From Pelagerythrobacter marinus (GTDB taxonomy: Bacteria; Pseudomonadota; Alphaproteobacteria; Sphingomonadales; Sphingomonadaceae): DNA of 64,000 nt. Made by a program: the position numbers and the translations under genes. Under the pieces are notes generated by a model that was not told the DNA's origin, ran no database searches, and was given only the letters and a program-made list of their open reading frames with translations. Shown here piece by piece: positions 1 to 64,000 of this stretch (positions are counted from its first letter, which is position 1; every line of letters starts with the position of its first letter). The stretch spans positions 291,501 to 355,500 of the forward strand of contig NZ_WTYO01000001.1 in NCBI RefSeq assembly GCF_009827515.1. The letters are read 5' to 3'.

Positions 1-10
1 TTGCGCGGCC

Positions 11-48
11 GGGGGCGGTCGGGGCCTGGCCCCGGCCGCCCCCTTTTT
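11..48 (+). terminator. Rho-independent terminator of a gene left of the window
   Basis: A long GC-rich inverted repeat (arms about 11-26 and 28-43) is followed by TTTTT at 44-48. It ends transcription arriving from beyond the left edge. It also argues against the open frame that runs from base 1 being translated from its first codon. Confidence 0.7.
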
Positions 49-108
49 CGTGCGTGCCCGGAAAAATTCGCCCGGACCCACCGGGCTCCCCGTGCGTTCA
101 TCAGGGCG

Positions 109-840
109 ATGGCTGTCGATCCTCCCGCGTGGCATCCCTATTGCGGCGTTGCGCCGCTGCCCGATGCGTGGTGGGAAAGCTGGAATCCCGATCCGCTGCT
201 GATGGGCGTGCTGGCGCTGCTCGCCGGTGCCTGGTGGCACCGCCATGGCCGCGACCCGGCCCGGCGCGTTCCGGCCATTGCCGCGGGCGCGGTCGTGCTC
301 TTGCTGTTCGTCTCGCCGCTCTGCGCTTTGGGCTCCGCGCTGTTCACCGCGCGGGTCGTGCACCATGTCCTGCTTGCGACCCTGCTCGCCCCGCTCCTCG
401 TCGCCGCGTTCGACGTGCGCCGGGTGCCCGGGTCGCTCGCGGCCTGGACCGCGGTGCAGGCGCTGGTCTTCTGGGCCTGGCACTTGCCCGCCGCCTATTC
501 CGCGGCGCTTTCGAGCGACGGCGTCTTCTGGGCCATGCAGCTTTCGATCACCGCCAGCGCGGCCCTGTGGTGGGCGCGGGTCCTCCGGGCGGAAGCCGGC
601 GCCGCCGTGCTGTCGCTGCTGGCAACGATGGTGCAGATGGGCCTGCTCGGCGCGATCCTGACATTCGCCGGCCGCGCCTATTACGCGCCCCACTGGCTGA
701 CGACGCAACCCTGGGGCCTTTCGCCGATGGAGGACCAGCAGATCGCCGGGATCATCATGTGGGCGCCTGCCTCCGCCGTCTATCTGCTCTGCGCGCTGGC
801 CATCCTGCACCGTTCCTTCACCGCAGAGCCGGCCCGGTGA
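109..840 (+). CDS. ctaG: CtaG-like cytochrome c oxidase assembly protein (caa3 type)
   Basis: An integral membrane protein of 243 residues with about six or seven hydrophobic helices. It matches the caa3_CtaG family (formerly DUF1404), needed in Bacillus for forming active caa3 oxidase. The C-terminal motif DQQIAGIIMW and the VVHHVLLATLLAPLL segment near residue 84 are typical of the family. The frame is open to base 1, but the upstream part overlaps a terminator and is Arg/Pro-rich, so I start at the ATG at 109. Its stop overlaps the GTG of the b561 gene (GTGA), so the two are translationally coupled. Together with the coxB/ctaD genes at 2.5-6 kb it forms a respiratory block. Function is inferred from family and neighbours. 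Confidence 0.82.
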   Translation: MAVDPPAWHPYCGVAPLPDAWWESWNPDPLLMGVLALLAGAWWHRHGRDPARRVPAIAAGAVVLLLFVSPLCALGSALFTARVVHHVLLATLLAPLLVAAFDVRRVPGSLAAWTAVQALVFWAWHLPAAYSAALSSDGVFWAMQLSITASAALWWARVLRAEAGAAVLSLLATMVQMGLLGAILTFAGRAYYAPHWLTTQPWGLSPMEDQQIAGIIMWAPASAVYLLCALAILHRSFTAEPAR

Positions 841-1508
841 TCGAGGCGCTGCGCGACTGGGCGGAACGGTATCGCAGCCGCGGCAAGTACACGCCCGTGG
901 GGGTCGCCTTTCACTGGATCATGGCCGCGGTCGTCCTCTACCAGCTGTTCACCGGCTGGATGATGCAGCGCAACCTCGTCGGGGCGGAGAAGCTGGAAGC
1001 CTATGCCGATCACAGCCAGATCGGCCTCACGCTGCTGCTGTTCGGCGCGCTGCGCCTCGCCTGGCGACTGATGGTGCCGGGGCCGATCAACGACGCGGAC
1101 GAGCCCGGCTGGCGGTCCGACACGGCGCACGCGATCCACGCGGCCTTCTATGCCCTGTTCGTGATCGTGCCGCTGTCGGGGTGGATCATGTGGTCGGCGA
1201 TCCAGCCGGCGCGGCCGCTATACCTCGCCGCGCTGATACCGGTGCCCGCGATGCCTTTCCACACGCTCAGCGTCGAATGGCAATATCGCCTGCTCGACAT
1301 CGCGGAGGACGTCCACGTGATCGGGATCGTCGCGCTGACCCTGCTCGTCCCGGCCCATGCCGCCGCCGCGATCAAGCACCATTTCTGGGACCGGGACGAT
1401 GTGTTCGAGGGCATGCTGCCCGAAGTCCCGGACGATTTCGGCCACCCGTCAGGCGCGCGCTATAGTCCGAGAGAGCAGCCATCTCGCTCTCGTCCAGACG
1501 CCGACTGA
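837..1508 (+). CDS. Cytochrome b561 family membrane protein
   Basis: A protein of 223 residues with four predicted membrane helices and heme-ligand-like histidines in FHWIMA (residue 26), DHSQIGLTLL, HAIHAAFYALF and EDVHVIGIVAL. This is the pattern of bacterial b561, a di-heme inner-membrane electron carrier. The start is a GTG overlapping the ctaG stop. The family usually ends close after the HHFWDRDDV segment; here about 25 further hydrophilic residues follow, and they overlap by 137 bp the 3' end of the convergent cytochrome c gene. The electron donor and acceptor cannot be read from sequence. Confidence 0.85.
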   Translation: MIEALRDWAERYRSRGKYTPVGVAFHWIMAAVVLYQLFTGWMMQRNLVGAEKLEAYADHSQIGLTLLLFGALRLAWRLMVPGPINDADEPGWRSDTAHAIHAAFYALFVIVPLSGWIMWSAIQPARPLYLAALIPVPAMPFHTLSVEWQYRLLDIAEDVHVIGIVALTLLVPAHAAAAIKHHFWDRDDVFEGMLPEVPDDFGHPSGARYSPREQPSRSRPDAD

Positions 1509-2130
1509 TCGCGGTCATCACCCCCTGCGGGTCGCCGTAGCGCTTGCCGTCGCGCCAGTGGCGGAGCTGCCGTTCGAGATAGCGGGCCGGCTGGCCGGCA
1601 AGCGGCGGGTTGCCGTGGCCCCGGCCGCGGCCGTCGTCGCCGTGGCAGCTGGCGCAGGAAGGCAGGCCGCGCGCCGGGTCGCCCCGGTGGTAGAGCGCGA
1701 CGATCGGCGGCGCACAGGCGGCCGCGGGGGCCGGGTCGGCCGCGTCCGCGCTCTCCGCCCCCGGCGGAGGCAGGGCCGCGTAGTATTCGCCGAGCATGAC
1801 GCGGGCATCGTTGTCGAGGCTGCCAGCGATCCACTGCATGTGCGGATCGCGCCGCAGGCCCGCGTCGTAAAACTCCAGTTGCCGGACGATATAGCCGGCG
1901 TCGAGCCCGGCGAGCCGGGGCGTCAGCGCGCCGTCGCCCCCGCCGTCGAGGCCGTGGCAGGTCACGCAGGCCCCGGCCGGTCCGGCCGCTCCGCCGCTCA
2001 GCGCCAGGACCTCGCCGCTCGCCTCGAACGCGCTGGGCGGCGGCGTGCCGTTGTCGCAGCCGGCCAGGGCCACCGCCGCGGCCGGGATCAGGATCGACCT
2101 GGCGAAGCCCCTGTTCTGCGTGAAAACCAT
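1372..2130 (-). CDS. Di-heme c-type cytochrome, cytochrome c4-like lipoprotein
   Basis: Reads leftward. The signal peptide ends in a lipobox LAGC (Cys25), so it is probably membrane-anchored in the periplasm. Two heme-attachment motifs, CVTCH and CASCH, lie in two homologous halves, as in cytochrome c4, which passes electrons to terminal oxidases. I chose the ATG at 2130; an ATG at 2145 is also possible and neither has a strong ribosome site. The last ~30 residues are Arg/Gly/Pro-rich and overlap the convergent b561 gene, so the C-terminus may be a recent extension. It is divergent from the monoheme cytochrome at 2190. Confidence 0.8.
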   Translation of the reverse strand: MVFTQNRGFARSILIPAAAVALAGCDNGTPPPSAFEASGEVLALSGGAAGPAGACVTCHGLDGGGDGALTPRLAGLDAGYIVRQLEFYDAGLRRDPHMQWIAGSLDNDARVMLGEYYAALPPPGAESADAADPAPAAACAPPIVALYHRGDPARGLPSCASCHGDDGRGRGHGNPPLAGQPARYLERQLRHWRDGKRYGDPQGVMTAISRRLDESEMAALSDYSARLTGGRNRPGLRAACPRTHRPGPRNGA

Positions 2131-2189
2131 GCCTTTCGGGAACATGCACGGGGCGGCGCGGTTCCCATAGGCATGCGGGGCGGCGTGGC

Positions 2190-2579
2190 ATGAAAGCTGT
2201 GGGGCAAATCTTCGGACACGCGGCCGCCCTGGGCTGCGCGCTGGGACTGGCGGCGTGCAAGCAGCCACCGGCCTCGCGCTATACCTTCGATGCCGGCCTG
2301 CGCGACATGGGGCGCCACGTGATCGAGCGCGCCGGCTGCGCGGCCTGTCACGAGATACCGGGAATCGACTGGCCCGAGGGGCGGACCGGCCCCTCGCTCG
2401 CCGGGTTCGACGGGGTAGGGCCGATCGCAGGCTACCTGCCGAACACCCCGGCAAACCTCGCCCGTTTCGTGCGCAACGCCCCGGCGGCAAAGCCCGGATC
2501 GACGATGCCGGCCATGCCGATCTCTTCCGAAGAGGCCCATGCCGTGGCCGCCTATCTCTATGGAATCGACGATGATTGA
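2190..2579 (+). CDS. Small monoheme c-type cytochrome lipoprotein
   Basis: A 129-residue protein with a lipoprotein signal (LAAC near residue 28) and one heme motif CAACH; the MPAMPIS segment towards the C-terminus supplies the likely axial Met ligand. Its stop overlaps the start of coxB by 8 bases (ATGATTGA), so it is co-translated with the oxidase and probably donates electrons to it, or serves as an extra cytochrome subunit. The role as donor is inferred from position. Confidence 0.82.
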   Translation: MKAVGQIFGHAAALGCALGLAACKQPPASRYTFDAGLRDMGRHVIERAGCAACHEIPGIDWPEGRTGPSLAGFDGVGPIAGYLPNTPANLARFVRNAPAAKPGSTMPAMPISSEEAHAVAAYLYGIDDD

Positions 2580-3519
2580 GGCGCTCTGGGGCTGGCCGCC
2601 GCCGGTGTTCGATCCGGCCGGGCCCTATGCCGAGAGCGTGACCACGCTGGCCTGGGTGCTGCTGGGCATGGGCGTGGCGGTGACCGCGATCGTCGTCGCC
2701 GCGCTGTGGGTGGCGCTGCGCGGGCCGGACGCGCTCAAGCGCAAGCTGGGCGGGGAGCGGACCGTGTGGATCGGCGGGGTCGCCTTCCCCGGCGTCGTCC
2801 TGACCGCGCTGCTCGTCTGGGGCCTGGCGCTGACCGCCTCGCTGACCGCGGACATTACCGGCGATGAGATGCGCGTTCGCGTGACCGGGGAGATGTGGTG
2901 GTTCCGCGTCGAGTACCTCGATGACGACGGCAACGTCCTGGTGGCCGACGCGAACGAGCTGCATCTCCCGGTGGGCGAGCCTGTCGTGCTGGAACTGCAA
3001 TCGGCCGACGTGATCCACAGTTTCTGGGTGCCGCACCTTTCGGGCAAGAAGGACATGATCCCCGGGCGCACGACGCTGCTGCGCGTCCAGGCCGACCGGC
3101 CGGGGCGGTTCGGCGGGGTCTGCGCCGAATATTGCGGCGGCCCCCATGCGCTGATGGGTTTCGTCGCGATCGCGCACGGGCAGGACGATTTCCGCCAATG
3201 GCTGGCGGGCAAGGCGCGCCGCCAGGCGGCGAGCGCGCCCGGCGGCGGGGCGGGCCGCCGCCAGTTCATGGACAGCGGCTGCGCGGCCTGCCACCGCGTC
3301 GCGGGCACGCCGGCCAACGGCCTCGCCGGGCCGGACCTGACCCATGTCGGGAGCCGCCAGACGCTGGGTGCCGGCATCCTGCCCAACAATCGCGGCACCC
3401 TGATCGGGTGGATCGGGGACAGCCAGTCGATCAAGCCGGGCAACCGGATGCCCAGTTACGACATGCTTTCGGCCGAGGAGCTGGAAGACATCGCGATCTG
3501 GCTCGAGCAGCAGAAATGA
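2572..3519 (+). CDS. coxB: Cytochrome c oxidase subunit II fused to cytochrome c (caa3 type)
   Basis: A 315-residue protein. Two membrane helices (about residues 22-45 and 65-90) precede the periplasmic CuA domain, whose copper ligands are visible: His149 in VIHSFW and the C-x3-C-x3-H-x2-M cluster (Cys184, Cys188, His192, Met195). A C-terminal cytochrome c domain follows with CAACH at 237-241 and a distal Met in GNRMPSY. This fused form defines caa3 oxidases, which take electrons directly through the attached heme. The ATG at 2572 overlaps the upstream cytochrome; the stop overlaps the ctaD start (ATGA). A longer in-frame start at 2539 lies inside the upstream gene and is less likely. Confidence 0.93.
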   Translation: MIEALWGWPPPVFDPAGPYAESVTTLAWVLLGMGVAVTAIVVAALWVALRGPDALKRKLGGERTVWIGGVAFPGVVLTALLVWGLALTASLTADITGDEMRVRVTGEMWWFRVEYLDDDGNVLVADANELHLPVGEPVVLELQSADVIHSFWVPHLSGKKDMIPGRTTLLRVQADRPGRFGGVCAEYCGGPHALMGFVAIAHGQDDFRQWLAGKARRQAASAPGGGAGRRQFMDSGCAACHRVAGTPANGLAGPDLTHVGSRQTLGAGILPNNRGTLIGWIGDSQSIKPGNRMPSYDMLSAEELEDIAIWLEQQK

Positions 3520-6056
3520 AGTCCGAAACCGGCTTCGACCACGATCTCTACCGGCTCTTCCCCACGCATCGGCCGCGCCCGAAAGGCGAGGTGGAGGAAC
3601 TGGAGCGGATCTGGGACAATCCCAAGGGCTGGGGCCTGCTGACCGTCGTCAACAACAACTACGTCGGCTTCTTCTACGTCGCGACGGCGTTCCTGTTCTT
3701 CCTCCTCGCCGGGATCCTCGCGCTGGGGATGCGGGTGCAACTGGCGGCGCCGCTGCAGGAATTCCTGCCGCAGGAAACCTACAACCAGTTCTTCACCATG
3801 CACGGCACGGTGATGATGTTCCTGTTCGCGGTGCCGATGGTGGAGGCGATCGGGATCATGCTGCTGCCGCAGATGCTGGCCGCGCGCGACCTGCCCTTTC
3901 CGCGGCTTTCCGCCTACGCCTTCTGGGCCTATTTCGTCGGCGGGCTCTGTTTCTTCGCCTCGCTCTTCGTCGGGCTGGCGCCCGATGGCGGGTGGTTCAT
4001 GTACCCCCCGCTGACCTCGATCGCCTACAGCCCGGGGATCAACACCGATTTCTGGCTGCTGGGGATCGGCTTTATCGAGATCAGCGCGATTGCCGGCGCG
4101 ATCGAGATCATCGTCGGCGTCCTGCGCACGCGCGCGCCGGGCATGACGCTCGACCGGATGCCGATGTTCGCCTGGGCCATGCTGGTCTTCGCGGTGATGA
4201 TCGTGATCGCCTTTCCCAGCGTGATCCTCGGCACCCTGCTGCTGGAGCTGGAGCGGGCGTTCAACTGGCCTTTCTTCGATCCCGCGCGCGGGGGGGACCC
4301 GCTGCTGTGGCAGCACCTGTTCTGGTTCTTCGGGCACCCGGAAGTCTACATCATCTTCCTGCCCGCGGCCGGGCTAATGAGCATGATGGTCGCCACCGTC
4401 GCGCGCACCCCGCTGGTGGGATACCGCCTGAACGTGCTCGCCCTGGTGGCGACCGGGTTCATCAGCTTCGGCGTCTGGGCGCACCACATGTTCACCACCG
4501 ACATGCCGCGGATATCGGCCGGCTATTTCAGCGCGGCGAGCATGGCGGTCAGCCTGCCCGCGGGCATCCAGGTGTTCTGCTGGATCGCGACGCTTGCGGC
4601 GGGCCGGATACGCTGGTCGGTGCCCGCGCTGTTCATCGTCGGTTCGGTCCTGATATTCGTGATGGGCGGGCTGACGGGCGTGATGGTCGGCATGGTCCCG
4701 TTCGACTGGCAGGTCCACGATACCTATTTCATCGTCGCCCACCTTCACTACGTGCTGCTGGGCGGGATGGTCTTCCCGATGTTCGCCGCGTTCTATTACT
4801 GGAACGGGATGACCAGCCGCAATCCGCTGTCCGAAAGGCTGGGGCGGTGGGTCTTCTGGCTGATGTTCACCGGGCTGCACGTCACCTTCCTGCCGATGCA
4901 CCTGACCGGCTTCATGGGGATGCCGCGCCGGGTCTATACCTACCTGCCCGACCGGGGGCTGGACCTGCTGAACCTGGTTTCCACCATTGGCGCCTTCACC
5001 ATCGCGGCCGGGGTCCTGCTGTTCCTGCTCGACCTGGCGCGCAATTTCCGGTTCACCACCGATCACGACGCCGGCAACGTCTATGGCGGGGGCACGCTGG
5101 AATGGCTGCCGACCGGGATGTATTCGACCCGCTCGATCCCGCTCGTCCGCAGCCGGGAGCCGCTGTGGGACGATCCGGCGATCTGCGACGACGTGGCCGA
5201 GGGGCGCTATTTCCTGCCCAACAGCGCGACCGGCCTGCGCGAAACGATCATCACGTCCCCCGTCAACGCCGAGCCGCAGTATCTCCAGCTCATGCCCGGG
5301 CCGTCGCCCTGGCCAATCGGCGCCGCCGCGTTCACGGCGTTCTTCTTCCTCTCGCTGACGGTCCAGGCCTATGCCTTCGCCTGGTTCAGCGGGGTGGTCG
5401 CGACGGTCTGCGTGCTGCGCTGGCTGTGGGAGACCGACCGGCCGATCGCCCAGAAAGAGGCCGACATCGGCGCGGGCATCGTCGTCCCCATTTCGGTGAC
5501 CGGCCCGCGCGGCCATGGCTGGTGGGCGCTCAACACGCTGATGGTCGTCATGGGCATGATCGCCGTCATGGGCGGTTTCAGCTATCTCTATCTCTACGGC
5601 ATTCATCCCGAGGTGTGGATTGACGCCCCGCCGCTTGGCCAGACGGCGCTGGTCGCGGCGCTGCTCGCCGGCGCGATGATCGCGGCGCGCCTCGCCCGCT
5701 ACCTCCTGTCCCGCCACGAGGCCGGCGTCTTTCCGGGGCAGGGGCCATGGCTGACCGCGACGGCCAGCGCGGCACTGATCGTCGGGGCGCTCTATCTCGA
5801 CATGACCGGCTGGCAGGCCGCCGGCCTCGCCCCTGCCGACAGCGCGCAGGGGGCGACGGTATTCGCGATGCTGGCCTACCAGGCCTGCCTCGCGGCGGTG
5901 GGCGTCATCATGGCGCTCTACCTCGGCCTGCGGAGCGGCCGCGGCCTGCTGACGACGCCGGCCAATGTCACGATGGACGTGGTCGGCCGGTTCCTGTTCT
6001 TCGCGGCCGCGCAGGGGCTTGCGCTGAGCCTGCTCATGCGGACGATACCGGGGTGA
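3516..6056 (+). CDS. ctaD: Cytochrome c oxidase subunit I fused to subunit III
   Basis: An 846-residue membrane protein. The first ~560 residues are heme-copper oxidase subunit I: MHGTVMMF and the paired HDTYFIVAHLHYV supply heme ligands, WAHHMF the CuB histidines, and GHPEVY holds the CuB His274 cross-linkable to Tyr278, with the type-A1 Glu276. From about residue 600 seven more helices resemble subunit III (CtaE/CoxC), so no separate subunit III gene is needed here. At the K-channel site the usual TGIKVF reads AGIQVF (Ala349, Gln352), so the canonical lysine is absent; this may be typical of I+III fusions. It reduces O2 to water in the inner membrane while pumping protons. Confidence 0.93.
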   Translation: MKSETGFDHDLYRLFPTHRPRPKGEVEELERIWDNPKGWGLLTVVNNNYVGFFYVATAFLFFLLAGILALGMRVQLAAPLQEFLPQETYNQFFTMHGTVMMFLFAVPMVEAIGIMLLPQMLAARDLPFPRLSAYAFWAYFVGGLCFFASLFVGLAPDGGWFMYPPLTSIAYSPGINTDFWLLGIGFIEISAIAGAIEIIVGVLRTRAPGMTLDRMPMFAWAMLVFAVMIVIAFPSVILGTLLLELERAFNWPFFDPARGGDPLLWQHLFWFFGHPEVYIIFLPAAGLMSMMVATVARTPLVGYRLNVLALVATGFISFGVWAHHMFTTDMPRISAGYFSAASMAVSLPAGIQVFCWIATLAAGRIRWSVPALFIVGSVLIFVMGGLTGVMVGMVPFDWQVHDTYFIVAHLHYVLLGGMVFPMFAAFYYWNGMTSRNPLSERLGRWVFWLMFTGLHVTFLPMHLTGFMGMPRRVYTYLPDRGLDLLNLVSTIGAFTIAAGVLLFLLDLARNFRFTTDHDAGNVYGGGTLEWLPTGMYSTRSIPLVRSREPLWDDPAICDDVAEGRYFLPNSATGLRETIITSPVNAEPQYLQLMPGPSPWPIGAAAFTAFFFLSLTVQAYAFAWFSGVVATVCVLRWLWETDRPIAQKEADIGAGIVVPISVTGPRGHGWWALNTLMVVMGMIAVMGGFSYLYLYGIHPEVWIDAPPLGQTALVAALLAGAMIAARLARYLLSRHEAGVFPGQGPWLTATASAALIVGALYLDMTGWQAAGLAPADSAQGATVFAMLAYQACLAAVGVIMALYLGLRSGRGLLTTPANVTMDVVGRFLFFAAAQGLALSLLMRTIPG

Positions 6057-6063
6057 CGGCGCG

Positions 6064-6345
6064 ATGAACCCGCAATTCTTCAACCGGCTGGACTGGGTCG
6101 TGCTGGGCGGCGCCTTCGCGATCTGGGCGGCGCATTTCATGCTCGCCTGGTCGATCAGTTCGATCTTTCCCGGCCAGGGGATCGTGCTGTGGCTGGTCGC
6201 CGCGCTGACGCTGGCCTCGTTCGGCGCGCTGGCCGCGCTGTGGCGCTGGCGCAAGGTCGAAGGCGCGGCGTCGGTCGCCGGCCTCGCGATCGTGCTGGCG
6301 GCGGCGGGCGTCGTCTATGACTTCCTGCCCGCCCTGATGGCCTAG
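6064..6345 (+). CDS. Small membrane protein at the end of the oxidase operon
   Basis: A 93-residue protein with three predicted membrane helices. It begins 7 bases after the ctaD stop, so it belongs to the same transcript. I do not recognise the family. Size and position are like those of small accessory proteins of oxidase operons (subunit IV or assembly factors), but no motif shows this. Its last four bases overlap the end of the convergent antiporter gene. Confidence 0.7.
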   Translation: MNPQFFNRLDWVVLGGAFAIWAAHFMLAWSISSIFPGQGIVLWLVAALTLASFGALAALWRWRKVEGAASVAGLAIVLAAAGVVYDFLPALMA

Positions 6346-7385
6346 GCCGAAACGATCCCGCCCAGGATCGCGGCCATTCCCGCGACATAGACGACCAGGA
6401 CGGCAATGCTGTCGTACCCCATGCGCAGCTTCGCCTTGTCGCGCCGTTCGACGAGGCCGATCATGATCAGCGCGGTCAGCAGAACCCCGATCAGCGCCGC
6501 CGTCATCGATGCGCGGTCCACCTGCTGCAGCACGGGCGGGCCGGGATCGAGCATGTCCACCAGCAGGATCAGGACGACGTCGAACATGTTGCCGCCCAGG
6601 ATGTCGCCGATCGCCAGTTCCGCCCGGCGCAGGCGCACCGCGGCAATGGCGGTGCTCAGCTCGGGAAGCGAAGTGGCCAGCGCCAGCAGGGTCAGCCCCA
6701 TGATGCCGGTATCGGTGCCGGTCTGTTCAGCCAGGCCTTCGGCGGCGAGCGTCACCACCGTGCCCCCTGCGAAGATCGCCGCTGCGGCCAAGGCAATCGC
6801 CAGCGCCAGCCGCATGTTGCCGATCGCGGGCCGCTCGATCGCCTCCTGCTCGACGCGCGCCTCGGTCGCCGGGACCCAGCCGCCCGCCGCGACCTCGCGG
6901 TTCAGTTGCGAGAGGCTGAGGACATAGACCGCCGCGATCAGCACCGGGAAGAAGCCGACGCTGCCCAGCGGCAGTTCCCAGTCGCCGATCATCACCCCGA
7001 TCGCGGCCAGGACCAGCAGGACGATGCTGATCCCGGCATTGAGGATCGTGCGCGTGTCCGGGACCATGCTGGTCAGCGCGCCCTTGCCCACGAACAGGTC
7101 GGCCAGCGCGATCACCACGACCTGGAAAGCGATCCCGCCTAGCAGGTTGTTGACCGCCATCGCCGGGTTGCCCGACAGCGTGGCGACCGTCGTGGTCGAG
7201 ATTTCGGGCAGCGAAGTGACCGCGCCCAGCAGGAGCACGCCGATCACGGCCTGCTCTATCCCCGAGCGTTGCGAGACCTCGTCCGCATAGCGGGCTAGCC
7301 GCGCGCCGGCGAACCATACGGTGGCGGCCCCGGCGATAAACAGGGCTACAAGCCAGACGACCGGCAGGCTGGTCAGGTCGGGCAC
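6342..7385 (-). CDS. Calcium/cation antiporter (CaCA family)
   Basis: A 347-residue inner-membrane protein with about ten helices in two homologous halves. Each half carries the alpha-repeat signature, GAVTSLPEIS in the first and ALATSLPELS in the second, whose acidic residues bind the cation; GN-x-F/D motifs follow (GNMFDVVLIL). The family exchanges Ca2+ for Na+ or H+; the ion here cannot be told. The start lies 3 bases after the ZIP gene stop, so the two form an operon and may act together in divalent-metal balance. Confidence 0.88.
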   Translation of the reverse strand: MPDLTSLPVVWLVALFIAGAATVWFAGARLARYADEVSQRSGIEQAVIGVLLLGAVTSLPEISTTTVATLSGNPAMAVNNLLGGIAFQVVVIALADLFVGKGALTSMVPDTRTILNAGISIVLLVLAAIGVMIGDWELPLGSVGFFPVLIAAVYVLSLSQLNREVAAGGWVPATEARVEQEAIERPAIGNMRLALAIALAAAAIFAGGTVVTLAAEGLAEQTGTDTGIMGLTLLALATSLPELSTAIAAVRLRRAELAIGDILGGNMFDVVLILLVDMLDPGPPVLQQVDRASMTAALIGVLLTALIMIGLVERRDKAKLRMGYDSIAVLVVYVAGMAAILGGIVSA

Positions 7386-7388
7386 GGT

Positions 7389-8117
7389 TCAGGCCCCGAG
7401 ATAGGCGGACATCAGCATCAGCAGAACGAAGCCGGCGGCAAAGGCCGGGCTGGAAAGCTTGCGCGAGGTGCCGGGGGCATCGGCCTCGGGCACCAGGTCC
7501 TCGATCGTCGCGGTCAGCAGCAGCCCGGCGAAGAGCGCGAGGACGAAGCCCGAAAGCGCGGCGCTCGCCCCGTCGAGCACGAGGAACCCGGCCAGCGCAC
7601 CCGACAGGGGGGCGAGGGGGAAGGCGAGGGCGGCGAACAGCCGCTTGCGCCCGGCGACGTTGCCCGATCGCAGCGCCGCCGCGATCGCGAAACCCCCGGG
7701 CAGGTTGCCGAGGACCTGCGATGCGGCGAGCAGGAGGCCGAGATCGGCGGCGACCGCGCTCCCGCCCCCGGTCATCAACCCATCGGTGAACATGTCGACC
7801 GCGATCGCGGTATAGGCGCCCCAGACGAAGGCGCCTGAACCCTGCCCGCCGCCGCGCACGCGGCGGCTGAGCCGGACGAGCAGGACGGAAACGAGCGCGC
7901 CGACGACGATGGCGATGGCCAGTATCCAGATCGCTGCCCGATCCTGCGCGCGGGGCACCAGCTCGATCGCCGCGACGGCGGTCGCGATCCCCGCCGCCAT
8001 GTGCAGCGCCGCGCCGGTCAGCCAGGGCGGCGGCTTGCGCCATTCCGCAAGGCCGAAGCCGGCCAGGTTGCCCGCCGCCGGCAGGAGGGCGAGGAGGAGC
8101 GCGGTCGTCAGCGTCAT
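7389..8117 (-). CDS. ZIP-family divalent metal permease
   Basis: A 242-residue membrane protein with seven or eight helices. LHMAAGIATAVAAIELVPRA and VDMFTDGLMTGG resemble ZIP transporter helices II and IV, where His/Asp/Glu residues bind metal, though the canonical HN-x2-DG is altered to VDMFTDG. It probably moves Zn2+ or a similar ion. It is upstream of and co-transcribed with the antiporter; the start lies 21 bases from the stop of gcd. Confidence 0.75.
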   Translation of the reverse strand: MTLTTALLLALLPAAGNLAGFGLAEWRKPPPWLTGAALHMAAGIATAVAAIELVPRAQDRAAIWILAIAIVVGALVSVLLVRLSRRVRGGGQGSGAFVWGAYTAIAVDMFTDGLMTGGGSAVAADLGLLLAASQVLGNLPGGFAIAAALRSGNVAGRKRLFAALAFPLAPLSGALAGFLVLDGASAALSGFVLALFAGLLLTATIEDLVPEADAPGTSRKLSSPAFAAGFVLLMLMSAYLGA

Positions 8118-8138
8118 GCGGCCCGGCCCGTCGCGGCT

Positions 8139-10541
8139 CTATTCGGCCGGAAGGGCATAGGCGATCAGTTCATCGCCCACCGGCGTTTCCATGAAATGGT
8201 GCCCGCCGGCCATGACGACCACGTATTGCCGGCCGTTCGCCGCGTAAGTGATCGGGGTGGCCTGGCCGCCCGCCGGCAGGACGTCCTGCCACAGCGTTTC
8301 CCCCGTTCGCAGGTCGATGGCGCGAAACAGGTTGTCGGTCGTCGCGGCGATGAAGACCAGTCCGCTGGCGGTGACCACGCTGCCGCCATTGTTGGGCGTC
8401 CCGATATCGAGCGGCAGCATGGAAGGGATGCCGAAAGGCCCGTTGCGGCGCGCGGTGCCGAACGGCCGGTCCCAGATCGTTTCGCCCGTGCGCAGATCGA
8501 TCGCGCGGATGCCGCCATAGGGCGGTTCCTTGCACAGCAGGCCGGTGAAGGGCAGGCGCCACCCGGCGTTGACGTCGATCGCGTAAGGCGCGCCCATCTG
8601 CGGGTCGCCCGCGCCTTCCGCGCCGCCGCCCATCGCCCCGCCGCGGGCCGAGCCGCGCGGGGTCCAGCCCTTCGCATGCGCCTCGTCGCGCGGCACGAGC
8701 CGGTTGTAATTGGGCATGTCGTTGTAATTGGCCACGATCACGCCGCGCACCGGGTCGATCGCGATTCCGCCCCAGTCGGACCCGCCGTTATAGCCCGGGT
8801 ACTGGACCCAGCGCCGGCTGGCGGTGGGGGGCGTGTATATCCCGTCGTAGGCCGCGCGGCGGAACTGGATGCGGCAGGCGAGCTGGTCGAGCGGCGACAT
8901 GCCCCACATGTCGCGTTCCTCCAGCCGCGGCCGGGCCAGCGTGTGGAACAGCGAAAACGGCTGGGTCGCCGTCCGTTCGGCCGGCTCCACTCCGCCCTGG
9001 GGTACGGGCCGTTCCTCGGCCTCGGTCAGCAGTTCGCCGGTGCGCCGGTCGAGGACGTAGATATCGCCCTGCTTGCTGGCGAGGACGACTGCGGGAACCC
9101 CGCCCGGAAGATCGATCAGCGTCGGCTGCGAGCCGAGGTCGTAATCCCAAACGTCCTTGTAGACCGTCTGGAAATGCCACCGCGGGCGCCCCGTTTCGGC
9201 ATCGAGCGCCACCAGCGCGGTGGCGTAGCGGTTCTCCGCCTCGCTGCGGCCGGTGCTGTAGTAGTCGCCGGCCGAATTGCCCATCGGCAGGTAGACGAGG
9301 CCCAGTTCCTCGTCGGCGGAGGCCATCGTCCACATGTTCGGCGTGCCGCGGCTGTACATGCCGTCGCCTTCGGGGCGGCCGGTTCGCTCGGGCGCGTTCA
9401 TGTCCCAGGCCCAGGCCAGTTCCCCGGTCTCGACGTCGAATGCCTGGATGACGCCCGAGGGGGCATCGAGCTTCTGCCCGTCGAGCACCTGGTGGCCGGT
9501 CACGATATTGCCGCGCACGACGACAGGGGGCGAGGTGATCGAGACCATGCCGGGCACGACCGGCCCCATCCCCTGCGTGATATCGACCGATCCGCCGTCG
9601 CCGAAGCCGGCGCAGGGCCGGCCGGTGCGCGCGTCCACCGCCATGATCCGGGCATCGAGCGTGCCCTGGATCACCCGGCTGGCGCAGGGGGCCTCGGGAT
9701 CGCCGCTGCCCGTCTCGTGATAGGCGACCCCGCGGCAGGCGGCGGTATAGGGGATCCAGTCTTCCGAAACGCCGGGGTCGTGGCGCCAGACCTCTTGCCC
9801 GGTCGCCGCATCCAGCGCGATCAGGATATTGGTGGCGGAACACAGGAACAGCCGGTCGCCGACCTTGAGCGGGGTCGTTTCGGCGCCATAGCTGTTGTCG
9901 TTCATGTCGGCGGGCAGGTCGCGCGTGTGGGCGACCCATGCGCGTTCGAGCCGGTCGACGTTTTCCGGGGTGATCTGGGCGAGGGTGGAATAACGCTGCG
10001 CCTCGGCCGTGCCGCCATAGGCGGTCCATTCGCCGCCGGCGGCGGGAAATTCCCCGCGGCCGGCGAAATCGGCCGCGGGCAGGGCGCGCACGGTCCTTTC
10101 GCCCGACTGGGCGACGAGGAAGAACGCGCCCGCCACCAGGGCAAGCGCGACGGCCGCGAGCCCGCCGGCGCCGAGCCAGCCGAACGGGCGGCGGTGCATG
10201 AGCGGCGCGACGAGGACGACGAGCAGCAGCAGCACTGCCGGGCCGACGATGCGCGGTACCAGGGCCCACGAGTCGAGGCCCGTTTCCCACAGCGCCCAGG
10301 CAACGGTGGCGAGGAAGACCAGCACGTAGAGCGCGACGCCGGCGATCCGGCCGCGCGCGATCAGGATACCGCTGGCGGCGACCGCGAGCCCGGCCAGCAG
10401 GTAGTAGATCGAACCGCCCAGCGCGGCGAGCCAGGCGCCGCCGGCGAAGAGCGCCAGCCCGACAAGGGCGAGCAGGATGCCTAGCACGATCGCGGGCCAG
10501 CGCGCCCAGCCGCGGTGCCTGGCATTGGTGGTGGCGTCCAT
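8139..10541 (-). CDS. gcd: Membrane-bound PQQ-dependent glucose dehydrogenase
   Basis: An 800-residue quinoprotein. Five membrane helices in the first ~140 residues anchor it, then a periplasmic eight-bladed propeller begins (GGEWTAYGGTAEAQRYS) with repeated tryptophan-docking blades (such as GQEVWRHDPG, GETIWDRPFG, GETLWQDVLP). It oxidises glucose or other aldoses to lactones and passes electrons to ubiquinone. The ATG at 10541 has AAGGAGG nine bases upstream, preferred over the ATG at 10550 that sits inside that ribosome site. No PQQ biosynthesis genes lie in the window, so the cofactor source is unknown. Confidence 0.92.
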   Translation of the reverse strand: MDATTNARHRGWARWPAIVLGILLALVGLALFAGGAWLAALGGSIYYLLAGLAVAASGILIARGRIAGVALYVLVFLATVAWALWETGLDSWALVPRIVGPAVLLLLVVLVAPLMHRRPFGWLGAGGLAAVALALVAGAFFLVAQSGERTVRALPAADFAGRGEFPAAGGEWTAYGGTAEAQRYSTLAQITPENVDRLERAWVAHTRDLPADMNDNSYGAETTPLKVGDRLFLCSATNILIALDAATGQEVWRHDPGVSEDWIPYTAACRGVAYHETGSGDPEAPCASRVIQGTLDARIMAVDARTGRPCAGFGDGGSVDITQGMGPVVPGMVSITSPPVVVRGNIVTGHQVLDGQKLDAPSGVIQAFDVETGELAWAWDMNAPERTGRPEGDGMYSRGTPNMWTMASADEELGLVYLPMGNSAGDYYSTGRSEAENRYATALVALDAETGRPRWHFQTVYKDVWDYDLGSQPTLIDLPGGVPAVVLASKQGDIYVLDRRTGELLTEAEERPVPQGGVEPAERTATQPFSLFHTLARPRLEERDMWGMSPLDQLACRIQFRRAAYDGIYTPPTASRRWVQYPGYNGGSDWGGIAIDPVRGVIVANYNDMPNYNRLVPRDEAHAKGWTPRGSARGGAMGGGAEGAGDPQMGAPYAIDVNAGWRLPFTGLLCKEPPYGGIRAIDLRTGETIWDRPFGTARRNGPFGIPSMLPLDIGTPNNGGSVVTASGLVFIAATTDNLFRAIDLRTGETLWQDVLPAGGQATPITYAANGRQYVVVMAGGHHFMETPVGDELIAYALPAE

Positions 10542-10660
10542 CGTTCGCATCCTCCTTGCCCGGGAGGTTCGCGCGCCTGCGCGGCGGCCATCGGCGCCCG
10601 CGTCACGCGCCCCCGGTTAGGGTAATGAGCGCGGGAGGAGGCGGTTCCGCGGGGTGCGGA

Positions 10661-11830
10661 TCAATAGCTGCGCGGCATGCCGAGGACGTGCTCGGCGAGA
10701 TAGGACAGGATCAGGTTGGTGGAGATCGGCGCGACCTGATAGAGGCGCGTCTCGCGGAACTTGCGCTCTATGTCGTATTCCTCGGCGAAGCCGAACCCGC
10801 CGTGCGTCTGGATGCAGGCATTGCCCGCCTCCACCGATGCATCGGCGGCGAGCATCTTGGCCATGTTGGCCTCCGCCCCCATCGGCTTGCCCGCTTCGTA
10901 GAGGCGGGCGGCCTCGTGCACCATCAGTTCCGCCGCGCGCATGTTGGCGTAAGCGCGGGCGATCGGGAAGGCGACGCCCTGGTTCGCGCCGATCGCGCGG
11001 CCGAACACCTGGCGTTCCCCGGCATAGGCCGCGGCCTTGCGGATGAACCACTTGGCATCGCCGACGCATTCGGCCGCGATCAGCGAGCGTTCGGCGTTCA
11101 TGCCCGACAGGATATAGCGGAAGCCCTTGCCTTCTTCGCCGACCAGCGCGCTTGCCGGGATGCGCATGTTGTCGAAGAACACCTCGGTCGTGGCGTGGTT
11201 CATCATCGTGCGGATGGGGCGGATGGTCAGCGACTTGCCCGCCACTTCGCGCATGTCGACGATGAATGTCGAAAGGCCATCGGTCTTCTTCGCTGCGTCC
11301 TCGCGCGGGGTCGTGCGCGCCAGCAGCAGCATCAGGTCCGAATGTTCGGCCCGGCTGGTCCAGATCTTCTGCCCGTTGACGACATATTCGTCCCCATCGC
11401 GCACCGCGGTCGTGCGCAGCGCGGTCGTGTCGGTGCCGCTGGTCGGCTCGGTGACGCCGAAGGCCTGCAGGCGCAGCTCCCCGCTGGCGATCCGGGGCAG
11501 GTATTCGCGTTTCTGATCTTCCGACCCGTGCCGCAGGATCGTGCCCATGATGTACATCTGCGCGTGGCACGCGCCGCCGTTGCACCCTTCGGCCTGGATC
11601 GTTTCGAGGATCGCGGCGGCGGCGGAAAGGCCCAGGCCCGAACCGCCGTATTCCTCTGGGATCAGGACGGATAGCCAGCCCGCCTCGGTCAGCGCGGCGA
11701 CGAATTCGCTCGGGTATTCGCGCGCGGCGTCCAGCCGCCGCCAGTATTCGCCGGGAAACTGCGCGCACAGGCGCCGTACGCCTTCGCGAATCTCGGGGAA
11801 ATCCTCGCTGTCGTAAGGGCTCAGGTCCAT
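10661..11830 (-). CDS. Acyl-CoA dehydrogenase family protein
   Basis: A 389-residue flavoprotein with the usual three domains and FAD-binding stretches FGVTEPTSGTDTTALRT and QTHGGFGFAEEYDIERKFR. At the position of the medium-chain catalytic Glu (YEGT) the sequence reads YQVA, but AERSLIA in helix G offers a glutamate, as in long-chain and isovaleryl-CoA dehydrogenases; I infer that this is the base. Substrate unknown. It begins 17 bases after the alpha/beta hydrolase and with the thiolase forms a leftward acyl-CoA catabolic operon. Confidence 0.9.
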   Translation of the reverse strand: MDLSPYDSEDFPEIREGVRRLCAQFPGEYWRRLDAAREYPSEFVAALTEAGWLSVLIPEEYGGSGLGLSAAAAILETIQAEGCNGGACHAQMYIMGTILRHGSEDQKREYLPRIASGELRLQAFGVTEPTSGTDTTALRTTAVRDGDEYVVNGQKIWTSRAEHSDLMLLLARTTPREDAAKKTDGLSTFIVDMREVAGKSLTIRPIRTMMNHATTEVFFDNMRIPASALVGEEGKGFRYILSGMNAERSLIAAECVGDAKWFIRKAAAYAGERQVFGRAIGANQGVAFPIARAYANMRAAELMVHEAARLYEAGKPMGAEANMAKMLAADASVEAGNACIQTHGGFGFAEEYDIERKFRETRLYQVAPISTNLILSYLAEHVLGMPRSY

Positions 11831-11847
11831 TGCCGGTTCGCGCGCGA

Positions 11848-12717
11848 TCACAGGAACGCGCGCAGTTCCTCCAGGAAATCGGGGAAGCGGTCGTGGTGGA
11901 CCCAGTGCCCGGCGTTGTCGTAGGCGCTGACGGCGGCGTTGCGGAAATGCCGGATGCGTCCGTCTTTCTCCGGGTTCGAAGCCCAGCTGTCGTTGCCGTA
12001 GATCAGGCGCGTCGGGCACTCGATCCGCTGCCACAGCGCCTCGATCTGCGGGTAGGGCATGTCTTCGGGCGGCCAGGCGTGGAGGTGCGGATCGAACTTC
12101 CAGCTGAAGGTCCCGTCCTCGTTGCGCATCACCGCGTGCTGCGTCAGGTGAAGCGCCTGTTCCTTCGACAGGTAGCTGTTCGCCTCGTGCATTCGCGCCA
12201 GGGCATCGTCGAACGTCGCATAGCGCCGCGGCTGGCGCGCGGCGGCGTCGCGTTTCTTGTCGAAATATTCGCCCCAGATCGCCTCCGGCCCCAGCGCGTC
12301 GCGCTCGGCCTGCCGTTCGGGCGAGGGGCCGAGCCCCTCGATGGCGACGATCTTGCGGACCTTGTCGGGGTAAAGGCCGGTGAAACGCAGCGCGACATTG
12401 CCGCCCAGCGAATGGGCGACGATGGTGACGGGGGCCAGGTCGTTGAGCAGCACGAGCTGGGCCAGGTCGAAGACATAGCCCATGACCGGGTAATAGCCGG
12501 TCCGGCTCCACCCGCTGTCGCCGTGCCCGCGCAAGTCAGGGCAGATGACGTGCCAGTCTTCGCGCAGCGCCTTGGCCGTCCAGTCCCAGCTGCGGCAGTG
12601 ATCGCGCCCGCCGTGAAGCAGGATCAGCGGCGGTGCCTCCGGGTTGCCCCAGTCGGCGTAGTGAAGCTTCGTGCGCTGCGAGATGTAGCTGCGCGATACG
12701 GGTCCGATCAGGTCCAT
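11848..12717 (-). CDS. Alpha/beta-fold hydrolase
   Basis: A 289-residue cytoplasmic enzyme with the oxyanion motif LLHGGRDH near residue 35, DLRGHGDSG near 61 and the nucleophile elbow AHSLGGN (Ser103). It resembles esterases and C-C bond hydrolases. The conserved acid and His lie in the C-terminal part (SAYDNAGHWVHHDRF). It lies between thiolase and acyl-CoA dehydrogenase genes, suggesting a step in breakdown of an acyl or cyclic substrate; the substrate is not evident. Confidence 0.85.
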   Translation of the reverse strand: MDLIGPVSRSYISQRTKLHYADWGNPEAPPLILLHGGRDHCRSWDWTAKALREDWHVICPDLRGHGDSGWSRTGYYPVMGYVFDLAQLVLLNDLAPVTIVAHSLGGNVALRFTGLYPDKVRKIVAIEGLGPSPERQAERDALGPEAIWGEYFDKKRDAAARQPRRYATFDDALARMHEANSYLSKEQALHLTQHAVMRNEDGTFSWKFDPHLHAWPPEDMPYPQIEALWQRIECPTRLIYGNDSWASNPEKDGRIRHFRNAAVSAYDNAGHWVHHDRFPDFLEELRAFL

Positions 12718-12733
12718 GGGCCTTGCGCTATCC

Positions 12734-14002
12734 TCAATCCACGAAGTCGTCGACCCGTTCGATCACGATGGCCGGGGCCATGCCGCCGGCGGCGCACATG
12801 GTGACGAGCGCATAGCGGCCGCCGATCCGCTCCAGTTCGTCCAGCGCGGTGCCGATCAGGATCGAACCGGTCGCGCCGATCGGGTGGCCCAGCGCGATCG
12901 CCCCGCCGTTGACGTTCACCTTGTCTTCCGGCAAATCGAGATCGCGGATGAACTTGGCCGCGACGACGGCAAACGCCTCGTTGATTTCCCACAGGTCGAT
13001 GTCGTCCTTGGCAAGGCCCGCCTTGGCGAGGACCTTCTTCGCCGCGGGAACCGGCGCGTTGAGCATCAGGGTCGGATCGTCGCCCTGGTTCGCGGTTGCG
13101 ACGATCCGCGCGCGCGGCTTCAGCCCGTGGGCCCGGGCATAGTCCTTGCCCGCCAGCAGGACGGCGGCCGCGCCGTCGACCACGCCCGAGCTGTTGCCCG
13201 CGTGGTGGAAATGACGGATTTCGAGATCGGGATATTTCTGGTTGATCAGCCCGGCGAACGTCGTCCCCTGCGCGTCGAGCGGGGTCCGGGCGATCTTCTC
13301 GAAACTCGGCTGAAGCTCTGCCAGCCCTTCGGCGGTGGTCTGCGGGCGGGGAAATTCTTCCCGCTCCAGCACGACGTTACCGTCGGCATCGGTCACCGCA
13401 ACCAGCGACTTGTCGAACCGCCCCTCTTCAATCGCGCGCGCCGCATTGCGCTGGCTGCGCAGGGCGAGCGCGTCGAGCTCCTCGCGGGTGAACCCTTCGA
13501 TCGTCGCGATGGCATCGCCGCACACCCCCTGGTGGCTCTGCGGATGGACCTGGCGCAGCCGGTCGTTGCCCGAACCCATGCCCAGCGGCATGATCCCGGC
13601 CTGCATCTCCTCCTGCATCGAGCTTGCGGTGTAGCTCATCATCTCGGTGCCGCCGGCGACAACCAGGTCGGCCATCCCGCTCATCACCTGCGCCGCGGCG
13701 AGGTTCACGCTGGTGATCCCGCCGCCGCAGAACCGGTCGAGCGTCATGCCCGAACTGGTCACATCGTACCCCGCGTCGAGCGCGGCCATGCGGCCCAGAT
13801 CGCCGCCCTGCTTGCCCTTCTGCGTGCTGGTGGACCAGATCACGTCGTCGACGTCTTTCGTGTCGAGCGAATTGCGCTGCGCGATCGCTTCCAGCACGGT
13901 CGCGGCCAGATGCTGCGGATGCATGTGCGCCAGCGCGCCCTTGCCGACTTTGCCGACTCCGCGCGGGGTCCGCACCGCATCAATGATATAGGCCTCTGGC
14001 AT
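12734..14002 (-). CDS. Acetyl-CoA C-acyltransferase (thiolase)
   Basis: A 422-residue thiolase. The acyl-accepting cysteine is Cys92 in DRFCGGG; the C-terminal histidine motif GGAIALGHPIGATG and the second cysteine in MCAAGGMAP are intact, as is NEAFA. It cleaves 3-ketoacyl-CoA to acetyl-CoA and a shortened acyl-CoA. I start at the ATG at 14002, preceded by an AGAGGAG ribosome site; a longer in-frame start at 14044 adds 14 unlikely residues. It heads a leftward operon and is divergent from the crotonase gene. Confidence 0.92.
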   Translation of the reverse strand: MPEAYIIDAVRTPRGVGKVGKGALAHMHPQHLAATVLEAIAQRNSLDTKDVDDVIWSTSTQKGKQGGDLGRMAALDAGYDVTSSGMTLDRFCGGGITSVNLAAAQVMSGMADLVVAGGTEMMSYTASSMQEEMQAGIMPLGMGSGNDRLRQVHPQSHQGVCGDAIATIEGFTREELDALALRSQRNAARAIEEGRFDKSLVAVTDADGNVVLEREEFPRPQTTAEGLAELQPSFEKIARTPLDAQGTTFAGLINQKYPDLEIRHFHHAGNSSGVVDGAAAVLLAGKDYARAHGLKPRARIVATANQGDDPTLMLNAPVPAAKKVLAKAGLAKDDIDLWEINEAFAVVAAKFIRDLDLPEDKVNVNGGAIALGHPIGATGSILIGTALDELERIGGRYALVTMCAAGGMAPAIVIERVDDFVD

Positions 14003-14038
14003 CGCGGCAAACTCTCCTCTCTTATCGGAATCGGGTTG

Positions 14039-14048
14039 ACGCATGCGT
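14039..14048. promoter_or_regulatory. Perfect palindrome between divergent acyl-CoA genes
   Basis: The 10-base palindrome ACGCATGCGT lies within TTGACGCATGCGTAA, midway between the divergent thiolase and crotonase starts. Its symmetry and place suit an operator for a shared repressor, but no regulator gene is adjacent and a 10-base palindrome can arise by chance. Confidence 0.3.
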
Positions 14049-14103
14049 AAGGCTTGGTCAGCAAGGGCACAAGAACAGTTTCGATAAGAAATGGAGTGAG
14101 AGG

Positions 14104-14865
14104 ATGAGCGAGGAGATCCTGACCGAGGTGCGCGACGGCGTACTGATCGTCACCATCAACCGGCCCGATGCGAAGAACGCGATGAACAAGGCCACGGCCG
14201 AAGGGATCGCCGCGGCGATGGACCGGCTGGATGCGGAGGACGATCTGCGGGTCGGCGTGCTGACGGGTGCGGGCGGGACCTTCTGCTCCGGCATGGATCT
14301 CAAGGGTTTCCTGCGCGGCGAGTCGCCGATGATCGAGGGGCGCGGCTTCGGCGGCGTCGTCCAGGCCCCGCCGAAGAAGCCGCTGATCGCCGCGGTCGAA
14401 GGTTATGCGTTGGCCGGCGGGCTGGAGCTGATGATCGCCTGCGACCTGGTGGTCGCCAGCGCCGGGGCGCAGTTCGGCATTCCCGAGGTGAAGCGCGGGC
14501 TGGTCGCGGCCGCCGGCGGGGTGATGATGCTGCCCGACCAGATCCCCGAACGGATCGCGATGGAACTGGCGCTGACCGGCGATTTCATCGATGCCGCGCG
14601 CGCATACGAACTGGGCCTGATCAACCGCGTCGTCGATGGCAGCGCGCTCGACGCCGCGCTCGAACTGGCGGGGCGGATCGCCGCCAACGGCCCGCTGGCC
14701 GTGCGGGTTTCGAAGCAGATCGTGCGCGAATCGCGGGCCTGGCCGATGGAAGAGCGCTATGATCGGCAGGGCGCGCTGATCGGCCCGGTCTTCGTCAGCG
14801 AGGATGCGCGCGAAGGCGCCGCCGCCTTCGCCGAGAAGCGCAAGCCGAACTGGAAGGGCAAGTAG
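14104..14865 (+). CDS. Enoyl-CoA hydratase (crotonase family)
   Basis: A 253-residue crotonase. Both catalytic glutamates of true hydratases are present: one in [10 protein letters not shown] and one in FGIPEV; the oxyanion-hole segment FCSGMDLK is intact. It hydrates trans-2-enoyl-CoA to 3-hydroxyacyl-CoA in beta-oxidation. An AGTGAGAGG ribosome site precedes the ATG. Its stop is one base from the start of the racemase gene, forming a rightward operon with it and the next dehydrogenase. Confidence 0.9.
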
Positions 14866-14866
14866 G

Positions 14867-16015
14867 ATGGCCGGCCCGCTGAACGGGCTGCGCATCGTGG
14901 AGTTCGCAGGCATCGGCCCGGGGCCGTTCTGCGGCATGATGCTGGCCGACCACGGCGCCGAAGTGATCCGGATCGACCGCGCCAGCGGATCGCGCGGCGG
15001 CTCGCAGCCGGTGACGAGCAAGGACGTGCTGGCCCGCGGGCGCAAGTCGGTCGCAATCGACCTCAAGAGCGCGGAGGGCGTCGCCCTGGCGCGGCGGCTG
15101 TGCGCAAGCGCGGACGGGCTGATCGAGGGTTTCCGGCCCGGCGTGATGGAACGCCTGGGCCTGGGACCGGACGAGCTGCTGGGCGACAATCCGAAGCTCG
15201 TCTACGGCCGGATGACCGGCTGGGGCCAGACCGGCCCCTACGCCCCCTATGCCGGGCACGACATCAATTACATCGCGCTCGCCGGTGCGCTGGCCCATTT
15301 CGGCCGGGCAGGGGAAAAGCCGACCCCGCCGATCAACATGGTCGGCGATTTCGGGGGCGGGGGCATGATGCTCGCCTTCGGCATGGTCAGCGCCCTGTTA
15401 AACGTGTCGCGCGGCGGGCAGGGGCAGGTGATCGATGCCGCGATGACCGACGGCACGGCCGTGCTGATGGCGATGATCCACGGGATGAAGAACATGGGCG
15501 TCTGGTCGGAAGATCTCGGCGCCAACATGCTCGATACCGGGGCGCACTTCTACGACACGTACGAAACGCGCGACGGCAAGTTCGTTTCGATCGGCAGCAT
15601 CGAGCCGCAGTTCTACGCCGAGCTGCGCCGGATCGCCGGGCTGGAGAACGATCCCGAATTCGATGCCCAGCACGACCGCGCGCGCTGGGGCGCGCTGAAG
15701 GACAAGCTGGCCGCGCTGTTCAAGACCAAGACGCGCGACGAATGGGACGCGCTGATGGAACATACCGACATCTGCTATGCCCCCGTCCTGAGCATGAGCG
15801 AGGCGGCCCGTCATCCCCACAACGTCGCACGCGAGGCTTTCGTAGAGGTAGGCGGCGACATCCAGCCCGCCCCCGCGCCGCGCTATTCGCACACCGCGCC
15901 GGCTACGCCGCCGCCCGCGCCCCTGCCGGGCGACGACAGCGAGGCGATCCTGCAGTCGCTGGGCCTGGAGGCCGGCGAAATCGTCGCCCTGCGCGAGAAC
16001 GGCACCGTTGCCTGA
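14867..16015 (+). CDS. Alpha-methylacyl-CoA racemase (CaiB/BaiF family)
   Basis: A 382-residue family III CoA-transferase fold enzyme. The N-terminus [20 protein letters not shown] and the pair His131 (GHDINY) and Asp161 (VGDFGGG), 30 residues apart, match the catalytic pair of alpha-methylacyl-CoA racemase (His126 and Asp156 in the mycobacterial enzyme). It interconverts 2R and 2S branched acyl-CoAs so that they can enter beta-oxidation, as needed for phytanate or sterol side chains. The ATG at 14867 follows the crotonase stop by one base. Confidence 0.9.
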
Positions 16016-16039
16016 GAATTTTCGAGAGGAGACCCGCCA

Positions 16040-17203
16040 ATGCCCGTAATCGACGTTCCCGATCCCGAGTTCATGCAGGACGAGGAGATCGCCGTCTTCC
16101 GCGATGCGGTCGGCAAGTTCTTCGAACAGCACGCCCCGGCCAAGCGGGTCGAGAGCTGGCGCGAGAATGGCCAGGTCGATCGCGAGTTCTGGCAGGAAGC
16201 CGGCGCGGCCGGCATCCTGGGGATGACCGTGCCGGAGGAGTACGGGGGGCACGGCGGCGATTTCCGCCACGACCTCGTCGTGCTCGACCAGCAGGCGGCA
16301 AAGGAAGTCGATGGCTTCGCCAGTTCGCTCCATAACGTCATCATCCTGCCCTACATCGTCCGCCACGGGACCGAGGAGCAGAAGAAGCGCTGGCTGCCGC
16401 GGCTCGTTTCGGGCGAACTGATCAGCGCGATCGCGATGACGGAGCCGGGCGTCGGGTCCGACCTGCAGAACGTCGCGACGACTGCGGTCAAGGACGGCAA
16501 CGGATACCGGATCAACGGGGCCAAGACGTTCATTTCCAGTGGACAGCTGGCCAACTTCATCGTCGTCGTCGCCAAGACCGATCCGAACGAGCGGGCCAAG
16601 GGCATCAGCCTCATGTGCCTGGAGACCGAGGGGGCGGAGGGTTTCCGCCGCGGCAAGAAGCTCGACAAGGTGGGCATGGACGCCGCCGACACCAGCGAGC
16701 TGTTCTTCGACGACGTCTTCGTCCCGGCGGACAACGTCCTGGGCGGAGAGGAAGGCCGCGGCTTCTACCAGCTGATGGGCGAATTGCCGCAGGAACGGCT
16801 GGTGATCGCAGTCGGCGCGATGAGCACGATCGAGAAGGCGCTCGACACCACGGTCGAATACGTCAAGCAGCGCAAGGCCTTCGGCCAGACGATCTGGGAT
16901 TTCCAGAACACGCAGTTCGTGCTCGCCGATCTCAAGGCGCGCGGCACGGCGGCCAAGGTCTTCCTCAACGATTGCATCGCCAAGCTGCTGCGGGGCGAGC
17001 TGGACGTGACGACGGCCTCGATCGCCAAGTACTGGCTGACCGAACTGCAGGGCGAAGTGGTGGACAAGTGCCTCCAGCTCCACGGCGGCTGGGGCTATAT
17101 CAACGAATATCCGATCGCGAAGATGTTCCGCGACAGCCGGGTCACCCGGATCTTCGGCGGGTCGAACGAGATCATGAAGATGCTGATCGCGCGTTCGATG
17201 TGA
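16040..17203 (+). CDS. Acyl-CoA dehydrogenase family protein
   Basis: A 387-residue acyl-CoA dehydrogenase with FAD-binding motifs AMTEPGVGSDLQ, INGAKTFISSG and QLHGGWGYINEYPIAKMFRD. As in long-chain and isovaleryl-CoA enzymes, the medium-chain catalytic Glu position is Gly (IFGGSNEI), while QERLVIA in helix G supplies a Glu. A clear GAGGAG site precedes the ATG by 11 bases. Third gene of the crotonase-racemase operon; the set suggests oxidation of methyl-branched acyl-CoAs, which is inference. Confidence 0.92.
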   Translation: MPVIDVPDPEFMQDEEIAVFRDAVGKFFEQHAPAKRVESWRENGQVDREFWQEAGAAGILGMTVPEEYGGHGGDFRHDLVVLDQQAAKEVDGFASSLHNVIILPYIVRHGTEEQKKRWLPRLVSGELISAIAMTEPGVGSDLQNVATTAVKDGNGYRINGAKTFISSGQLANFIVVVAKTDPNERAKGISLMCLETEGAEGFRRGKKLDKVGMDAADTSELFFDDVFVPADNVLGGEEGRGFYQLMGELPQERLVIAVGAMSTIEKALDTTVEYVKQRKAFGQTIWDFQNTQFVLADLKARGTAAKVFLNDCIAKLLRGELDVTTASIAKYWLTELQGEVVDKCLQLHGGWGYINEYPIAKMFRDSRVTRIFGGSNEIMKMLIARSM

Positions 17204-17260
17204 CGCCGCGCGCCGCCCCGGCGCGCGCCATCGGCGCCCCGGGGCGGAGCTGCCGGCGCT

Positions 17261-18541
17261 TCAGCCGGGGATCGGTTCGCGCCCGACGACCTTCAGGCCA
17301 TATCCTTCGAGACCCACGACAGTCCGCTCGCTGTCGGACATCAGGACCATCTCGCTCACCCCGCGATCAACCAGAATCTGTGCGCCGATGCCGTAATCGC
17401 GCAGTTCGCCATCGGGGTGCGGGTGGCGGCCGATTTCGGCCTGCAGCATTTCCGGCCGGTCGGGCATGATGACCACGATCAGGCCCGAACCGCGCTCCCC
17501 GATCGCGGCCATCGAGCGTTGCAGCTGACGCTTGCGCGCGCCCGACTGGCCCAGGACGTCGTCGAAGATCGAGATCGCGTGCATCCGCACCAGCGTCGGC
17601 TGCTCGGGATCGACATGCCCCTTCTGCAATACCACGTGGGTCGCGCCGGAAACCTTGCTGCGATAGGTCATCGCGCGCCATTCGCCGCCATAGTCGGATT
17701 GCAGCGTGCTTTCGCTGACCTGTTCCACCAGGTGATCGTTCCGCAGGCGATAGGCGATGAGATCGCGGATCGTCCCGATCTTCAGGTCGTGGCGGCGGGC
17801 GAAGGCGATCAGGTCGTCCATCCGCGCCATGGTGCCGTCTTCGTTCATGATCTCGCAGATCACGCCCGAGGGGTTGAGGCCGGCGAGCCGGGAGATGTCC
17901 ACCGCGGCCTCGGTATGGCCGGCCCGCACCAGGACGCCGCCGTCGCGCGCGACCAGCGGGAAGACGTGGCCGGGGCTGACGATGTCTTCCGGCCCCTTGC
18001 CGGCATCGATCGCCACCGCGATCGTGCGCGCCCGGTCGGCGGCGGAAATGCCGGTCGTCACCCCTTCGCGCGCCTCGATCGAGACGGTGAAGGCGGTCTG
18101 CATCGATTCGCGGTTGTTCCGGCTCATCGGCTCGAGTCCGAGGCGTTCGACCCGCTTGCGGTCGAGCGAGAGGCAGATCAGGCCCTTGCCGTGGCTGGCC
18201 ATGAAGTTGATCGCCGCCGGGGTGGTCATCTGGGCGGGGATGACGAGATCGCCTTCGTTTTCCCGGTCCTCGTCGTCCACGAGGATGAACATGCGCCCGT
18301 TGCGCGCCTCGTCGATGATCTCCTCGATCGTGGCGAGGACCGGTCGATCGTCGTTCTCGTGCAGGAAGGCTGCCAGCTTGTCGAGCGTTTCGGAGGTCGG
18401 GTTCCAGCCCGCATGGCCGCAATCGCGCAGGGTATTGGGATGAAGGCCGGCCGCGCGGGCGATTCCGGCCCGCGACATGCTACCCGAAGATACCAGGTCC
18501 TGGATCTTCTGCTTGATCGATTTGGCGCTCAGTTCAGACAT
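17261..18541 (-). CDS. ribB: 3,4-dihydroxy-2-butanone 4-phosphate synthase with N-terminal HTH and degenerate GCHII domain
   Basis: About 432 residues. Residues ~1-65 look like a small helix-turn-helix (SRAGIARAAGLHPNTLRD); ~75-275 are RibB, with VDDEDRENEGDL, SIEAREGVTTGISAADRA and RAGHTEAAVDISRLAG, the metal and substrate sites. It makes the four-carbon precursor of riboflavin. The last ~140 residues align to GTP cyclohydrolase II, but the zinc cysteines are gone (QSGARK where RCDC is expected) and the domain is short, so that activity is probably lost. An ATG at 18559 gives six more residues. I see no FMN riboswitch upstream. Confidence 0.9.
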   Translation of the reverse strand: MSELSAKSIKQKIQDLVSSGSMSRAGIARAAGLHPNTLRDCGHAGWNPTSETLDKLAAFLHENDDRPVLATIEEIIDEARNGRMFILVDDEDRENEGDLVIPAQMTTPAAINFMASHGKGLICLSLDRKRVERLGLEPMSRNNRESMQTAFTVSIEAREGVTTGISAADRARTIAVAIDAGKGPEDIVSPGHVFPLVARDGGVLVRAGHTEAAVDISRLAGLNPSGVICEIMNEDGTMARMDDLIAFARRHDLKIGTIRDLIAYRLRNDHLVEQVSESTLQSDYGGEWRAMTYRSKVSGATHVVLQKGHVDPEQPTLVRMHAISIFDDVLGQSGARKRQLQRSMAAIGERGSGLIVVIMPDRPEMLQAEIGRHPHPDGELRDYGIGAQILVDRGVSEMVLMSDSERTVVGLEGYGLKVVGREPIPG

Positions 18542-18685
18542 GACAATGTCGATAAACATTGAAATGTGATTCTGCAAGGCTCTCGCGACACGCCGATGTG
18601 ATTGCGGCTGGCGAACCGGGAGGGCGTACGCTCGCCCGAAGGCCCGGTTCCGCTCCTCCGCTTCCGGGCGAGAATCGACAAGGAC

Positions 18686-18703
18686 CTGTCACCAACCCGT
18701 CAC
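18686..18703 (+). promoter_or_regulatory. Pho box (PhoB-type direct repeat)
   Basis: CTGTCAC-CAAC-CCGTCAC: two 7-mers with an 11-base period, 11 of 14 positions equal to the Pho-box consensus CTGTCAT-N4-CTGTCAT. It lies 50 bases before the GTG start of the response regulator and points towards it. No clear -10 hexamer is seen at the expected spacing, so activity is inferred from the repeat alone. Confidence 0.6.
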
Positions 18704-18753
18704 AAGAGCGCGGCACGTCTTGCCACCGACTAGGGCAAAGGGGCGAGCCGGGC

Positions 18754-19428
18754 GTGGGCGTCATCAACATTTTCCTGACCGCAAAGATCGCCGACACGAT
18801 CGAGGAGCTGGAGCATGACGGCACTCGCTTCGTTTTCGCGCGCCTCCACCCCGAAGGGCCGCGGCAACTGGTCGAAGGGCCGATGTGGGCTTTCGTCGAC
18901 TGGGTGATGGACGACCTCGCCGGGCTGGAGATGTGCCGCCGGCTGCGCGCCGATCCCCGCACGGCGGATGCCCATGTCACGATGGTGCTCGAAAGCGACG
19001 ATATCGACGACCGCCGCCGCGCCCTGCGTGCCGGGGCGGACGATTACATGGTCGGCCCGCTCGACCGGAGGGTCGTGCTCGACCGGGTGCTTGCCCTCCA
19101 GTCGCACCAGCAACGCCGCCACTCGACCCAGCGGCTCGAAGTGGGCGACCTGACGATCGATCTCGCCGCGCTGCAGGCGCGTTGGGACGGCACCCCGATC
19201 CAGCTGCGGCCCAACGAGTTCCGGCTGCTGCGTTTCTTCGCGGAAAACCCCAACCAGGTCATGTCGCGCGGCGAACTGATTGCCGGGCTGGGCAAGCTGG
19301 AGCCGCCGATCGACGAGCGCACGGTCGATGTCTGGATCGGCCGGCTCCGCCGGGCGCTGCGTTCGGCCGGCGCAGACAACCCGCTGCGCACGGTCCGCTC
19401 GCTCGGCTACGTCTACGACGCGCCCTGA
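18754..19428 (+). CDS. OmpR/PhoB-type response regulator with altered receiver domain
   Basis: About 224 residues from a GTG at 18754; the open frame extends to 18559 but the part before 18754 has no receiver similarity. Residues ~1-120 resemble a receiver: the phospho-acceptor-like Asp lies in FVDWVMDDLAGLE, but the usual acidic pair at the first strand is replaced (NIFLTAKIAD) and the lysine before Pro is Gly (MVGPLD). Residues ~130-224 are a winged-helix DNA-binding domain (RPNEFRLLRFFAEN, DERTVDVWIGRLRRAL, VRSLGYVYD). No sensor kinase is adjacent. It may work without phosphorylation. A Pho box upstream suggests phosphate control. Confidence 0.85.
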   Translation: MGVINIFLTAKIADTIEELEHDGTRFVFARLHPEGPRQLVEGPMWAFVDWVMDDLAGLEMCRRLRADPRTADAHVTMVLESDDIDDRRRALRAGADDYMVGPLDRRVVLDRVLALQSHQQRRHSTQRLEVGDLTIDLAALQARWDGTPIQLRPNEFRLLRFFAENPNQVMSRGELIAGLGKLEPPIDERTVDVWIGRLRRALRSAGADNPLRTVRSLGYVYDAP

Positions 19429-19483
19429 TACGCCGGCCGCCCGCCGCCGCGCCCCGCGGCGCGCCATGTTCCGAAGCAACAAG

Positions 19484-19514
19484 AAAGGCCGCCCCCCGGG
19501 GGAGGCGGCCTTTT
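19484..19514. terminator. Bidirectional terminator
   Basis: AAAGGCCGCC and GGCGGCCTTTT form a stem around a C/G-rich loop, with A-tract on one side and T-tract on the other. It can end both the rightward response regulator and the leftward TonB receptor gene, whose stop is at 19538. Confidence 0.8.
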
Positions 19515-19537
19515 AGTGGGTGGAGAAGCCGGGCGGG

Positions 19538-22219
19538 TCAGAACTCGGTCGAAAGCGACAGCGCGTAGCTCTGGCCTACCTCGTAGGTGTTGATCTCGAT
19601 CCGGTTGGTGCCGTTCGACTGGTACTCGTAGTGGTCGCGGCCGAAGATGTTGCGCGCTTCCAGCTTGAGTTCGACCGGCAGGCGGAACAGGTTCAGGTCC
19701 TGGCGATAGACGAAATCGACGCGCAAGCCCGGGTCTTCGACGATGTCCGGCAGGTTGCCGGTGCCGCGCGCCGTCACCCGCTCGCTGGCGTAGGAGAACA
19801 GCACGGTGAACTGCTGCAACCGGTCGAGATCCTCGAGGCCGAACTGCAGGTTCAGCAGGTGGTCCGACTGGCCCGTCAGCGGCACGCCGTCGCGGAAATA
19901 GTCGGTCGCCGGCCTTTCGCCGCCCGGGAAGATCTGCGTCGTGTCGTCGTCGCCCACCTCGATCTCGGAATCGGTGAACGTGTAGTTGGCCACCGCCACG
20001 AGCCGCTTGGTTTCGAACCAGCCGCCCCAGTCGAGCAGGTCGTGGTTGTACTGGAATTCCAGCTCCGCCCCCTTCAGCGTCGCGCGGGGCGCATTGGCGA
20101 AGCTGGCGACCTGCACGTTGTCGGAGAACGACGAGTAGATCTCGATCGGGTTGTCGATCTGCTTGTAGAACCCGGCCAGCGAAACCCGGTTGCCGCGCCC
20201 GAAGTAGTATTCGAGCCGGGCCTCGTAGTTTTCCAGCTCGCTATCGACGAGGAACGGGTTGCCGTTGAAGCGGCGGCTCGTTTCCGGGTCGTAGTAGGTC
20301 TGGAAGATCAGCTCGCGGAACTGCGGGCGCGCGATCGTCTTCGAACCGCTGATCCGCGCCTGGAGGGCATCGGTCAGTTCCCAGGTGATCGTCCCGGCCG
20401 GCAGGTAGTAATCGTTCGCCAGCAGGGTCGAGCTGCCCGAATTGGTCGGGGTGGCGAAGACTTCCACCGGGTCGACCCGCTGGGTCGCGTCCTCGTAGCG
20501 CAGGCCGAGGTCGATGGTCAGCCCTTCGACCGGGTTGAGGCGCGACTGGAGATAGCCGGCGTGGATCTCGAGGCCCGCCGCGAAGGCCGGGTCGGACTGG
20601 GTCGTCTCGATCAGGCCGATATCATAGTACTCGATGATCGCGTCGCCCAGCAGCAGGTCCGGCCGCAGCGCGCCGACCGCATCCTCGAAGCCGGAGTCGG
20701 CATCGAACAGGAACTCGCGCCGTTCGGAGTAGCGATCGGTATCGGTGTAGGCGTAGCCGGCCGTCAGGCGCAGCCAGTCGGTCAGCGCGTAGCCGAGATC
20801 GATCCCGCCGTACCAGAGCTCTTCCTTCAGGTTCGAGAACGCGACCGAGGCGCTGCCGCGCTGGCGATCGAGGACGTTGACGAAGATGTCGCCGAGGGGA
20901 TCGTTCTCGTTGTTCGTGCGGACATAAGTGAAGCTGTATTCGTAGGGCGCCTCGCGCCGGGTCTGCGCGTATCCGCCGCGCAGGTCCACGTCGAGATTGC
21001 CGAATTCCAGCTCCGCCACCAGCTGGCTGTCGATCAGCTGGCGTTCGTACCACGCGGTGTCCTGGACGAACTCGGTATCGCCGTCCTGCAGGTCGTCGCC
21101 CAGCGAATGGCGCGTCTGCTTCAGCGTGTCGCGGATGTAGAGGTTGGTCCAGCGGAAGCGATGATCGCCCAGCTCGAGCCCGAAGCCGAGCAGGCCGTTG
21201 ACCAGAATGCGGTTGTCGGTGACGAAGTCGCGGAAATCGGTGTCGAGATCGAGGTCCGCATTGATCGCGGTCTGCGCGATGATCGAGCGGTTACGCCACT
21301 TGTTGCTGATACCCGCTGTCGCGATCACGCCGAACTGCCCGTCGGCGAAGACGGGGAACGACGTGCCGGCCGTCAGCCCGGCGGACCAGTTGACCGGCAG
21401 CTCCTCCACTTTCTGGGTGACGACGAGGTTGGGGTTGCCCAGCTGCTTGGCAATCGCCTGCTGGTCGACCTCGAGGTCGCTCATCCGCAGGCCGCTGTCG
21501 AAGAACTGCCGCAACGCGGGCGGCGCATCGCGCGTTCCGTCGTCGAAGCCGAACGAGTCGAAATCCGAACCGTAATAGTCGTTACCGGTGGAAAAGGTGG
21601 TCTGTTCGTCGCCGCTGATCCCGGCGCTGATTTCCAGGAAGCTTTCGTCGGGGATGGCGCGGGTGGTGAGGTTGATCACGCCGCCGCCGAACTCGCCCGG
21701 GAAATTGGCCGAATAGGTCTTCTGCACCAGGCTGGATGCGACCACGTCGGTCGGGAAGATGTCCAGCGGGACCACGCGGCTCAGCGGCTGCGGGCTGGGG
21801 AGGGGGAGGCCGTTCAGCAGCGCGAGCGAATAGCGATCGCCGAGGCCGCGGACGTAGACGAAGCCCTGTCCCTGCACCGAAAGGCCGGTGACCCGGCCCA
21901 GCGCGCCGGCAATGTCGCCTTCGCCGGTCCGCGCGATCTGCTCGCTGGTCAGGACGGAAACGACCTGGGTCGAGCTGCGCGTCACGTCGCGCGTGCGCCG
22001 GCCGGTGACGATGATCTCGCCCCCGCCGCCGGGAATGGAGATTTCCGCTTCCTCCGGCCCTTCGGCCTCGTTCGCCGGGGCGCTGCCGCCTTCGGCATCC
22101 GGTGCCCCTTCGGCGCCCGTTCCGGACGAAGAGACAGTGCCCTGCGCCAGTGCGGCGCCGGGGAAGGTGAGTGCGGTGGTGAGCAAAAGCAGCCCCGCCA
22201 ACTGCTTGCCGGTGGACAT
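19538..22219 (-). CDS. TonB-dependent outer-membrane receptor
   Basis: An 893-residue protein with a Sec signal ending near AALAQ, a Ser/Gly/Glu-rich linker, a plug domain (RTRDVTRSSTQVVSVL, FVYVRGLGDRYSLALLNGLP, VINLTTRAI) and a beta-barrel ending in the aromatic YALSLSTEF. Such receptors import substrates across the outer membrane using TonB energy. The substrate is not evident. It lies 115 bases downstream of a large lipoprotein gene on the same strand, and that unit has Pho-box-like repeats upstream, so a phosphorus-containing ligand is a reasonable guess only. Confidence 0.92.
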   Translation of the reverse strand: MSTGKQLAGLLLLTTALTFPGAALAQGTVSSSGTGAEGAPDAEGGSAPANEAEGPEEAEISIPGGGGEIIVTGRRTRDVTRSSTQVVSVLTSEQIARTGEGDIAGALGRVTGLSVQGQGFVYVRGLGDRYSLALLNGLPLPSPQPLSRVVPLDIFPTDVVASSLVQKTYSANFPGEFGGGVINLTTRAIPDESFLEISAGISGDEQTTFSTGNDYYGSDFDSFGFDDGTRDAPPALRQFFDSGLRMSDLEVDQQAIAKQLGNPNLVVTQKVEELPVNWSAGLTAGTSFPVFADGQFGVIATAGISNKWRNRSIIAQTAINADLDLDTDFRDFVTDNRILVNGLLGFGLELGDHRFRWTNLYIRDTLKQTRHSLGDDLQDGDTEFVQDTAWYERQLIDSQLVAELEFGNLDVDLRGGYAQTRREAPYEYSFTYVRTNNENDPLGDIFVNVLDRQRGSASVAFSNLKEELWYGGIDLGYALTDWLRLTAGYAYTDTDRYSERREFLFDADSGFEDAVGALRPDLLLGDAIIEYYDIGLIETTQSDPAFAAGLEIHAGYLQSRLNPVEGLTIDLGLRYEDATQRVDPVEVFATPTNSGSSTLLANDYYLPAGTITWELTDALQARISGSKTIARPQFRELIFQTYYDPETSRRFNGNPFLVDSELENYEARLEYYFGRGNRVSLAGFYKQIDNPIEIYSSFSDNVQVASFANAPRATLKGAELEFQYNHDLLDWGGWFETKRLVAVANYTFTDSEIEVGDDDTTQIFPGGERPATDYFRDGVPLTGQSDHLLNLQFGLEDLDRLQQFTVLFSYASERVTARGTGNLPDIVEDPGLRVDFVYRQDLNLFRLPVELKLEARNIFGRDHYEYQSNGTNRIEINTYEVGQSYALSLSTEF

Positions 22220-22334
22220 GATGGGAGCCCCCTTCGTCTAGAAGTCCGAAAATCTCGCGGCGGGCCAAGGGCCCGAAAATGGGCGGGGAGGCGGCCCGCC
22301 GTGCAGCGAGGCGCCTCCCCCGTCGTTCATCCGA

Positions 22335-23900
22335 TCAGTAGATCGGCAGCGAGGTGCAATCGCCGGTGTTGGTGCCGAAGTCCGCGGTGGCCGAGTTGCA
22401 GGTCCAGCCGGCGTACCAGGTGTCGGCATCGTCGCGCACCGCGCCGATGTAGTTGACGTTGTCGAAGAAGCTCGACAGCGCGGTGGGATCGAACGCCGTC
22501 ACGCCGCTTTCGTTCGTGCCGTTCACGAAAGTCATCGCGAGCGTGCTGGTGAAGCTGGCGTTGTTGTTCGATCCGGCGTCGAAGATCGCCTGGGAATCGG
22601 CGGCCGATACGCCGTTGCTGCCGTTGCGGAAGCCATTGGCGCAATCCATCACGAACGAATTGAACACCGGCGGCCCGACGTCGTCGAGACCGGCGTTGGC
22701 CGCGCGGGTCGTTTCGGTGTCGTCGATGCGGATGCACGGGGTCGAACCGGTCGAGTCGACCAGCACCGAGTTCACGATCGCGTAGTCCGCGCCGCCGCGA
22801 ATGCGGATCGCCTGGTCGCGCGCGGCACCGTTGTAGATGAACGTCGCGTTCGAGATCTGCGTGTTCTGGCGCGGGGTGTTCTCGATGTTGGCGTTCGACG
22901 AGTCCGCTTCGATGATCGTGTCGCCGGCATTCGCGCGGCTGATCGCGATCACGTACTGCATGTTGGCCTTGACGCCGGTGTCGGTATCGAGCGCGTCGTC
23001 TTCCGAACCGACCACGATCAGGTTCTTCAGGTTCACGTGGCCGCCGAAGAATTCCACGCCGTCGTCGGAGCTGTTGTAGCTCATGATGTGGCTCAGCTGG
23101 GTGCCCGTGCCGGTGCCGCCGGTGGTCAGCGACTGCAGCTCGTTGTCACCCGACAGGACGAAGCCCGAATAGCGGATCTGGACGTAGCGCATCGTGCCCG
23201 AGCTGTCGTCTTCGGTCGCGCCGCCGAACAGCGCCGGCTGGGCCGCGCCCTCGACCTGGCGTTCGCAGCCGATGGTGCCCGGGGTCGCGCCCGGTGCCGC
23301 GCAGTCGGTCACCGGCGCACGGCCGGCCAGGACCACGCCGCCCCACTGGCCCGACGAGTTGCTGTTGTTCAGGCCCAGCACGTTGTCGCGGCTGGTGAAG
23401 ATGATCGGCATTTCCTCGGTGCCGACGGCGTTGATCTGGTTGCCGCGGTTGACCATGAGGAACGAGGAACCGCTGGCGTAGAACATCGCGCCCGGTTCGA
23501 TCGTCAGCGTCACGTCGGTATCGGCGTCCGAGGCGGTCGGGCCGCCATCGGTGCCCACGTCGACCCGGCCGTTCATGTAGTAGAGCAGCCCCTCGACATA
23601 GGGCAGGGTCGAGGAAGCATTGAAGCGCGCGGGCAGCTCGCAGATGCGATATTCGCCGGTCGGGCCGCTGATCGTGCCGCCATCGGTAAGCCCCTGCGGG
23701 TCGGCGATCGTCGGGCAGCCCGCCGCCGGCGAAACGGTCGCGGGCGGGGGCGGCGGGGGCGGCGGAGGCGGGGGAGGCGACGCCGGCGGGTTGATGATGA
23801 CGTTGCCGCCGGTGCCCGGCGACGAGATTTCGTCGGCACCGCAGCCGGCCAGGATGGCCAGGCCGCAGCCGAGAACGATGGATCGTTGGATGGTTTTCAC
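22335..23900 (-). CDS. Large secreted lipoprotein with polyproline tract (beta-helix-like)
   Basis: About 521 residues from a GTG at 23900 with a GAGGGGA ribosome site upstream; a TTG at 23918 is the alternative. A lipobox LAGC near residue 20 anchors it. Next comes a run of 12 prolines after PPASP, then a region with repeated short turns and Asn/Gly-rich strands (such as FTSRDNVLGLNNSNSSGQWG and VNLKNLIVVGSEDDALDTDT) that looks like a right-handed beta-helix. I do not recognise a named family or catalytic site. It is followed by the TonB receptor and probably works with it at the cell surface. Confidence 0.8.
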   Translation of the reverse strand: MKTIQRSIVLGCGLAILAGCGADEISSPGTGGNVIINPPASPPPPPPPPPPPPATVSPAAGCPTIADPQGLTDGGTISGPTGEYRICELPARFNASSTLPYVEGLLYYMNGRVDVGTDGGPTASDADTDVTLTIEPGAMFYASGSSFLMVNRGNQINAVGTEEMPIIFTSRDNVLGLNNSNSSGQWGGVVLAGRAPVTDCAAPGATPGTIGCERQVEGAAQPALFGGATEDDSSGTMRYVQIRYSGFVLSGDNELQSLTTGGTGTGTQLSHIMSYNSSDDGVEFFGGHVNLKNLIVVGSEDDALDTDTGVKANMQYVIAISRANAGDTIIEADSSNANIENTPRQNTQISNATFIYNGAARDQAIRIRGGADYAIVNSVLVDSTGSTPCIRIDDTETTRAANAGLDDVGPPVFNSFVMDCANGFRNGSNGVSAADSQAIFDAGSNNNASFTSTLAMTFVNGTNESGVTAFDPTALSSFFDNVNYIGAVRDDADTWYAGWTCNSATADFGTNTGDCTSLPIY

Positions 23901-24025
23901 AGCGAGCGGTCCCCTCAAAAAACCGAGAATCGATTGGTCGCGAATTCGATATCGCGAGCCGCGAACTAGGACCGTGGCGTGACACTTTCTTTGCAGGATG
24001 CCGGATTTAGTTAGTGCCGGCCAAT

Positions 24026-24043
24026 ATGACTATAACATGACAA
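24026..24043 (-). promoter_or_regulatory. Pho-box-like repeat with -10 element for the lipoprotein/TonB unit
   Basis: Read on the minus strand: TTGTCAT-GTTA-TAGTCAT, two 7-mers with an 11-base period, 11 of 14 bases matching the Pho-box consensus. Twelve bases further downstream, TAACTA (24013 to 24008) can serve as -10, giving a transcript start near 24000, about 100 bases before the lipoprotein GTG. A further half-site ATGACAA at 24046 is out of phase. Confidence 0.55.
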
Positions 24044-24075
24044 ATATGACAAAGTCGGCGGCGGAAAAGTGAAAG

Positions 24076-24093
24076 ATTACAGATCGATGACAG
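24076..24093 (-). promoter_or_regulatory. Upstream Pho box
   Basis: Read on the minus strand: CTGTCAT-CGAT-CTGTAAT, with a perfect first 7-mer and one mismatch in the second, 11-base period. It lies 33 bases upstream of the other repeat at 24026-24043 and 77 bases before the start of the divergent TPR gene, so it could serve either. The surrounding 24000-24105 stretch is unusually AT-rich for this genome. Confidence 0.6.
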
Positions 24094-24170
24094 TATGACA
24101 TTTTAGTTGCAGCCCACCGCCGCGGGGCGCATTATGCCCTGCGTGAACTGACGAAATTGGGAGAGTTGCA

Positions 24171-24530
24171 ATGGCTATAGGTTCAGTGATTGCCGGCCTG
24201 CTGATGTCCACGCAGGCGGGTGTTGCGCCGGAAGTCGGCTATGACGAGCTCGTCGCCAACCGGAACGAGGCGGCGATCGAGGTCCTCGAGGAATCCGCGA
24301 TCGAGTCGGACGATCCGGCCCGGCTGATCAACCTCGGCATCGCCTACGCGCGCGCGGGCCGCGAAGACGATGCGCGTGCGATGTTCCGCGCCGCCGCGCG
24401 GAGCGAGACCGGCTTGCGCCTCGAGGTCGCCGGCGGCGACTGGGTCGATTCGCGCGATCTTGCGCGCCGCGCCCTGCGGATGCTGGAACAGGGCGAATTC
24501 GCCCCGGCAAGCCGGGTCACGATGCGCTGA
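24171..24530 (+). CDS. Small TPR-like protein
   Basis: A 119-residue protein preceded by GGGAGAG seven bases before the ATG. The N-terminus is hydrophobic (GSVIAGLLMSTQAG) and may be a signal peptide. Residues ~40-75 form a tetratricopeptide-like unit (DDPARLINLGIAYARAGRED). It is divergent from the lipoprotein/TonB pair across a 270-base region holding Pho-box-like repeats, so it may belong to the same regulon. Specific function unknown. Confidence 0.75.
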   Translation: MAIGSVIAGLLMSTQAGVAPEVGYDELVANRNEAAIEVLEESAIESDDPARLINLGIAYARAGREDDARAMFRAAARSETGLRLEVAGGDWVDSRDLARRALRMLEQGEFAPASRVTMR

Positions 24531-24537
24531 TCCGGCG

Positions 24538-24563
24538 GCATCCGCCCGGACGGCGGCGGATGC
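24538..24563. terminator. Hairpin after the TPR gene, without T-tract
   Basis: GCATCCGCC and GGCGGATGC form a perfect 9-bp stem with an 8-base loop, starting 7 bases after the TPR gene stop. No run of T follows, so it may stabilise the mRNA end or assist Rho rather than act as an intrinsic terminator. Confidence 0.4.
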
Positions 24564-24660
24564 AGCGAGAATCCCCCGTGGCCCCTCCGCCACAGATCGG
24601 ATAGATTGCGCCCCAGCCGACTGCGGCGCGTGACGCATTGGTCCGATTCTATCCAACTTG

Positions 24661-24678
24661 CTGTCACCAGCCTGTCAT
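24661..24678 (+). promoter_or_regulatory. Pho box before the virB operon
   Basis: CTGTCAC-CAGC-CTGTCAT, 13 of 14 bases identical to the Pho-box consensus with the exact 11-base period. It ends 34 bases before the virB1 ATG and points towards it. The sequence where a -10 should lie (around 24689) is GC-rich, so the transcript start is uncertain, but the repeat itself is the best in the window. Confidence 0.65.
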
Positions 24679-24712
24679 GTACGGTGCGCAAGGGAGGCGG
24701 ACGGAGGGTTCG

Positions 24713-25354
24713 ATGATTCTCAAGCGGTCGCCACTGCTCGCCCTCGCGGCTTGCCTGGCGTGGACGGCCGGCCCGGCACGGGCGGACGTCATGGAAATCG
24801 ATGCGCAGGGCGCACGCTGGATCGCCGGGGCCCTGGTGGGCGCGGCGTCCGGCGACGAAGTGGCTTTGCCCGGTGTTGAAGCGGGCGACTTGGTTGCCCT
24901 GTCGGCAGACTATGCCCTGCCGGCCGAGGCGGTGGCCGATCCCGCGCGCCATTCGGCGGCGATCCCGCCGCATTACGCGCAGAAGGTCCACGAACTGGCG
25001 CGCCGCTTCGACCTGAGCCCGGCGTTGATCGAGGCGCTCGTCTGGCAGGAAAGCCGCTGGCGTCCCGACGCGGTGTCGCCCGCCGGCGCGCGCGGCCTGG
25101 CCCAGCTCATGCCCGGCACCGCGCGCGAACTGGGCGTCGATCCCGAAGACCCGTTTGCCAACCTGGAGGGCGGGGCGCGCTATCTGCGCGCACAGCTCGA
25201 CCGGTTCGATGGCGACCTGGAGAAAGCGCTGGCCGCCTACAACGCCGGGCCCGGGCGGGTCGAGCGCGCCCGCGGCATCCCGAACATCCGCGAAACCCGC
25301 AATTACGTGGCGGCCATAATGGGCCGCCTTTCCAACCATTCCCGCGAGGACTGA
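24713..25354 (+). CDS. virB1: VirB1-like lytic transglycosylase
   Basis: A 213-residue periplasmic enzyme with a signal peptide (to about ARADV). Residues ~100-205 are a soluble lytic transglycosylase domain: catalytic Glu in WQESRWRPDA, then GARGLAQLMPGTA, NLEGGARYL and ALAAYNAGPGRV. It cuts peptidoglycan to let the secretion machine cross the wall. GGAGG lies five bases before the ATG; a frame extension to 24638 would run through the Pho box. First gene of the virB operon; virB2 starts 6 bases after the stop. Confidence 0.9.
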   Translation: MILKRSPLLALAACLAWTAGPARADVMEIDAQGARWIAGALVGAASGDEVALPGVEAGDLVALSADYALPAEAVADPARHSAAIPPHYAQKVHELARRFDLSPALIEALVWQESRWRPDAVSPAGARGLAQLMPGTARELGVDPEDPFANLEGGARYLRAQLDRFDGDLEKALAAYNAGPGRVERARGIPNIRETRNYVAAIMGRLSNHSRED

Positions 25355-25360
25355 CAGCCG

Positions 25361-25663
25361 ATGCGATCGCTTACCCGTATTCTTGCCCTGACCCTGTTCG
25401 CCACCCCGGGCGCCGCCATGGCCCAGCAGGTGGCCGATCCGCAGGGCTCCGGCCCGATCGTGGCCGCGCTCGGCTGGCTCCAGGGCACGCTGCTCGGCAA
25501 TGTCGCGACCGCGGTCGCGGTCATGGCGGTGGCCGCTGTCGGCTTCCTCATGCTGACCGGCCGGATGAACTGGCGTTTCGGGGCCACTGTCATCATCGGG
25601 TGCTTCATCCTGTTCGGCGCGGCCTCGATCGTCGCCGGCATCCAGCAGGCTGCCGGGGGCTGA
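25361..25663 (+). CDS. virB2: VirB2-like pilin
   Basis: A 100-residue protein with a signal peptide (cleavage near AMAQQ) and two hydrophobic helices joined by a short charged loop (TGRMNWRFG), the form of VirB2/TrbC pilins that build the T4SS pilus. Placed between virB1 and virB3 as in the Agrobacterium order. Confidence 0.85.
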   Translation: MRSLTRILALTLFATPGAAMAQQVADPQGSGPIVAALGWLQGTLLGNVATAVAVMAVAAVGFLMLTGRMNWRFGATVIIGCFILFGAASIVAGIQQAAGG

Positions 25664-25664
25664 G

Positions 25665-25949
25665 GTGGACCAGCTCGTCCGCCACCCCGTCCATCGCGCG
25701 CTGACGCGGCCGCAGATGTTCGCGGGCGTGACGTACAACTATTTCATCATCAACGCGGCGGTGACGACCGAGCTGTTCCTGATCACGGGCAGTTTCCTCG
25801 CACTGCCGGCCGCGCTGGTCATTCACGGGGTCGGCTATTTCGCCTGCCTGCGCGAACCGCGCGTGTTCGACCTGTGGATCACGAAAGTCAGCAAGTGTCC
25901 GCGGGTCCGCAATTTCAAGCGCTGGGGCTGCAACAGCTACGCGGCGTGA
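25665..25949 (+). CDS. virB3: VirB3-like inner-membrane protein
   Basis: A 94-residue protein from a GTG one base after the virB2 stop. HPVHRALTRPQMFAGV followed by a hydrophobic hairpin and the cytoplasmic tail LREPRVFDLWITK is the VirB3 pattern. VirB3 associates with the VirB4 ATPase at the base of the channel. No alternative ATG is near. Confidence 0.87.
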   Translation: MDQLVRHPVHRALTRPQMFAGVTYNYFIINAAVTTELFLITGSFLALPAALVIHGVGYFACLREPRVFDLWITKVSKCPRVRNFKRWGCNSYAA

Positions 25950-25974
25950 GCGCCTGGAAAGGGTCGATGCAACT

Positions 25975-28413
25975 ATGAGCAAGTGGATCGGAGCCGCCGC
26001 CTGGAGCGTCAAGGAAGCGCGCGCCGGCGACCGCCTGCCCTATGCCCGCCTGATCGACGAGAGCACCGCGCTGCTGCGCGACGGATCGGTGATGACGGCG
26101 CTCCAGGTCCCGGGCCTGCTGTTCGAGACCGAGGATAGCGACGCGCTCAACGCCCATGCCGCGACGCGCGAGGTCGTTCTGCGGTCCACGCTCGATGCGC
26201 GCTTCGTCATGTACCATCACGTCGTGCGCCGGCGGGTCGAGATCGAGCTTGAGGCCGAGTTCGACGACCCGCTCAGCCGCCATATCGATGCCCGGTGGAA
26301 GGAACGGCTCGGCTCCGGCGCGCTGTTCGTGAACGACCAGTTCGTGACGCTGATCCGGCGCCCCGCGCGGGGCAAGGCCGGCCTGGCAGAGCGCATGGGC
26401 AAGATGTGGAGCCGCAAGGGGCGCAAGGAGATCGAGGCCGATCCGAAGGACGTGCGCGCGCTGAAGGCGGCGGTCACCGGCCTGGTCGCGGCGCTGCAGG
26501 CTTATGGCGCCGCCGTCCTTGGCGACTACGAAAGCGCCCAGGGCAAGACCAACAACGAACTGCTCGAACTGCTCAGCGCGCTCTACAACGGCGAGATGCG
26601 CCCGGTGCGCCGGCCGCACGACGATGCCGACATCGGCCACATGCTGCCCTATCGCCGCGCCAGCTTCGGCCTCGACGCGATGGAACTGCGCGGTTCGGGC
26701 GCGCCCGACTTCGCGGCGATGCTGAGCCTCAAGGAATATCCCGACGCGACGTCGCCCGGGCTGCTCGATTCGCTGCTGCGCCTGCCGTGCGAGATGATCG
26801 TGTCGGAAAGCTACGCCCCGGCCGAACGGCAGACGGCGCGCGAGCGGATGGACCTGGCCCTGCGCCGCCTGCGCTCGGCGGACGAGGAAGCCGCGGCCGA
26901 GCGGGCGGACATGCTTGCCGCGCGCGATGCGCTGGGCAACGGGGCGGTCGGCTTTGGCGACCATCACCTGACCGTCCTGGTGCGCGAGCGCGATCTCGCC
27001 CGGCTGGACGAGGCGACGGCATCGTGCGCCGCAGCGCTCGCCGATACCGGCGCGATCGCCGTGCGCGAGGATACCAACCTGGAACCGGCGTTCTGGGCCC
27101 AGTTCCCGGGGAACGAGCAGTATATCGTGCGCCGGGCGATGATTTCCTCGGCCAACATGGCGAGTTTCGGTTCGCTGCACGGCATGGCGCTCGGCCAGGC
27201 CCAGGGCAATCACTGGGGCGAGGCGGTGACGCTGCTCCAGACGACCAGCTCCACGCCGTTCTTCTTCAACTTCCACAACGGCGACCTGGGCAATTTCTCG
27301 GTCATCGGCCCCTCGGGCTCGGGCAAGACCGTGGTGATGAATTTCCTCGCCGCGCAGGCCCAGAAGTTCAAGCCGCGCACGATCCTGTTCGACAAGGACC
27401 GCGGCGGAGAGCTGTTCATTCGCGGGATCGGCGGGCGCTACGACCGGATCACCGCGGGCGAGCCGACCGGTTTCAACCCGCTCGCGCTGCCCGATAGCGC
27501 GGGGAACCGGGCCTTCCTGCGCGACTGGCTGGGCGTCCTGCTCAACGCCGAGGGGCCGGAAGAGCTGGCGACGGTCAGCCAGGCGGTCGATGCCGCCTAT
27601 GGCAACGATCCCTCGCTGCGCCGCCTGCGCCATTTCCGCGAGCTGCTGTCGGGAGCGCGCCGGCCCCAGGCGGGCGACCTGGCCGACCGGCTTTCGGCCT
27701 GGATCGGCGAGGGCGAACATGGCTGGCTGTTCGACAATGCGGAGGACCGGCTGGATCTCGCCAGCCGCGTGCTCGGCTTCGACATGACCGCGCTGCTCGA
27801 AAATCCCAGGCTGCGCACCCCGGTCATGATGTACCTGTTCCACCGGATCGAGGAGCGGCTGGACGGCAAGCCGACGATGATCCTGATCGACGAAGGCTGG
27901 AAGGCGCTCGACGATCCGGTCTTCGCCGCCCGTATTCGCGACTGGCTGAAAACGCTACGGAAGCGCAACGCCCTGGTCGGGTTCGCAACGCAGAGCGCGC
28001 GCGATGCGCTGGAAAGCCGCATTTCCACCGCATTGGTGGAGCAGACCGCGACCATGGTGTTCATGCCCAATTCGCGCGCCCGGGCAGAGGATTACTGCGA
28101 CGGCTTCGGCCTGACCGGTCACGAACTGGCCCTGATCCGCAGCCTGCCGGCGCATAGCCGCTGCTTCCTCGTGCGCCAGAGCGACGCGAGCGTGGTCGTG
28201 CGGCTGGACCTGTCGAGCGCGCCCGAAGTGCTGACGATCCTGTCGGGCCGCGAAAGTTCGGTCCGGCGGCTCGACCTCCTGCGCGCCGCGGTCGGCGACG
28301 ACCCGGCCGAATGGTTCCCGGCGCTCACCGGCCACGGATGGCCCGGCGGCAACGGGGGCGACGACGACGAGATGGCGCAGGGCGACATGCCCTTCCGCCT
28401 CGCCGCGGAATGA
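25975..28413 (+). CDS. virB4: VirB4-like secretion ATPase
   Basis: An 812-residue ATPase of the VirB4/TrbE/CagE family. The N-terminal half contacts VirB3 and the membrane; Walker A GPSGSGKT is at residues 445-452 and Walker B MILIDEGWK near 633, followed by the ATQS motif (GFATQSARDAL). It energises pilus biogenesis and substrate transfer. A 25-base gap separates it from virB3; its stop overlaps the virB6 ATG (ATGA). Confidence 0.94.
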   Translation: MSKWIGAAAWSVKEARAGDRLPYARLIDESTALLRDGSVMTALQVPGLLFETEDSDALNAHAATREVVLRSTLDARFVMYHHVVRRRVEIELEAEFDDPLSRHIDARWKERLGSGALFVNDQFVTLIRRPARGKAGLAERMGKMWSRKGRKEIEADPKDVRALKAAVTGLVAALQAYGAAVLGDYESAQGKTNNELLELLSALYNGEMRPVRRPHDDADIGHMLPYRRASFGLDAMELRGSGAPDFAAMLSLKEYPDATSPGLLDSLLRLPCEMIVSESYAPAERQTARERMDLALRRLRSADEEAAAERADMLAARDALGNGAVGFGDHHLTVLVRERDLARLDEATASCAAALADTGAIAVREDTNLEPAFWAQFPGNEQYIVRRAMISSANMASFGSLHGMALGQAQGNHWGEAVTLLQTTSSTPFFFNFHNGDLGNFSVIGPSGSGKTVVMNFLAAQAQKFKPRTILFDKDRGGELFIRGIGGRYDRITAGEPTGFNPLALPDSAGNRAFLRDWLGVLLNAEGPEELATVSQAVDAAYGNDPSLRRLRHFRELLSGARRPQAGDLADRLSAWIGEGEHGWLFDNAEDRLDLASRVLGFDMTALLENPRLRTPVMMYLFHRIEERLDGKPTMILIDEGWKALDDPVFAARIRDWLKTLRKRNALVGFATQSARDALESRISTALVEQTATMVFMPNSRARAEDYCDGFGLTGHELALIRSLPAHSRCFLVRQSDASVVVRLDLSSAPEVLTILSGRESSVRRLDLLRAAVGDDPAEWFPALTGHGWPGGNGGDDDEMAQGDMPFRLAAE

Positions 28414-29573
28414 GCGCGGCCTGCCAGACCGCCGCCGCGGATGCCGGCAGCGGCGTCGCGGCGGCCCTGCGCGCGGTCGACTGCACGGCGGGGGAATTCA
28501 CCGCGCAGGCTTTCGGCCGCCTCTTCGCGCCGGGCGGCGCGCTGACCCCGGTCCTGACGATCGCTCTGACGCTGTTCGTCGCGCTGTTCGCGATCGCCCT
28601 CCTGCTCGGCCGCACGAACCTCGGCGTCAGGTCGCTGACGCCGCGCATGGTCACGCTGGGCCTGGTGGTCACGTTCGCGACCAGCTGGGTCGCTTACCAG
28701 AGCGTGGTGTGGAACCTCGCCATCGGCGCCCCGGACTGGCTGGCCAGCGTGCTGGCCGGGACCGACGGCTCGGCGACGGAAGTCTTCGCGCAGAAGATCG
28801 ACGTCGTGTTCATCGCCGTGCAGCAGGCGACCCAGGGGCAGGAAGATATCGGCGCCTTCTCCCCCGCGGGAATCCTGTGGCTGGGGGCGATGCTGTTCCT
28901 GCTGGGGACCGTGGGCGTCCTGGTCACCGCGCGCATCGGGCTGGCGGTGCTGGTCGCCCTTGGGCCCGTCTTCGTCGTCATGGCGCTTTTCAACGGCACG
29001 CGCGGCCTGTTCACCGGTTGGCTGAAGGGCGTGGTCATGCTCGCGCTCACGCCGCTTTTCGCGGTCCTGGGCGGGGGGGTCATGCTGGAGCTTGCGGTGC
29101 CGATCCTCGCCACCCTCTCGGCCACGCCGGGGCAGGTCGATCCGCAGGCGGCCGTGGCCTTCTTCCTGATCGGCGCGGTCCACGTCGCGCTGATGATCAT
29201 GGTCATCAAGGTCGCGGGCACGATGGTTTCGGGCTGGCGGGTTTTCGGCCTCGTCCGGGACGACGCGCCGGAGCGGGGCGAGCGGTCCGCCGCGTCCGCC
29301 GCGCCGCAACCCGCCGCCGCCCCGGCAGTGCAGGCCGCTGCAGCGCAGGCACCGTCGCAGGGCGGGCAGCGCCGCCTCGCCCTTGCGCCGGCCGGGGCCG
29401 GGGTGCCGGCCAACGATCCCGGGCCGGCGGCCACGACGAGGCGCGAGACGCGGCTCGTGGCATCGCCTGCAGGGGGACAGACGCAACCGCTCAGCCCATC
29501 GCTTTCGCGCACGAGCGGCATCGGCAGCCGCTTCCGTGCACCGCAGAAACGTATTTCGGAGAAGTCGAAATGA
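28410..29573 (+). CDS. virB6: VirB6/TrbL-like polytopic channel protein
   Basis: A 387-residue protein with about six membrane helices between residues ~45 and 285 and a long Ala/Pro/Arg-rich hydrophilic tail (~290-387). Helix content, size and position between virB4 and virB9 match VirB6/TrbL, part of the inner-membrane channel. Sequence similarity in this family is weak, so the call rests on topology and context. It overlaps both neighbours by ATGA. Confidence 0.85.
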   Translation: MSAACQTAAADAGSGVAAALRAVDCTAGEFTAQAFGRLFAPGGALTPVLTIALTLFVALFAIALLLGRTNLGVRSLTPRMVTLGLVVTFATSWVAYQSVVWNLAIGAPDWLASVLAGTDGSATEVFAQKIDVVFIAVQQATQGQEDIGAFSPAGILWLGAMLFLLGTVGVLVTARIGLAVLVALGPVFVVMALFNGTRGLFTGWLKGVVMLALTPLFAVLGGGVMLELAVPILATLSATPGQVDPQAAVAFFLIGAVHVALMIMVIKVAGTMVSGWRVFGLVRDDAPERGERSAASAAPQPAAAPAVQAAAAQAPSQGGQRRLALAPAGAGVPANDPGPAATTRRETRLVASPAGGQTQPLSPSLSRTSGIGSRFRAPQKRISEKSK

Positions 29574-30343
29574 AACGCGTGGCTCTCACCGCGCTGGCGC
29601 TCGCCATGGTTTGTGCGCCCGCATCGGCGGGCGATGCGCGCCTGGTCGAAATGCTCTACGACCCCGCGCGGGTCGTCACGATCGAAGGGCGCACGAAAGT
29701 CCAGGCCACGATCCAGTTCGGCGAGGACGAGCTGATCGAAAACGTCGCGATCGGGGATTCGGAAGCCTGGCAGGTGACGCCGAACAAGCGCGCGAACCTG
29801 CTGTTCGTCAAGCCGCTTGCCCCGACGGCCAAGACCAACATGACCGTGGTGACCAACAGGCGCACCTATCTGTTCGATCTCGTCGCCAGCCCCCGCGCGC
29901 GGCCGCTCTACGTGCTGAAGTTCACTTATCCCGAAGAGCCGGAGGAAGAACCGCCGATGCTGGCCGAAAGGCCGAATGCCGTCGAGATGGCGGCGGCGAA
30001 CGATCCCTATGCGGTGGTCGACCCGGCCGAACTGAACTTCGCCTGGACCGGGCAGGGCGATACGACCCTCCTGCCCGAGCGCACTTACGACGACGGGAAC
30101 GCCACTTTCCTGACCTGGCCCGCCGGCCGCGCAGTGCCGGCGATCCTCGTAAAAGACCACGAGGGGACGGAAGGGCCGGTCAACTTCACCGTGCGCGGCG
30201 ACACGATCGTCGTGGACGGCGTCCCGCGCGAGATCGTCCTGCGATCGGGGGATGACAGCGCGGTGCTGACCAACGCCGGGCCGCCCCGGCCCGAACGGGC
30301 GCGCGGGCAGGCCGCGCTGGCCCAGGCAAGGGAGAACAGGTGA
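29570..30343 (+). CDS. virB9: VirB9-like outer-membrane core component
   Basis: A 257-residue periplasmic protein with a signal peptide (APASA near residue 20). The N-terminal domain contains VVTIEGRTKVQATIQFGEDE and NMTVVTNRRTYLFDL; the C-terminal beta domain ends near RGDTIVVDGVPREIVLR, as in VirB9/TrbG. With VirB10 it forms the core ring. In most systems the lipoprotein VirB7 tethers VirB9; none is seen here. Confidence 0.9.
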   Translation: MKRVALTALALAMVCAPASAGDARLVEMLYDPARVVTIEGRTKVQATIQFGEDELIENVAIGDSEAWQVTPNKRANLLFVKPLAPTAKTNMTVVTNRRTYLFDLVASPRARPLYVLKFTYPEEPEEEPPMLAERPNAVEMAAANDPYAVVDPAELNFAWTGQGDTTLLPERTYDDGNATFLTWPAGRAVPAILVKDHEGTEGPVNFTVRGDTIVVDGVPREIVLRSGDDSAVLTNAGPPRPERARGQAALAQARENR

Positions 30344-31470
30344 TGCGCCTCGCCATGCGACTGCCCGCCCGCAAGCAGGGCGGTGCCGCGAACGACATTG
30401 ACCCGCGAGAACAGGAATCGGCCGAGGTCATCGACCTCGCCAGCCGCAATGCCTTCCCCGCCGTCACCCAGCGCAAGGGCAAGTCGGATTCGCTCGGCCT
30501 CGTCGCCGGGGTGGCGATCGTCGCCCTGCTGGGGGCGGCGACGTTCATCGGCATGGATTCGACCCGCATGGCGGAGCCGGAAGGTGTCGGCGGGCAGCAG
30601 CCCGCCGCCGAACCGGCCCAGCCGGCCGCCCCGCCGCCTGCGGAAGCCGCCGCCGCCCCTGCGCCCGCCGTGCCCGCGCCGCAGCCCGATCCCGCCCCGG
30701 CGCCGGTCCTTGCCGCCCAGCCGGGCGCCTCGCCGGCCCCTGCGGGCAATCCCTATGCCAGCCCGACGGTCGTGTTCGATTCCAGCGCTCTTCCGGCGGC
30801 CGCGGCCGGGCCGGCCGCCCCGACCGCGGGCGAGGGCGCGGGCGGCGCAACCGGCAACTCGGCGTCGGACTTCGCGAGCCGCATCGGCGGGGTCGGCGGC
30901 GCGCCGGCCCAGGCGAAGGCGATGGTGAACCCGCGCACCACGGTGACGCAGGGCACGCTGATCCCGGCCGTCCTGGAAACCGCGATCGATACCAACGTGC
31001 CCGGTTTCGTCCGCGCCGTGGTGAGCCAGGACGTGCGCAGTTTCGACGGCACGCGCGTGCTCGTGCCCCGCAGCAGCCGCTTGATCGGCCAGTACCAGTC
31101 GGGCGTGCAGGGCGGGCAGAAGCGCGCCTACGTGATCTGGACGCGCCTCATCCGGCCCGATGGCGCCTCGGTAAACCTCGCGTCGCCAGCGATCGGTTTC
31201 GACGGGACCACCGGCCTGCAGGGCGAGGTGGACAATCGGTTCTTCCAGCGTTTCGGATCGGCTCTCCTGCTTTCGGTCGTGGGCGGGCTGTCCGCGATCG
31301 GCACCGGCGGGGCTTCCGTCGTTCTGGGCGGGGCAGGGCAGTCGGCAGCCGGCGTGGCGGCCCAGCAGGACAGCCAGATCGGCCCGACGATCCGCGTGCG
31401 CCAGGGCGAGCCGATCCGCGTCTTCACCGCGCGCGACCTGGATTTCAGCCAGGTCCCCGCGGTCAGGTAG
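30343..31470 (+). CDS. virB10: VirB10/TrbI-like energy-sensing core protein
   Basis: About 375 residues; the ATG at 30343 shares one base with the virB9 stop (GTG at 30340 is an alternative). One membrane helix (~residues 48-67) is followed by a Pro/Ala-rich spacer (~75-170) and the conserved beta-barrel domain with TLIPAVLETAIDTNVPGFVR, VLVPRSSRLIGQYQ and the antenna region LLLSVVGGLSAIG, ending in IRVFTARDLDF. It spans from inner to outer membrane and transmits ATPase energy. Confidence 0.93.
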   Translation: MRLAMRLPARKQGGAANDIDPREQESAEVIDLASRNAFPAVTQRKGKSDSLGLVAGVAIVALLGAATFIGMDSTRMAEPEGVGGQQPAAEPAQPAAPPPAEAAAAPAPAVPAPQPDPAPAPVLAAQPGASPAPAGNPYASPTVVFDSSALPAAAAGPAAPTAGEGAGGATGNSASDFASRIGGVGGAPAQAKAMVNPRTTVTQGTLIPAVLETAIDTNVPGFVRAVVSQDVRSFDGTRVLVPRSSRLIGQYQSGVQGGQKRAYVIWTRLIRPDGASVNLASPAIGFDGTTGLQGEVDNRFFQRFGSALLLSVVGGLSAIGTGGASVVLGGAGQSAAGVAAQQDSQIGPTIRVRQGEPIRVFTARDLDFSQVPAVR

Positions 31471-31477
31471 GCGGGCG

Positions 31478-32470
31478 ATGGCGGCCGACATCCACCCGCT
31501 TCGCGGCGAAGGCGCCGGGGAACGCAGCGTCTACCTCGACGCCTACCTCGCGCCTTTCCGCGAGTGGCTCGACCGGGACACGGTGACCGAGATCCTCGTC
31601 AACCGCCCGGGCGAAGTCTGGGTGGAAGATGCCGCGATGCCGGGAATGCAGCGGGTCGAGACCCCGCATATCGACGATACGCTGGTCCAGCGCCTGGCAG
31701 AGCAGGTCGCCCGGGTCAGCCACCAGGGCATCAATCGTGAACACCCGCTGCTGGGCGCGACATTGCCCGACGGTGCGCGCGTGCAATTCTGCGGGCCGCC
31801 TGCAACGCGCCGCCACTGGGCCATGGCGATCCGCCGCCACCGCTGGCTCGACCTGCCGCTCGACGCCTACGACACCGGCCCCCTGGCACCGCCCGCGCAG
31901 CCGGCGATGCCCGACCCCCAGGTCGAGCCGATCGCCTACTTGCGGGAGGCCATTCGCCAGCGGCGCACGATCCTGATTTCCGGCGGCACGAGCACGGGCA
32001 AGACCACTTTCCTCAATGCCATGCTGGGCGAGATCCCGCGCCGGGAACGCGTCGTCCTCGTCGAGGACACGCCCGAGCTGAAGCTGCCGGGCGCGAACGG
32101 GGTCGGCCTCGTCGCCGTCAAGGGCGAGCTGGGCGAAGCCAAAGTCACGGCCAACGAACTGCTCCAGGCGGCGCTGCGCCTGCGGCCCGACCGGGTCGTG
32201 CTGGGCGAATTGCGCGGGGCCGAAAGCGTCAGCTTCCTGCGTGCGATCAATACCGGGCACCCGGGCAGCTTCTCGACCATCCACGCCAACAGCCTGCGCG
32301 GCGCGCTGGAACAGCTTGCCCTGATGGTGATGCAGACTGGCATCGGCCTCACCCGCAGCGACACGATCGCCTATGCCGCCTCGGTCATCGACGTGATCGT
32401 GCAGCTCGGCCGCGGGACCGACGGCAAGCGCGGGATTGCGCAGATTGCCCGAACGGCGAGCCTCGTCTGA
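31478..32470 (+). CDS. virB11: VirB11-like hexameric ATPase
   Basis: A 330-residue traffic ATPase. The N-terminal domain (EWLDRDTVTEILVNRPGEVW) precedes Walker A GGTSTGKT (169-176), the Asp box VLVEDTPEL, Walker B-like DRVVLGELRG and the His box GSFSTIHANS. It drives pilus assembly and substrate transfer. It is the last gene of the operon; a terminator follows at once. Confidence 0.94.
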   Translation: MAADIHPLRGEGAGERSVYLDAYLAPFREWLDRDTVTEILVNRPGEVWVEDAAMPGMQRVETPHIDDTLVQRLAEQVARVSHQGINREHPLLGATLPDGARVQFCGPPATRRHWAMAIRRHRWLDLPLDAYDTGPLAPPAQPAMPDPQVEPIAYLREAIRQRRTILISGGTSTGKTTFLNAMLGEIPRRERVVLVEDTPELKLPGANGVGLVAVKGELGEAKVTANELLQAALRLRPDRVVLGELRGAESVSFLRAINTGHPGSFSTIHANSLRGALEQLALMVMQTGIGLTRSDTIAYAASVIDVIVQLGRGTDGKRGIAQIARTASLV

Positions 32471-32476
32471 CCCCGC

Positions 32477-32499
32477 CGGGCGCCCTTCCGCCCGTTTTT
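32477..32499 (+). terminator. Intrinsic terminator of the virB operon
   Basis: CGGGCG and CGCCCG pair around a 6-base loop and are followed by TTTTT, beginning 7 bases after the virB11 stop. It closes the secretion operon and shows that no virD4 or effector gene is transcribed with it from downstream. Confidence 0.8.
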
Positions 32500-32725
32500 C
32501 ACCCGCTCGTTGCAAATAAATCGCGCCTTGGAGAAAGTCCCGGCCGGGGCGCAATGACGTAGGGGAATACTGGCCTTTGCGTCCGGGCAAGATGCAATCG
32601 TATGCGGAAATATCCCGATTGCCCCAGGCTTCCCACGGGCAAGCCTATTGCCAAGTGCGCGGGTAATGAAATACTTTCCTTCCAGTTTAAGTCGCATCAG
32701 ACGACTGGACACGAGGAGAGGACGA

Positions 32726-35614
32726 ATGAGGGTGAAGGCAACCCTGCTTGCCGGCATTTGTGCCGGCGGGCTCGCATTTCCCGTTACCGCGCAGGAAACC
32801 GATAGTGGCGAAAGCCCGGTCGCGACCAGCGGGCCGGTAATCGTGGTGACCGCGCAACGACAGGACCAGAGCCTGCAGGAAGTCCCGATCGCGGTGAGCG
32901 CGTTCACTTCCGAGGCGCTGGAGGCGCAGCAGATCGAGAACGCGAGCGACCTGCAACTGACATTGCCCAACGTCTCGTTCACCAAGAGCAACTTCACGTC
33001 CTCCAGTTTCACCATTCGCGGGATCGGCGACTTGTGCGTCGGCGTGACCTGCGACAGCGCGACCGCGATCCACACCAATGGCTCCCCGCTGTTCGGCACC
33101 CGCCTGTTCGAGACAGAGTATTTCGACCTCGAACGGGTCGAAGTCCTGCGCGGGCCGCAGGGCACGCTGTTCGGGCGCAACGCGACATCGGGCGTGGTCA
33201 ACGTCGTCACCGCCAAGCCCGACTTGTCGGGCTTCGGCGCCGCGGCCGAGCTGGAATACGGCAATTACGACAGCATCAAGGCCAAGGGCATGGTCAACGT
33301 GCCGATCGGCCAGGTCCTGGGCCTGCGGGTCGCCGGGTTCTATCTCAATCGCGACGGCTATACCCGCAATCTCTACGACGGGTCGCGGATCGACGACCGC
33401 GACATGTACGCGGTGCGCGGCTCGCTGAGGTTCGAACCGGGGCCGGACACGACGCTGGACCTGATGGGATACTACTTCCGCGAGAACGACAATCGCCTGC
33501 GCATCCAGAAGCAGACCTGCCAGCGCGACCCGACCGGCGTGCTCGGCTGTCTCAACGCGCGGCGCGATTTCGACAGCACCAACGCCAATTCGACCCTGGC
33601 CGGCGTGCTTGCCTCCGAAGAGCTCTACGCGATCCAGGGGCTCCCGCCCGGTTTCGGCCTGGGCAGCCTTTACGGCCCGGACGGCTTCGCCAACTTCGAC
33701 GAGCCGGATGACGTGCGGGTCGTCAACACGCCGGTGACCCCCGAGTATTTCGCCGACGAGCTGCAGCTCCAGGCGCACCTGGAGCAGCGGTTCGGCACGA
33801 TGAACCTGTCGCTGACCGGCCTCTACCAGGAAACCTCGGTCGATTCGCGCCAGGACTACAACCTCGGCGTGCTCGACCGGACGAGCTACGCGGCCGCGCT
33901 GAACCAGCTGGCCTTCTTCGCCGCCAACGACGTCATCTTCCCCGGGTCGTCGGCCTATTTCGCCCCGATCGCGCAGGCGCTGATCCCGGGCGGCCCGAAC
34001 GGCCAGCTGTGCACGTCGGACAACGACATGGGCAGCCAGGGCGCGTTCCAGGGCAACGCGATCTGCGGCGATGTCCCGCTGTCCTACGACCGTTCGAACC
34101 AGGACCAGAAGGCCTGGTCTGCCTAGGCGATCCTCAGCAGCGATTTCGACGGGCCGTTCAACTTCCTGCTCGGCGGGATCTATGCCGAATCCGAGGTTTC
34201 GGAGAACAGCTACTACGTCAACGCCTTCGGTCTCGACTACGCGACGGGCATCCTCGGGACCTTCTCGGCCATGGGGGCGGCGCTGCCGCCGTCCTACCTC
34301 GCGACGTCGATGTACCGGAACAACACGCAGTACTTCAAACTCAAGAGCTTCGGCATTTTCGGGGAGGTCTATTACGACATAACCGATCGCCTGAGCCTGA
34401 CCGCCGGGCTGCGCTACAACGACGACAGCAAGGAAGTGGTCGCGCGCACCACGTTCGCGAGCTTCCTCAATCCGTTCTCAAACGACGGGGACCCGTTCGA
34501 TTCGCCTTACGTCGGCAGTTTCGATGCCGATCCGGGCACCGACGGGAACCAGCTGTTGCAAAGGCGCGAGGTCTCCTTCGACGAGATCACCGGGCGCGCG
34601 GTGCTCGATTACGAAATCTCACCCGACAACAAGCTCTATGCCTCGTACTCGCGCGGCTACAAGTCGGGCGGGATCAACCCGCCGCTGTCGCCCGTGTTCG
34701 ACGTGAGCGAGAGCTTCGAGCCGGAACAGATCGATGCGTTCGAGATCGGGTCGAAGAACACCTTCCTCAACGGCACCCTGCAGGCGAACCTGACGGCGTT
34801 CTATTACAAGTACAAGGACCTGCAGCTCAGCCGCATCGTCGCGCGCACTTCGGTCAACGACACGATCGACGCCGACATCTGGGGGCTGGAGTTCGAATCG
34901 ATCCTGCGCCCCTCGCCGCAGTGGCTGATCAACATGAACCTCAGCTACCTCAATACGAAGGTGGCCGGCGACCAGTTCTTCTCCAACCCGCGCGATCCGG
35001 GGGGCGGCGATCCGAACGCGGTCATCATCAAGGACATTTCCAACGCCTCGCTGTGCGCGGTCACGGGCCCGGCGCCGGGCGCGGCGGCCGCGTTCGTCAC
35101 CGCGGTCAACACCGGGCTGGGGCTTCAGGGCCCGTCGCCGTTCCCGTCGGACAGCGGCATAGCCTCGACCGGCGCGTTCAGCATCTGCTCGGTCCTGCAG
35201 GACAATGCGCCGGCCGGCTTCGAGGTGCTGAGCCCCGGCGTGGAAGTGAACCTGCGCGGCAACAAGCTGCCGCAGGCGCCCGAGTTCAAGGCCTCGGTCG
35301 GCGTCCAGTACACGGCCGAGTTCGCCAACGGAATGTCGCTTGTCCCCCGGTTCGACGTCGCGATGACGGGGACGCAATATGGCAATGTCTTCAACGGCGC
35401 GGTCAACCGGATCGAACCGTTCGTGCAGGCCAACGCGCAGATCCAGCTCAACGGGCCGGACCAGGGATGGTTCGTGCGCGGGTTCGTGCAGAACATCTTC
35501 GACAGCAATTCGACCACGGGCCTCTACGTGACCGATGCCTCTTCGGGCAATTTCACCAATATCTTCACGCTCGATCCGCGGCGTTACGGGATCGCGGTGG
35601 GGGCGCGTTTCTGA
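32726..35614 (+). pseudogene. TonB-dependent receptor interrupted by one amber codon
   Basis: From the ATG at 32726 (GAGGAG upstream) the frame encodes a signal peptide (FPVTAQ), a plug (VVTAQRQDQSLQEVPIAVSA, TSSSFTIRGIGD, GRNATSGVVNVVTAKP) and part of a barrel, up to a TAG at 34124-34126. The same frame then continues open to 35614 with normal barrel strands and a proper aromatic end (RYGIAVGARF). Nothing else is lost, so one base change, such as GAG to TAG, has split a ~962-residue gene. Either the gene is a recent pseudogene, the codon is read through, or the base is a sequencing error. Substrate unknown. I see no Pho box upstream. Confidence 0.85.
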
Positions 35615-35640
35615 CCACGGTCTTTCGCTTGGGGGAGGGA

Positions 35641-35670
35641 GGGCCGGGCCTGCGGGTCCGGCCCTTTTTC
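35641..35670 (+). terminator. Intrinsic terminator after the TonB receptor
   Basis: GGGCCGG and CCGGCCC pair around a short loop, followed by TTTTTC. It lies between the convergent receptor gene and the queuosine-precursor transporter gene. Confidence 0.8.
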
Positions 35671-35698
35671 ATCCCGGTCCCGCGCGGCCGGCGATCCC

Positions 35699-36460
35699 CT
35701 AGGCTGCGCCGGGCCGGCAATCGCGACGACTGCGGGCGAAAGGCGAAAAATCGGTCCCGGTATCGTAGACGTCGACCCCCTCGCGGCGCTTGAGGGCACC
35801 GATCGCGAGATAGGTGACCGGCGTCAGCAAGGCTTCCCACGCGGTCTTGATCAGCCATTGCGACAGGACGACCTGCCAGATCAGTTCGACCGGCCATCCC
35901 GCGAGGCCCCAGAAAGCGAGGGGATAGAAGATCAGGCTGTCGAGCCCCTGGCCGACCACGGTGGAGCCGATCGTGCGCGCCCACAGGGCCTTGCCGCGGG
36001 TCCACACCTTCATCCGCGCGAGCACGAAGCTGTTGGCGAACTCGCCGGCCCAGAAGGCAGCCATCGAGGCGAGAACGATCCGCCACGAATTGCCGAACAC
36101 CAGTTCGTAGGCTTCCTGCCCGTTCCAGCCCGCTGCCGGCGGCAGGGCGACGACCACCCAGGCCATGACGGCCATGAAAGCGAGCGCGGCAAAGCCCGTC
36201 CAGATCACCCGCCGCGCGCGGGCATAACCATAGACCTCGGTCAGGATGTCGCCGATGATGTAGCTGATGGGGAAGAAGAGCACCCCGGCGCCGAACGACC
36301 ACTCGGTCCCCCCGGGCAGCGTGACATACGACGGTTTCGCCGCGCCGATGATGTTGGAAAGCAGCAGGATCGCGACGAACGCGGCCATGACCAGGTCGTA
36401 ATAACGGAAGGCCGGCGGCGGTTGCCTGCCGGTTTCGATGCGTTGCACGACGTTGGCCAT
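35699..36460 (-). CDS. Queuosine precursor transporter (YhhQ/QPTR family)
   Basis: A 253-residue membrane protein with six or seven helices. YYDLVMAAFVAILLLSNI, FPISYIIGDILTEVYGY and GEFANSFVLARMK are hallmark stretches of the family, which imports queuine or preQ0/preQ1 for tRNA modification. No other queuosine gene lies nearby. It starts about 58 bases from the tRNA-Arg gene and is transcribed away from it. Confidence 0.92.
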   Translation of the reverse strand: MANVVQRIETGRQPPPAFRYYDLVMAAFVAILLLSNIIGAAKPSYVTLPGGTEWSFGAGVLFFPISYIIGDILTEVYGYARARRVIWTGFAALAFMAVMAWVVVALPPAAGWNGQEAYELVFGNSWRIVLASMAAFWAGEFANSFVLARMKVWTRGKALWARTIGSTVVGQGLDSLIFYPLAFWGLAGWPVELIWQVVLSQWLIKTAWEALLTPVTYLAIGALKRREGVDVYDTGTDFSPFARSRRDCRPGAA

Positions 36461-36517
36461 GCCGGGTGCCTATCGCGATTTGCGCGACTGGAAAAGCGCG
36501 CTATGGCTCCACCGCGC

Positions 36518-36594
36518 GCGCCCGTAGCTCATCTGGATAGAGCGCGAGACTTCTAATCTTGAGGCAGCAGGTTCGAGTCCTGCCGGGCGCGCCA
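36518..36594 (+). tRNA. tRNA-Arg(UCU)
   Basis: A 77-base cloverleaf: acceptor GCGCCCG/CGGGCGC, D-stem GCTC/GAGC, anticodon stem CGAGA/TCTTG (one G-U pair) with loop CTTCTAA giving anticodon TCT, T-arm GCAGG-TTCGAGT-CCTGC, and encoded CCA. It reads AGA and AGG, rare codons in this GC-rich genome. No duplicated 3' end (attachment repeat) was noticed in the window. Confidence 0.96.
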
Positions 36595-36699
36595 TTTCCC
36601 ACTTCCCGGGCGTATCGCCGAGCCTTCCGCGAGGGTGGGGCGCGACAAGGAAGCATTGGTTTTCAAGCGGTTCGATTGGACTGGACTCTTCCACGGGGT

Positions 36700-36714
36700 G
36701 AACATATGGAGAAC
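36700..36714 (+). promoter_or_regulatory. LexA (SOS) box overlapping the repair operon start
   Basis: GAAC-N7-GAAC, the direct repeat bound by LexA in alphaproteobacteria (GTTC-N7-GTTC on the other strand). It ends two bases before the ATG of the radical-SAM gene and contains its GGAG ribosome site, so bound LexA would block expression until DNA damage. The genes controlled are DNA-repair genes, which supports the reading. Confidence 0.7.
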
Positions 36715-36716
36715 AT

Positions 36717-37961
36717 ATGTCCAGTTCCTCGATCATGGATCGGCTCGCCATCCTTGCCGATGCGGCCAAGTACGACGCCTCGTGCGCGTCGTCCGGAACG
36801 GCCCGGCGCAATTCGCTGGGCGGGAAGGGGATCGGTTCGACCGAGGGGATGGGGATCTGCCACGCCTATGCCCCCGACGGCCGGTGTATCTCCCTGCTCA
36901 AGATCCTGCTGACCAATCACTGCATTTTCGATTGTCATTACTGCGTCAATCGCAAGAGCAGCAACACGCGCCGGGCGCGCTTCACCCCGCAGGAAGTGGC
37001 CGACCTGACGATCAGCTTCTATCGCCGCAACTATATCGAGGGGCTGTTCCTTTCTTCCGGCATCGTGAAAAGCTCCAACCACACGATGGAGCAGATGGTC
37101 GAATGCGCGCGCATCCTGCGCGAGGAGCACGAGTTCAGGGGCTACATCCACCTCAAGACCATTCCCGAGGCCGATGCCGAGCTCGTGCACCGGGCGGGCC
37201 TGTTCGCTGATCGCGTCTCGATCAATGTCGAACTGCCGACCGATCGCGGCCTTGCGCGGCTCGCCCCCGACAAGGACGCGCGGCAGATCGAGGGCGCGAT
37301 GAACCGCACCAGCACCGACATCGCGGCGGCCAGGGATTCGCGCCGGCGGTTCCGCCATGCGCCGCGGTTCGCCCCGGCCGGCCAGTCCACGCAGATGATC
37401 GTGGGTGCCGACCGGGCGAGCGATGCCGATATCGTGCACCGGGCGAGCGGGCTCTACACGCAGTTCGGGTTGCGGCGGGTCTATTACTCCGCGTTCAGTC
37501 CCATCCCCGATGCCAGCGCGGTCCTCCCCCTCAAGCGACCGCCGCTGGTGCGCGAACATCGCCTCTACCAGTCCGACTGGCTGATCCGTTTCTACGGCTT
37601 CCGGGCGGCGGAGGTGGCGGAAGCGACCGACGACAAGGGCAACCTGCCGCTGGACATCGATCCCAAGCTGGCCTGGGCGCTCAAGTTCCGGGAGACTTTC
37701 CCGCTCGACGTCAATCGTGCCCCGCGCGAACTGCTCTATCGCGTGCCGGGGCTGGGGGTAACGGCGGTCGACCGGATTGTTGCCGCGCGCCGGCACCGGA
37801 CGCTCCGGCTCGAGGATGTCGCGCGGCTGACCGTGTCGCTGGCCAAAGTCCGCCCGTTCATCTGCACCGCCGACTGGCGGCCCACGCGGCTGACCGACCG
37901 GGCGGACCTGCGATCGCTGCTCGCGCCGCGGGCCGAGCAGCTGGAACTGTTCGCGGCATGA
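36717..37961 (+). CDS. Putative DNA modification/repair radical SAM protein
   Basis: A 414-residue protein. The iron-sulfur motif C-x3-C-x2-C is at Cys69, Cys73 and Cys76 (CIFDCHYC), and a C-terminal helix-hairpin-helix region (YRVPGLGVTAVDRIV) suggests DNA binding. It matches the family usually found next to the UdgX/DUF4130 protein, as here; the reaction is not established. Start ATG with GGAG five bases upstream; the next gene overlaps it by ATGA. Confidence 0.9.
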   Translation: MSSSSIMDRLAILADAAKYDASCASSGTARRNSLGGKGIGSTEGMGICHAYAPDGRCISLLKILLTNHCIFDCHYCVNRKSSNTRRARFTPQEVADLTISFYRRNYIEGLFLSSGIVKSSNHTMEQMVECARILREEHEFRGYIHLKTIPEADAELVHRAGLFADRVSINVELPTDRGLARLAPDKDARQIEGAMNRTSTDIAAARDSRRRFRHAPRFAPAGQSTQMIVGADRASDADIVHRASGLYTQFGLRRVYYSAFSPIPDASAVLPLKRPPLVREHRLYQSDWLIRFYGFRAAEVAEATDDKGNLPLDIDPKLAWALKFRETFPLDVNRAPRELLYRVPGLGVTAVDRIVAARRHRTLRLEDVARLTVSLAKVRPFICTADWRPTRLTDRADLRSLLAPRAEQLELFAA

Positions 37962-39391
37962 TGCCGACACCGGCCGCTGCCCGCGCCCGCTATGCCGTCG
38001 CGCTGCCGCGGCCGGACGATTTCGCGTTCTGGCGGGACAGGGCGCGCCTGCTGATCCAATGCGCTATTCCGCCCGAGGACGTGAGCTGGATCGAGCCCGG
38101 CGCGCCGGGCGACCTGTTTGCTGCCCAGGCCCTGCCGCCGGCGCCACCCGCGCCCGTGCGCGAGGTGCGCGCCAGTCGCCGTTTCCTGCAACTGGCGGGC
38201 AATGCCGCGCTCCATTCGGACCCCGCGCGCTTCGCACTGCTCTATCGCCTGCTCTGGCGGATGCAGGAACACGACCGCCTGCTGGAGGACAAGGCCGACA
38301 GTGACGTCCGCCAACTGGCGGAGCTGGACAAGGCGGTGCGGCGCGACAGCCACAAGATGCATGCCTTCGTGCGGTTCCGGCGAATTGCACCGCGCGAGGC
38401 CGGAGAGCGCGAGAGGTACGTCGCCTGGTTCGAACCCGATCACCACATCGTGCGCGCCAATGCCGGCTTTTTCCAGCGACGGTTCGCCGGGATGGCCTGG
38501 TCGATCCTCACGCCCAGGGGATCGCTGCACTGGGACGGCGAGACGCTGGTGGAGGGGCCGCCCGCGCAGCGCGGCGACGCGCCTTCGGGCGATGCGATGG
38601 AGGATCTCTGGCGGACCTATTACGCGTCGATCTTCAATCCGGCCCGGCTGAAGACCAGGGCCATGACCAGCGAGATGCCGCGCAAGTACTGGAAGAACCT
38701 GCCCGAAGCGTCGATCATCCCCGACCTGGTCGCCGGGGCCCAGGCGCGCGAGGCGCAGATGATCGCTTCGGGCGGGCCGGCTTTCGAAGGGCGGCCGCGG
38801 AGCCTGGATGCGATCGGCGCCGCGATCGAGGGTTGCCGGGCATGTCCGATCGGTTGCCAGGACGGGCGCGCCGTTCGCGGCGAAGGCCCCGGCGCGGCCA
38901 GGCTGATGATCGTGGGCGAGCAGCCGGGCGATTGCGAAGAGCGCGCGGGGCGCCCCTTCGTGGGGCCGGCCGGCCAGCTGCTCGATCGGCACATGGCGTC
39001 GGCCGGCCTTTCGCGCGAGCGGGCCTATCTCACCAACGCGGTCAAGCACTTCAAGCACACGCTGCGCGGCAAGCGCCGCATCCACCAGACACCGGGGGCG
39101 AAGGAAATCGATACCTGCCGCTGGTGGCTGGAGGCCGAGCGGGACGTGGTCAAGCCGCGCCTCGTCCTCGCCCTCGGCGCCAGCGCCGCCCGCGCCATCC
39201 TGGGCCGCACGGTCAGCATCGTGCGGGCGCGCGGCGCACCGATCGACCTCGACGACGGGAGCGAGCTGTGGATCACCGCGCACCCTTCGTACCTGCTGCG
39301 CCTCGACGGCGCCGCCGCGCGGGAGCAGGCCGCCCTGTTCGACCGCGATCTTTCCGCCGTGCGCCGCCGGCTGGGCGAGATCGCGGCCTAG
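37958..39391 (+). CDS. UdgX uracil-DNA binding protein fused to a DUF4130 domain
   Basis: A 477-residue two-part protein. Residues ~1-250 match the DUF4130 'probable DNA metabolism' domain (RRFAGMAWSILTPRGSLHWD). The rest is family-4-like uracil-DNA glycosylase with GEQPGDCEERAGRPFVGPAG and the UdgX loop KRRIH (372-376), whose His forms a covalent bond to the uracil site. It seals or flags uracil/abasic lesions. It overlaps the radical-SAM gene (ATGA) and shares CTAG with the convergent efflux gene. Confidence 0.93.
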   Translation: MMPTPAAARARYAVALPRPDDFAFWRDRARLLIQCAIPPEDVSWIEPGAPGDLFAAQALPPAPPAPVREVRASRRFLQLAGNAALHSDPARFALLYRLLWRMQEHDRLLEDKADSDVRQLAELDKAVRRDSHKMHAFVRFRRIAPREAGERERYVAWFEPDHHIVRANAGFFQRRFAGMAWSILTPRGSLHWDGETLVEGPPAQRGDAPSGDAMEDLWRTYYASIFNPARLKTRAMTSEMPRKYWKNLPEASIIPDLVAGAQAREAQMIASGGPAFEGRPRSLDAIGAAIEGCRACPIGCQDGRAVRGEGPGAARLMIVGEQPGDCEERAGRPFVGPAGQLLDRHMASAGLSRERAYLTNAVKHFKHTLRGKRRIHQTPGAKEIDTCRWWLEAERDVVKPRLVLALGASAARAILGRTVSIVRARGAPIDLDDGSELWITAHPSYLLRLDGAAAREQAALFDRDLSAVRRRLGEIAA

Positions 39392-40797
39392 CGGTCCGCC
39401 TGCTCGAACCCGCCGCCCAGCGCGACGAACAGGGTCGCCCGGTTCTGCAGCGCGGCGCGGCGAGTGGCGAGCAATTGCTGGCGCGCGGTGAACAGGTTGC
39501 GTTCGGCGTCGAGCACCTCGAGGTAGTCGGCCACCCCTTCGCGATAGCGCAGCCGCGCGATGCGCGCGATCCGCTCCTGCGCCGCAAGCGCCCGCTCCAG
39601 CGTTTCGACCTGTTCGGCCAGGTACCGGCGCCCGGCGAGCGCATCGGCCACTTCGCGAAAGGCCGTCTGGACCGCGCGATCGTAGTTCGCGACTTCTTCC
39701 ACCTCCAGCGCGCGCGCCAGGTCGAGGTTCGCCTCGCGCGCGCCCCAGTCGAAGATCGGCAGGCTGATCGAGGGCCCGAAACTCCACCCGAACCCGTCGG
39801 AGCCGAACAGCCCGTCGAGACTGGTGGAGGCAAGGCCCGCACTGCCGGTGAGCGAGATGGTCGGGAAGAACGCCGCGCGCGCCGCGCCGATATTGGCCCG
39901 CGCCGCGCGCAGGCGTTCTTCGGCGGCGACGATGTCGGGCCGGGCGAGCAGGAGGTCGGACGGCAGCCCGGCCGCCAGGCGCCAGCCGTTGTCCTGTTCC
40001 GCCAGCGGTAGCGCCGGCGGCAGGTCCGCCGGTTCGCGTCCGCCGACCAGGACCAGCAACTGGTTGCGCAGGCGGGCGAGCGCAAGCCGCTCGGCCGACA
40101 GCTGCTGTTCGGCCTGGGTCAGCAGCGTTTCCGCCTGGCGGTAGGGGAGGGCGGACGTGACCCCCGAATCCAGCCTCAGCCTTGCGATGCGCAGCGATTC
40201 GCGGCGGGTTTCGGCGGTCGCTTCGGCCAGCGCCACCTGTTCCTCGGTCTCGACGATCTCGAAATAAGTGCTGGCCGTGTCGGCAATCAGCGCGAGGTAG
40301 AAGGCGCGCTGCGCCGCCACCGTGGCCAGGTATTCGGCGCGGGCGGCCTCGCTCTGGCTGGCCACGCGGCCCCAGAAATCGAGTTCGAACGCGCTGACGC
40401 CGACCCCGACCTGGAACCGGTTGTCGGTCACGCTGGTCAGTGCGCCGTCGCCGGTCGCGACGGCCTGGCGCGCGCGGGTGCCGCTGGCATCGGCGACGAC
40501 GGCGGGCAGCTTGCGGCTATCCTCGATTCGGTAGCGCGCGCGGGCCTGTTCGATCCGCGCGGTGGCCGCCACGAGATCGCGGTTGTTCTCCAGCGCGGCG
40601 GCGATCAGCGCGTTCAGCCGCGGATCGACGAACCAGTCGCGATAGGACAGCTGCGATGCCACGACCGCGCCGTCGGGGCGCAGGCCCGCGTCGTAGGCAG
40701 GGGCGACGGCCGCCTGCGGCCGGGTGTGCTCGGGGGCGAGGCTGGTGCAGCCGGCCAGCGCGGCCGGCACCAGCACGAGGGCGGCGAGGCGTTTCAT
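39388..40797 (-). CDS. RND efflux outer-membrane lipoprotein (NodT/OprM family)
   Basis: A 469-residue protein with lipobox LAGC near residue 16. The two-fold repeat of the TolC-like barrel and coiled-coil is visible (YRDWFVDPRLNALIAAALENN; RPDIVAAEERLRAARANIGA). It forms the exit duct of the pump encoded upstream, with which its start overlaps (ATGA, 40794-40797). Third gene of the efflux operon. The frame stays open upstream through acrB, but that is shadow. Confidence 0.93.
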   Translation of the reverse strand: MKRLAALVLVPAALAGCTSLAPEHTRPQAAVAPAYDAGLRPDGAVVASQLSYRDWFVDPRLNALIAAALENNRDLVAATARIEQARARYRIEDSRKLPAVVADASGTRARQAVATGDGALTSVTDNRFQVGVGVSAFELDFWGRVASQSEAARAEYLATVAAQRAFYLALIADTASTYFEIVETEEQVALAEATAETRRESLRIARLRLDSGVTSALPYRQAETLLTQAEQQLSAERLALARLRNQLLVLVGGREPADLPPALPLAEQDNGWRLAAGLPSDLLLARPDIVAAEERLRAARANIGAARAAFFPTISLTGSAGLASTSLDGLFGSDGFGWSFGPSISLPIFDWGAREANLDLARALEVEEVANYDRAVQTAFREVADALAGRRYLAEQVETLERALAAQERIARIARLRYREGVADYLEVLDAERNLFTARQQLLATRRAALQNRATLFVALGGGFEQADR

Positions 40798-43700
40798 CGG
40801 GCAGGCTCCTCGGCGGTTCCCGGCGGCGGCGTGTCGTCCAGGTGGCCCGCGGCCACCGGCTGCTTGCGGCTGATGTTCCGCCGGATCAGCAGGTAAAGCA
40901 TCGGGATCAGGAAGATCCCCAGGACGGTGGCGGCGATCATCCCCCCCATGACGCCGGTGCCCACGGCGATCCGGCTCGCCGCGCCCGCACCGCTGGCCAG
41001 CGCCAGCGGCACCATGCCCATCGTGAAGGCCAGCGAAGTCATGATGATCGGGCGCAGGCGCAGGCGCGCCGCCGCCTTGACCGCATCGATCCGGCGCATG
41101 CCGCGTTCTTCCTCCTCGATCGCGAACTCGGCGATCAGGATCGCGTTCTTGGCCGCGAGACCGATGATCGTGATCAGGCCGACGTTGAAATAGATATCGG
41201 CCGACAGCCCCCGCGCCATAGAGAAGAGCACGGCGCCCAGAACGCCCATCGGCACGATCAGCAGGATCGCCAGCGGCACGGCCCAGCTTTCGTAAAGCGC
41301 GGCCAGCACGAGGAACACGATCACCACCGACAGGCCGAGCAGGAGCCCGATCTGGCCGCCGGCCTGCTTCTCCTCGAACGAGATGCCGGTCCATTCGTAG
41401 CCGATGCCCTGGGGAAGCTGGCTGGCGAGGCGCTCCATCTCCTCCAGCGCGGCGCCGGAGGACCGGCCCGGCGCAGCCATGCCGGACAGGGTCATGGCCG
41501 GGTAGCCGTTGTAGCGCGAAAGGCTGGCCGGGCCGGCCGACCACTCGACGTCGGCAAAGGCGCTGAAAGGCACCATCTCGCCCTGCTGGTTCGGGATGCG
41601 CAGCGCAAGGACGTCTTCCGGCGTCATGCGGTGGGGCGCATCGGCCTGGACGAGCACTTGCAGCACGCGCCCGTCGCGGTTGAAATCGTTGGCATAGGCG
41701 GAACCGAACGTGATCGAGAGGGCCGCGTTCACTTCTGCCAGCGAAAGACCCAGCGCGCGCGCCTGCACCCGGTCGATGTTCACTTCCAGCTCGGGGCTGG
41801 GCCCCTGGTCTTCGGGGCGCAGGTTGGCGATCGCCGGGTTTTGCGAGGCCATGCCCAGCAACTGGTCGCGCGCGGCGGTCAGCGCCTCGCGCCCCAGCCC
41901 CCCGCGGTCCTGCAGCTTCATGGTGAAGCCGCTCGCGTTGCCGAGCGACTGGATGGAAGGGGGCTGGATCACGAAGGCCATGGCCCCGTCGATCTGCGCG
42001 AAAGTGCCCATGGCCTGGCCCAGCATGGCCTCGGCACTGCTTCCCGGCGCGGTGCGCTCGTCCCAGGGCTTGAAGCTGGAGAACATGATTGCGTTGTTCT
42101 GCCCCTGGCCGAAGAAGCTGAAACCGCGCACGACGACATGGCTTTCGACCTCGTCCCGGCCGAGCCAGAAATCGGTGATCGGCTCCAGCGCCTCGTCGGT
42201 GCGCTCCTGCGTCGCGCCCGGCGGTGCCTGGACGGCGGTGATCAGGAATCCCTGGTCCTCGGTCGGCAGGAAGGCGCCCGGCATCCGCATGAACAGCAGC
42301 ACGGTGACCGCCCCGAGGGCGAGGAAGACGGCGAAGGCACGCATCGGACGCGACAGGATGCGATCGTTGGCCCGCCCGTACTTCTCGGTCATCTCGGCGA
42401 ACCAGCGATTGAACCGGGCGAAGAACCGCGCCAGCGCGCGGCGGCCGCGTTCGGCATGCCCGCGCCAGCCGGGCGGCAGCTCGCCCGGGGCCTCGTCCGG
42501 CTCCGCGTCGTGCCCGTGCGCCATCGGCTTCAGGAACGTCGCGCAGAGCGCCGGGGTCAGCGACAGGGCCAGCACGGCCGAGAAGAAGATCGCGATCGCC
42601 AGCGTGACCGAGAACTGGCGGTAGATCCCGCCGGTCGAGCCGGGGAAGAAGGCCATCGGCACGAAGACCGCCACGAGCACCAGCGTGATCCCGATGATCG
42701 CGCCGGTAATCTGCCCCATCGCCTTGCGCGTCGCCTCCAGCGGCGGCAGGCCTTCCTCGCGCATGATCCGCTCGACGTTCTCGATCACGACGATCGCGTC
42801 GTCGACCAGGATGCCGATCGCCAGGACCATGCCGAACAGCGAAAGGACGTTGATCGAGAAGCCGAACAGCCACAGGCCGAGGCAGGCCCCGGCGAGGGCG
42901 ATCGGCACGACGAGCGTCGGGATCAACGTCGCGCGCCAGTTCTGCAGGAACAGGAACATGACGAGGAAGACGAGGATCATCGCCTCTATCAGCGTCTTGG
43001 CCACTTCCTCGATCGATGCCTCGACGAACGGGGTGGTGTCGTAGGGGATCGACCAGGTGGCATCGCCGGGCAGCGTGGCGTCGAGCTCAGCCAGGCGTTC
43101 CTTCACGCCCCTGGCAGCTTCCAGCGCATTGGCGCCGGTGGCGAGCTGCACCGCCATGCCGGCCATCGGCTTGCCGTTGAGTTCCGTCGAGCTGGCATAT
43201 GTCTGTGCGCCCAGTTCGACCCGGGCGACTTCGCCCAGGCGGACGACGGCCGCGCCGCTACTGGCCCGCAGGATGATGTTCTCGAACTCCTCGGGCGTGG
43301 AGAAGCGGCCCTCGGTCGAGATCGTGGCATTGATCTGCTGCCCGTCGACGATCGGCTGCGCGCCGATCGCGCCGCCCGCGGTCTGGCTGTTCTGTTCGCG
43401 GATCGCCGCCAGCACCGCCCCGGGGGAGAGGTTGTAGGACGCGAGCGCATCGGGATCGAGCCAGATGCGCATTGCATAGCCCGATCCGAACAGCATGACG
43501 TCGCCGACCCCGGGCACGCGGCGCAGCTCGTCGATCACCTGGTTGGTGGCGATATTGCCCAGATCGGTGCTGTCGAGCGCGCCGCTGGGCGATGTGAGCG
43601 CGACGATCATCAGGAAGGTATCGTCGGCCTGACGCACGGTGATGCCCTGGCGGCGGACTTCCTCGGGCAGCCGCGCCTCGACCGTGGACAGGCGGTTCTG

Positions 43701-44021
43701 GACCTCGGTCTGGGCGATGTCGATATCGGTCCCGGCCTCGAACGTGACGGTGATCGTCGCGGTGCCGTTCGACTGGCTCGACGACGACATGTAGAGGAAG
43801 CCCTCGACGCCGTTGAGCTGCTGTTCGATCACCTGGGTGACGTTGTCTTCCAGCGTCTCCGCGTCGGCGCCGGGATAGACGACGTTGATCGCCAGCGAGG
43901 GCGGGGCGACGTCAGGATATTGCTCGACCGGCAGGGCGCGCAGCGCGATCAGGCCGGCCAGCAGGATCCCCAGGGCGACGACCCAGGCGAAGATCGGGCG
44001 ATTGATGAAGAACTGGGCCAT
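40794..44021 (-). CDS. RND multidrug efflux permease (AcrB/MexB type, HAE1)
   Basis: A 1075-residue inner-membrane pump with twelve helices and two large periplasmic loops. It starts MAQFFINRPIFAWVVAL as AcrB does; the proton-relay aspartates are in LAIGILVDDAIVVIENVER, and GSGYAMRIWLDP, FTMGMVPLALASG and NAILIAEFA are conserved. It exports drugs, detergents or metabolites using the proton gradient. It lies 3 bases after the membrane-fusion gene. Confidence 0.95.
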   Translation of the reverse strand: MAQFFINRPIFAWVVALGILLAGLIALRALPVEQYPDVAPPSLAINVVYPGADAETLEDNVTQVIEQQLNGVEGFLYMSSSSQSNGTATITVTFEAGTDIDIAQTEVQNRLSTVEARLPEEVRRQGITVRQADDTFLMIVALTSPSGALDSTDLGNIATNQVIDELRRVPGVGDVMLFGSGYAMRIWLDPDALASYNLSPGAVLAAIREQNSQTAGGAIGAQPIVDGQQINATISTEGRFSTPEEFENIILRASSGAAVVRLGEVARVELGAQTYASSTELNGKPMAGMAVQLATGANALEAARGVKERLAELDATLPGDATWSIPYDTTPFVEASIEEVAKTLIEAMILVFLVMFLFLQNWRATLIPTLVVPIALAGACLGLWLFGFSINVLSLFGMVLAIGILVDDAIVVIENVERIMREEGLPPLEATRKAMGQITGAIIGITLVLVAVFVPMAFFPGSTGGIYRQFSVTLAIAIFFSAVLALSLTPALCATFLKPMAHGHDAEPDEAPGELPPGWRGHAERGRRALARFFARFNRWFAEMTEKYGRANDRILSRPMRAFAVFLALGAVTVLLFMRMPGAFLPTEDQGFLITAVQAPPGATQERTDEALEPITDFWLGRDEVESHVVVRGFSFFGQGQNNAIMFSSFKPWDERTAPGSSAEAMLGQAMGTFAQIDGAMAFVIQPPSIQSLGNASGFTMKLQDRGGLGREALTAARDQLLGMASQNPAIANLRPEDQGPSPELEVNIDRVQARALGLSLAEVNAALSITFGSAYANDFNRDGRVLQVLVQADAPHRMTPEDVLALRIPNQQGEMVPFSAFADVEWSAGPASLSRYNGYPAMTLSGMAAPGRSSGAALEEMERLASQLPQGIGYEWTGISFEEKQAGGQIGLLLGLSVVIVFLVLAALYESWAVPLAILLIVPMGVLGAVLFSMARGLSADIYFNVGLITIIGLAAKNAILIAEFAIEEEERGMRRIDAVKAAARLRLRPIIMTSLAFTMGMVPLALASGAGAASRIAVGTGVMGGMIAATVLGIFLIPMLYLLIRRNISRKQPVAAGHLDDTPPPGTAEEPAR

Positions 44022-44024
44022 GGC

Positions 44025-45191
44025 TCAGCGTGCACCGGCAGCGGGGGTCTCGGCCGCGGCGGGGGCGACAGGCTTCGCGGAAGGCGCGTTGGCGACGGTC
44101 ACCGGCGCGCCGGGGCGCAGTTTCTGCAGGTTGCTGACGATCACCTTGTCGCCTGGCTGCAGCCCGCTCTCGACGATCCACAGCCCGTCCACCATCGCGC
44201 CGAGCTGTACGGGTCGCAGCGCGGCGTTGCCCTCGCGATCGACGACAAAGACGGAGCCGCCGTTCTCGCCCAGCGTCACCGCGCGTTGCGGGACGGCGAT
44301 GCCTTCGTTCACCTGGCCGGCGAAGATCCGAGCGCGGACGAACTCGCCCGGCAGGAGCAGCCCCGACGGGTTGGCGAACTCGGCCCGCAGTTCGACCGTG
44401 CCGGTCTCCTCGTCGACCGAGAAGGCCAGGAAATCGATGTGGCCGGGGATCGCGTACTCGGTGCCGTCGCTGAAGGACAGGCGCACCTCGATCCGGTCGT
44501 CCTCGCCCAGGTCCACCTCGCCTGCGGCGACGGCGCGCCGCAGCGCGATGACCTCGCTCGCCGCCTGCGCGAAGCTGACGTAGACGGGCGAGATCTGCTC
44601 GATCCGCGTCATCAGCGTGCCTTCGCCCTGCGTCACCAGCGCGCCTTCGGTCACCTGGGCGCGGCCCGCGCGGCCGGAAATCGGCGCGCGCACGGTGGTA
44701 TATCCCAGTTGCAGCGAAGAGGCCTGGAGCTGGGCGCGGATCTGCGCGACGTTGGCCTCCGCCTCGCGCGCGGCGGCCAGGGCGGCGTCGTATTCCTGCC
44801 GACTGATGGCGTTTTCCTCCACCAGCGGGCGATAGCGCTCCACCACCGCGCGGGCATTGGCGGCCGTCGCCCGCGCCCGGGCGAGGCTCGCCTCGGTCTG
44901 GGCATAGGCGGCGCGCAACTCGCGCGGGTCGATCCGGAACAGCGGCTGCCCGGCGACGACATCGGTGCCTTCCTCGTAGAGGCGTTTCTGCACGATACCG
45001 GTTACACGCGCACGGACCTCGGCCACGCGGACCGGTTCGACCCGGCCCGGCAGCTCGATGACATTGGGGACCGGGCGCGATTCGACCGTCACCGTCTTGA
45101 CCGGGACGGCGGGCGGGGCGGGCGGTTCCTCCATGCCCGAGCAGGCGGAAAGGAGGGCGCAAGCGAAGAGGCCGGTAACAAGGCGCTTCAT
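44025..45191 (-). CDS. RND efflux membrane-fusion lipoprotein (AcrA type)
   Basis: A 388-residue lipoprotein (LLSACSG, Cys near residue 17). Lipoyl halves flank a coiled hairpin (LARARATAANARAVVERYRP) and the beta-barrel segment (SGLLLPGEFVRARIF). It links permease and outer-membrane duct. First gene of the operon, divergent from the TetR gene across a 92-base region holding a palindromic operator. Confidence 0.94.
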   Translation of the reverse strand: MKRLVTGLFACALLSACSGMEEPPAPPAVPVKTVTVESRPVPNVIELPGRVEPVRVAEVRARVTGIVQKRLYEEGTDVVAGQPLFRIDPRELRAAYAQTEASLARARATAANARAVVERYRPLVEENAISRQEYDAALAAAREAEANVAQIRAQLQASSLQLGYTTVRAPISGRAGRAQVTEGALVTQGEGTLMTRIEQISPVYVSFAQAASEVIALRRAVAAGEVDLGEDDRIEVRLSFSDGTEYAIPGHIDFLAFSVDEETGTVELRAEFANPSGLLLPGEFVRARIFAGQVNEGIAVPQRAVTLGENGGSVFVVDREGNAALRPVQLGAMVDGLWIVESGLQPGDKVIVSNLQKLRPGAPVTVANAPSAKPVAPAAAETPAAGAR

Positions 45192-45228
45192 GGAGGGGCT
45201 TTCGGTCAGCTTTTGTGCAGGTGCGAAG

Positions 45229-45246
45229 GTGTAATAGGCATTACAC
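45229..45246. promoter_or_regulatory. Operator palindrome for the TetR regulator
   Basis: GTGTAAT-AGGC-ATTACAC is a perfect inverted repeat (7-base arms, 4-base centre) placed between the divergent efflux operon and tetR gene, 37 bases before each. It very likely lets the TetR protein repress both transcripts. Confidence 0.8.
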
Positions 45247-45283
45247 GATTGTCATGCAACCCGGAATCGTGGAGCCTTGCGGA

Positions 45284-45934
45284 ATGAATTACGAATTCGA
45301 ATGCGATCGCCTCGATCGTCGGCGGCGCGCGATCGTCGACGCGGCGCGCGCGCTCTTCATCGAACAGGGTTACGAGCGTACGACGCTGGGCCAGATCGTC
45401 GATCGCGCCGGCGGGTCGCTCGCCACCGTCTACAAGCTGTTCGGCAACAAGGAAGGACTGCTGGACGCGGTCGTCTTCGAAAAGGCCGCCTCCGGCGAAA
45501 GCGTGATCCGCGAGGTCGCCGCGCGCCACCGGTCGCCCCCGGCGATGCTGCGCGAGCTGGCGGGCGCGCTCTACGAGCGGTTTCTCGAACCCGACGATGT
45601 CGCGCTCGTGCGGATGGTCATCGCGCGCAGCATCGACGACGTCGATTTCGCCCGGCGCTTCTTCGAAACGACCGCCATGCACACGCGCAAGGCGCTGGAG
45701 GACGTGTTCGTGGAGTGGGCGGACGCCGGCGTCGCGATGTCCGGCCCGCCCGAGGTCCTGTCGGAGATATTCCTCGGCCTGATCATCAGCGACCTCCAGA
45801 ACGACGCGATCAGCCACGGCGTCATGGCCCGGCCCGGTGCGGAGCGGATCGCCGAGCGGACCGAGTTCTTCCTGCGCGGGGCGGGCCTCGACGACGCGCG
45901 CGAAAACCCCGGCCGCGCCGAAACGCCGGCCTAG
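45284..45934 (+). CDS. TetR-family repressor of the efflux operon
   Basis: About 216 residues. The N-terminal helix-turn-helix (RRAIVDAARALFIEQGYERT, GGSLATVYKLFGNKEGLLDA) is typical; the C-terminal domain binds an unknown ligand. I prefer the ATG at 45284 (GGAG nine bases upstream) over 45254 and 45215. Its place opposite the acrA-type gene with a palindrome between is the standard arrangement of local efflux control. It shares CTAG at the end with the convergent Nudix gene. Confidence 0.9.
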   Translation: MNYEFECDRLDRRRRAIVDAARALFIEQGYERTTLGQIVDRAGGSLATVYKLFGNKEGLLDAVVFEKAASGESVIREVAARHRSPPAMLRELAGALYERFLEPDDVALVRMVIARSIDDVDFARRFFETTAMHTRKALEDVFVEWADAGVAMSGPPEVLSEIFLGLIISDLQNDAISHGVMARPGAERIAERTEFFLRGAGLDDARENPGRAETPA

Positions 45935-46701
45935 CTGCGCCGGACCCCGTCGAGCGGCTCCGCCGTCACCGGGTAGCCGAGATTCTCGGGGATGCAGATC
46001 CAGCGCGCCCCGTCGCGCTCTTCCACGAAGGGCGTGATCGTCTGCTGGGGGAAGGCGGCGCAATCGCGCAGCGCGGCGTCGAAATCGGCGAACCCGGCCA
46101 GCCGCTCGAGGTTGCGGCGCGTGGGGAAGATCACCGTCAGATCCCCCCGGTCGGCGGCGGCGAGGGCATCGGCGGCCGTGGTCCAGAACAGGCGCGTGTT
46201 CTCGGTTTCATCGACCGCCACGTCGACTTCGCCGGTGCCGAGGTCCGCGAGGTAGAAGCGCGTGTCGAAGATGCGCGGCAGACGCTCGTTGCGCGGGAAC
46301 CAGCGGGCGAAGGGCACGATCGCGCCCAGGTCGAGCGTCCAGCCGGTGGCGTCGAGCACCGGGGCGAGCGAGCCGGCGTCGAGCAGGATGCGCCGTGCCT
46401 CGCGCGCGCTCCCGCCATCGATCCGGCCCGCGAACCCGATCGCGAGGCCGGTTTCCTCCAGCGTTTCGCGGATCGCGGCGATCCGGTGGGCAGCCTCGTC
46501 CGGGTCGTCGACCTCGGGCAGGGTTGCGGCCAGTGCGCGGTCGGCATCGTCCACGCGGCCACCGGGGAACACGGCGGCCCCGCCGGCGAAGCTCATCGTG
46601 CGCGAACGGATGACCATCAGCAGTTCGGGCGGCGAGCCTTCCGGCCCCTTGCGGAAGACCACGACGGTGGCGGCGGGAATGCCGTTGGGCGTATCGTTCA
46701 T
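45931..46701 (-). CDS. Nudix hydrolase
   Basis: A 256-residue protein of the larger NUDT19-like kind. The Nudix box is stretched: GGAAVFPGGRVDD begins it and AAIRETLEETGL, with the metal-binding glutamates, follows about 30 residues later because of an insertion. It probably cleaves a nucleoside-diphosphate derivative, perhaps CoA or an acyl-CoA. The ATG at 46701 is preferred over a longer frame. Confidence 0.85.
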   Translation of the reverse strand: MNDTPNGIPAATVVVFRKGPEGSPPELLMVIRSRTMSFAGGAAVFPGGRVDDADRALAATLPEVDDPDEAAHRIAAIRETLEETGLAIGFAGRIDGGSAREARRILLDAGSLAPVLDATGWTLDLGAIVPFARWFPRNERLPRIFDTRFYLADLGTGEVDVAVDETENTRLFWTTAADALAAADRGDLTVIFPTRRNLERLAGFADFDAALRDCAAFPQQTITPFVEERDGARWICIPENLGYPVTAEPLDGVRRS

Positions 46702-46801
46702 CGCTGCCAGTGTGGAGCGCGCGCCGTCCGCTGCCAAGGGTGAATCGCCTGTCGGTTTCCTTTACAACCGGCGCGCGGCGTTAACGCCCCTTTACCTTCG
46801 T

Positions 46802-46823
46802 ATCGCGCGGATTCCCGCGCGAT
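46802..46823. repeat. Inverted repeat upstream of the sigma-54 element
   Basis: ATCGCGCGG-ATTC-CCGCGCGAT, perfect 9-base arms, ending 8 bases before the sigma-54-type promoter. It is too close to be a usual activator enhancer; it could be a repressor site or part of a hairpin. Confidence 0.5.
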
Positions 46824-46831
46824 GGCACGCC

Positions 46832-46846
46832 TGGCACGAACAATGC
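46832..46846 (+). promoter_or_regulatory. Sigma-54-type promoter
   Basis: TGGCAC-N5-ATGC matches the -24/-12 consensus TGGCAC-N5-TTGC at all but one position, with correct spacing of GG and GC. No gene starts downstream on this strand; what follows is a hairpin and then a terminator at 46925-46962. Confidence 0.6.
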
Positions 46847-46857
46847 AGCGCGGCGCG

Positions 46858-46962
46858 TACCCAAAGCGGTCTTCGAACAGAGGCGGCGCATCCAGTCTCC
46901 CGGCGCCGCCTCCCCGAACCCAGCAAAATGGCCCGCGCCGGCAGTGCCGGGCGGGCCATTTT
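46858..46962 (+). ncRNA. Candidate sigma-54-dependent small RNA
   Basis: A transcript starting about 12 bases after the promoter would be ~105 nt. It contains a perfect 10-bp hairpin (GAGGCGGCGC 46880-46889 with GCGCCGCCTC 46903-46912) whose 13-base loop carries TCTCCC, able to pair with purine-rich ribosome sites, then a strong terminator. No open frame fits. This is inference from promoter-hairpin-terminator order; no known family is recognised. Confidence 0.45.
46925..46962. terminator. Bidirectional terminator between small RNA and grxD
   Basis: AAAATGGCCCGC and GCGGGCCATTTT form a 12-bp stem around GCCGGCAGTGCCGG. The A- and T-tracts let it end both the rightward candidate RNA and the leftward glutaredoxin operon, whose stop is at 46982. 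Confidence 0.85.
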
Positions 46963-46981
46963 CATCGCATGGGGCGGACGG

Positions 46982-47308
46982 TCAGGCCTTGGCGACCTGC
47001 TTGTCGTCGAGCATCTGCTGCAGTTCGCCGGCTTCGAACATCTCCATCATGATGTCGCTGCCGCCGACGAATTCGCCCTTCACGTAAAGCTGCGGGATCG
47101 TGGGCCAGTCCGAATAGGCCTTGATTCCCTGCCGGATTTCCATGTCCTGCAGGACATCGACGCCCTCGAAGGCGACGCCGCAGTGGTCGAGGATCGCGAC
47201 CGCGCGGCTGGAAAAGCCGCACTGCGGGAACAGCGGCGTTCCCTTCATGAAGAGCACCACGTCGTTCTTGCCGACGATGTCGGTGATGCGTTCGTTGATA
47301 TCGGCCAT
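46982..47308 (-). CDS. grxD: Monothiol glutaredoxin, Grx4 family
   Basis: A 108-residue protein with the CGFS active site (Cys30) and the glutathione/2Fe-2S contacts WPTIPQLYV and GGSDI. Grx4 proteins carry and deliver Fe-S clusters, often in a complex with BolA, whose gene lies 34 bases upstream on the same strand. Confidence 0.95.
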   Translation of the reverse strand: MADINERITDIVGKNDVVLFMKGTPLFPQCGFSSRAVAILDHCGVAFEGVDVLQDMEIRQGIKAYSDWPTIPQLYVKGEFVGGSDIMMEMFEAGELQQMLDDKQVAKA

Positions 47309-47342
47309 GGAGACTTTCCGTTCAGGTATCGTGTCGTGAACG

Positions 47343-47576
47343 TCAGGTGGGCACTTCGGTCGTGAGTTGCAAGGCGTGAAGCACGCCGCCCATCTTCCCG
47401 CCGAGCGCGTCGTAGACCATCTTGTGCTGCTGCACCCGGGTCTTGCCCGCGAACTGAGGGGCGACGACGCGCGCGGCCCAGTGGTCCCCGTCGCCGGCGA
47501 GGTCGGTCATGACCACTTCCGCGCCGGGCAGCGCGGCCTTGATCATGCCTTCGATTTCCGGGCCGGACATCGGCAT
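47343..47576 (-). CDS. BolA family protein
   Basis: A 77-residue BolA-fold protein; GDHWAARVVAPQFAGKTRVQ and the HKMVYDAL helix are conserved. It contributes a histidine ligand to mixed Grx-BolA 2Fe-2S complexes that sense or hand over iron-sulfur clusters. Between grxD and the zeta-protein gene, 7 bases from the latter. Confidence 0.92.
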   Translation of the reverse strand: MPMSGPEIEGMIKAALPGAEVVMTDLAGDGDHWAARVVAPQFAGKTRVQQHKMVYDALGGKMGGVLHALQLTTEVPT

Positions 47577-47583
47577 GGCGCGA

Positions 47584-47907
47584 TCAGCTCTCGCTCATCA
47601 GCTGGCGCTTCGCCTCGACCGTCTTTTCCTCCAGCTTGGCCCGGATGTCGGCTTCGCTGACGTTGCAGTCGGCGGCGGTGAGATCGCCCAGGAGCTTGCG
47701 GATCACGTCCTCGTCGCCCGCTTCCTCGAAATCGGCCTGGACGACGGCCTTCTTGTAGGCGTCGGCTTCCTCGGCGGTCAGGCCCATCAGCCCGGCGGCC
47801 CATTCGCCCAGCAGCCGGTTGCGCCGGGCGGCGACGCGGAAGGCGGTTTCCTCGTCCATCGCGAACTTGGCTTCTTCCGCGCGCTCGCGATCCTTGAAGT
47901 CGGTCAT
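47584..47907 (-). CDS. F1-ATPase zeta-subunit family protein (DUF1476)
   Basis: A 107-residue helical protein. FKDRERAEEAKFAMDEE near the N-terminus and NRLLGEWAAGLMGL are typical of DUF1476, shown in Paracoccus to be the zeta inhibitor that blocks ATP hydrolysis by the F1-ATPase. Leads a three-gene unit with bolA and grxD. Confidence 0.9.
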   Translation of the reverse strand: MTDFKDRERAEEAKFAMDEETAFRVAARRNRLLGEWAAGLMGLTAEEADAYKKAVVQADFEEAGDEDVIRKLLGDLTAADCNVSEADIRAKLEEKTVEAKRQLMSES

Positions 47908-48006
47908 GCAGTCCTCTCGAGAGGGGTGGGTTCTGGCGACGGGATAGAGGCAGGCCCCGCGCGGGGCAAGCGCGCAATCGCGCCCCGCCGCGCGGGAAGG
48001 CCCGCG

Positions 48007-49005
48007 TCAGTCCATCGTCACGACCAGCTTGCCCACGGCCTGGCGGTTTTCCAGCCTCGCGATCGCCTCGCCCCCGCGCTCCAGCGGGAAGGTCTCGGAG
48101 ATCAGCGGATCGATCTTGCCCGCCTGCAGCAGTTCGAACAGCTCGTCCGCCTGGGCGCGGAACCGCTCCGGCTCGCGCGCAGTGAAGGCGCCCCAGAACA
48201 CGCCGCAGATATCGCACGATTTCAGCAGGGTCAGGTTGAGCGGCATTTTCGCGATTCCCGCCGGGAAGCCGACCACGAGGAAGCGCCCCTCCCACGCGAT
48301 CGCGCGCAGCGCCGGTTCCGAATACTGCCCGCCGACGATGTCGTAGACGATGTTCGCGCCTTCGGGGCCGCAGGCGGCCTTGAACTTGCCGGCCAGTTCC
48401 TTGCTGGCCGCCTTGTCCATCTCCCCGCGGGGATAGATCACCACGTCGTCCGCCCCGGCCTTGCGCGCGACTTCGCCCTTCTCCTCGCTCGAGACGGCGG
48501 CGATCACGCGCGCGCCGAAGGCCTTGCCCAGCTCGATCGCCGACAGGCCGACCCCGCCCGCCGCGCCGAGGATCAGCAGCACGTCGCCTTCCTTGATGTG
48601 CCCACGATCCTTCAGGCCGTGGATCGTCGTGCCGTAGGTCATCATCAGCGAGGCGGCCTTTTCGAACGGCACGCCTTCGGGCACCTTGAACATGCGCCCG
48701 GCCTGAACGCAGACTTTCTCCGCCAGGCCGCCGTTGCCGATCCCGGCCAGGACCCGGTCGCCGACCTGCCAGCCTTCCACCCCGTCGCCCAGCGCGGCGA
48801 CGACCCCGGCGATCTCGCCCCCGGGGGCATAGGGCCGCTCCGGCTTGAACTGGTAGAGGTCGCGGATCATCAGCGTGTCGGGGAAGTTGATCGCGCAGGC
48901 CTTCACGTCGACCAGCACTTCGCCCGGGCCGGGCGCGGGCACCTCGACTTCGTCGAGCGTCAGCGTTTCCGGGCCTCCGACGGCGTGGGTGCGAAGAGCT
49001 TTCAT
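48007..49005 (-). CDS. NADPH:quinone oxidoreductase family protein
   Basis: A 332-residue zinc-free medium-chain dehydrogenase/reductase. The Rossmann motif [18 protein letters not shown] binds NAD(P)[13 protein letters not shown] is a family signature and the zinc-binding cysteines are lacking. It reduces quinones or enones. Its start overlaps the leuD stop (ATGA), so it is the last gene of the leu operon. Confidence 0.9.
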
Positions 49006-49604
49006 GCGGCATTCTCCCTAGGTTCTGCGAGCCAGGGCATGTCGCGCGCCTGGCGTTTCTCGTAGGCGGCGATCGCGTCGCCGCGTTCCAGCGTCAGGCC
49101 CACTTCGTCGAGCCCCTCCAGCAGGCAATGCTTGCGGAAGGCGTCGATTTCGAAGGTGAAGCGGTCCTGGAAAGGAGTCGTCACGGTCTGGTTCTCGAGG
49201 TCGAGCGACACCGGATCGGTGCGCGCGACCTCCAGCAGGCGATCGACCTGTTCCTGGGGGAGGGAGACTGCAAGGATTCCGTTCTTGAACGCGTTGCCGG
49301 CGAAGATGTCGGAGAAGCTGGGCGCGATCACCGCCCGGATGCCGAGGTCGAGCAGCGCCCAGGCGGCATGTTCGCGGCTCGACCCGCAGCCGAAGTTGTC
49401 GCCCGCGATCAGGATCGGCGCGCCGGCGAAGTCGGGATCGTCGAACGGGTTGCCCGGCTGGCCGCGCAGCGATTCGAACGCGCCCTTGCCAAGCCCTTCG
49501 CGCGTGACCGTCTTCAGCCAGTGCGCCGGGATGATGACGTCGGTATCGACATTCTTGGTGCCGAGCGGGATCGCGCGGCCCTCGATGGTCGAGACCGGCT
49601 CCAT
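49002..49604 (-). CDS. leuD: 3-isopropylmalate dehydratase small subunit
   Basis: A 200-residue swivel domain. [34 protein letters not shown] and [15 protein letters not shown] are the LeuD signatures. With LeuC it isomerises 2-isopropylmalate to 3-isopropylmalate in leucine synthesis. The start overlaps the stop of a 55-residue membrane protein gene (ATGA). Confidence 0.96.
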
Positions 49605-49771
49605 CAGTCGGTTTCCGGCTTTTCGCCGGAGGGGATCGGCCCGGGCTGGGTCGGCGTGTTCTTCGCCTTGCGCTTGGACGCATAAAGCAGCGCGGCGGCC
49701 ACGGCGGCGGAGCCGATCGCGCCGGCGAGCGCGGCCTTTCCGCCAAGCGATGAGGGGAGCTTCCTGGTCAT
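49604..49771 (-). CDS. Small single-helix membrane protein in the leu operon
   Basis: A 55-residue protein not reached by usual length limits. It begins [11 protein letters not shown], has one hydrophobic Ala-rich helix ([16 protein letters not shown], ~residues 16-31), a basic stop (SKRKAK) and a Pro-rich tail. Its TGA overlaps the leuD ATG, which argues for real translation. Function unknown. Confidence 0.65.
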
Positions 49772-49811
49772 GCCCTATCCCATGCGCGGCTGCCCGAATC
49801 TTGGCAAGGGG

Positions 49812-50306
49812 TCACCCGAGGAAATCCGCTAGCCGTCCCCAAAGACGCTCTTTCTCGGCCAGGGGCATGGCGGCATGGGCGGGGGACGAGGAAGGCAGGT
49901 CGACGAGCGCCAGCCCGGCCCGGCCGGCCAGTTGGGGCCGCCCGATCGCGGCGCTCTTGCGCCCGTTGAAGGCCACGGCGCGCAAGTCGGGCAGGGTGGC
50001 GACGAGGGCGGCCAGCGGGGCGTGCTCCGCCTCGCGGATCGCGGAATCGAGGCTGCCGCTGCGCCGGGCGGAGGCGACCGTGTCCCACAGCGCGATCCGG
50101 TGCGCCTTGAGCGCGGCCAGCCGCTCCTCGTAGCCGCGCGATACCAGGTCCACCCCGATCGCCTTGCCGACGAGGTGCCAGAACCGGTTGCGCGGGTGGG
50201 CGTAGTAACGGCGCGCGGCGAGCGAGGCCTCGCCCGGCAGGCTGCCCAGGATCAGCAGGCGCGCATCGGGCGCGGCGAGCGGGGCGAAGGCCGCCTTGCG
50301 CGTCAA
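49812..50306 (-). CDS. DNA-deoxyinosine glycosylase (UDG family 6-like)
   Basis: A 164-residue uracil-glycosylase-fold protein with LLILGSLPGEASLAARRYYAHPRNRFW and a C-terminal DLPSSSPAHA, matching the hypoxanthine-DNA glycosylase family that removes deaminated adenine. The start is a TTG overlapping the previous stop (TTGA), an unusual but coupled start. Located within the leu operon. Confidence 0.85.
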   Translation of the reverse strand: MTRKAAFAPLAAPDARLLILGSLPGEASLAARRYYAHPRNRFWHLVGKAIGVDLVSRGYEERLAALKAHRIALWDTVASARRSGSLDSAIREAEHAPLAALVATLPDLRAVAFNGRKSAAIGRPQLAGRAGLALVDLPSSSPAHAAMPLAEKERLWGRLADFLG

Positions 50307-50707
50307 AACGCCTTGCCGTCGCCGATGCGGCCGGTCCCCGTCTCGATGAACGCGTCGTCCGCTTCGAACACGCAGCGCCCGTCCTGGTAGGTGACTTCCA
50401 CCCCGTCCAGCTCGTCCTGCACGAACAGCCGGGTGTTGACGCCGATCCGGTCCAGCGCGTGCGCGGCACTGGCGGTGTAATGCGTGGCCGATCCGCAGCG
50501 CGGGCAGAAGTGGAGGACGAGCCAGGGATCGTCGAGATCCTCGCGCCTGTAGTCCGCGACCGCGCCGTCCACGCGCACCGCCGCCGGATCGTAGTAGCCC
50601 CAGGCCGCGCCCGAACAGCGACACAGGCGGCAGTTGCAGATCCCGACCCGGTCCGGCGGGCCGGGCACCTCGATCCGCACGCGGCGGCAGAGGCAGTGGC
50701 CGATCAC
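50303..50707 (-). CDS. GFA-family zinc protein (glutathione-dependent formaldehyde-activating-like)
   Basis: A 134-residue protein from a GTG overlapping the leuC stop (GTGA). Zinc ligands are in [17 protein letters not shown] and [12 protein letters not shown]. Family members include glutathione-formaldehyde adduct synthases, but most have unknown substrates. Second gene of the leu operon. Confidence 0.88.
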
Positions 50708-52134
50708 GCCAGTTCGCGCACGTCCGCCAGGCGCCCGGTCACCGCCGCGGCGGCGGCCATCGCGGGGCTGACCAGGTGGGTGCGCGCGCCCGGCCCCTGG
50801 CGGCCGACGAAGTTGCGGTTGCTGGTGCTGGCGCAGCGTTCGCCCGCCGGCACCTTGTCGGGGTTCATCGCGAGGCAGGCGGAACAGCCCGGCTCGCGCC
50901 ATTCGAGGCCCGCCGCGGTGAAGACCCTGTCCAGCCCCTCGGCCTCCGCCTGGCGCTTGACCAGCCCCGATCCGGGCACGACGATCGCCCACTTCACGCC
51001 GGGCGCCTTGTGCCGGCCGCGCAGGACCTCGGCCGCGGCGCGCAAGTCCTCGATCCGGCTGTTGGTGCAGCTGCCGATGAAGACGTTCTCGATCGCGACG
51101 TCGGCCAGCCGCTGGCCCGGTTCCAGCCCCATGTAGGCGAGCGACTTGCGCGCGGCCTCCTGCTTGGCCGGATCGGCGAAGCTCTCCGGCGCCGGCACGC
51201 GTCCGCCGATCGGGACGACGTCTTCCGGGCTCGTGCCCCAGGTCACCGTGGGCTCGATATCGGCGGCATCGATGGTGACCGACTTGTCGAACGCGGCCCC
51301 CTCGTCGGTCCGCAGCGTGCGCCACCAGGCGAGCGCGCGGTCCCAGTCCGCCCCGCGCGGGGCATAGGGCCGGCCTTCGAGGTAGGCGAAAGTCACCTCG
51401 TCCGGCGCGATCAGGCCGGCGCGCGCGCCGCCCTCGATGCTCATGTTGCAGACCGTCAGGCGGCCTTCGACGCTCATCTCCTCGAACACGCGGCCGCGAT
51501 ACTCGATCACGTGGCCGGTGCCGCCCGCGGTGCCGATCACTCCGATCACGTGCAGGATCAGGTCCTTCGGCGTGACGCCGGGGCCCAGCGCGCCCTCGAC
51601 CCGGACTTCCATCGTCTTCGACTTGCGCAGCAGCAGGGTCTGCGTGGCGAGCACGTGTTCGACCTCGCTCGTGCCGATGCCGAACGCAAGCGCGCCGATC
51701 CCGCCGTGCGCGGCAGTGTGGCTGTCGCCGCAGACGATCGTGGCCCCGGGCAGCGAGAAGCCCTGTTCGGGGCCGACGACGTGGACGATGCCCTGTTCGG
51801 GCGCGGTCGCGCCGATGTGGCGAATGCCGAAATCGGGGGCATTGCGCTCCAGCGCGGCGAGCTGGGCCGCGCTCTGCGGGTCGGCGATCGGCAATCGCTT
51901 GCCCGCCGCATCGACCCGCGCCGTGGTCGGCACGTTGTGGTCGGGCACGGCCAGCGTCAGGTCCGGCCGGCGAACCGTGCGGCCGCTGGCGCGCAGCGAT
52001 TCGAATGCCTGGGGGCTGGTGACCTCGTGGACGAGGTGGCGATCGATGAAGACCAGGCTGGTCCCGTCGTCGCGCGTTTCCACGACGTGGGCGTCCCAGA
52101 TCTTCTCGTACATCGTGCGGGGGGCGCTTGCCAT
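50704..52134 (-). CDS. leuC: 3-isopropylmalate dehydratase large subunit
   Basis: A 476-residue aconitase-type protein. The 4Fe-4S cysteines lie in [11 protein letters not shown] and [30 protein letters not shown] and [13 protein letters not shown] are typical. It forms the enzyme with LeuD, encoded ~1.1 kb further along the operon. An ATG at 52113 is a possible later start. Confidence 0.96.
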
Positions 52135-52267
52135 GGGACCGGGCTATGCCCCCTGCCCGGGGGCGGCAAGATGGGAAAACTTGGCCGCGATCAAGGCTTG
52201 CGGGAGGCGGCCCGACCGGGGCGAGATTTGCAATGCAATCGCAACGCTTTTCTGGTAGCTTACAGGC

Positions 52268-52669
52268 ATGTCAGCAAAACCCTTTGCCTTTCCGATCAAG
52301 GTCGCGCCCGAAGACATCGACTTCATGGGCCACGTCAACAACGCGCGCTATCTCAACTGGGTGCAGGATGCCGTCCTCGCGCACTGGCGCAAGCTCGCCC
52401 CGGCGGACGAGGTGGCGAGCAAGGCGTGGGTCGCGCTCAAGCACGAGATCACCTATCGCAAGCCCGCCTTCCTCGAAGACGACGTGATCGCGCGCACCGT
52501 GCTCGAAAGCATCAAGGGCGCGCGCGCGTTCTACTCCACCGTCATCCACCGGGGGGAGGAAGTGCTGGCCGAAGTGAAGTCGAGCTGGTGCTGCATCGAT
52601 GCCGAGACGCTGCGCCCCGCGCGGATCGGCGAAGAGGTGGCACGGTTCTTCTTCCCGCGCGAGCAATAG
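52268..52669 (+). CDS. Acyl-CoA thioesterase (hotdog fold)
   Basis: A 133-residue hotdog protein of the 4-hydroxybenzoyl-CoA thioesterase/YbgC kind: DFMGHVNNARYLNWVQDAVL carries the catalytic region and KHEITYRKPAFLEDD follows. It hydrolyses acyl-CoA esters. Divergent from leuC; crtZ starts 18 bases downstream. Confidence 0.88.
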   Translation: MSAKPFAFPIKVAPEDIDFMGHVNNARYLNWVQDAVLAHWRKLAPADEVASKAWVALKHEITYRKPAFLEDDVIARTVLESIKGARAFYSTVIHRGEEVLAEVKSSWCCIDAETLRPARIGEEVARFFFPREQ

Positions 52670-52687
52670 CGTATAAGGGATCGCGCC

Positions 52688-53206
52688 ATGAGCGTGATCG
52701 CAGCCGTCCTGATCGTATTCGCCACCATCGTCGCGATGGAAGGCGTCGCCTGGGCCAGCCACAAGTACGTGATGCACGGGTTCGCCTGGGCCTGGCACCG
52801 CGACCACCACGAACCGCACGGCAACGTGCTGGAGAAGAACGACCTCTTCGCCCTCGTCGGCGCGGCGATGAGCATTGCGATGTTCGCGCTCGGCAGCCCG
52901 TGGATCATGGGCGAGGGGGCCTGGCCGCCCGCGACCTGGATCGGGCTGGGCATTCTCGCTTACGGCGTGATCTACACGCTGGTGCACGACGGGCTGGTTC
53001 ACCAGCGCTATTTCCGCTGGGTTCCGCGCAGCGGCTATGCCCGCCGGCTGGTCCAGGCGCACAGGCTGCACCACGCGACGGTGGGGAAGGAAGGCGGGGT
53101 CAGCTTCGGCTTCGTCTTCGCGCGCGACCCGGCCCGCTTGAAAGCGGAGCTGAAGGCCCAGCGCGAGGCGGGGATCGCCGTGGTCCGCGACAGCGCCGGC
53201 GCCTGA
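52688..53206 (+). CDS. crtZ: Beta-carotene hydroxylase
   Basis: A 172-residue membrane di-iron enzyme. Four histidine clusters are present: HKYVMH, HRDHHEPH, HDGLVHQR and HRLHHA. It hydroxylates the beta-rings of carotene to make zeaxanthin, typical of yellow-orange erythrobacters. No other carotenoid gene is adjacent; it may be co-transcribed with the thioesterase. Confidence 0.95.
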   Translation: MSVIAAVLIVFATIVAMEGVAWASHKYVMHGFAWAWHRDHHEPHGNVLEKNDLFALVGAAMSIAMFALGSPWIMGEGAWPPATWIGLGILAYGVIYTLVHDGLVHQRYFRWVPRSGYARRLVQAHRLHHATVGKEGGVSFGFVFARDPARLKAELKAQREAGIAVVRDSAGA

Positions 53207-53260
53207 TCGCGCGCGCCGAAGGTCGCACGGGCGCGTTACGCATAGTGCGCGTGTCGAAAG

Positions 53261-53356
53261 CGTGACCTTCCGTGAAATCGCCCGGCAAACCAGCGTCTTG
53301 CACGGCATGCCGCGACGCCGGTCGTGACCTTTCGCCGCGCCGCCGCGCGTGACCTT
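53261..53356. repeat. Three CGTGACCTT repeats downstream of crtZ
   Basis: CGTGACCTT occurs at 53261, 53323 and 53348 on the plus strand, and GAAGGTCGCAC at 53218 is an inverted relative. The 289-base stretch 53207-53495 between crtZ and the convergent DUF454 gene holds no credible gene. The repeats may be a regulatory cluster or degenerate repeat remains. Confidence 0.45.
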
Positions 53357-53495
53357 CGGCGCCTGCATTGGGGCCAGCGCGCAGCAGGGCCGGCGCCGAT
53401 GCGGCGAATCCAACGGGGCGCGATGGGCGGTCATGCCCGCCGGTCTGGCAGATTGATACGATGTAGGAAAACGCGGCGCGCGTTGCCCCGCGCGA

Positions 53496-53843
53496 TCACT
53501 CGTTCCGCGTGGCGATCCAGGTGCCGCAGGTGACGAGGATCGCGATCGAGATCCAGTACCACGGGTGGCCCAGCGTGTACCAGGTGAAGACCGTGCCGAC
53601 GGTCATCGCCCCGATCGCCATCGTCTTCGCGCGGCGGCTGATCGCGCGCCTTTCGCGCCAGTCGCGGATCTGCGGCCCCCAGTGCGGGTGATCGAGAATC
53701 CGGCGTTCCCATTCCGGGTTGCTGCGCGCGAAGCAATAGACCGCGAGCAGGAGGAAGGGGACGGTCGGCATCAGCGGCAGGAAAGCGCCGAGCGCGCCCA
53801 GCGCCACCGCGACGATGCCTGCGGCGAGATAGATCCGGCGCAC
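53496..53843 (-). CDS. YbaN/DUF454 family inner-membrane protein
   Basis: A 115-residue protein with three or four hydrophobic helices. GAFLPLMPTVPFLLLAVYCFARSN and HPHWGPQIRDWRERRAI are hallmarks of DUF454. The function of the family is unknown. Confidence 0.88.
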   Translation of the reverse strand: MRRIYLAAGIVAVALGALGAFLPLMPTVPFLLLAVYCFARSNPEWERRILDHPHWGPQIRDWRERRAISRRAKTMAIGAMTVGTVFTWYTLGHPWYWISIAILVTCGTWIATRNE

Positions 53844-53896
53844 GATTCCCCCCCTTGAACCCGATGTGCCCGCCCGCCGGGGCCGCCGGCGCGATC

Positions 53897-54055
53897 CTAG
53901 CGCACGTAGTTGACGTAGACCGCGTGAATCAGGCCGGGGACGAACAGGATGATCGTCAGGATCAGGTTTATCAGGAAATCCTTGTTCAGCCCATGCTTCA
54001 GCGCCACGCCCAGCGGCGGCAGCAGGATGGTGGCGATAAGAATGATGATCGGCAT
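53897..54055 (-). CDS. YqaE/Pmp3 family small membrane protein
   Basis: A 52-residue protein with two hydrophobic helices and the signature LLPPLGVALKHGL. Pmp3-type proteins influence membrane potential and stress tolerance in other organisms. GGAG lies before the ATG. Confidence 0.88.
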   Translation of the reverse strand: MPIIILIATILLPPLGVALKHGLNKDFLINLILTIILFVPGLIHAVYVNYVR

Positions 54056-54201
54056 GAATGAACGCTCCTTGCTGTTCAGGCTGTCCGGGCTGGCCGGGCT
54101 GTCCGGGGCCGGCGCGGCCGCGTCCCGCCGGGGCGGGGCGTGCCGGCCGCGCGGGCCGTTTACCTGACAGCGTTCTCGCGCGCCTGCGGTTCCGCCGCCG
54201 G

Positions 54202-54609
54202 TCAGCCCGCCGCGATCCGCGCGGCGTGATCGCGCACCAGCGCGATCATGTTCGGCACCCCTTGCGTGCGGTTGGAACTCAGCTGGTTCTTCAGGTCGAA
54301 CGGGGCCAGCGCGGCGGCAATGTCCATCTCCGCTACCTCGCGCGCGGGCCGGTCCTGCACCGCTGCGATCACGAGCGCGACGATCCCCTTGGTGATCGCG
54401 GCATTGCTGTCGGCGAGGAAATGCAGGCGCTCGCCCTCGGCCGTGGGATAGACCCAGACCGCGGCCGAGCAGCCGCGCACCAGCGTCGCATCGGTTTTCA
54501 GCGCCTCGGGCATCGGCTCCAGCTCGCGCCCCAGCTCGATCAGCAGGCGATAGCGTTCGTCGCCTTCGAGGAACTCGTATTCTTCGCGGATGTCGTCGAG
54601 CGTTCGCAT
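54202..54609 (-). CDS. sufE: SufE-like cysteine desulfurase partner
   Basis: A 135-residue protein with the sulfur-accepting Cys47 in VRGCSAAVWVYP and FLADSNAAITKGIVALVI, typical of SufE. It accepts sulfur from SufS for Fe-S cluster assembly. No suf genes adjoin. It lies 101 bases after the last of the small Psp-type genes on the same strand. Confidence 0.93.
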   Translation of the reverse strand: MRTLDDIREEYEFLEGDERYRLLIELGRELEPMPEALKTDATLVRGCSAAVWVYPTAEGERLHFLADSNAAITKGIVALVIAAVQDRPAREVAEMDIAAALAPFDLKNQLSSNRTQGVPNMIALVRDHAARIAAG

Positions 54610-54710
54610 GGGGCGGCAGGTAGGGGCCGCGGCGCGAAAACGCAAAGGGCCTTCGCCCCGGCTTGCCGGCCCAGGGTCGCTCGAGGCGCGCAAGCGCGCC
54701 GTGCCCGACG

Positions 54711-54953
54711 TCAGAGATCGACCCCGCTGGCAATGGCTTCCAGCTTGCGGATGCGTTCCTTCAGGTCCGCGATCTCGATCCGCGCTGCGCCCAGTTGCGC
54801 GCCGCCCTCGATCTCCGGCGGCGGGCGGCGGCCGGCGCGGTCCAGTTCGCGTTCCTTGAGCGAAAGCCAGCCCTGCCAGCCGCGCAGCGCGGCGAGGGCG
54901 ACGATGCCGATGGCGACGAGCGCTGCGGCGGCGATGACGATCTGGTCGCTCAT
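54711..54953 (-). CDS. Small PspB/PspC-module membrane protein (fifth copy)
   Basis: An 80-residue protein: one N-terminal helix (IVIAAAALVAIGIVALAAL) and a C-terminal coiled coil ending RIRKLEAIASGVDL. It is the most divergent and shortest of five tandem small proteins sharing the R-x3-L/V-E-x-I/L module of PspB and PspC. AGGAG precedes the ATG at 54953. A 51-base gap separates it from the previous gene. Function unknown; association with the Psp system is inferred. Confidence 0.75.
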   Translation of the reverse strand: MSDQIVIAAAALVAIGIVALAALRGWQGWLSLKERELDRAGRRPPPEIEGGAQLGAARIEIADLKERIRKLEAIASGVDL

Positions 54954-55004
54954 GGGCAATGCTCCTTTCCCTCTTGTCCTCCGGCCCCGTTCCCGCGGCC
55001 GTCG

Positions 55005-55274
55005 CTACTTGTCGCGCAGGCGCTCGATCTCGTCGGCGATCGCGCGCGCCTCGCGCCCGTCCACGGTGATCTTCTCCAGCACGCGGATCCGTTCGCGCAG
55101 GTCCTCTATCTCGCGCCGGGTCTCCGCGTCGGCGGCACCGGCCCCGGTCGCCTCGCCGGCGTCGGCGCCGTCGGCCGGGCGGTCCCGGCCGGGGCCGCGT
55201 TCGCGCCGCGCGTTCATGACCTGGACGATGCCCCAGATGGCGACGATGACGACCGCGGCGGTCCAGAAGCTCAT
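55005..55274 (-). CDS. Small PspB/PspC-module membrane protein (fourth copy)
   Basis: An 89-residue protein with one N-terminal helix (WTAAVVIVAIWGIVQVM), a short Gly/Ala/Asp-rich linker and a coiled coil with RIRVLEKITVDGREA and IADEIERLRDK. Its ATG overlaps the stop of the third copy (ATGA), so translation is coupled. See the neighbouring entries for the family. Confidence 0.78.
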   Translation of the reverse strand: MSFWTAAVVIVAIWGIVQVMNARRERGPGRDRPADGADAGEATGAGAADAETRREIEDLRERIRVLEKITVDGREARAIADEIERLRDK

Positions 55275-55558
55275 TGCACTTGCTCCCTCTCGTCGGCGAG
55301 GCGCAGCGCGTCGATCTCGCGCGCGAGGTCGGGGCTGCGGTCGGTCGCGATCCGTTCGAGCACCTGGAGCCGTTCCTCCATCCGGCCGATCTCGGCATCG
55401 GAGCGCTGGCGCCCTTTCGCCTCGGCCAGGCGCACTTGCAGTTCCAGTTCCTTGCTGCGGTGCTTCATCCGGCTCTCGTAAGCGCTGAGGACGATGCCGG
55501 CGGCGACGATGAAGCCGACGATCAGCGCGCAGAAGGCGATCGCTTCGGGCAGGCTCAC
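55271..55558 (-). CDS. Small PspB/PspC-module membrane protein (third copy)
   Basis: A 95-residue protein: N-terminal helix (IAFCALIVGFIVAAGIVL), then a long charged coiled coil with RLQVLERIATDRSPDL and REIDALRLADER. It overlaps both neighbours by ATGA. The shared module places it with PspB/PspC rather than with any enzyme family. Confidence 0.78.
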   Translation of the reverse strand: MSLPEAIAFCALIVGFIVAAGIVLSAYESRMKHRSKELELQVRLAEAKGRQRSDAEIGRMEERLQVLERIATDRSPDLAREIDALRLADEREQVQ

Positions 55559-55872
55559 TGGACCTTGTCCTTCGCCTGGTCGTGGCGCAGGCGCTCGATC
55601 TCGTGGGTCAGGCCATAGCCGCTGTCGGTGACGATCCGCTCGACATTGGCCAGCCGGTCCTTGATCGATCCCAGCTCGGCCCGCAGCTCGGCGTTCTCCT
55701 GCGTCAGCAGCTTGACCCGTTCGACCGCCTGGTCGTTCTTGGGATAGACCGCCTTGCCCCAGCTGTTCTCGAGCGGGTAGCCGTTCTTGACCCGGATCCA
55801 GGTATTGGCGACCCAGCCCAGCGACAGCGCGATCACCGCGCCGATCACGGCGGTTTCGGTCATGAATTCCAT
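55555..55872 (-). CDS. Small PspB/PspC-module membrane protein (second copy)
   Basis: A 105-residue protein: N-terminal helix (AVIGAVIALSLGWVANTWI), a short linker (VKNGYPLENSWGKAVYPK) and a coiled coil with RLANVERIVTDSGYGL and HEIERLRHDQ. Its ATG shares one base with the TAA of the first copy. Confidence 0.78.
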   Translation of the reverse strand: MEFMTETAVIGAVIALSLGWVANTWIRVKNGYPLENSWGKAVYPKNDQAVERVKLLTQENAELRAELGSIKDRLANVERIVTDSGYGLTHEIERLRHDQAKDKVQ

Positions 55873-56186
55873 TACGCCTTCTCCTTCCGGGCGATGTCGA
55901 GCGGGACGCCGGCGCCTTCGCTCTCGACGCGGTGCTGGTCGCGCAGCGCCTCGATCTGGGTCGACACGTCGTATCCGCGGTCGGTCACGATCCGTTCGAG
56001 CACCCGGACCCGTTCCTCCAGGTCCTTGATCTGGCCGGTATATTGCGCGGCCTTTTCAGCCGTCATCTCGGCGGTCGACTTCGCGTTCATCTCGGCCATC
56101 TTCTGCTGGTGCCGCGACCAGATGGCGACGATCGGGATCATCAGTGCGATGATCGGGATCATCACGCCCAGTACTGCTACGTCCAT
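55872..56186 (-). CDS. Small PspB/PspC-module membrane protein (first copy)
   Basis: A 104-residue protein: N-terminal helix (VLGVMIPIIALMIPIVAIW), a Met/Ala/Glu-rich coiled coil and the clearest module RVRVLERIVTDRGYDV followed by TQIEALRDQ. It starts 21 bases after pspC. It opens the run of five tandem paralogues at the end of the psp operon. Confidence 0.8.
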   Translation of the reverse strand: MDVAVLGVMIPIIALMIPIVAIWSRHQQKMAEMNAKSTAEMTAEKAAQYTGQIKDLEERVRVLERIVTDRGYDVSTQIEALRDQHRVESEGAGVPLDIARKEKA

Positions 56187-56207
56187 TGTCCTTTTCCCCT
56201 TTGCGGT

Positions 56208-56585
56208 TCAGCGCAGCCGCTCGATCTCGGCGGTGAGGCGCGGGTTGGAAGAGACGTAGTACGTCTCGACCTCGGCCAGGCGGCGATCGATGTCGCGCAT
56301 CCGGGCGCGGATCTCGCGCGCGGTGCGCTTCGGGCTCTGCCGCACGCGCTGCCAGTACTGCTGTTCCTCGCGATCGACGTAGAGGTGCGGCGGCTTCTTG
56401 TTCAGCAGGATGCCGGCGAGGAAGTAGAACGGGATCGTCATGCCGCCGGCGAAGAAGGTCAGGCCCAGGAAGCCCAGCCGGACCCAGAAGGCATTGACGC
56501 CGGTGTAGTCGGCAATGCCCGAGCAGACCCCCATCAACTTGGCGTTCTGCTTGTCGCGGTAAAGCGTGGTGCGCGGGCTGTTCAC
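56208..56585 (-). CDS. pspC: PspC-like envelope stress protein
   Basis: A 125-residue protein from a GTG overlapping the pspB stop (GTGA). The PspC domain is clear (KLMGVCSGIADYTGVNAFWVR) with two hydrophobic segments; the C-terminus RLAEVETYYVSSNPRL and AEIERLR is the regulatory coiled-coil module. With PspB it relays membrane stress to free PspF from PspA. Confidence 0.93.
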   Translation of the reverse strand: MNSPRTTLYRDKQNAKLMGVCSGIADYTGVNAFWVRLGFLGLTFFAGGMTIPFYFLAGILLNKKPPHLYVDREEQQYWQRVRQSPKRTAREIRARMRDIDRRLAEVETYYVSSNPRLTAEIERLR

Positions 56586-56878
56586 TGGTGGGCTCCCTTC
56601 TTCTCGGCGAGCAGGCGATCCAGCTCGCGCAGTTTCTCGTTGTCGATCTCGCGGTCGTGGACCAGCCGGGCGGGCTTGAAATCGGGGTTGTCGCTGGCGA
56701 CCAGGCGCTCGACCGTGTCCATCCGCTCGTCGAGCCGCTTGGCGAGGCTGTAGAGTTCTTCCAGCAGGGCCTCGTCGTCGCTGGTGATCGTGGCGGATGT
56801 TTTCCACTTGGTGATATAGTGGAGGATGATCCACGGCAGCGCGATGAAGATCGCGGGAATGATGATCAGCTCTTCCAT
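56582..56878 (-). CDS. pspB: PspB-like envelope stress protein
   Basis: A 98-residue protein with one membrane helix followed by LPWIILHYITKWK and a coiled coil with RMDTVERLVASDNPDF, the PspB pattern. Works with PspC as membrane stress sensor. It lies 3 bases after the pspA stop and overlaps the pspC start. An extra ~30-residue charged tail is longer than in E. coli PspB. Confidence 0.9.
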   Translation of the reverse strand: MEELIIIPAIFIALPWIILHYITKWKTSATITSDDEALLEELYSLAKRLDERMDTVERLVASDNPDFKPARLVHDREIDNEKLRELDRLLAEKKGAHQ

Positions 56879-56881
56879 CGA

Positions 56882-57583
56882 TCAGTCCTCCTTTCCGGCG
56901 TCGCTGCCGCCGGCCTTCTTGCCCAGCGCGCGCTTCATCGCTTCCAGTTCCTCGTCGACCTTGTCCGACCCTTCGAGCGCGGCGATCTCGTCGGCGAGCG
57001 AGAGCTGGCCGCTGTCGTCGGACAGCGAAAGCGCGTCGGCGCGGCCCTCGGCGTAATCGACCCGGCGTTCGAGCTGGTCGAAGCGGCTCAATGCCTCGTC
57101 GGTGCGCTCGGTGCTCATCAGCGTGCGCAGCTTGACGCGGTTCTCCGCGCTTTCGAGGCGCGCGGCGATCGCGGTCTGGCGGCTGCGGGCCTCGCGCAGG
57201 CGATGCTGCAGCTTGGCGATATCCTGCTCGTAAGCGCGCAGGGCATCGTCGAGCACGGCGATTTCCTGCTTCAGCTGCTCGGCCATGTCGGCCGCCTTCT
57301 TCTTCTCGACCAGGGCGGCGCGGGCCAGGTCCTCGCGATCCTTGCTGAGCGCGAGCTGCGCCTTCTCCGCCCAGTCGGCCTGGAGCCGTTCGAGCTTGAC
57401 CGTGTGGCGATGCATCTCCTTCTGGTCCGCGATCGTGCGCGCCGCGCTGGCGCGGACTTCGACCAGGGTTTCCTCCATCTCGAGGATGATCATGCGGATC
57501 ATCTTGGCCGGGTCGTCGGCCTTGTCGAGCATGTCGTTGAAATTGGCGGCGATGATATCGCGGGTACGGCTGAATATGCCCAT
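56882..57583 (-). CDS. pspA: Phage shock protein A
   Basis: A 233-residue coiled-coil protein of the PspA/IM30 family starting MGIFSRTRDIIAANFNDML, the amphipathic membrane-binding helix, and continuing AADDPAKM-like DKADDPAKMIRMIILEMEE. GGAG lies eight bases before the ATG at 57583. PspA binds stressed inner membrane and otherwise inhibits PspF. The frame stays open for a further 88 codons upstream to a GTG at 57847 that is coupled to the previous gene; because the amphipathic helix normally sits at the N-terminus I prefer 57583, but a longer form is possible. Confidence 0.9.
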   Translation of the reverse strand: MGIFSRTRDIIAANFNDMLDKADDPAKMIRMIILEMEETLVEVRASAARTIADQKEMHRHTVKLERLQADWAEKAQLALSKDREDLARAALVEKKKAADMAEQLKQEIAVLDDALRAYEQDIAKLQHRLREARSRQTAIAARLESAENRVKLRTLMSTERTDEALSRFDQLERRVDYAEGRADALSLSDDSGQLSLADEIAALEGSDKVDEELEAMKRALGKKAGGSDAGKED

Positions 57584-57847
57584 CAAAGGTGCTCCGTTGA
57601 AATTGAAGTCGCCCGACCAGCCGCCGCCGGCCCGGGCGTGCGAGCGGCCCTGGGTCGGGCGTTCGCTGGTGGTGCGTTCGCGCGTGGGGCGGCCCTGCGT
57701 CGGGGTGGGGCTGGTGCGCAGGCGCTCGACCTCCTCGTCGAGGCGCGAGGGGCGGTTATGGGCCGAAGCGTGCGGGGACTGGGGGGTGTCGCGCTCCGGC
57801 CCAAGGGGGGTGGACCTGCCGGTATCGAGATCGGTCGGCTTGCTCAC
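57584..57847 (-). other. In-frame open stretch upstream of pspA (possible N-terminal extension)
   Basis: Eighty-eight sense codons from a GTG at 57847 run without stop into pspA. The encoded sequence is disordered and rich in Pro, Thr, Arg and Ser, with one charged patch RLDEEVERLR that resembles the end of the PspB/PspC module. The GTG overlaps the stop of the 50-residue gene (GTGA), a coupling seen between true genes in this operon. It could give an extended PspA or mark an untranslated leader. Confidence 0.4.
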
Positions 57848-57996
57848 GCCAGCTCAACCTGTTCGCAGCCGATCGTCGCGGCCATTGCCGGCGTCGCCTG
57901 CATCTGGCCGCTGAGCGCCACGAACAGGGCCATCGCGGCGATGCTGGCGATGGAAGCCTGTCCCAGCTTGCTCTGGAAGAAGCGGCGGTCGTACAT
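57844..57996 (-). CDS. Small membrane protein leading the psp operon
   Basis: A 50-residue protein with a basic N-terminus (MYDRRFFQSK) and one hydrophobic helix (ASIASIAAMALFVAL) followed by Ala/Met-rich residues that could be a signal-peptidase site. GGAGG lies ten bases before the ATG, and the sigma-54 promoter ends ~40 bases upstream, so it is the first gene of the transcript. Family not recognised. Confidence 0.65.
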   Translation of the reverse strand: MYDRRFFQSKLGQASIASIAAMALFVALSGQMQATPAMAATIGCEQVELA

Positions 57997-58034
57997 CGTG
58001 TGGGTCCTCCCTGGATCGGTTTCGTTCACCAATC

Positions 58035-58050
58035 AGCAAGGGGTGTGCCA
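58035..58050 (-). promoter_or_regulatory. Sigma-54 promoter of the psp operon
   Basis: Read leftward: TGGCAC-ACCCC-TTGCT, a perfect match to the -24/-12 consensus. It faces the psp operon and lies 100 bases from the divergent pspF, whose product activates sigma-54 promoters. Transcription should begin near 58023. Confidence 0.9.
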
Positions 58051-58081
58051 GTTTCGGAAAGTGACGTATTATCAATGGATT

Positions 58082-58118
58082 GCAAGATAGCGCAAAAAAT
58101 CTGATCGGCGTATCTTGC
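58082..58118. promoter_or_regulatory. Candidate PspF upstream activating region
   Basis: GCAAGATA (58082-58089) and TATCTTGC (58111-58118) are perfect inverted arms 32-68 bases upstream of the sigma-54 -24 element and inside the pspF leader. The location suits an enhancer for PspF and also autogenous control of pspF. Confidence 0.5.
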
Positions 58119-58151
58119 CAACTATCGGCGAAATTCACTATAGGTTGGGTC

Positions 58152-59237
<1,086 letters not shown>

Positions 59238-59642
59238 TCACCCCGGGCGATCGACGCTTTCGATCGCCAGCAGGCGGTCCTCCCCGCTGCGGTCCGGCCA
59301 GCTGATTTCCTGTCCCACGCGCAGGCCGAGCAGGCCGGCGCCGACCGGGGTGAGGATCGACAGGCGCCCCTGCGAAATGTCCGCCTCGCCGGGATAGACG
59401 AGCGTGATCGTCCTCCGCTCGCCGGTTTCGCGCACCACGAACACGACGGTGGAGCCCATCGTGACGACATCGCGCGGCACCCGGCCCGCGGGAACGGTCT
59501 GCGCCCGGTCGATCTCTTCCAGCAGGAGACGGCTGACTTCGGGTTGCCGGCCCTGCATCGCCAGGGCCAGGTCTGCGAGGGTGTCCGCTTCGCTTTCGGC
59601 GAGCGTGATGGGTGGCCGCACGGCGGCCTTCGTGGAGGTCAT
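59238..59642 (-). CDS. rnk: Rnk-like nucleoside diphosphate kinase regulator (GreA/GreB C-terminal fold)
   Basis: A 134-residue protein with a short helical N-terminus and a C-terminal FKBP-like domain shared with GreA/GreB (TLVYPGEADISQGRLSILTP, VGAGLLGLRVGQEI). Rnk proteins bind RNA polymerase and affect nucleotide pools. It is convergent with pspF, one base apart. Lack of the long coiled-coil excludes GreA. Confidence 0.85.
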   Translation of the reverse strand: MTSTKAAVRPPITLAESEADTLADLALAMQGRQPEVSRLLLEEIDRAQTVPAGRVPRDVVTMGSTVVFVVRETGERRTITLVYPGEADISQGRLSILTPVGAGLLGLRVGQEISWPDRSGEDRLLAIESVDRPG

Positions 59643-59985
59643 GGATCGAAACTTTCGCTGGGCGCGAAGCGGCGCCGGATAATGGGAAAATGCAGGCCTG
59701 GCCCCGGGGCCGGGGCATGCACGCACCCGTCCCGGGGCTAGATGCCCGCGAGAAGCTGTCCCCCGAGGTGTCGGAAATATCCGGTCGCCATTCCCGGAAG
59801 CTGTCACCTTGCACGGGGCCTGTCAAACGCGCGCGCGGGCGCAATGTCGAATCGAGTTGCAAAAGGCGGGCGCCGCGTCTATCTGCCCCTTCATCCCGAC
59901 ATTGTCGCGACACTGGAGGGGCTGGCGCCGCGAGGGGCCGGCACCCGGAAGCCGTGTCGCAAGCGTCGTGCAGAACGGAGAGCGA
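59643..59985. other. Gene-free stretch between rnk and rimP
   Basis: A 343-base region between divergent genes. I see no convincing gene. It has a GC-rich inverted repeat around 59700-59715 (CCCCGGGGCCGGGG). A plausible sigma-70 promoter for the rimP operon is TTGCAA (59857-59862), 17 bases, then TATCTG (59880-59885), giving a ~95-base leader. CTGTCAC at 59800 and CTGTCAA at 59819 are not in Pho-box phase. Confidence 0.4.
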
Positions 59986-60564
59986 ATGGCAGACCTCGTG
60001 CGCCTGGCACAGATCATCGAACCCGAAGCGCGCGCGCTCGGTTTCGAGCTGGTGCGCGTGAAGATGGTCGCTTCCGAAGCCGGCGAGGGCGGGCAGGCGC
60101 TCCAGGTCATGGCCGAGGACCCGGCGACCGGACAGCTCGTGCTCGACCAGTGCGCCGCGCTTTCGCGCCGCATCTCCGACCGGCTCGACGCGCTGGAGGA
60201 CGAGGGCGAAGTCCTGGTCGAAGGCGCCTATCACCTCGAGGTCAGTTCGCCCGGGATCGACCGGCCGCTGACCCGGGCGAAGGACTTTTCCCAATGGGTC
60301 GGCCACGAGGCGAAGATCGTCCTGGCCGAGAAGGTCGACGGCCACCGCAACTTGCGCGGGCCGCTGGCCGGGTTCGAAGGGGGCAAGGCCCTGATCGACG
60401 ACCGCAAGGCGGGCCGCGTGGCGGTGCCGCTGGAGGCAATCCATTCGGCCAAGCTGGTCCTGACCGACGAGCTGATCGCCGCGACCCGCCCGCTCGACGC
60501 GTCGGGGGCGGACGAAATCGAAGAAATCCCGCAAGACGAAAGCAAAGAGAAGGCTGACGACTGA
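59986..60564 (+). CDS. rimP: Ribosome maturation factor RimP
   Basis: A 192-residue protein: N-terminal domain (IEPEARALGFELVRVKMV, CAALSRRISDRLD), then EVSSPGIDRPLT, the strongest RimP signature, and a C-terminal SH3-like domain. It helps mature the 30S subunit. GGAG precedes the ATG. First gene of the usual rimP-nusA-ylxR-infB operon; its stop overlaps the nusA ATG by one base. Confidence 0.96.
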   Translation: MADLVRLAQIIEPEARALGFELVRVKMVASEAGEGGQALQVMAEDPATGQLVLDQCAALSRRISDRLDALEDEGEVLVEGAYHLEVSSPGIDRPLTRAKDFSQWVGHEAKIVLAEKVDGHRNLRGPLAGFEGGKALIDDRKAGRVAVPLEAIHSAKLVLTDELIAATRPLDASGADEIEEIPQDESKEKADD

Positions 60565-62252
60565 TGGCCAGTGCAATTTCCGCCAACAAGGCCGAGCTGC
60601 TCGCGATCGCGAATGCAGTCGCCTCCGAGAAGATGATCGACAAGGCGATCGTCATCGAGGCGATGGAAGAGGCGATCCAGAAGAGCGCGCGCAACCGGTA
60701 CGGCGCGGAGAACGACATCCGGGCCAAGCTCGACCCGCAGACCGGCGACCTGCGCCTGTGGCGCGTGGTCGAGGTGGTCGAGGAAGTCGAGGACTACTTC
60801 AAGCAGGTCGACCTGGCCCAGGCGCAGAAGCTGGACCAGGATGCCAAGCTGGGCGACTTCATCGTCGATCCGCTGCCGCCGGTCGACCTCGGCCGCATCG
60901 ACGCACAGAGCGCGAAGCAGGTGATCTTCCAGAAGGTCCGCGATGCGGAGCGCGAGCGCCAGTACGAGGAATTCAAGGACCGCGCGGGCGAAGTCATCAC
61001 CGGCGTGATCAAGTCGGTCGAATTCGGCCACGTGATCGTCAACCTCGGCCGCGCCGAGGGCGTCATCCGCCGCGACCAGCAGATCCCGCGCGAGGCCGCG
61101 CGCGTCGGCGAGCGCGTGCGCGCGCTGATCACCAAGGTCGAACGCAACAACCGCGGCCCGCAGATCTTCCTCAGCCGCGCGCATCCCGACTTCATGAAGA
61201 AGCTGTTCGCGCAGGAAGTGCCCGAGATCTACGACGGCATCATCGAGATCAAGGCCGCCGCCCGCGACCCGGGCAGCCGCGCCAAGATCGGCGTGATCAG
61301 CCATGACAGCTCGATCGACCCGGTCGGCGCCTGCGTCGGCATGAAGGGCAGCCGCGTCCAGGCGGTCGTGCAGGAACTGCAGGGCGAGAAGATCGACATC
61401 ATTCCCTGGAGCGAGGACACCGCGACGTTCGTCGTCAACGGCCTCCAGCCCGCCACGGTCAGCCGCGTCGTCCTCGACGAGGACGAGGGGCGGATCGAGG
61501 TCGTCGTGCCCGACGACCAGCTGAGCCTGGCGATCGGCCGCCGCGGCCAGAACGTGCGCCTGGCGAGCCAGCTCACCGGGCACCAGATCGACATCATGAC
61601 CGAGGAAGAGGCCTCGGAGAAGCGGCAGAAGGAATTCGCCGAACGCTCCAAGATGTTCGAGGAAGAGCTCGACGTGGACGAGACGCTTTCGCAGCTGCTC
61701 GTCGCCGAAGGCTTCGCCGAGCTGGACGAGGTTGCCTATGTCGAGCTGGCCGAGCTGGCCTCGATCGAGGGCTTCGACGAGGAGCTGGCCGAGGAACTGC
61801 AGAGCCGTGCGCTCGAGGCGATCGAGCGGCACGAGGAAGCGGCCCGCGCCGAGCGCCGCGAGCTGGGCGTCGAGGACGACCTGGCCGAATTGCCGCACCT
61901 GACCGAGGCCATGCTGGTCACGCTGGGCAAGGCGGGGATCAAGACGCTCGACGACCTGGCCGATCTCGCCACCGACGAGCTGATCCAGAAGAAGCGCGAG
62001 GCCCCGCGCCGCCGCAACAATGCCGACGGTCCGCCGATGCGGCGCCCTTCCGCGCGCGAGCAGGACAAGGGCGGCGTGCTGGGCGAATACGGCCTGAGCG
62101 AAGAGCAGGGCAACGAGATCATCATGGCCGCGCGCGCGCACTGGTTCGAGGACGAGGAACCCGCCGCGCCGGAGGTCGAGAACGAGGAATCGGCCGCCCC
62201 GGCCGAAGAGCCCGCCACCGAGGAGGCCGCCGATGCGGACTCCGAACAATGA
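60564..62252 (+). CDS. nusA: Transcription termination/antitermination protein NusA
   Basis: A 562-residue protein: RNA-polymerase-binding N-domain (~1-125), S1 domain (GEVITGVIKSVEFGHVIVNL), KH domains (IGVISHDSSIDPVGACVG, LSLAIGRRGQNVRLASQLTG), then C-terminal acidic helix-hairpin repeats and an Ala/Glu-rich tail. It regulates pausing and termination. The next gene starts inside its last 20 bases. Confidence 0.96.
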   Translation: MASAISANKAELLAIANAVASEKMIDKAIVIEAMEEAIQKSARNRYGAENDIRAKLDPQTGDLRLWRVVEVVEEVEDYFKQVDLAQAQKLDQDAKLGDFIVDPLPPVDLGRIDAQSAKQVIFQKVRDAERERQYEEFKDRAGEVITGVIKSVEFGHVIVNLGRAEGVIRRDQQIPREAARVGERVRALITKVERNNRGPQIFLSRAHPDFMKKLFAQEVPEIYDGIIEIKAAARDPGSRAKIGVISHDSSIDPVGACVGMKGSRVQAVVQELQGEKIDIIPWSEDTATFVVNGLQPATVSRVVLDEDEGRIEVVVPDDQLSLAIGRRGQNVRLASQLTGHQIDIMTEEEASEKRQKEFAERSKMFEEELDVDETLSQLLVAEGFAELDEVAYVELAELASIEGFDEELAEELQSRALEAIERHEEAARAERRELGVEDDLAELPHLTEAMLVTLGKAGIKTLDDLADLATDELIQKKREAPRRRNNADGPPMRRPSAREQDKGGVLGEYGLSEEQGNEIIMAARAHWFEDEEPAAPEVENEESAAPAEEPATEEAADADSEQ

Positions 62253-62991
62253 GCGCCTGACCCCCGACATCGCCGGAGCCGGCGGCGCGGACCGTTCCGC
62301 GCCGGAGCGGCGCTGCATCCTCTCCGGGGAGCACGGCGCGCGCCACGCGCTGGTGCGCCTGGCGATCGCGCCCGACGGCCAGGTCCTGCCCGATCCGCTG
62401 GCGCGCGCGCCGGGGCGGGGGGCCTGGATCGGCGTTCCGCGCGCGGCGCTGGAACAGGCGATCGCCGGCGGCCGCCTGCGCGGCGCGCTGGCGCGCGCGT
62501 TCCGGGGCGCGGCGCTGACCGTGCCGGCGGACCTGCCCGACAGGATCGATGCCGCGCTGGAGCGGGTCCTGCTCGACCGGCTGGGACTCGAAATGCGCGG
62601 CGGACACCTTATCTTGGGGTCCGACCGCATTGCCGAACACGCGCGCGCCGGACGGGTCGCGCTGCTGCTCCATGCTGCCGACGCCAGCGAGGACGGGTCG
62701 CGAAAGCTCGACCAGGCCTGGCGGGTCGGGCGCGATGCCGAAGGTAGCGGGGAGAGGGGCATTCGCTTGCCACTGGACCGGGCGGCGCTGTCTGTGGCAT
62801 TGGGCCGCGACAATGTTGTCCACCTGGCGCTGGCCGACGCGGCCGCGGCCGATCGGATCGGCTCGATCCTGGCGCGCCTGCTGCATTTCAGGGGCCTTGC
62901 ACCCGCCGAACATGACGGTGCGCCGGGCTTGCCCGGGGCGCCGGGGTCCACGGTCGCACCCGGGGACGAGCATATCGAGATTGAAGGATAG
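62233..62991 (+). CDS. YlxR/DUF448 family RNA-binding protein with L7Ae-like C-terminus
   Basis: A 252-residue protein. Residues ~20-95 are DUF448 (RRCILSGEHGARHALVRLAIA, GRGAWIGVPR); ~105-215 resemble an L7Ae/L30e-type RNA-binding domain (RAGRVALLLHAADASEDG, LGRDNVVHLALAD). In alphaproteobacteria this fused form sits between nusA and infB. It is presumed to bind nucleic acid. It overlaps the nusA end by 20 bases. Confidence 0.9.
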   Translation: MRTPNNERLTPDIAGAGGADRSAPERRCILSGEHGARHALVRLAIAPDGQVLPDPLARAPGRGAWIGVPRAALEQAIAGGRLRGALARAFRGAALTVPADLPDRIDAALERVLLDRLGLEMRGGHLILGSDRIAEHARAGRVALLLHAADASEDGSRKLDQAWRVGRDAEGSGERGIRLPLDRAALSVALGRDNVVHLALADAAAADRIGSILARLLHFRGLAPAEHDGAPGLPGAPGSTVAPGDEHIEIEG

Positions 62992-63000
62992 ACGAGTTTT

Positions 63001-64000
63001 ATGAGCGACAGTGACGACAAACGCCCCCGCAAGCCGCTCGGCCTGAAACGGTCGGTGGACGCGGGCGAGGTCAAGCAGACCTTCAGCCACGGGCGGACCA
63101 ACAAGGTCGCGGTCGAGGTCAAGCGCCGCCGCAAGCTCGTCAAGCCGGGCGAGGCCGCGCCGCCCCCGCCGCCGTCTCCCCCGCCGCCGCCGCCTCCCCC
63201 GCCGCCGCCCGCGGCGGAGAAGAAGCCTGCGCCGAAGAAGGCCGCCCCGCCGGGTGAAACGCCGCAGGAACGCGTCGCGCGTCTCCAGCGCGAGGCGGAG
63301 GAAGAGCGCCTGCGCCTGGCCGAAGAGGCCCGCCGGCGCGAGGAAGAGGCGGCCCGCAAGGCGGCCGAAGAGGAAAAGCAGCGCGCCGAGGAAAAGCGCA
63401 AGGCGGCCGAGCGCGCGGAGCAGGAAGCCGCGCAGAAAGCTGCCGAGACGAAGGAAGAGGCGAAGGAAGCCGAGCCGGCCCCCGCCGCCGATGCCTCCGC
63501 CGCCGATGCCCCGGCCCCGGCCGGCGGCGCGGCCAAGGCGCCTGCCGCACCGGCCCCGCGCCGCTTCACCCCGGTCGCCCGGCCCGAACCGAAGAAGCCC
63601 GAAAAGAAGAAGAAGGACGACAAGCGCGCCGGCACCGAACGTTCGGAGAAGCGCCGCTCGGGCCGCCTGACGGTGACCAAGGCGCTGAACGAGGACGAGG
63701 GGCGCCGCGCGCGCTCGCTCGCCGCGCTCAAGCGTGCGCGCGAGAAGGAACGCCGCCTCCAGGGCGGCCCGTCGAAGCCGCGCGAGAAGCAGTCGCGCGA
63801 CGTCGTCGTGCCCGAGGCGATCACCGTCCAGGAACTCGCCAACCGCATGGCCGAAAAGGGCGCCGACCTGGTGAAGGCCCTGTTCAACATGGGCATGATG
63901 GTCACCGTCAACCAGACGATCGACCAGGACACGGCGGAGCTGCTGGTCGAGGAGTTCGGCCACAACATCAAGCGCGTTTCGGAAAGCGATGTCGATATCG
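63001..64000 (+). CDS. infB: Translation initiation factor IF-2 (5' part)
   Basis: The first 333 codons of infB; the gene continues past the right edge. The N-terminus [18 protein letters not shown] and [13 protein letters not shown] is typical of alphaproteobacterial IF-2. A proline run (residues ~54-70) and a long Lys/Glu/Ala helix follow, then [20 protein letters not shown], the IF2-N domain. The GTPase domain lies beyond the window. Confidence 0.95.

Follow-up and report, generated by a model that had tools for sequence, protein, structure and literature searches.

Damage sensing by PspB and PspC and the release of PspF have been studied mostly in Escherichia coli and Yersinia, which have one copy of each protein. 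PspBC also neutralise misplaced secretins, and PspD and PspG may act likewise on the stressed membrane. In the Gammaproteobacteria, PspD and PspG are small accessory members of the PspF regulon, as the genes described below appear to be; unlike these, PspD and PspG are not known to have a PspC-type module. As a report on Yersinia describes it, the C-terminal cytoplasmic domain of PspC binds PspA in the on state, and PspBC have a second protective role that is independent of PspA (PMC5596341). The leucine zipper of E. coli PspC (residues 77–98) is required for interaction with PspA (PMC3068692). More than one PspB-like gene per psp operon has been recorded before: Ravi et al. (2024) note such “PspB duplicates” in one sentence, with AOL22920.1 as an example (PMC11237479). 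The initial annotation of the locus analyzed here stated that no function had been described for such a set; this holds, although the duplicates themselves had already been mentioned in that sentence. The classes, order, extent, co-loss, sister-family homologues and PspA extension described below go beyond that sentence.

The psp operon of Pelagerythrobacter marinus and its five additional genes

The window, a 64,000-nucleotide stretch of the P. marinus genome, contains a PspFABC system. On the minus strand lie pspA (56882..57583; 233 aa counted from an internal ATG; TIGR02977, E 1.2e-82, 276.9 bits against a cut-off of 242.95), pspB (56582..56878; TIGR02976, 7.2e-27, 93.5 against 51.7) and pspC (56208..56585; TIGR02978, 5e-37, 126.5 against 104). 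The sigma-54 activator gene pspF is divergent (58152..59237, plus strand; TIGR02974, E 6.1e-144, above the cut-off; PF00158, 4.5e-61), and a sigma-54 -24/-12 element, TGGCACACCCCTTGCT, with a match score of 15/15, is located 5' of the operon (58035..58050, minus strand).

Downstream of pspC, the five small genes of 80–105 residues proposed in the initial annotation are indeed present, all on the minus strand: ORF1 (55872..56186; 104 aa), ORF2 (55555..55872; 105 aa), ORF3 (55271..55558; 95 aa), ORF4 (55005..55274; 89 aa) and ORF5 (54711..54953; 80 aa), the last gene. They had been described as mostly overlapping by 1–4 bases, which is true of three of the five junctions (ORF1/2, -1 nt; ORF2/3 and ORF3/4, -4 nt each) and not of pspC–ORF1 (+21 nt) or ORF4/5 (+51 nt). 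Given the perfect -24/-12 element, the presence of PspF in the window and of rpoN in the genome, and the tight gene packing, the psp genes and ORF1–5 are likely to form one transcription unit driven by sigma-54 and PspF, as the earlier idea of transcription together with psp had it. A scan of the run for promoters of its own or a terminator was of no help on this point: the sole sigma-70-like site was on the plus strand and outside the run, and terminator-like sites were near the shuffled expectation. Among 80 relatives, 68 have a sigma-54 element scoring at least 14 upstream of pspA; the maximum among the 400 background windows listed was 13.5.

A C-terminal module shared with PspB and PspC

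From hydropathy, each of the five proteins has a single N-terminal membrane helix, as had been read from the sequence at the outset, followed by a coiled coil. An AlphaFold monomer of ORF1 is a single helix of low confidence (pLDDT 62). Across the family, 329 of 344 additional proteins have a hydrophobic stretch that could span the membrane once as a helix; in 328 it is N-terminal. The complete motif, R-x3-L/V-E-x-I-x-T/V-D and then I-E/D-x-LR, is present in ORF1–4 and at the end of PspC (RLAEVETYYVSSNPRLTAEIERLR). The same module had been ascribed to all five proteins and to both PspB and PspC, and this needs narrowing: in PspB the second half is missing (RMDTVERLVASD), and ORF5 has only the core of a diverged module (RIRKLEAIASGVDL, ending KLEAIASGVDL), with neither the T/S-D nor the IExLR. 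In E. coli PspC, the core corresponds to residues 97–108, adjoining the leucine zipper.

The suggested profile comparison of the seven C-termini found significant similarity. The NCBIfam PspB model TIGR02976 matches ORF1 (E 1.5e-6), the C-terminus of the PspC model is matched by ORF2 (8e-4) and ORF3 (1.4e-3), and HHalign relates ORF2 to PspC (E 1.7e-8) and to PspB (E 1.5e-5). ORF4 is matched by a profile of the additional proteins, and so, weakly, is ORF5 (5.8e-4). Family HMMs connect all seven proteins, with ORF5 reaching PspB and PspC only via ORF1, ORF3 and ORF4. These comparisons support shared descent of the ORF1–5 modules with PspB and PspC. Some members do match generic coiled-coil models such as ZapB and bZIP weakly, as would be expected if unrelated membrane-anchored coiled coils had come to look alike through heptad composition. 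Across the whole 3.0-Mb genome, the profile matches are ORF1–5 only (E <= 1e-3), which tells against a chance resemblance between coiled coils; 188 of 200 family genomes contain such matches, and the two-part motif has a conserved T-D break and tail helix. We therefore regard an ordinary coiled-coil likeness as extremely improbable.

The five proteins resemble PspB in their N-terminal membrane helix, presumably cytoplasmic coiled coil, R-x-x-x-L/V-E core and psp operon location. Unlike PspB, they add the T/S-D break and the IExLR tail helix, and they score below both curated cut-offs, TIGR02976 (best score 28.4 against 51.7) and PF06667 (16.8 against 25.6); moreover, a genuine PspB is encoded beside them in the same operon. 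Of 28 members compared with PspB, 7 have an E-value of 1e-3 or better. With the C-terminal cytoplasmic domain of PspC (TIGR02978, about positions 74–121) they share both parts of the module, tail helix included, although ORF5 retains only the core; they too fall below the curated PspC cut-off and, unlike PspC, have a single helix in place of its membrane domain, for which a PF04024 profile search gave no match in ORF1–5. Their module thus appears to resemble the PspA/PspB-binding C-terminal domain of PspC more closely than a sensing domain, on a PspB-like topology. The original proposal of a duplicated stress-sensing module is accordingly borne out as to common descent and the link to PspB and PspC; as described next, the set is no recent tandem duplication. 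The several sensors or the hetero-oligomeric ring around PspA that it envisaged would be further hypotheses, on which the AlphaFold models, being monomers, have no bearing.

Ancient classes, conserved order and sister-family homologues

The survey of copy number that had been suggested covered 80 psp loci from across the family and found additional genes in 79 of them, 1–9 per locus and 344 in total. They are old classes in conserved order that have undergone differential loss. We distinguish about seven ancient classes, with ORF1 in class A, ORF2 in class C, ORF3 in class I (rare; 3 loci), ORF4 in class D and ORF5 in class B, which has 71 members in the 80 loci and is nearly always retained as the last gene. 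Class order was conserved in 398 of 406 and 193 of 200 pairs; shuffling gave at most 0.71. Recent tandem duplication was ruled out, since only 4 of 342 additional genes have their best match within their own locus. Where orthologous, the genes are under purifying selection (dN/dS 0.18 for ORF1, 0.23 for ORF4 and 0.15 for ORF5); the Nei-Gojobori comparisons at run positions 2–3 had paired non-orthologues and were left out of these results. Copy number ranges from 0 to 9, and sets differ even within one genus, as could be expected of dispensable members and of specialized ones alike. Such variation could also come from mostly neutral drift in the number of PspB-like duplicates that do little by themselves, a very unlikely account in view of the class identity and order kept across about 70 genera, the dN/dS values and the scarcity of genes that look recently duplicated.

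Additional genes are absent from all 10 PspA-less genomes among the 200 sampled from the family, a co-loss that could be the loss of one linked operon and comprises few independent events. In the sister families they are likewise absent from all 5 PspA-less genomes among 46. These families have one or two homologues, mostly unlinked to psp and some directly 3' of dnaG-rpoD. No sigma-54 element above background was found 5' of the unlinked homologues, so that they are probably not PspF targets, and the protein family need not have begun within the Psp response.

Proposed role of the additional proteins and the PspA extension

Based on these findings, we propose that the five genes are probably diverged PspB/PspC paralogues that serve as additional PspC-tail adaptors of the PspBC–PspA complex. 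The direct basis of this proposal is homology, topology from hydropathy, gene order, a regulation-type promoter, selection and co-occurrence with PspA; from these, we infer binding to PspA, PspB or PspC and any role in sensing. Each protein would be a single-helix inner-membrane protein of PspB-like topology that bears a separate copy of the cytoplasmic domain found at the C-terminus of PspC. It would share one PspF/sigma-54 promoter with PspABC and most likely enter the PspBC–PspA assembly as an added anchor. Since each class would contribute a different membrane helix and linker, the range of membrane states that recruit PspA and release PspF may be widened or tuned; alternatively, the added anchors may hold more PspA at the membrane. 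ORF5, with the module core only, more probably has a structural or capping role. Against the adaptor model we count the failure of the five proteins to reach the curated cut-offs for PspB and PspC, the ORF1 structure model, which is a single low-confidence helix and a monomer with no bearing on partners, and the mostly unlinked sister-family homologues that lack a sigma-54 element.

The additional proteins could instead be downstream effectors that steady the stressed membrane or neutralise misplaced membrane proteins and leave PspF release unaltered. Their late operon position and single-helix topology, like those of accessory psp genes, would suit this role, as would the PspA-independent protection by PspBC reported in Yersinia (PMC5596341). 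We consider it unlikely, however, because a PspC-type cytoplasmic domain kept under selection is not obviously needed for pure membrane protection. Less likely still, they may be decoys or feedback buffers that compete with PspC for PspB or PspA and damp or reset the response as their levels climb after induction. Being encoded in the same operon as their target, they would rise in dose with induction; every one has the PspC domain but lacks the membrane part of PspC, and in one clade the tail helix is present on PspA itself. Yet several ancient classes exceed what damping would require, and the present observations fit competition and co-assembly alike.

The tail helix on PspA lies in an in-frame N-terminal extension of 88 aa (57584..57847, minus strand; motif SRLDEEVERLR), whose GTG start overlaps the preceding stop as GTGA and which would give a predicted PspA of 321 residues. 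The extension is conserved in one half of the family (the D-type half; dN/dS 0.26), where its motif, SRLDxEIERLR, is the one that ends PspC and most of the additional proteins. In an AlphaFold monomer, extended PspA is a long hairpin plus a short helix, with helix 35–45 within a low-confidence tether. Neither the extension nor the sister-family copies figured in the initial annotation. Preceding the extension, the operon's first gene is a 50-aa ORF (57844..57996, minus strand) with a hydrophobic segment or possible signal peptide and no Pfam or NCBIfam match; it recurs in 35 of 80 family loci (dN/dS about 0.16). In a speculative and rather doubtful reading, all copies of the tail-helix motif might bind as one ligand at a single docking site: the copy on PspA, tethered just before the membrane-binding helix, would compete with or hand over to the copies on the various membrane anchors, and such a motif-exchange switch would couple PspF release to the anchor engaged.

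The sphingomonad family thus keeps, typically, four or five further PspC-tail proteins, in distinct ancient classes and fixed order. With the same cytoplasmic domain on different membrane helices, they form a natural series of anchors, so that comparing one class with another could separate the part that senses from the part that binds PspA. The extension conserved on PspA, in turn, points to an undescribed mode of PspA control.

Operon layout and the shared C-terminal module

The psp genes lie on the minus strand, divergent from pspF (TIGR02974, E = 6.1e-144), in the order 50-aa ORF, pspA, pspB, pspC and five small genes (ORF1-ORF5); pspA, pspB and pspC each score above the NCBIfam cut-offs. 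A perfect -24/-12 element (TGGCACACCCCTTGCT, 58035-58050, minus strand) precedes them, and an RpoN gene is present elsewhere in the 3.0-Mb genome. The run stops at 54711, and sufE is next. The small genes were initially annotated as mostly overlapping by 1-4 bases, which holds at 3 of 5 junctions and fails at pspC-ORF1 (gap of +21 nt) and ORF4-ORF5 (+51 nt). The 50-aa ORF (57996-57844, minus strand), first in the operon, recurs in 35 of 80 relatives; its hydrophobic product (MYDRRFFQSKLGQASIASIAAM...), for which we found no family match, could be a leader or a tiny membrane or secreted peptide.

The proposal that the five small genes have a common C-terminal module is borne out by our profile comparisons. 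ORF1 matches the NCBIfam PspB model (1.5e-6), ORF2 (8e-4) and ORF3 (1.4e-3) match the PspC model over its C-terminal part, and HHalign relates ORF2 to both PspC (1.7e-8) and PspB (1.5e-5). HMMs made from family relatives interconnect all seven proteins, ORF5 reaching PspB and PspC solely via ORF1, ORF3 and ORF4. When a profile of 28 of these small proteins ("extras": ORF1-ORF5 and their family homologues) was run against the whole host genome (E<=1e-3), it matched ORF1-ORF5 alone, a control that excludes coiled-coil noise as the source of the likeness; judged by sequence comparison, the module is real. In class consensus sequences (classes being tree groups of extras), PspC and classes A, C, E, G and I have a two-part design, R-x3-L-E-R-I-x-T-D followed by x-x-E/Q-I-E-x-L-R; class D has a longer spacer, and in PspB and class B (ORF5) the second part is absent. 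The module was also said to end PspB and PspC, which is thus right for PspC and half right for PspB. The core R and E stay invariant when E. coli PspB (core at residues 56-67) and PspC (97-108) join the alignment.

An ordered array in the Sphingomonadaceae

PspA was found in 190 of 200 Sphingomonadaceae genomes, and the extras profile matches 188. Our copy-number survey of 80 psp loci (about 70 genera, window included) gave 344 extras, with 1-9 in 79 loci (1, 3, 5, 8, 28, 23, 7, 3, 1 and 1 loci for 0 to 9 extras). Their median length is 93 aa; 109 overlap the preceding gene, and a hydrophobic segment is present in 329, of which 328 have it at the N-terminus. All 10 PspA-less genomes also lack a profile match (hypergeometric 3e-15), although they represent only about seven genera and may reflect losing one linked operon. 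Among 46 sister-family genomes of the same order, the 5 without PspA likewise all lack homologues (9e-5; few independent events), and here the co-absence bears on homologues mostly unlinked to psp.

A tree of 342 extras gave seven main classes. Two halves of the family differ in them: in 40 loci the run ends in D-B (e.g., A-E-C-G-D-B), among them the window's A-C-I-D-B, and in 36 it ends in F-B (e.g., E-C-A-F-B). Within each half the class order is almost invariant: it is kept in 398/406 and 193/200 class pairs, respectively (shuffled maxima 0.65 and 0.71), and in 132/140 and 40/44 without the end classes B, D and F. Five species of the window's genus have ACIDB, AECDB, ACADB, ACADB and AECDB, and only 4 of the 342 extras find their best match in their own locus. 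The initial annotation's module duplication therefore survives in that the genes are paralogues, but fresh tandem copying is rejected by the class order and the scarcity of own-locus matches. Together with the differing congener sets, these features show that the array is old and has been sorted through loss and exchange. Among congeners, dN/dS is 0.18 for ORF1, 0.23 for ORF4 and 0.15 for ORF5, near PspB (0.14) and PspC (0.10); middle positions give no readable values because pairs there are non-orthologues. A single-protein search with ORF1 gave Erythrobacter/Porphyrobacter records as its nearest named relatives.

Most sister-family genomes have one or two homologues apart from pspABC, and no sigma-54 element was found at these unlinked genes. 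In three of the loci examined (own coordinates: L155 7405-7677, L159 6911-7168, L163 6772-6984) the homologue lies immediately 3' of dnaG-rpoD, neighbours recognised by eye. One sister family has an additional copy behind pspA-pspB-pspC plus a second short PspC-like gene (L156 6798-6966, L162 6039-6276) with the PspC membrane domain and no C-terminal module, as if PspC were divided into two. Beyond the order the search gave almost nothing comparable; in one such genome (G399; L171 6227-6694), two tandem homologues adjoin apparent dut and coaBC, not psp.

An N-terminal extension of PspA

A GTG overlapping the stop of the 50-aa ORF opens a stop-free frame into PspA, adding 88 in-frame residues (57584-57847, minus strand) with a helix motif like the ends of PspC and the extras. 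The extension is conserved as protein (SRLDxE[IV]E[AR]LRxSPTPTQ, with FNxGVPL-MGIF following after a variable linker; dN/dS 0.26). It occurs, in frame every time, in 39 of 40 D-type loci, one other locus and none of 36 F-type loci; since it is confined to one clade, it probably had a single origin. On a matrix from PspC and extras tails, the core motif of the extension scores 17.7, although this matrix is biased toward the motif because the training tails were chosen by pattern; the best of 18,657 11-mers from other window proteins scores 8.6. With PspA's own C-terminal LSLADEIAALE reaching 13.8, the motif may in part represent a general Psp helix. AlphaFold places a short helix (residues 35-45, pLDDT about 65) in a disordered tether preceding the first PspA helix. 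A conserved GAGVPLxxxxKE tail, which ends the proteins of class A (ORF1: 55875-55920) and some of those in class E, resembles the NGVPL immediately before PspA's internal start. Since a GGAG immediately 5' of that internal ATG could serve as the start signal for short PspA, both forms may be made. PspA helix alpha-0 is the membrane-binding helix (PMC12358876), and therefore an extension at that end would matter.

The extras as candidate PspA anchors

The bare existence of PspB-like duplicates is already known, since 'PspB duplicates' in psp operons are noted by Ravi et al. (PMC11237479); a partial literature search found no other reports. What appears to be undescribed so far is the class structure and its order, the family-wide extent, the occurrence of unlinked relatives, and the extension of PspA.

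In Yersinia, PspB and PspC interact constantly; once the system is switched on, PspA is bound by the C-terminal cytoplasmic domain of PspC, and PspF is released (PMC5596341). In E. coli, PspA interaction requires the PspC leucine zipper (77-98), and PspC fragment 69-119 acts on PspA together with PspB (PMC3068692). The extras hold this PspC cytoplasmic domain, but on their own single membrane helix, and for this reason they would most likely be additional PspA anchors, inside or alongside the PspBC complex; we rank behind this, in order, that they are effectors, decoys or products of neutral drift. A further inference is that the different extras may sense different inputs.
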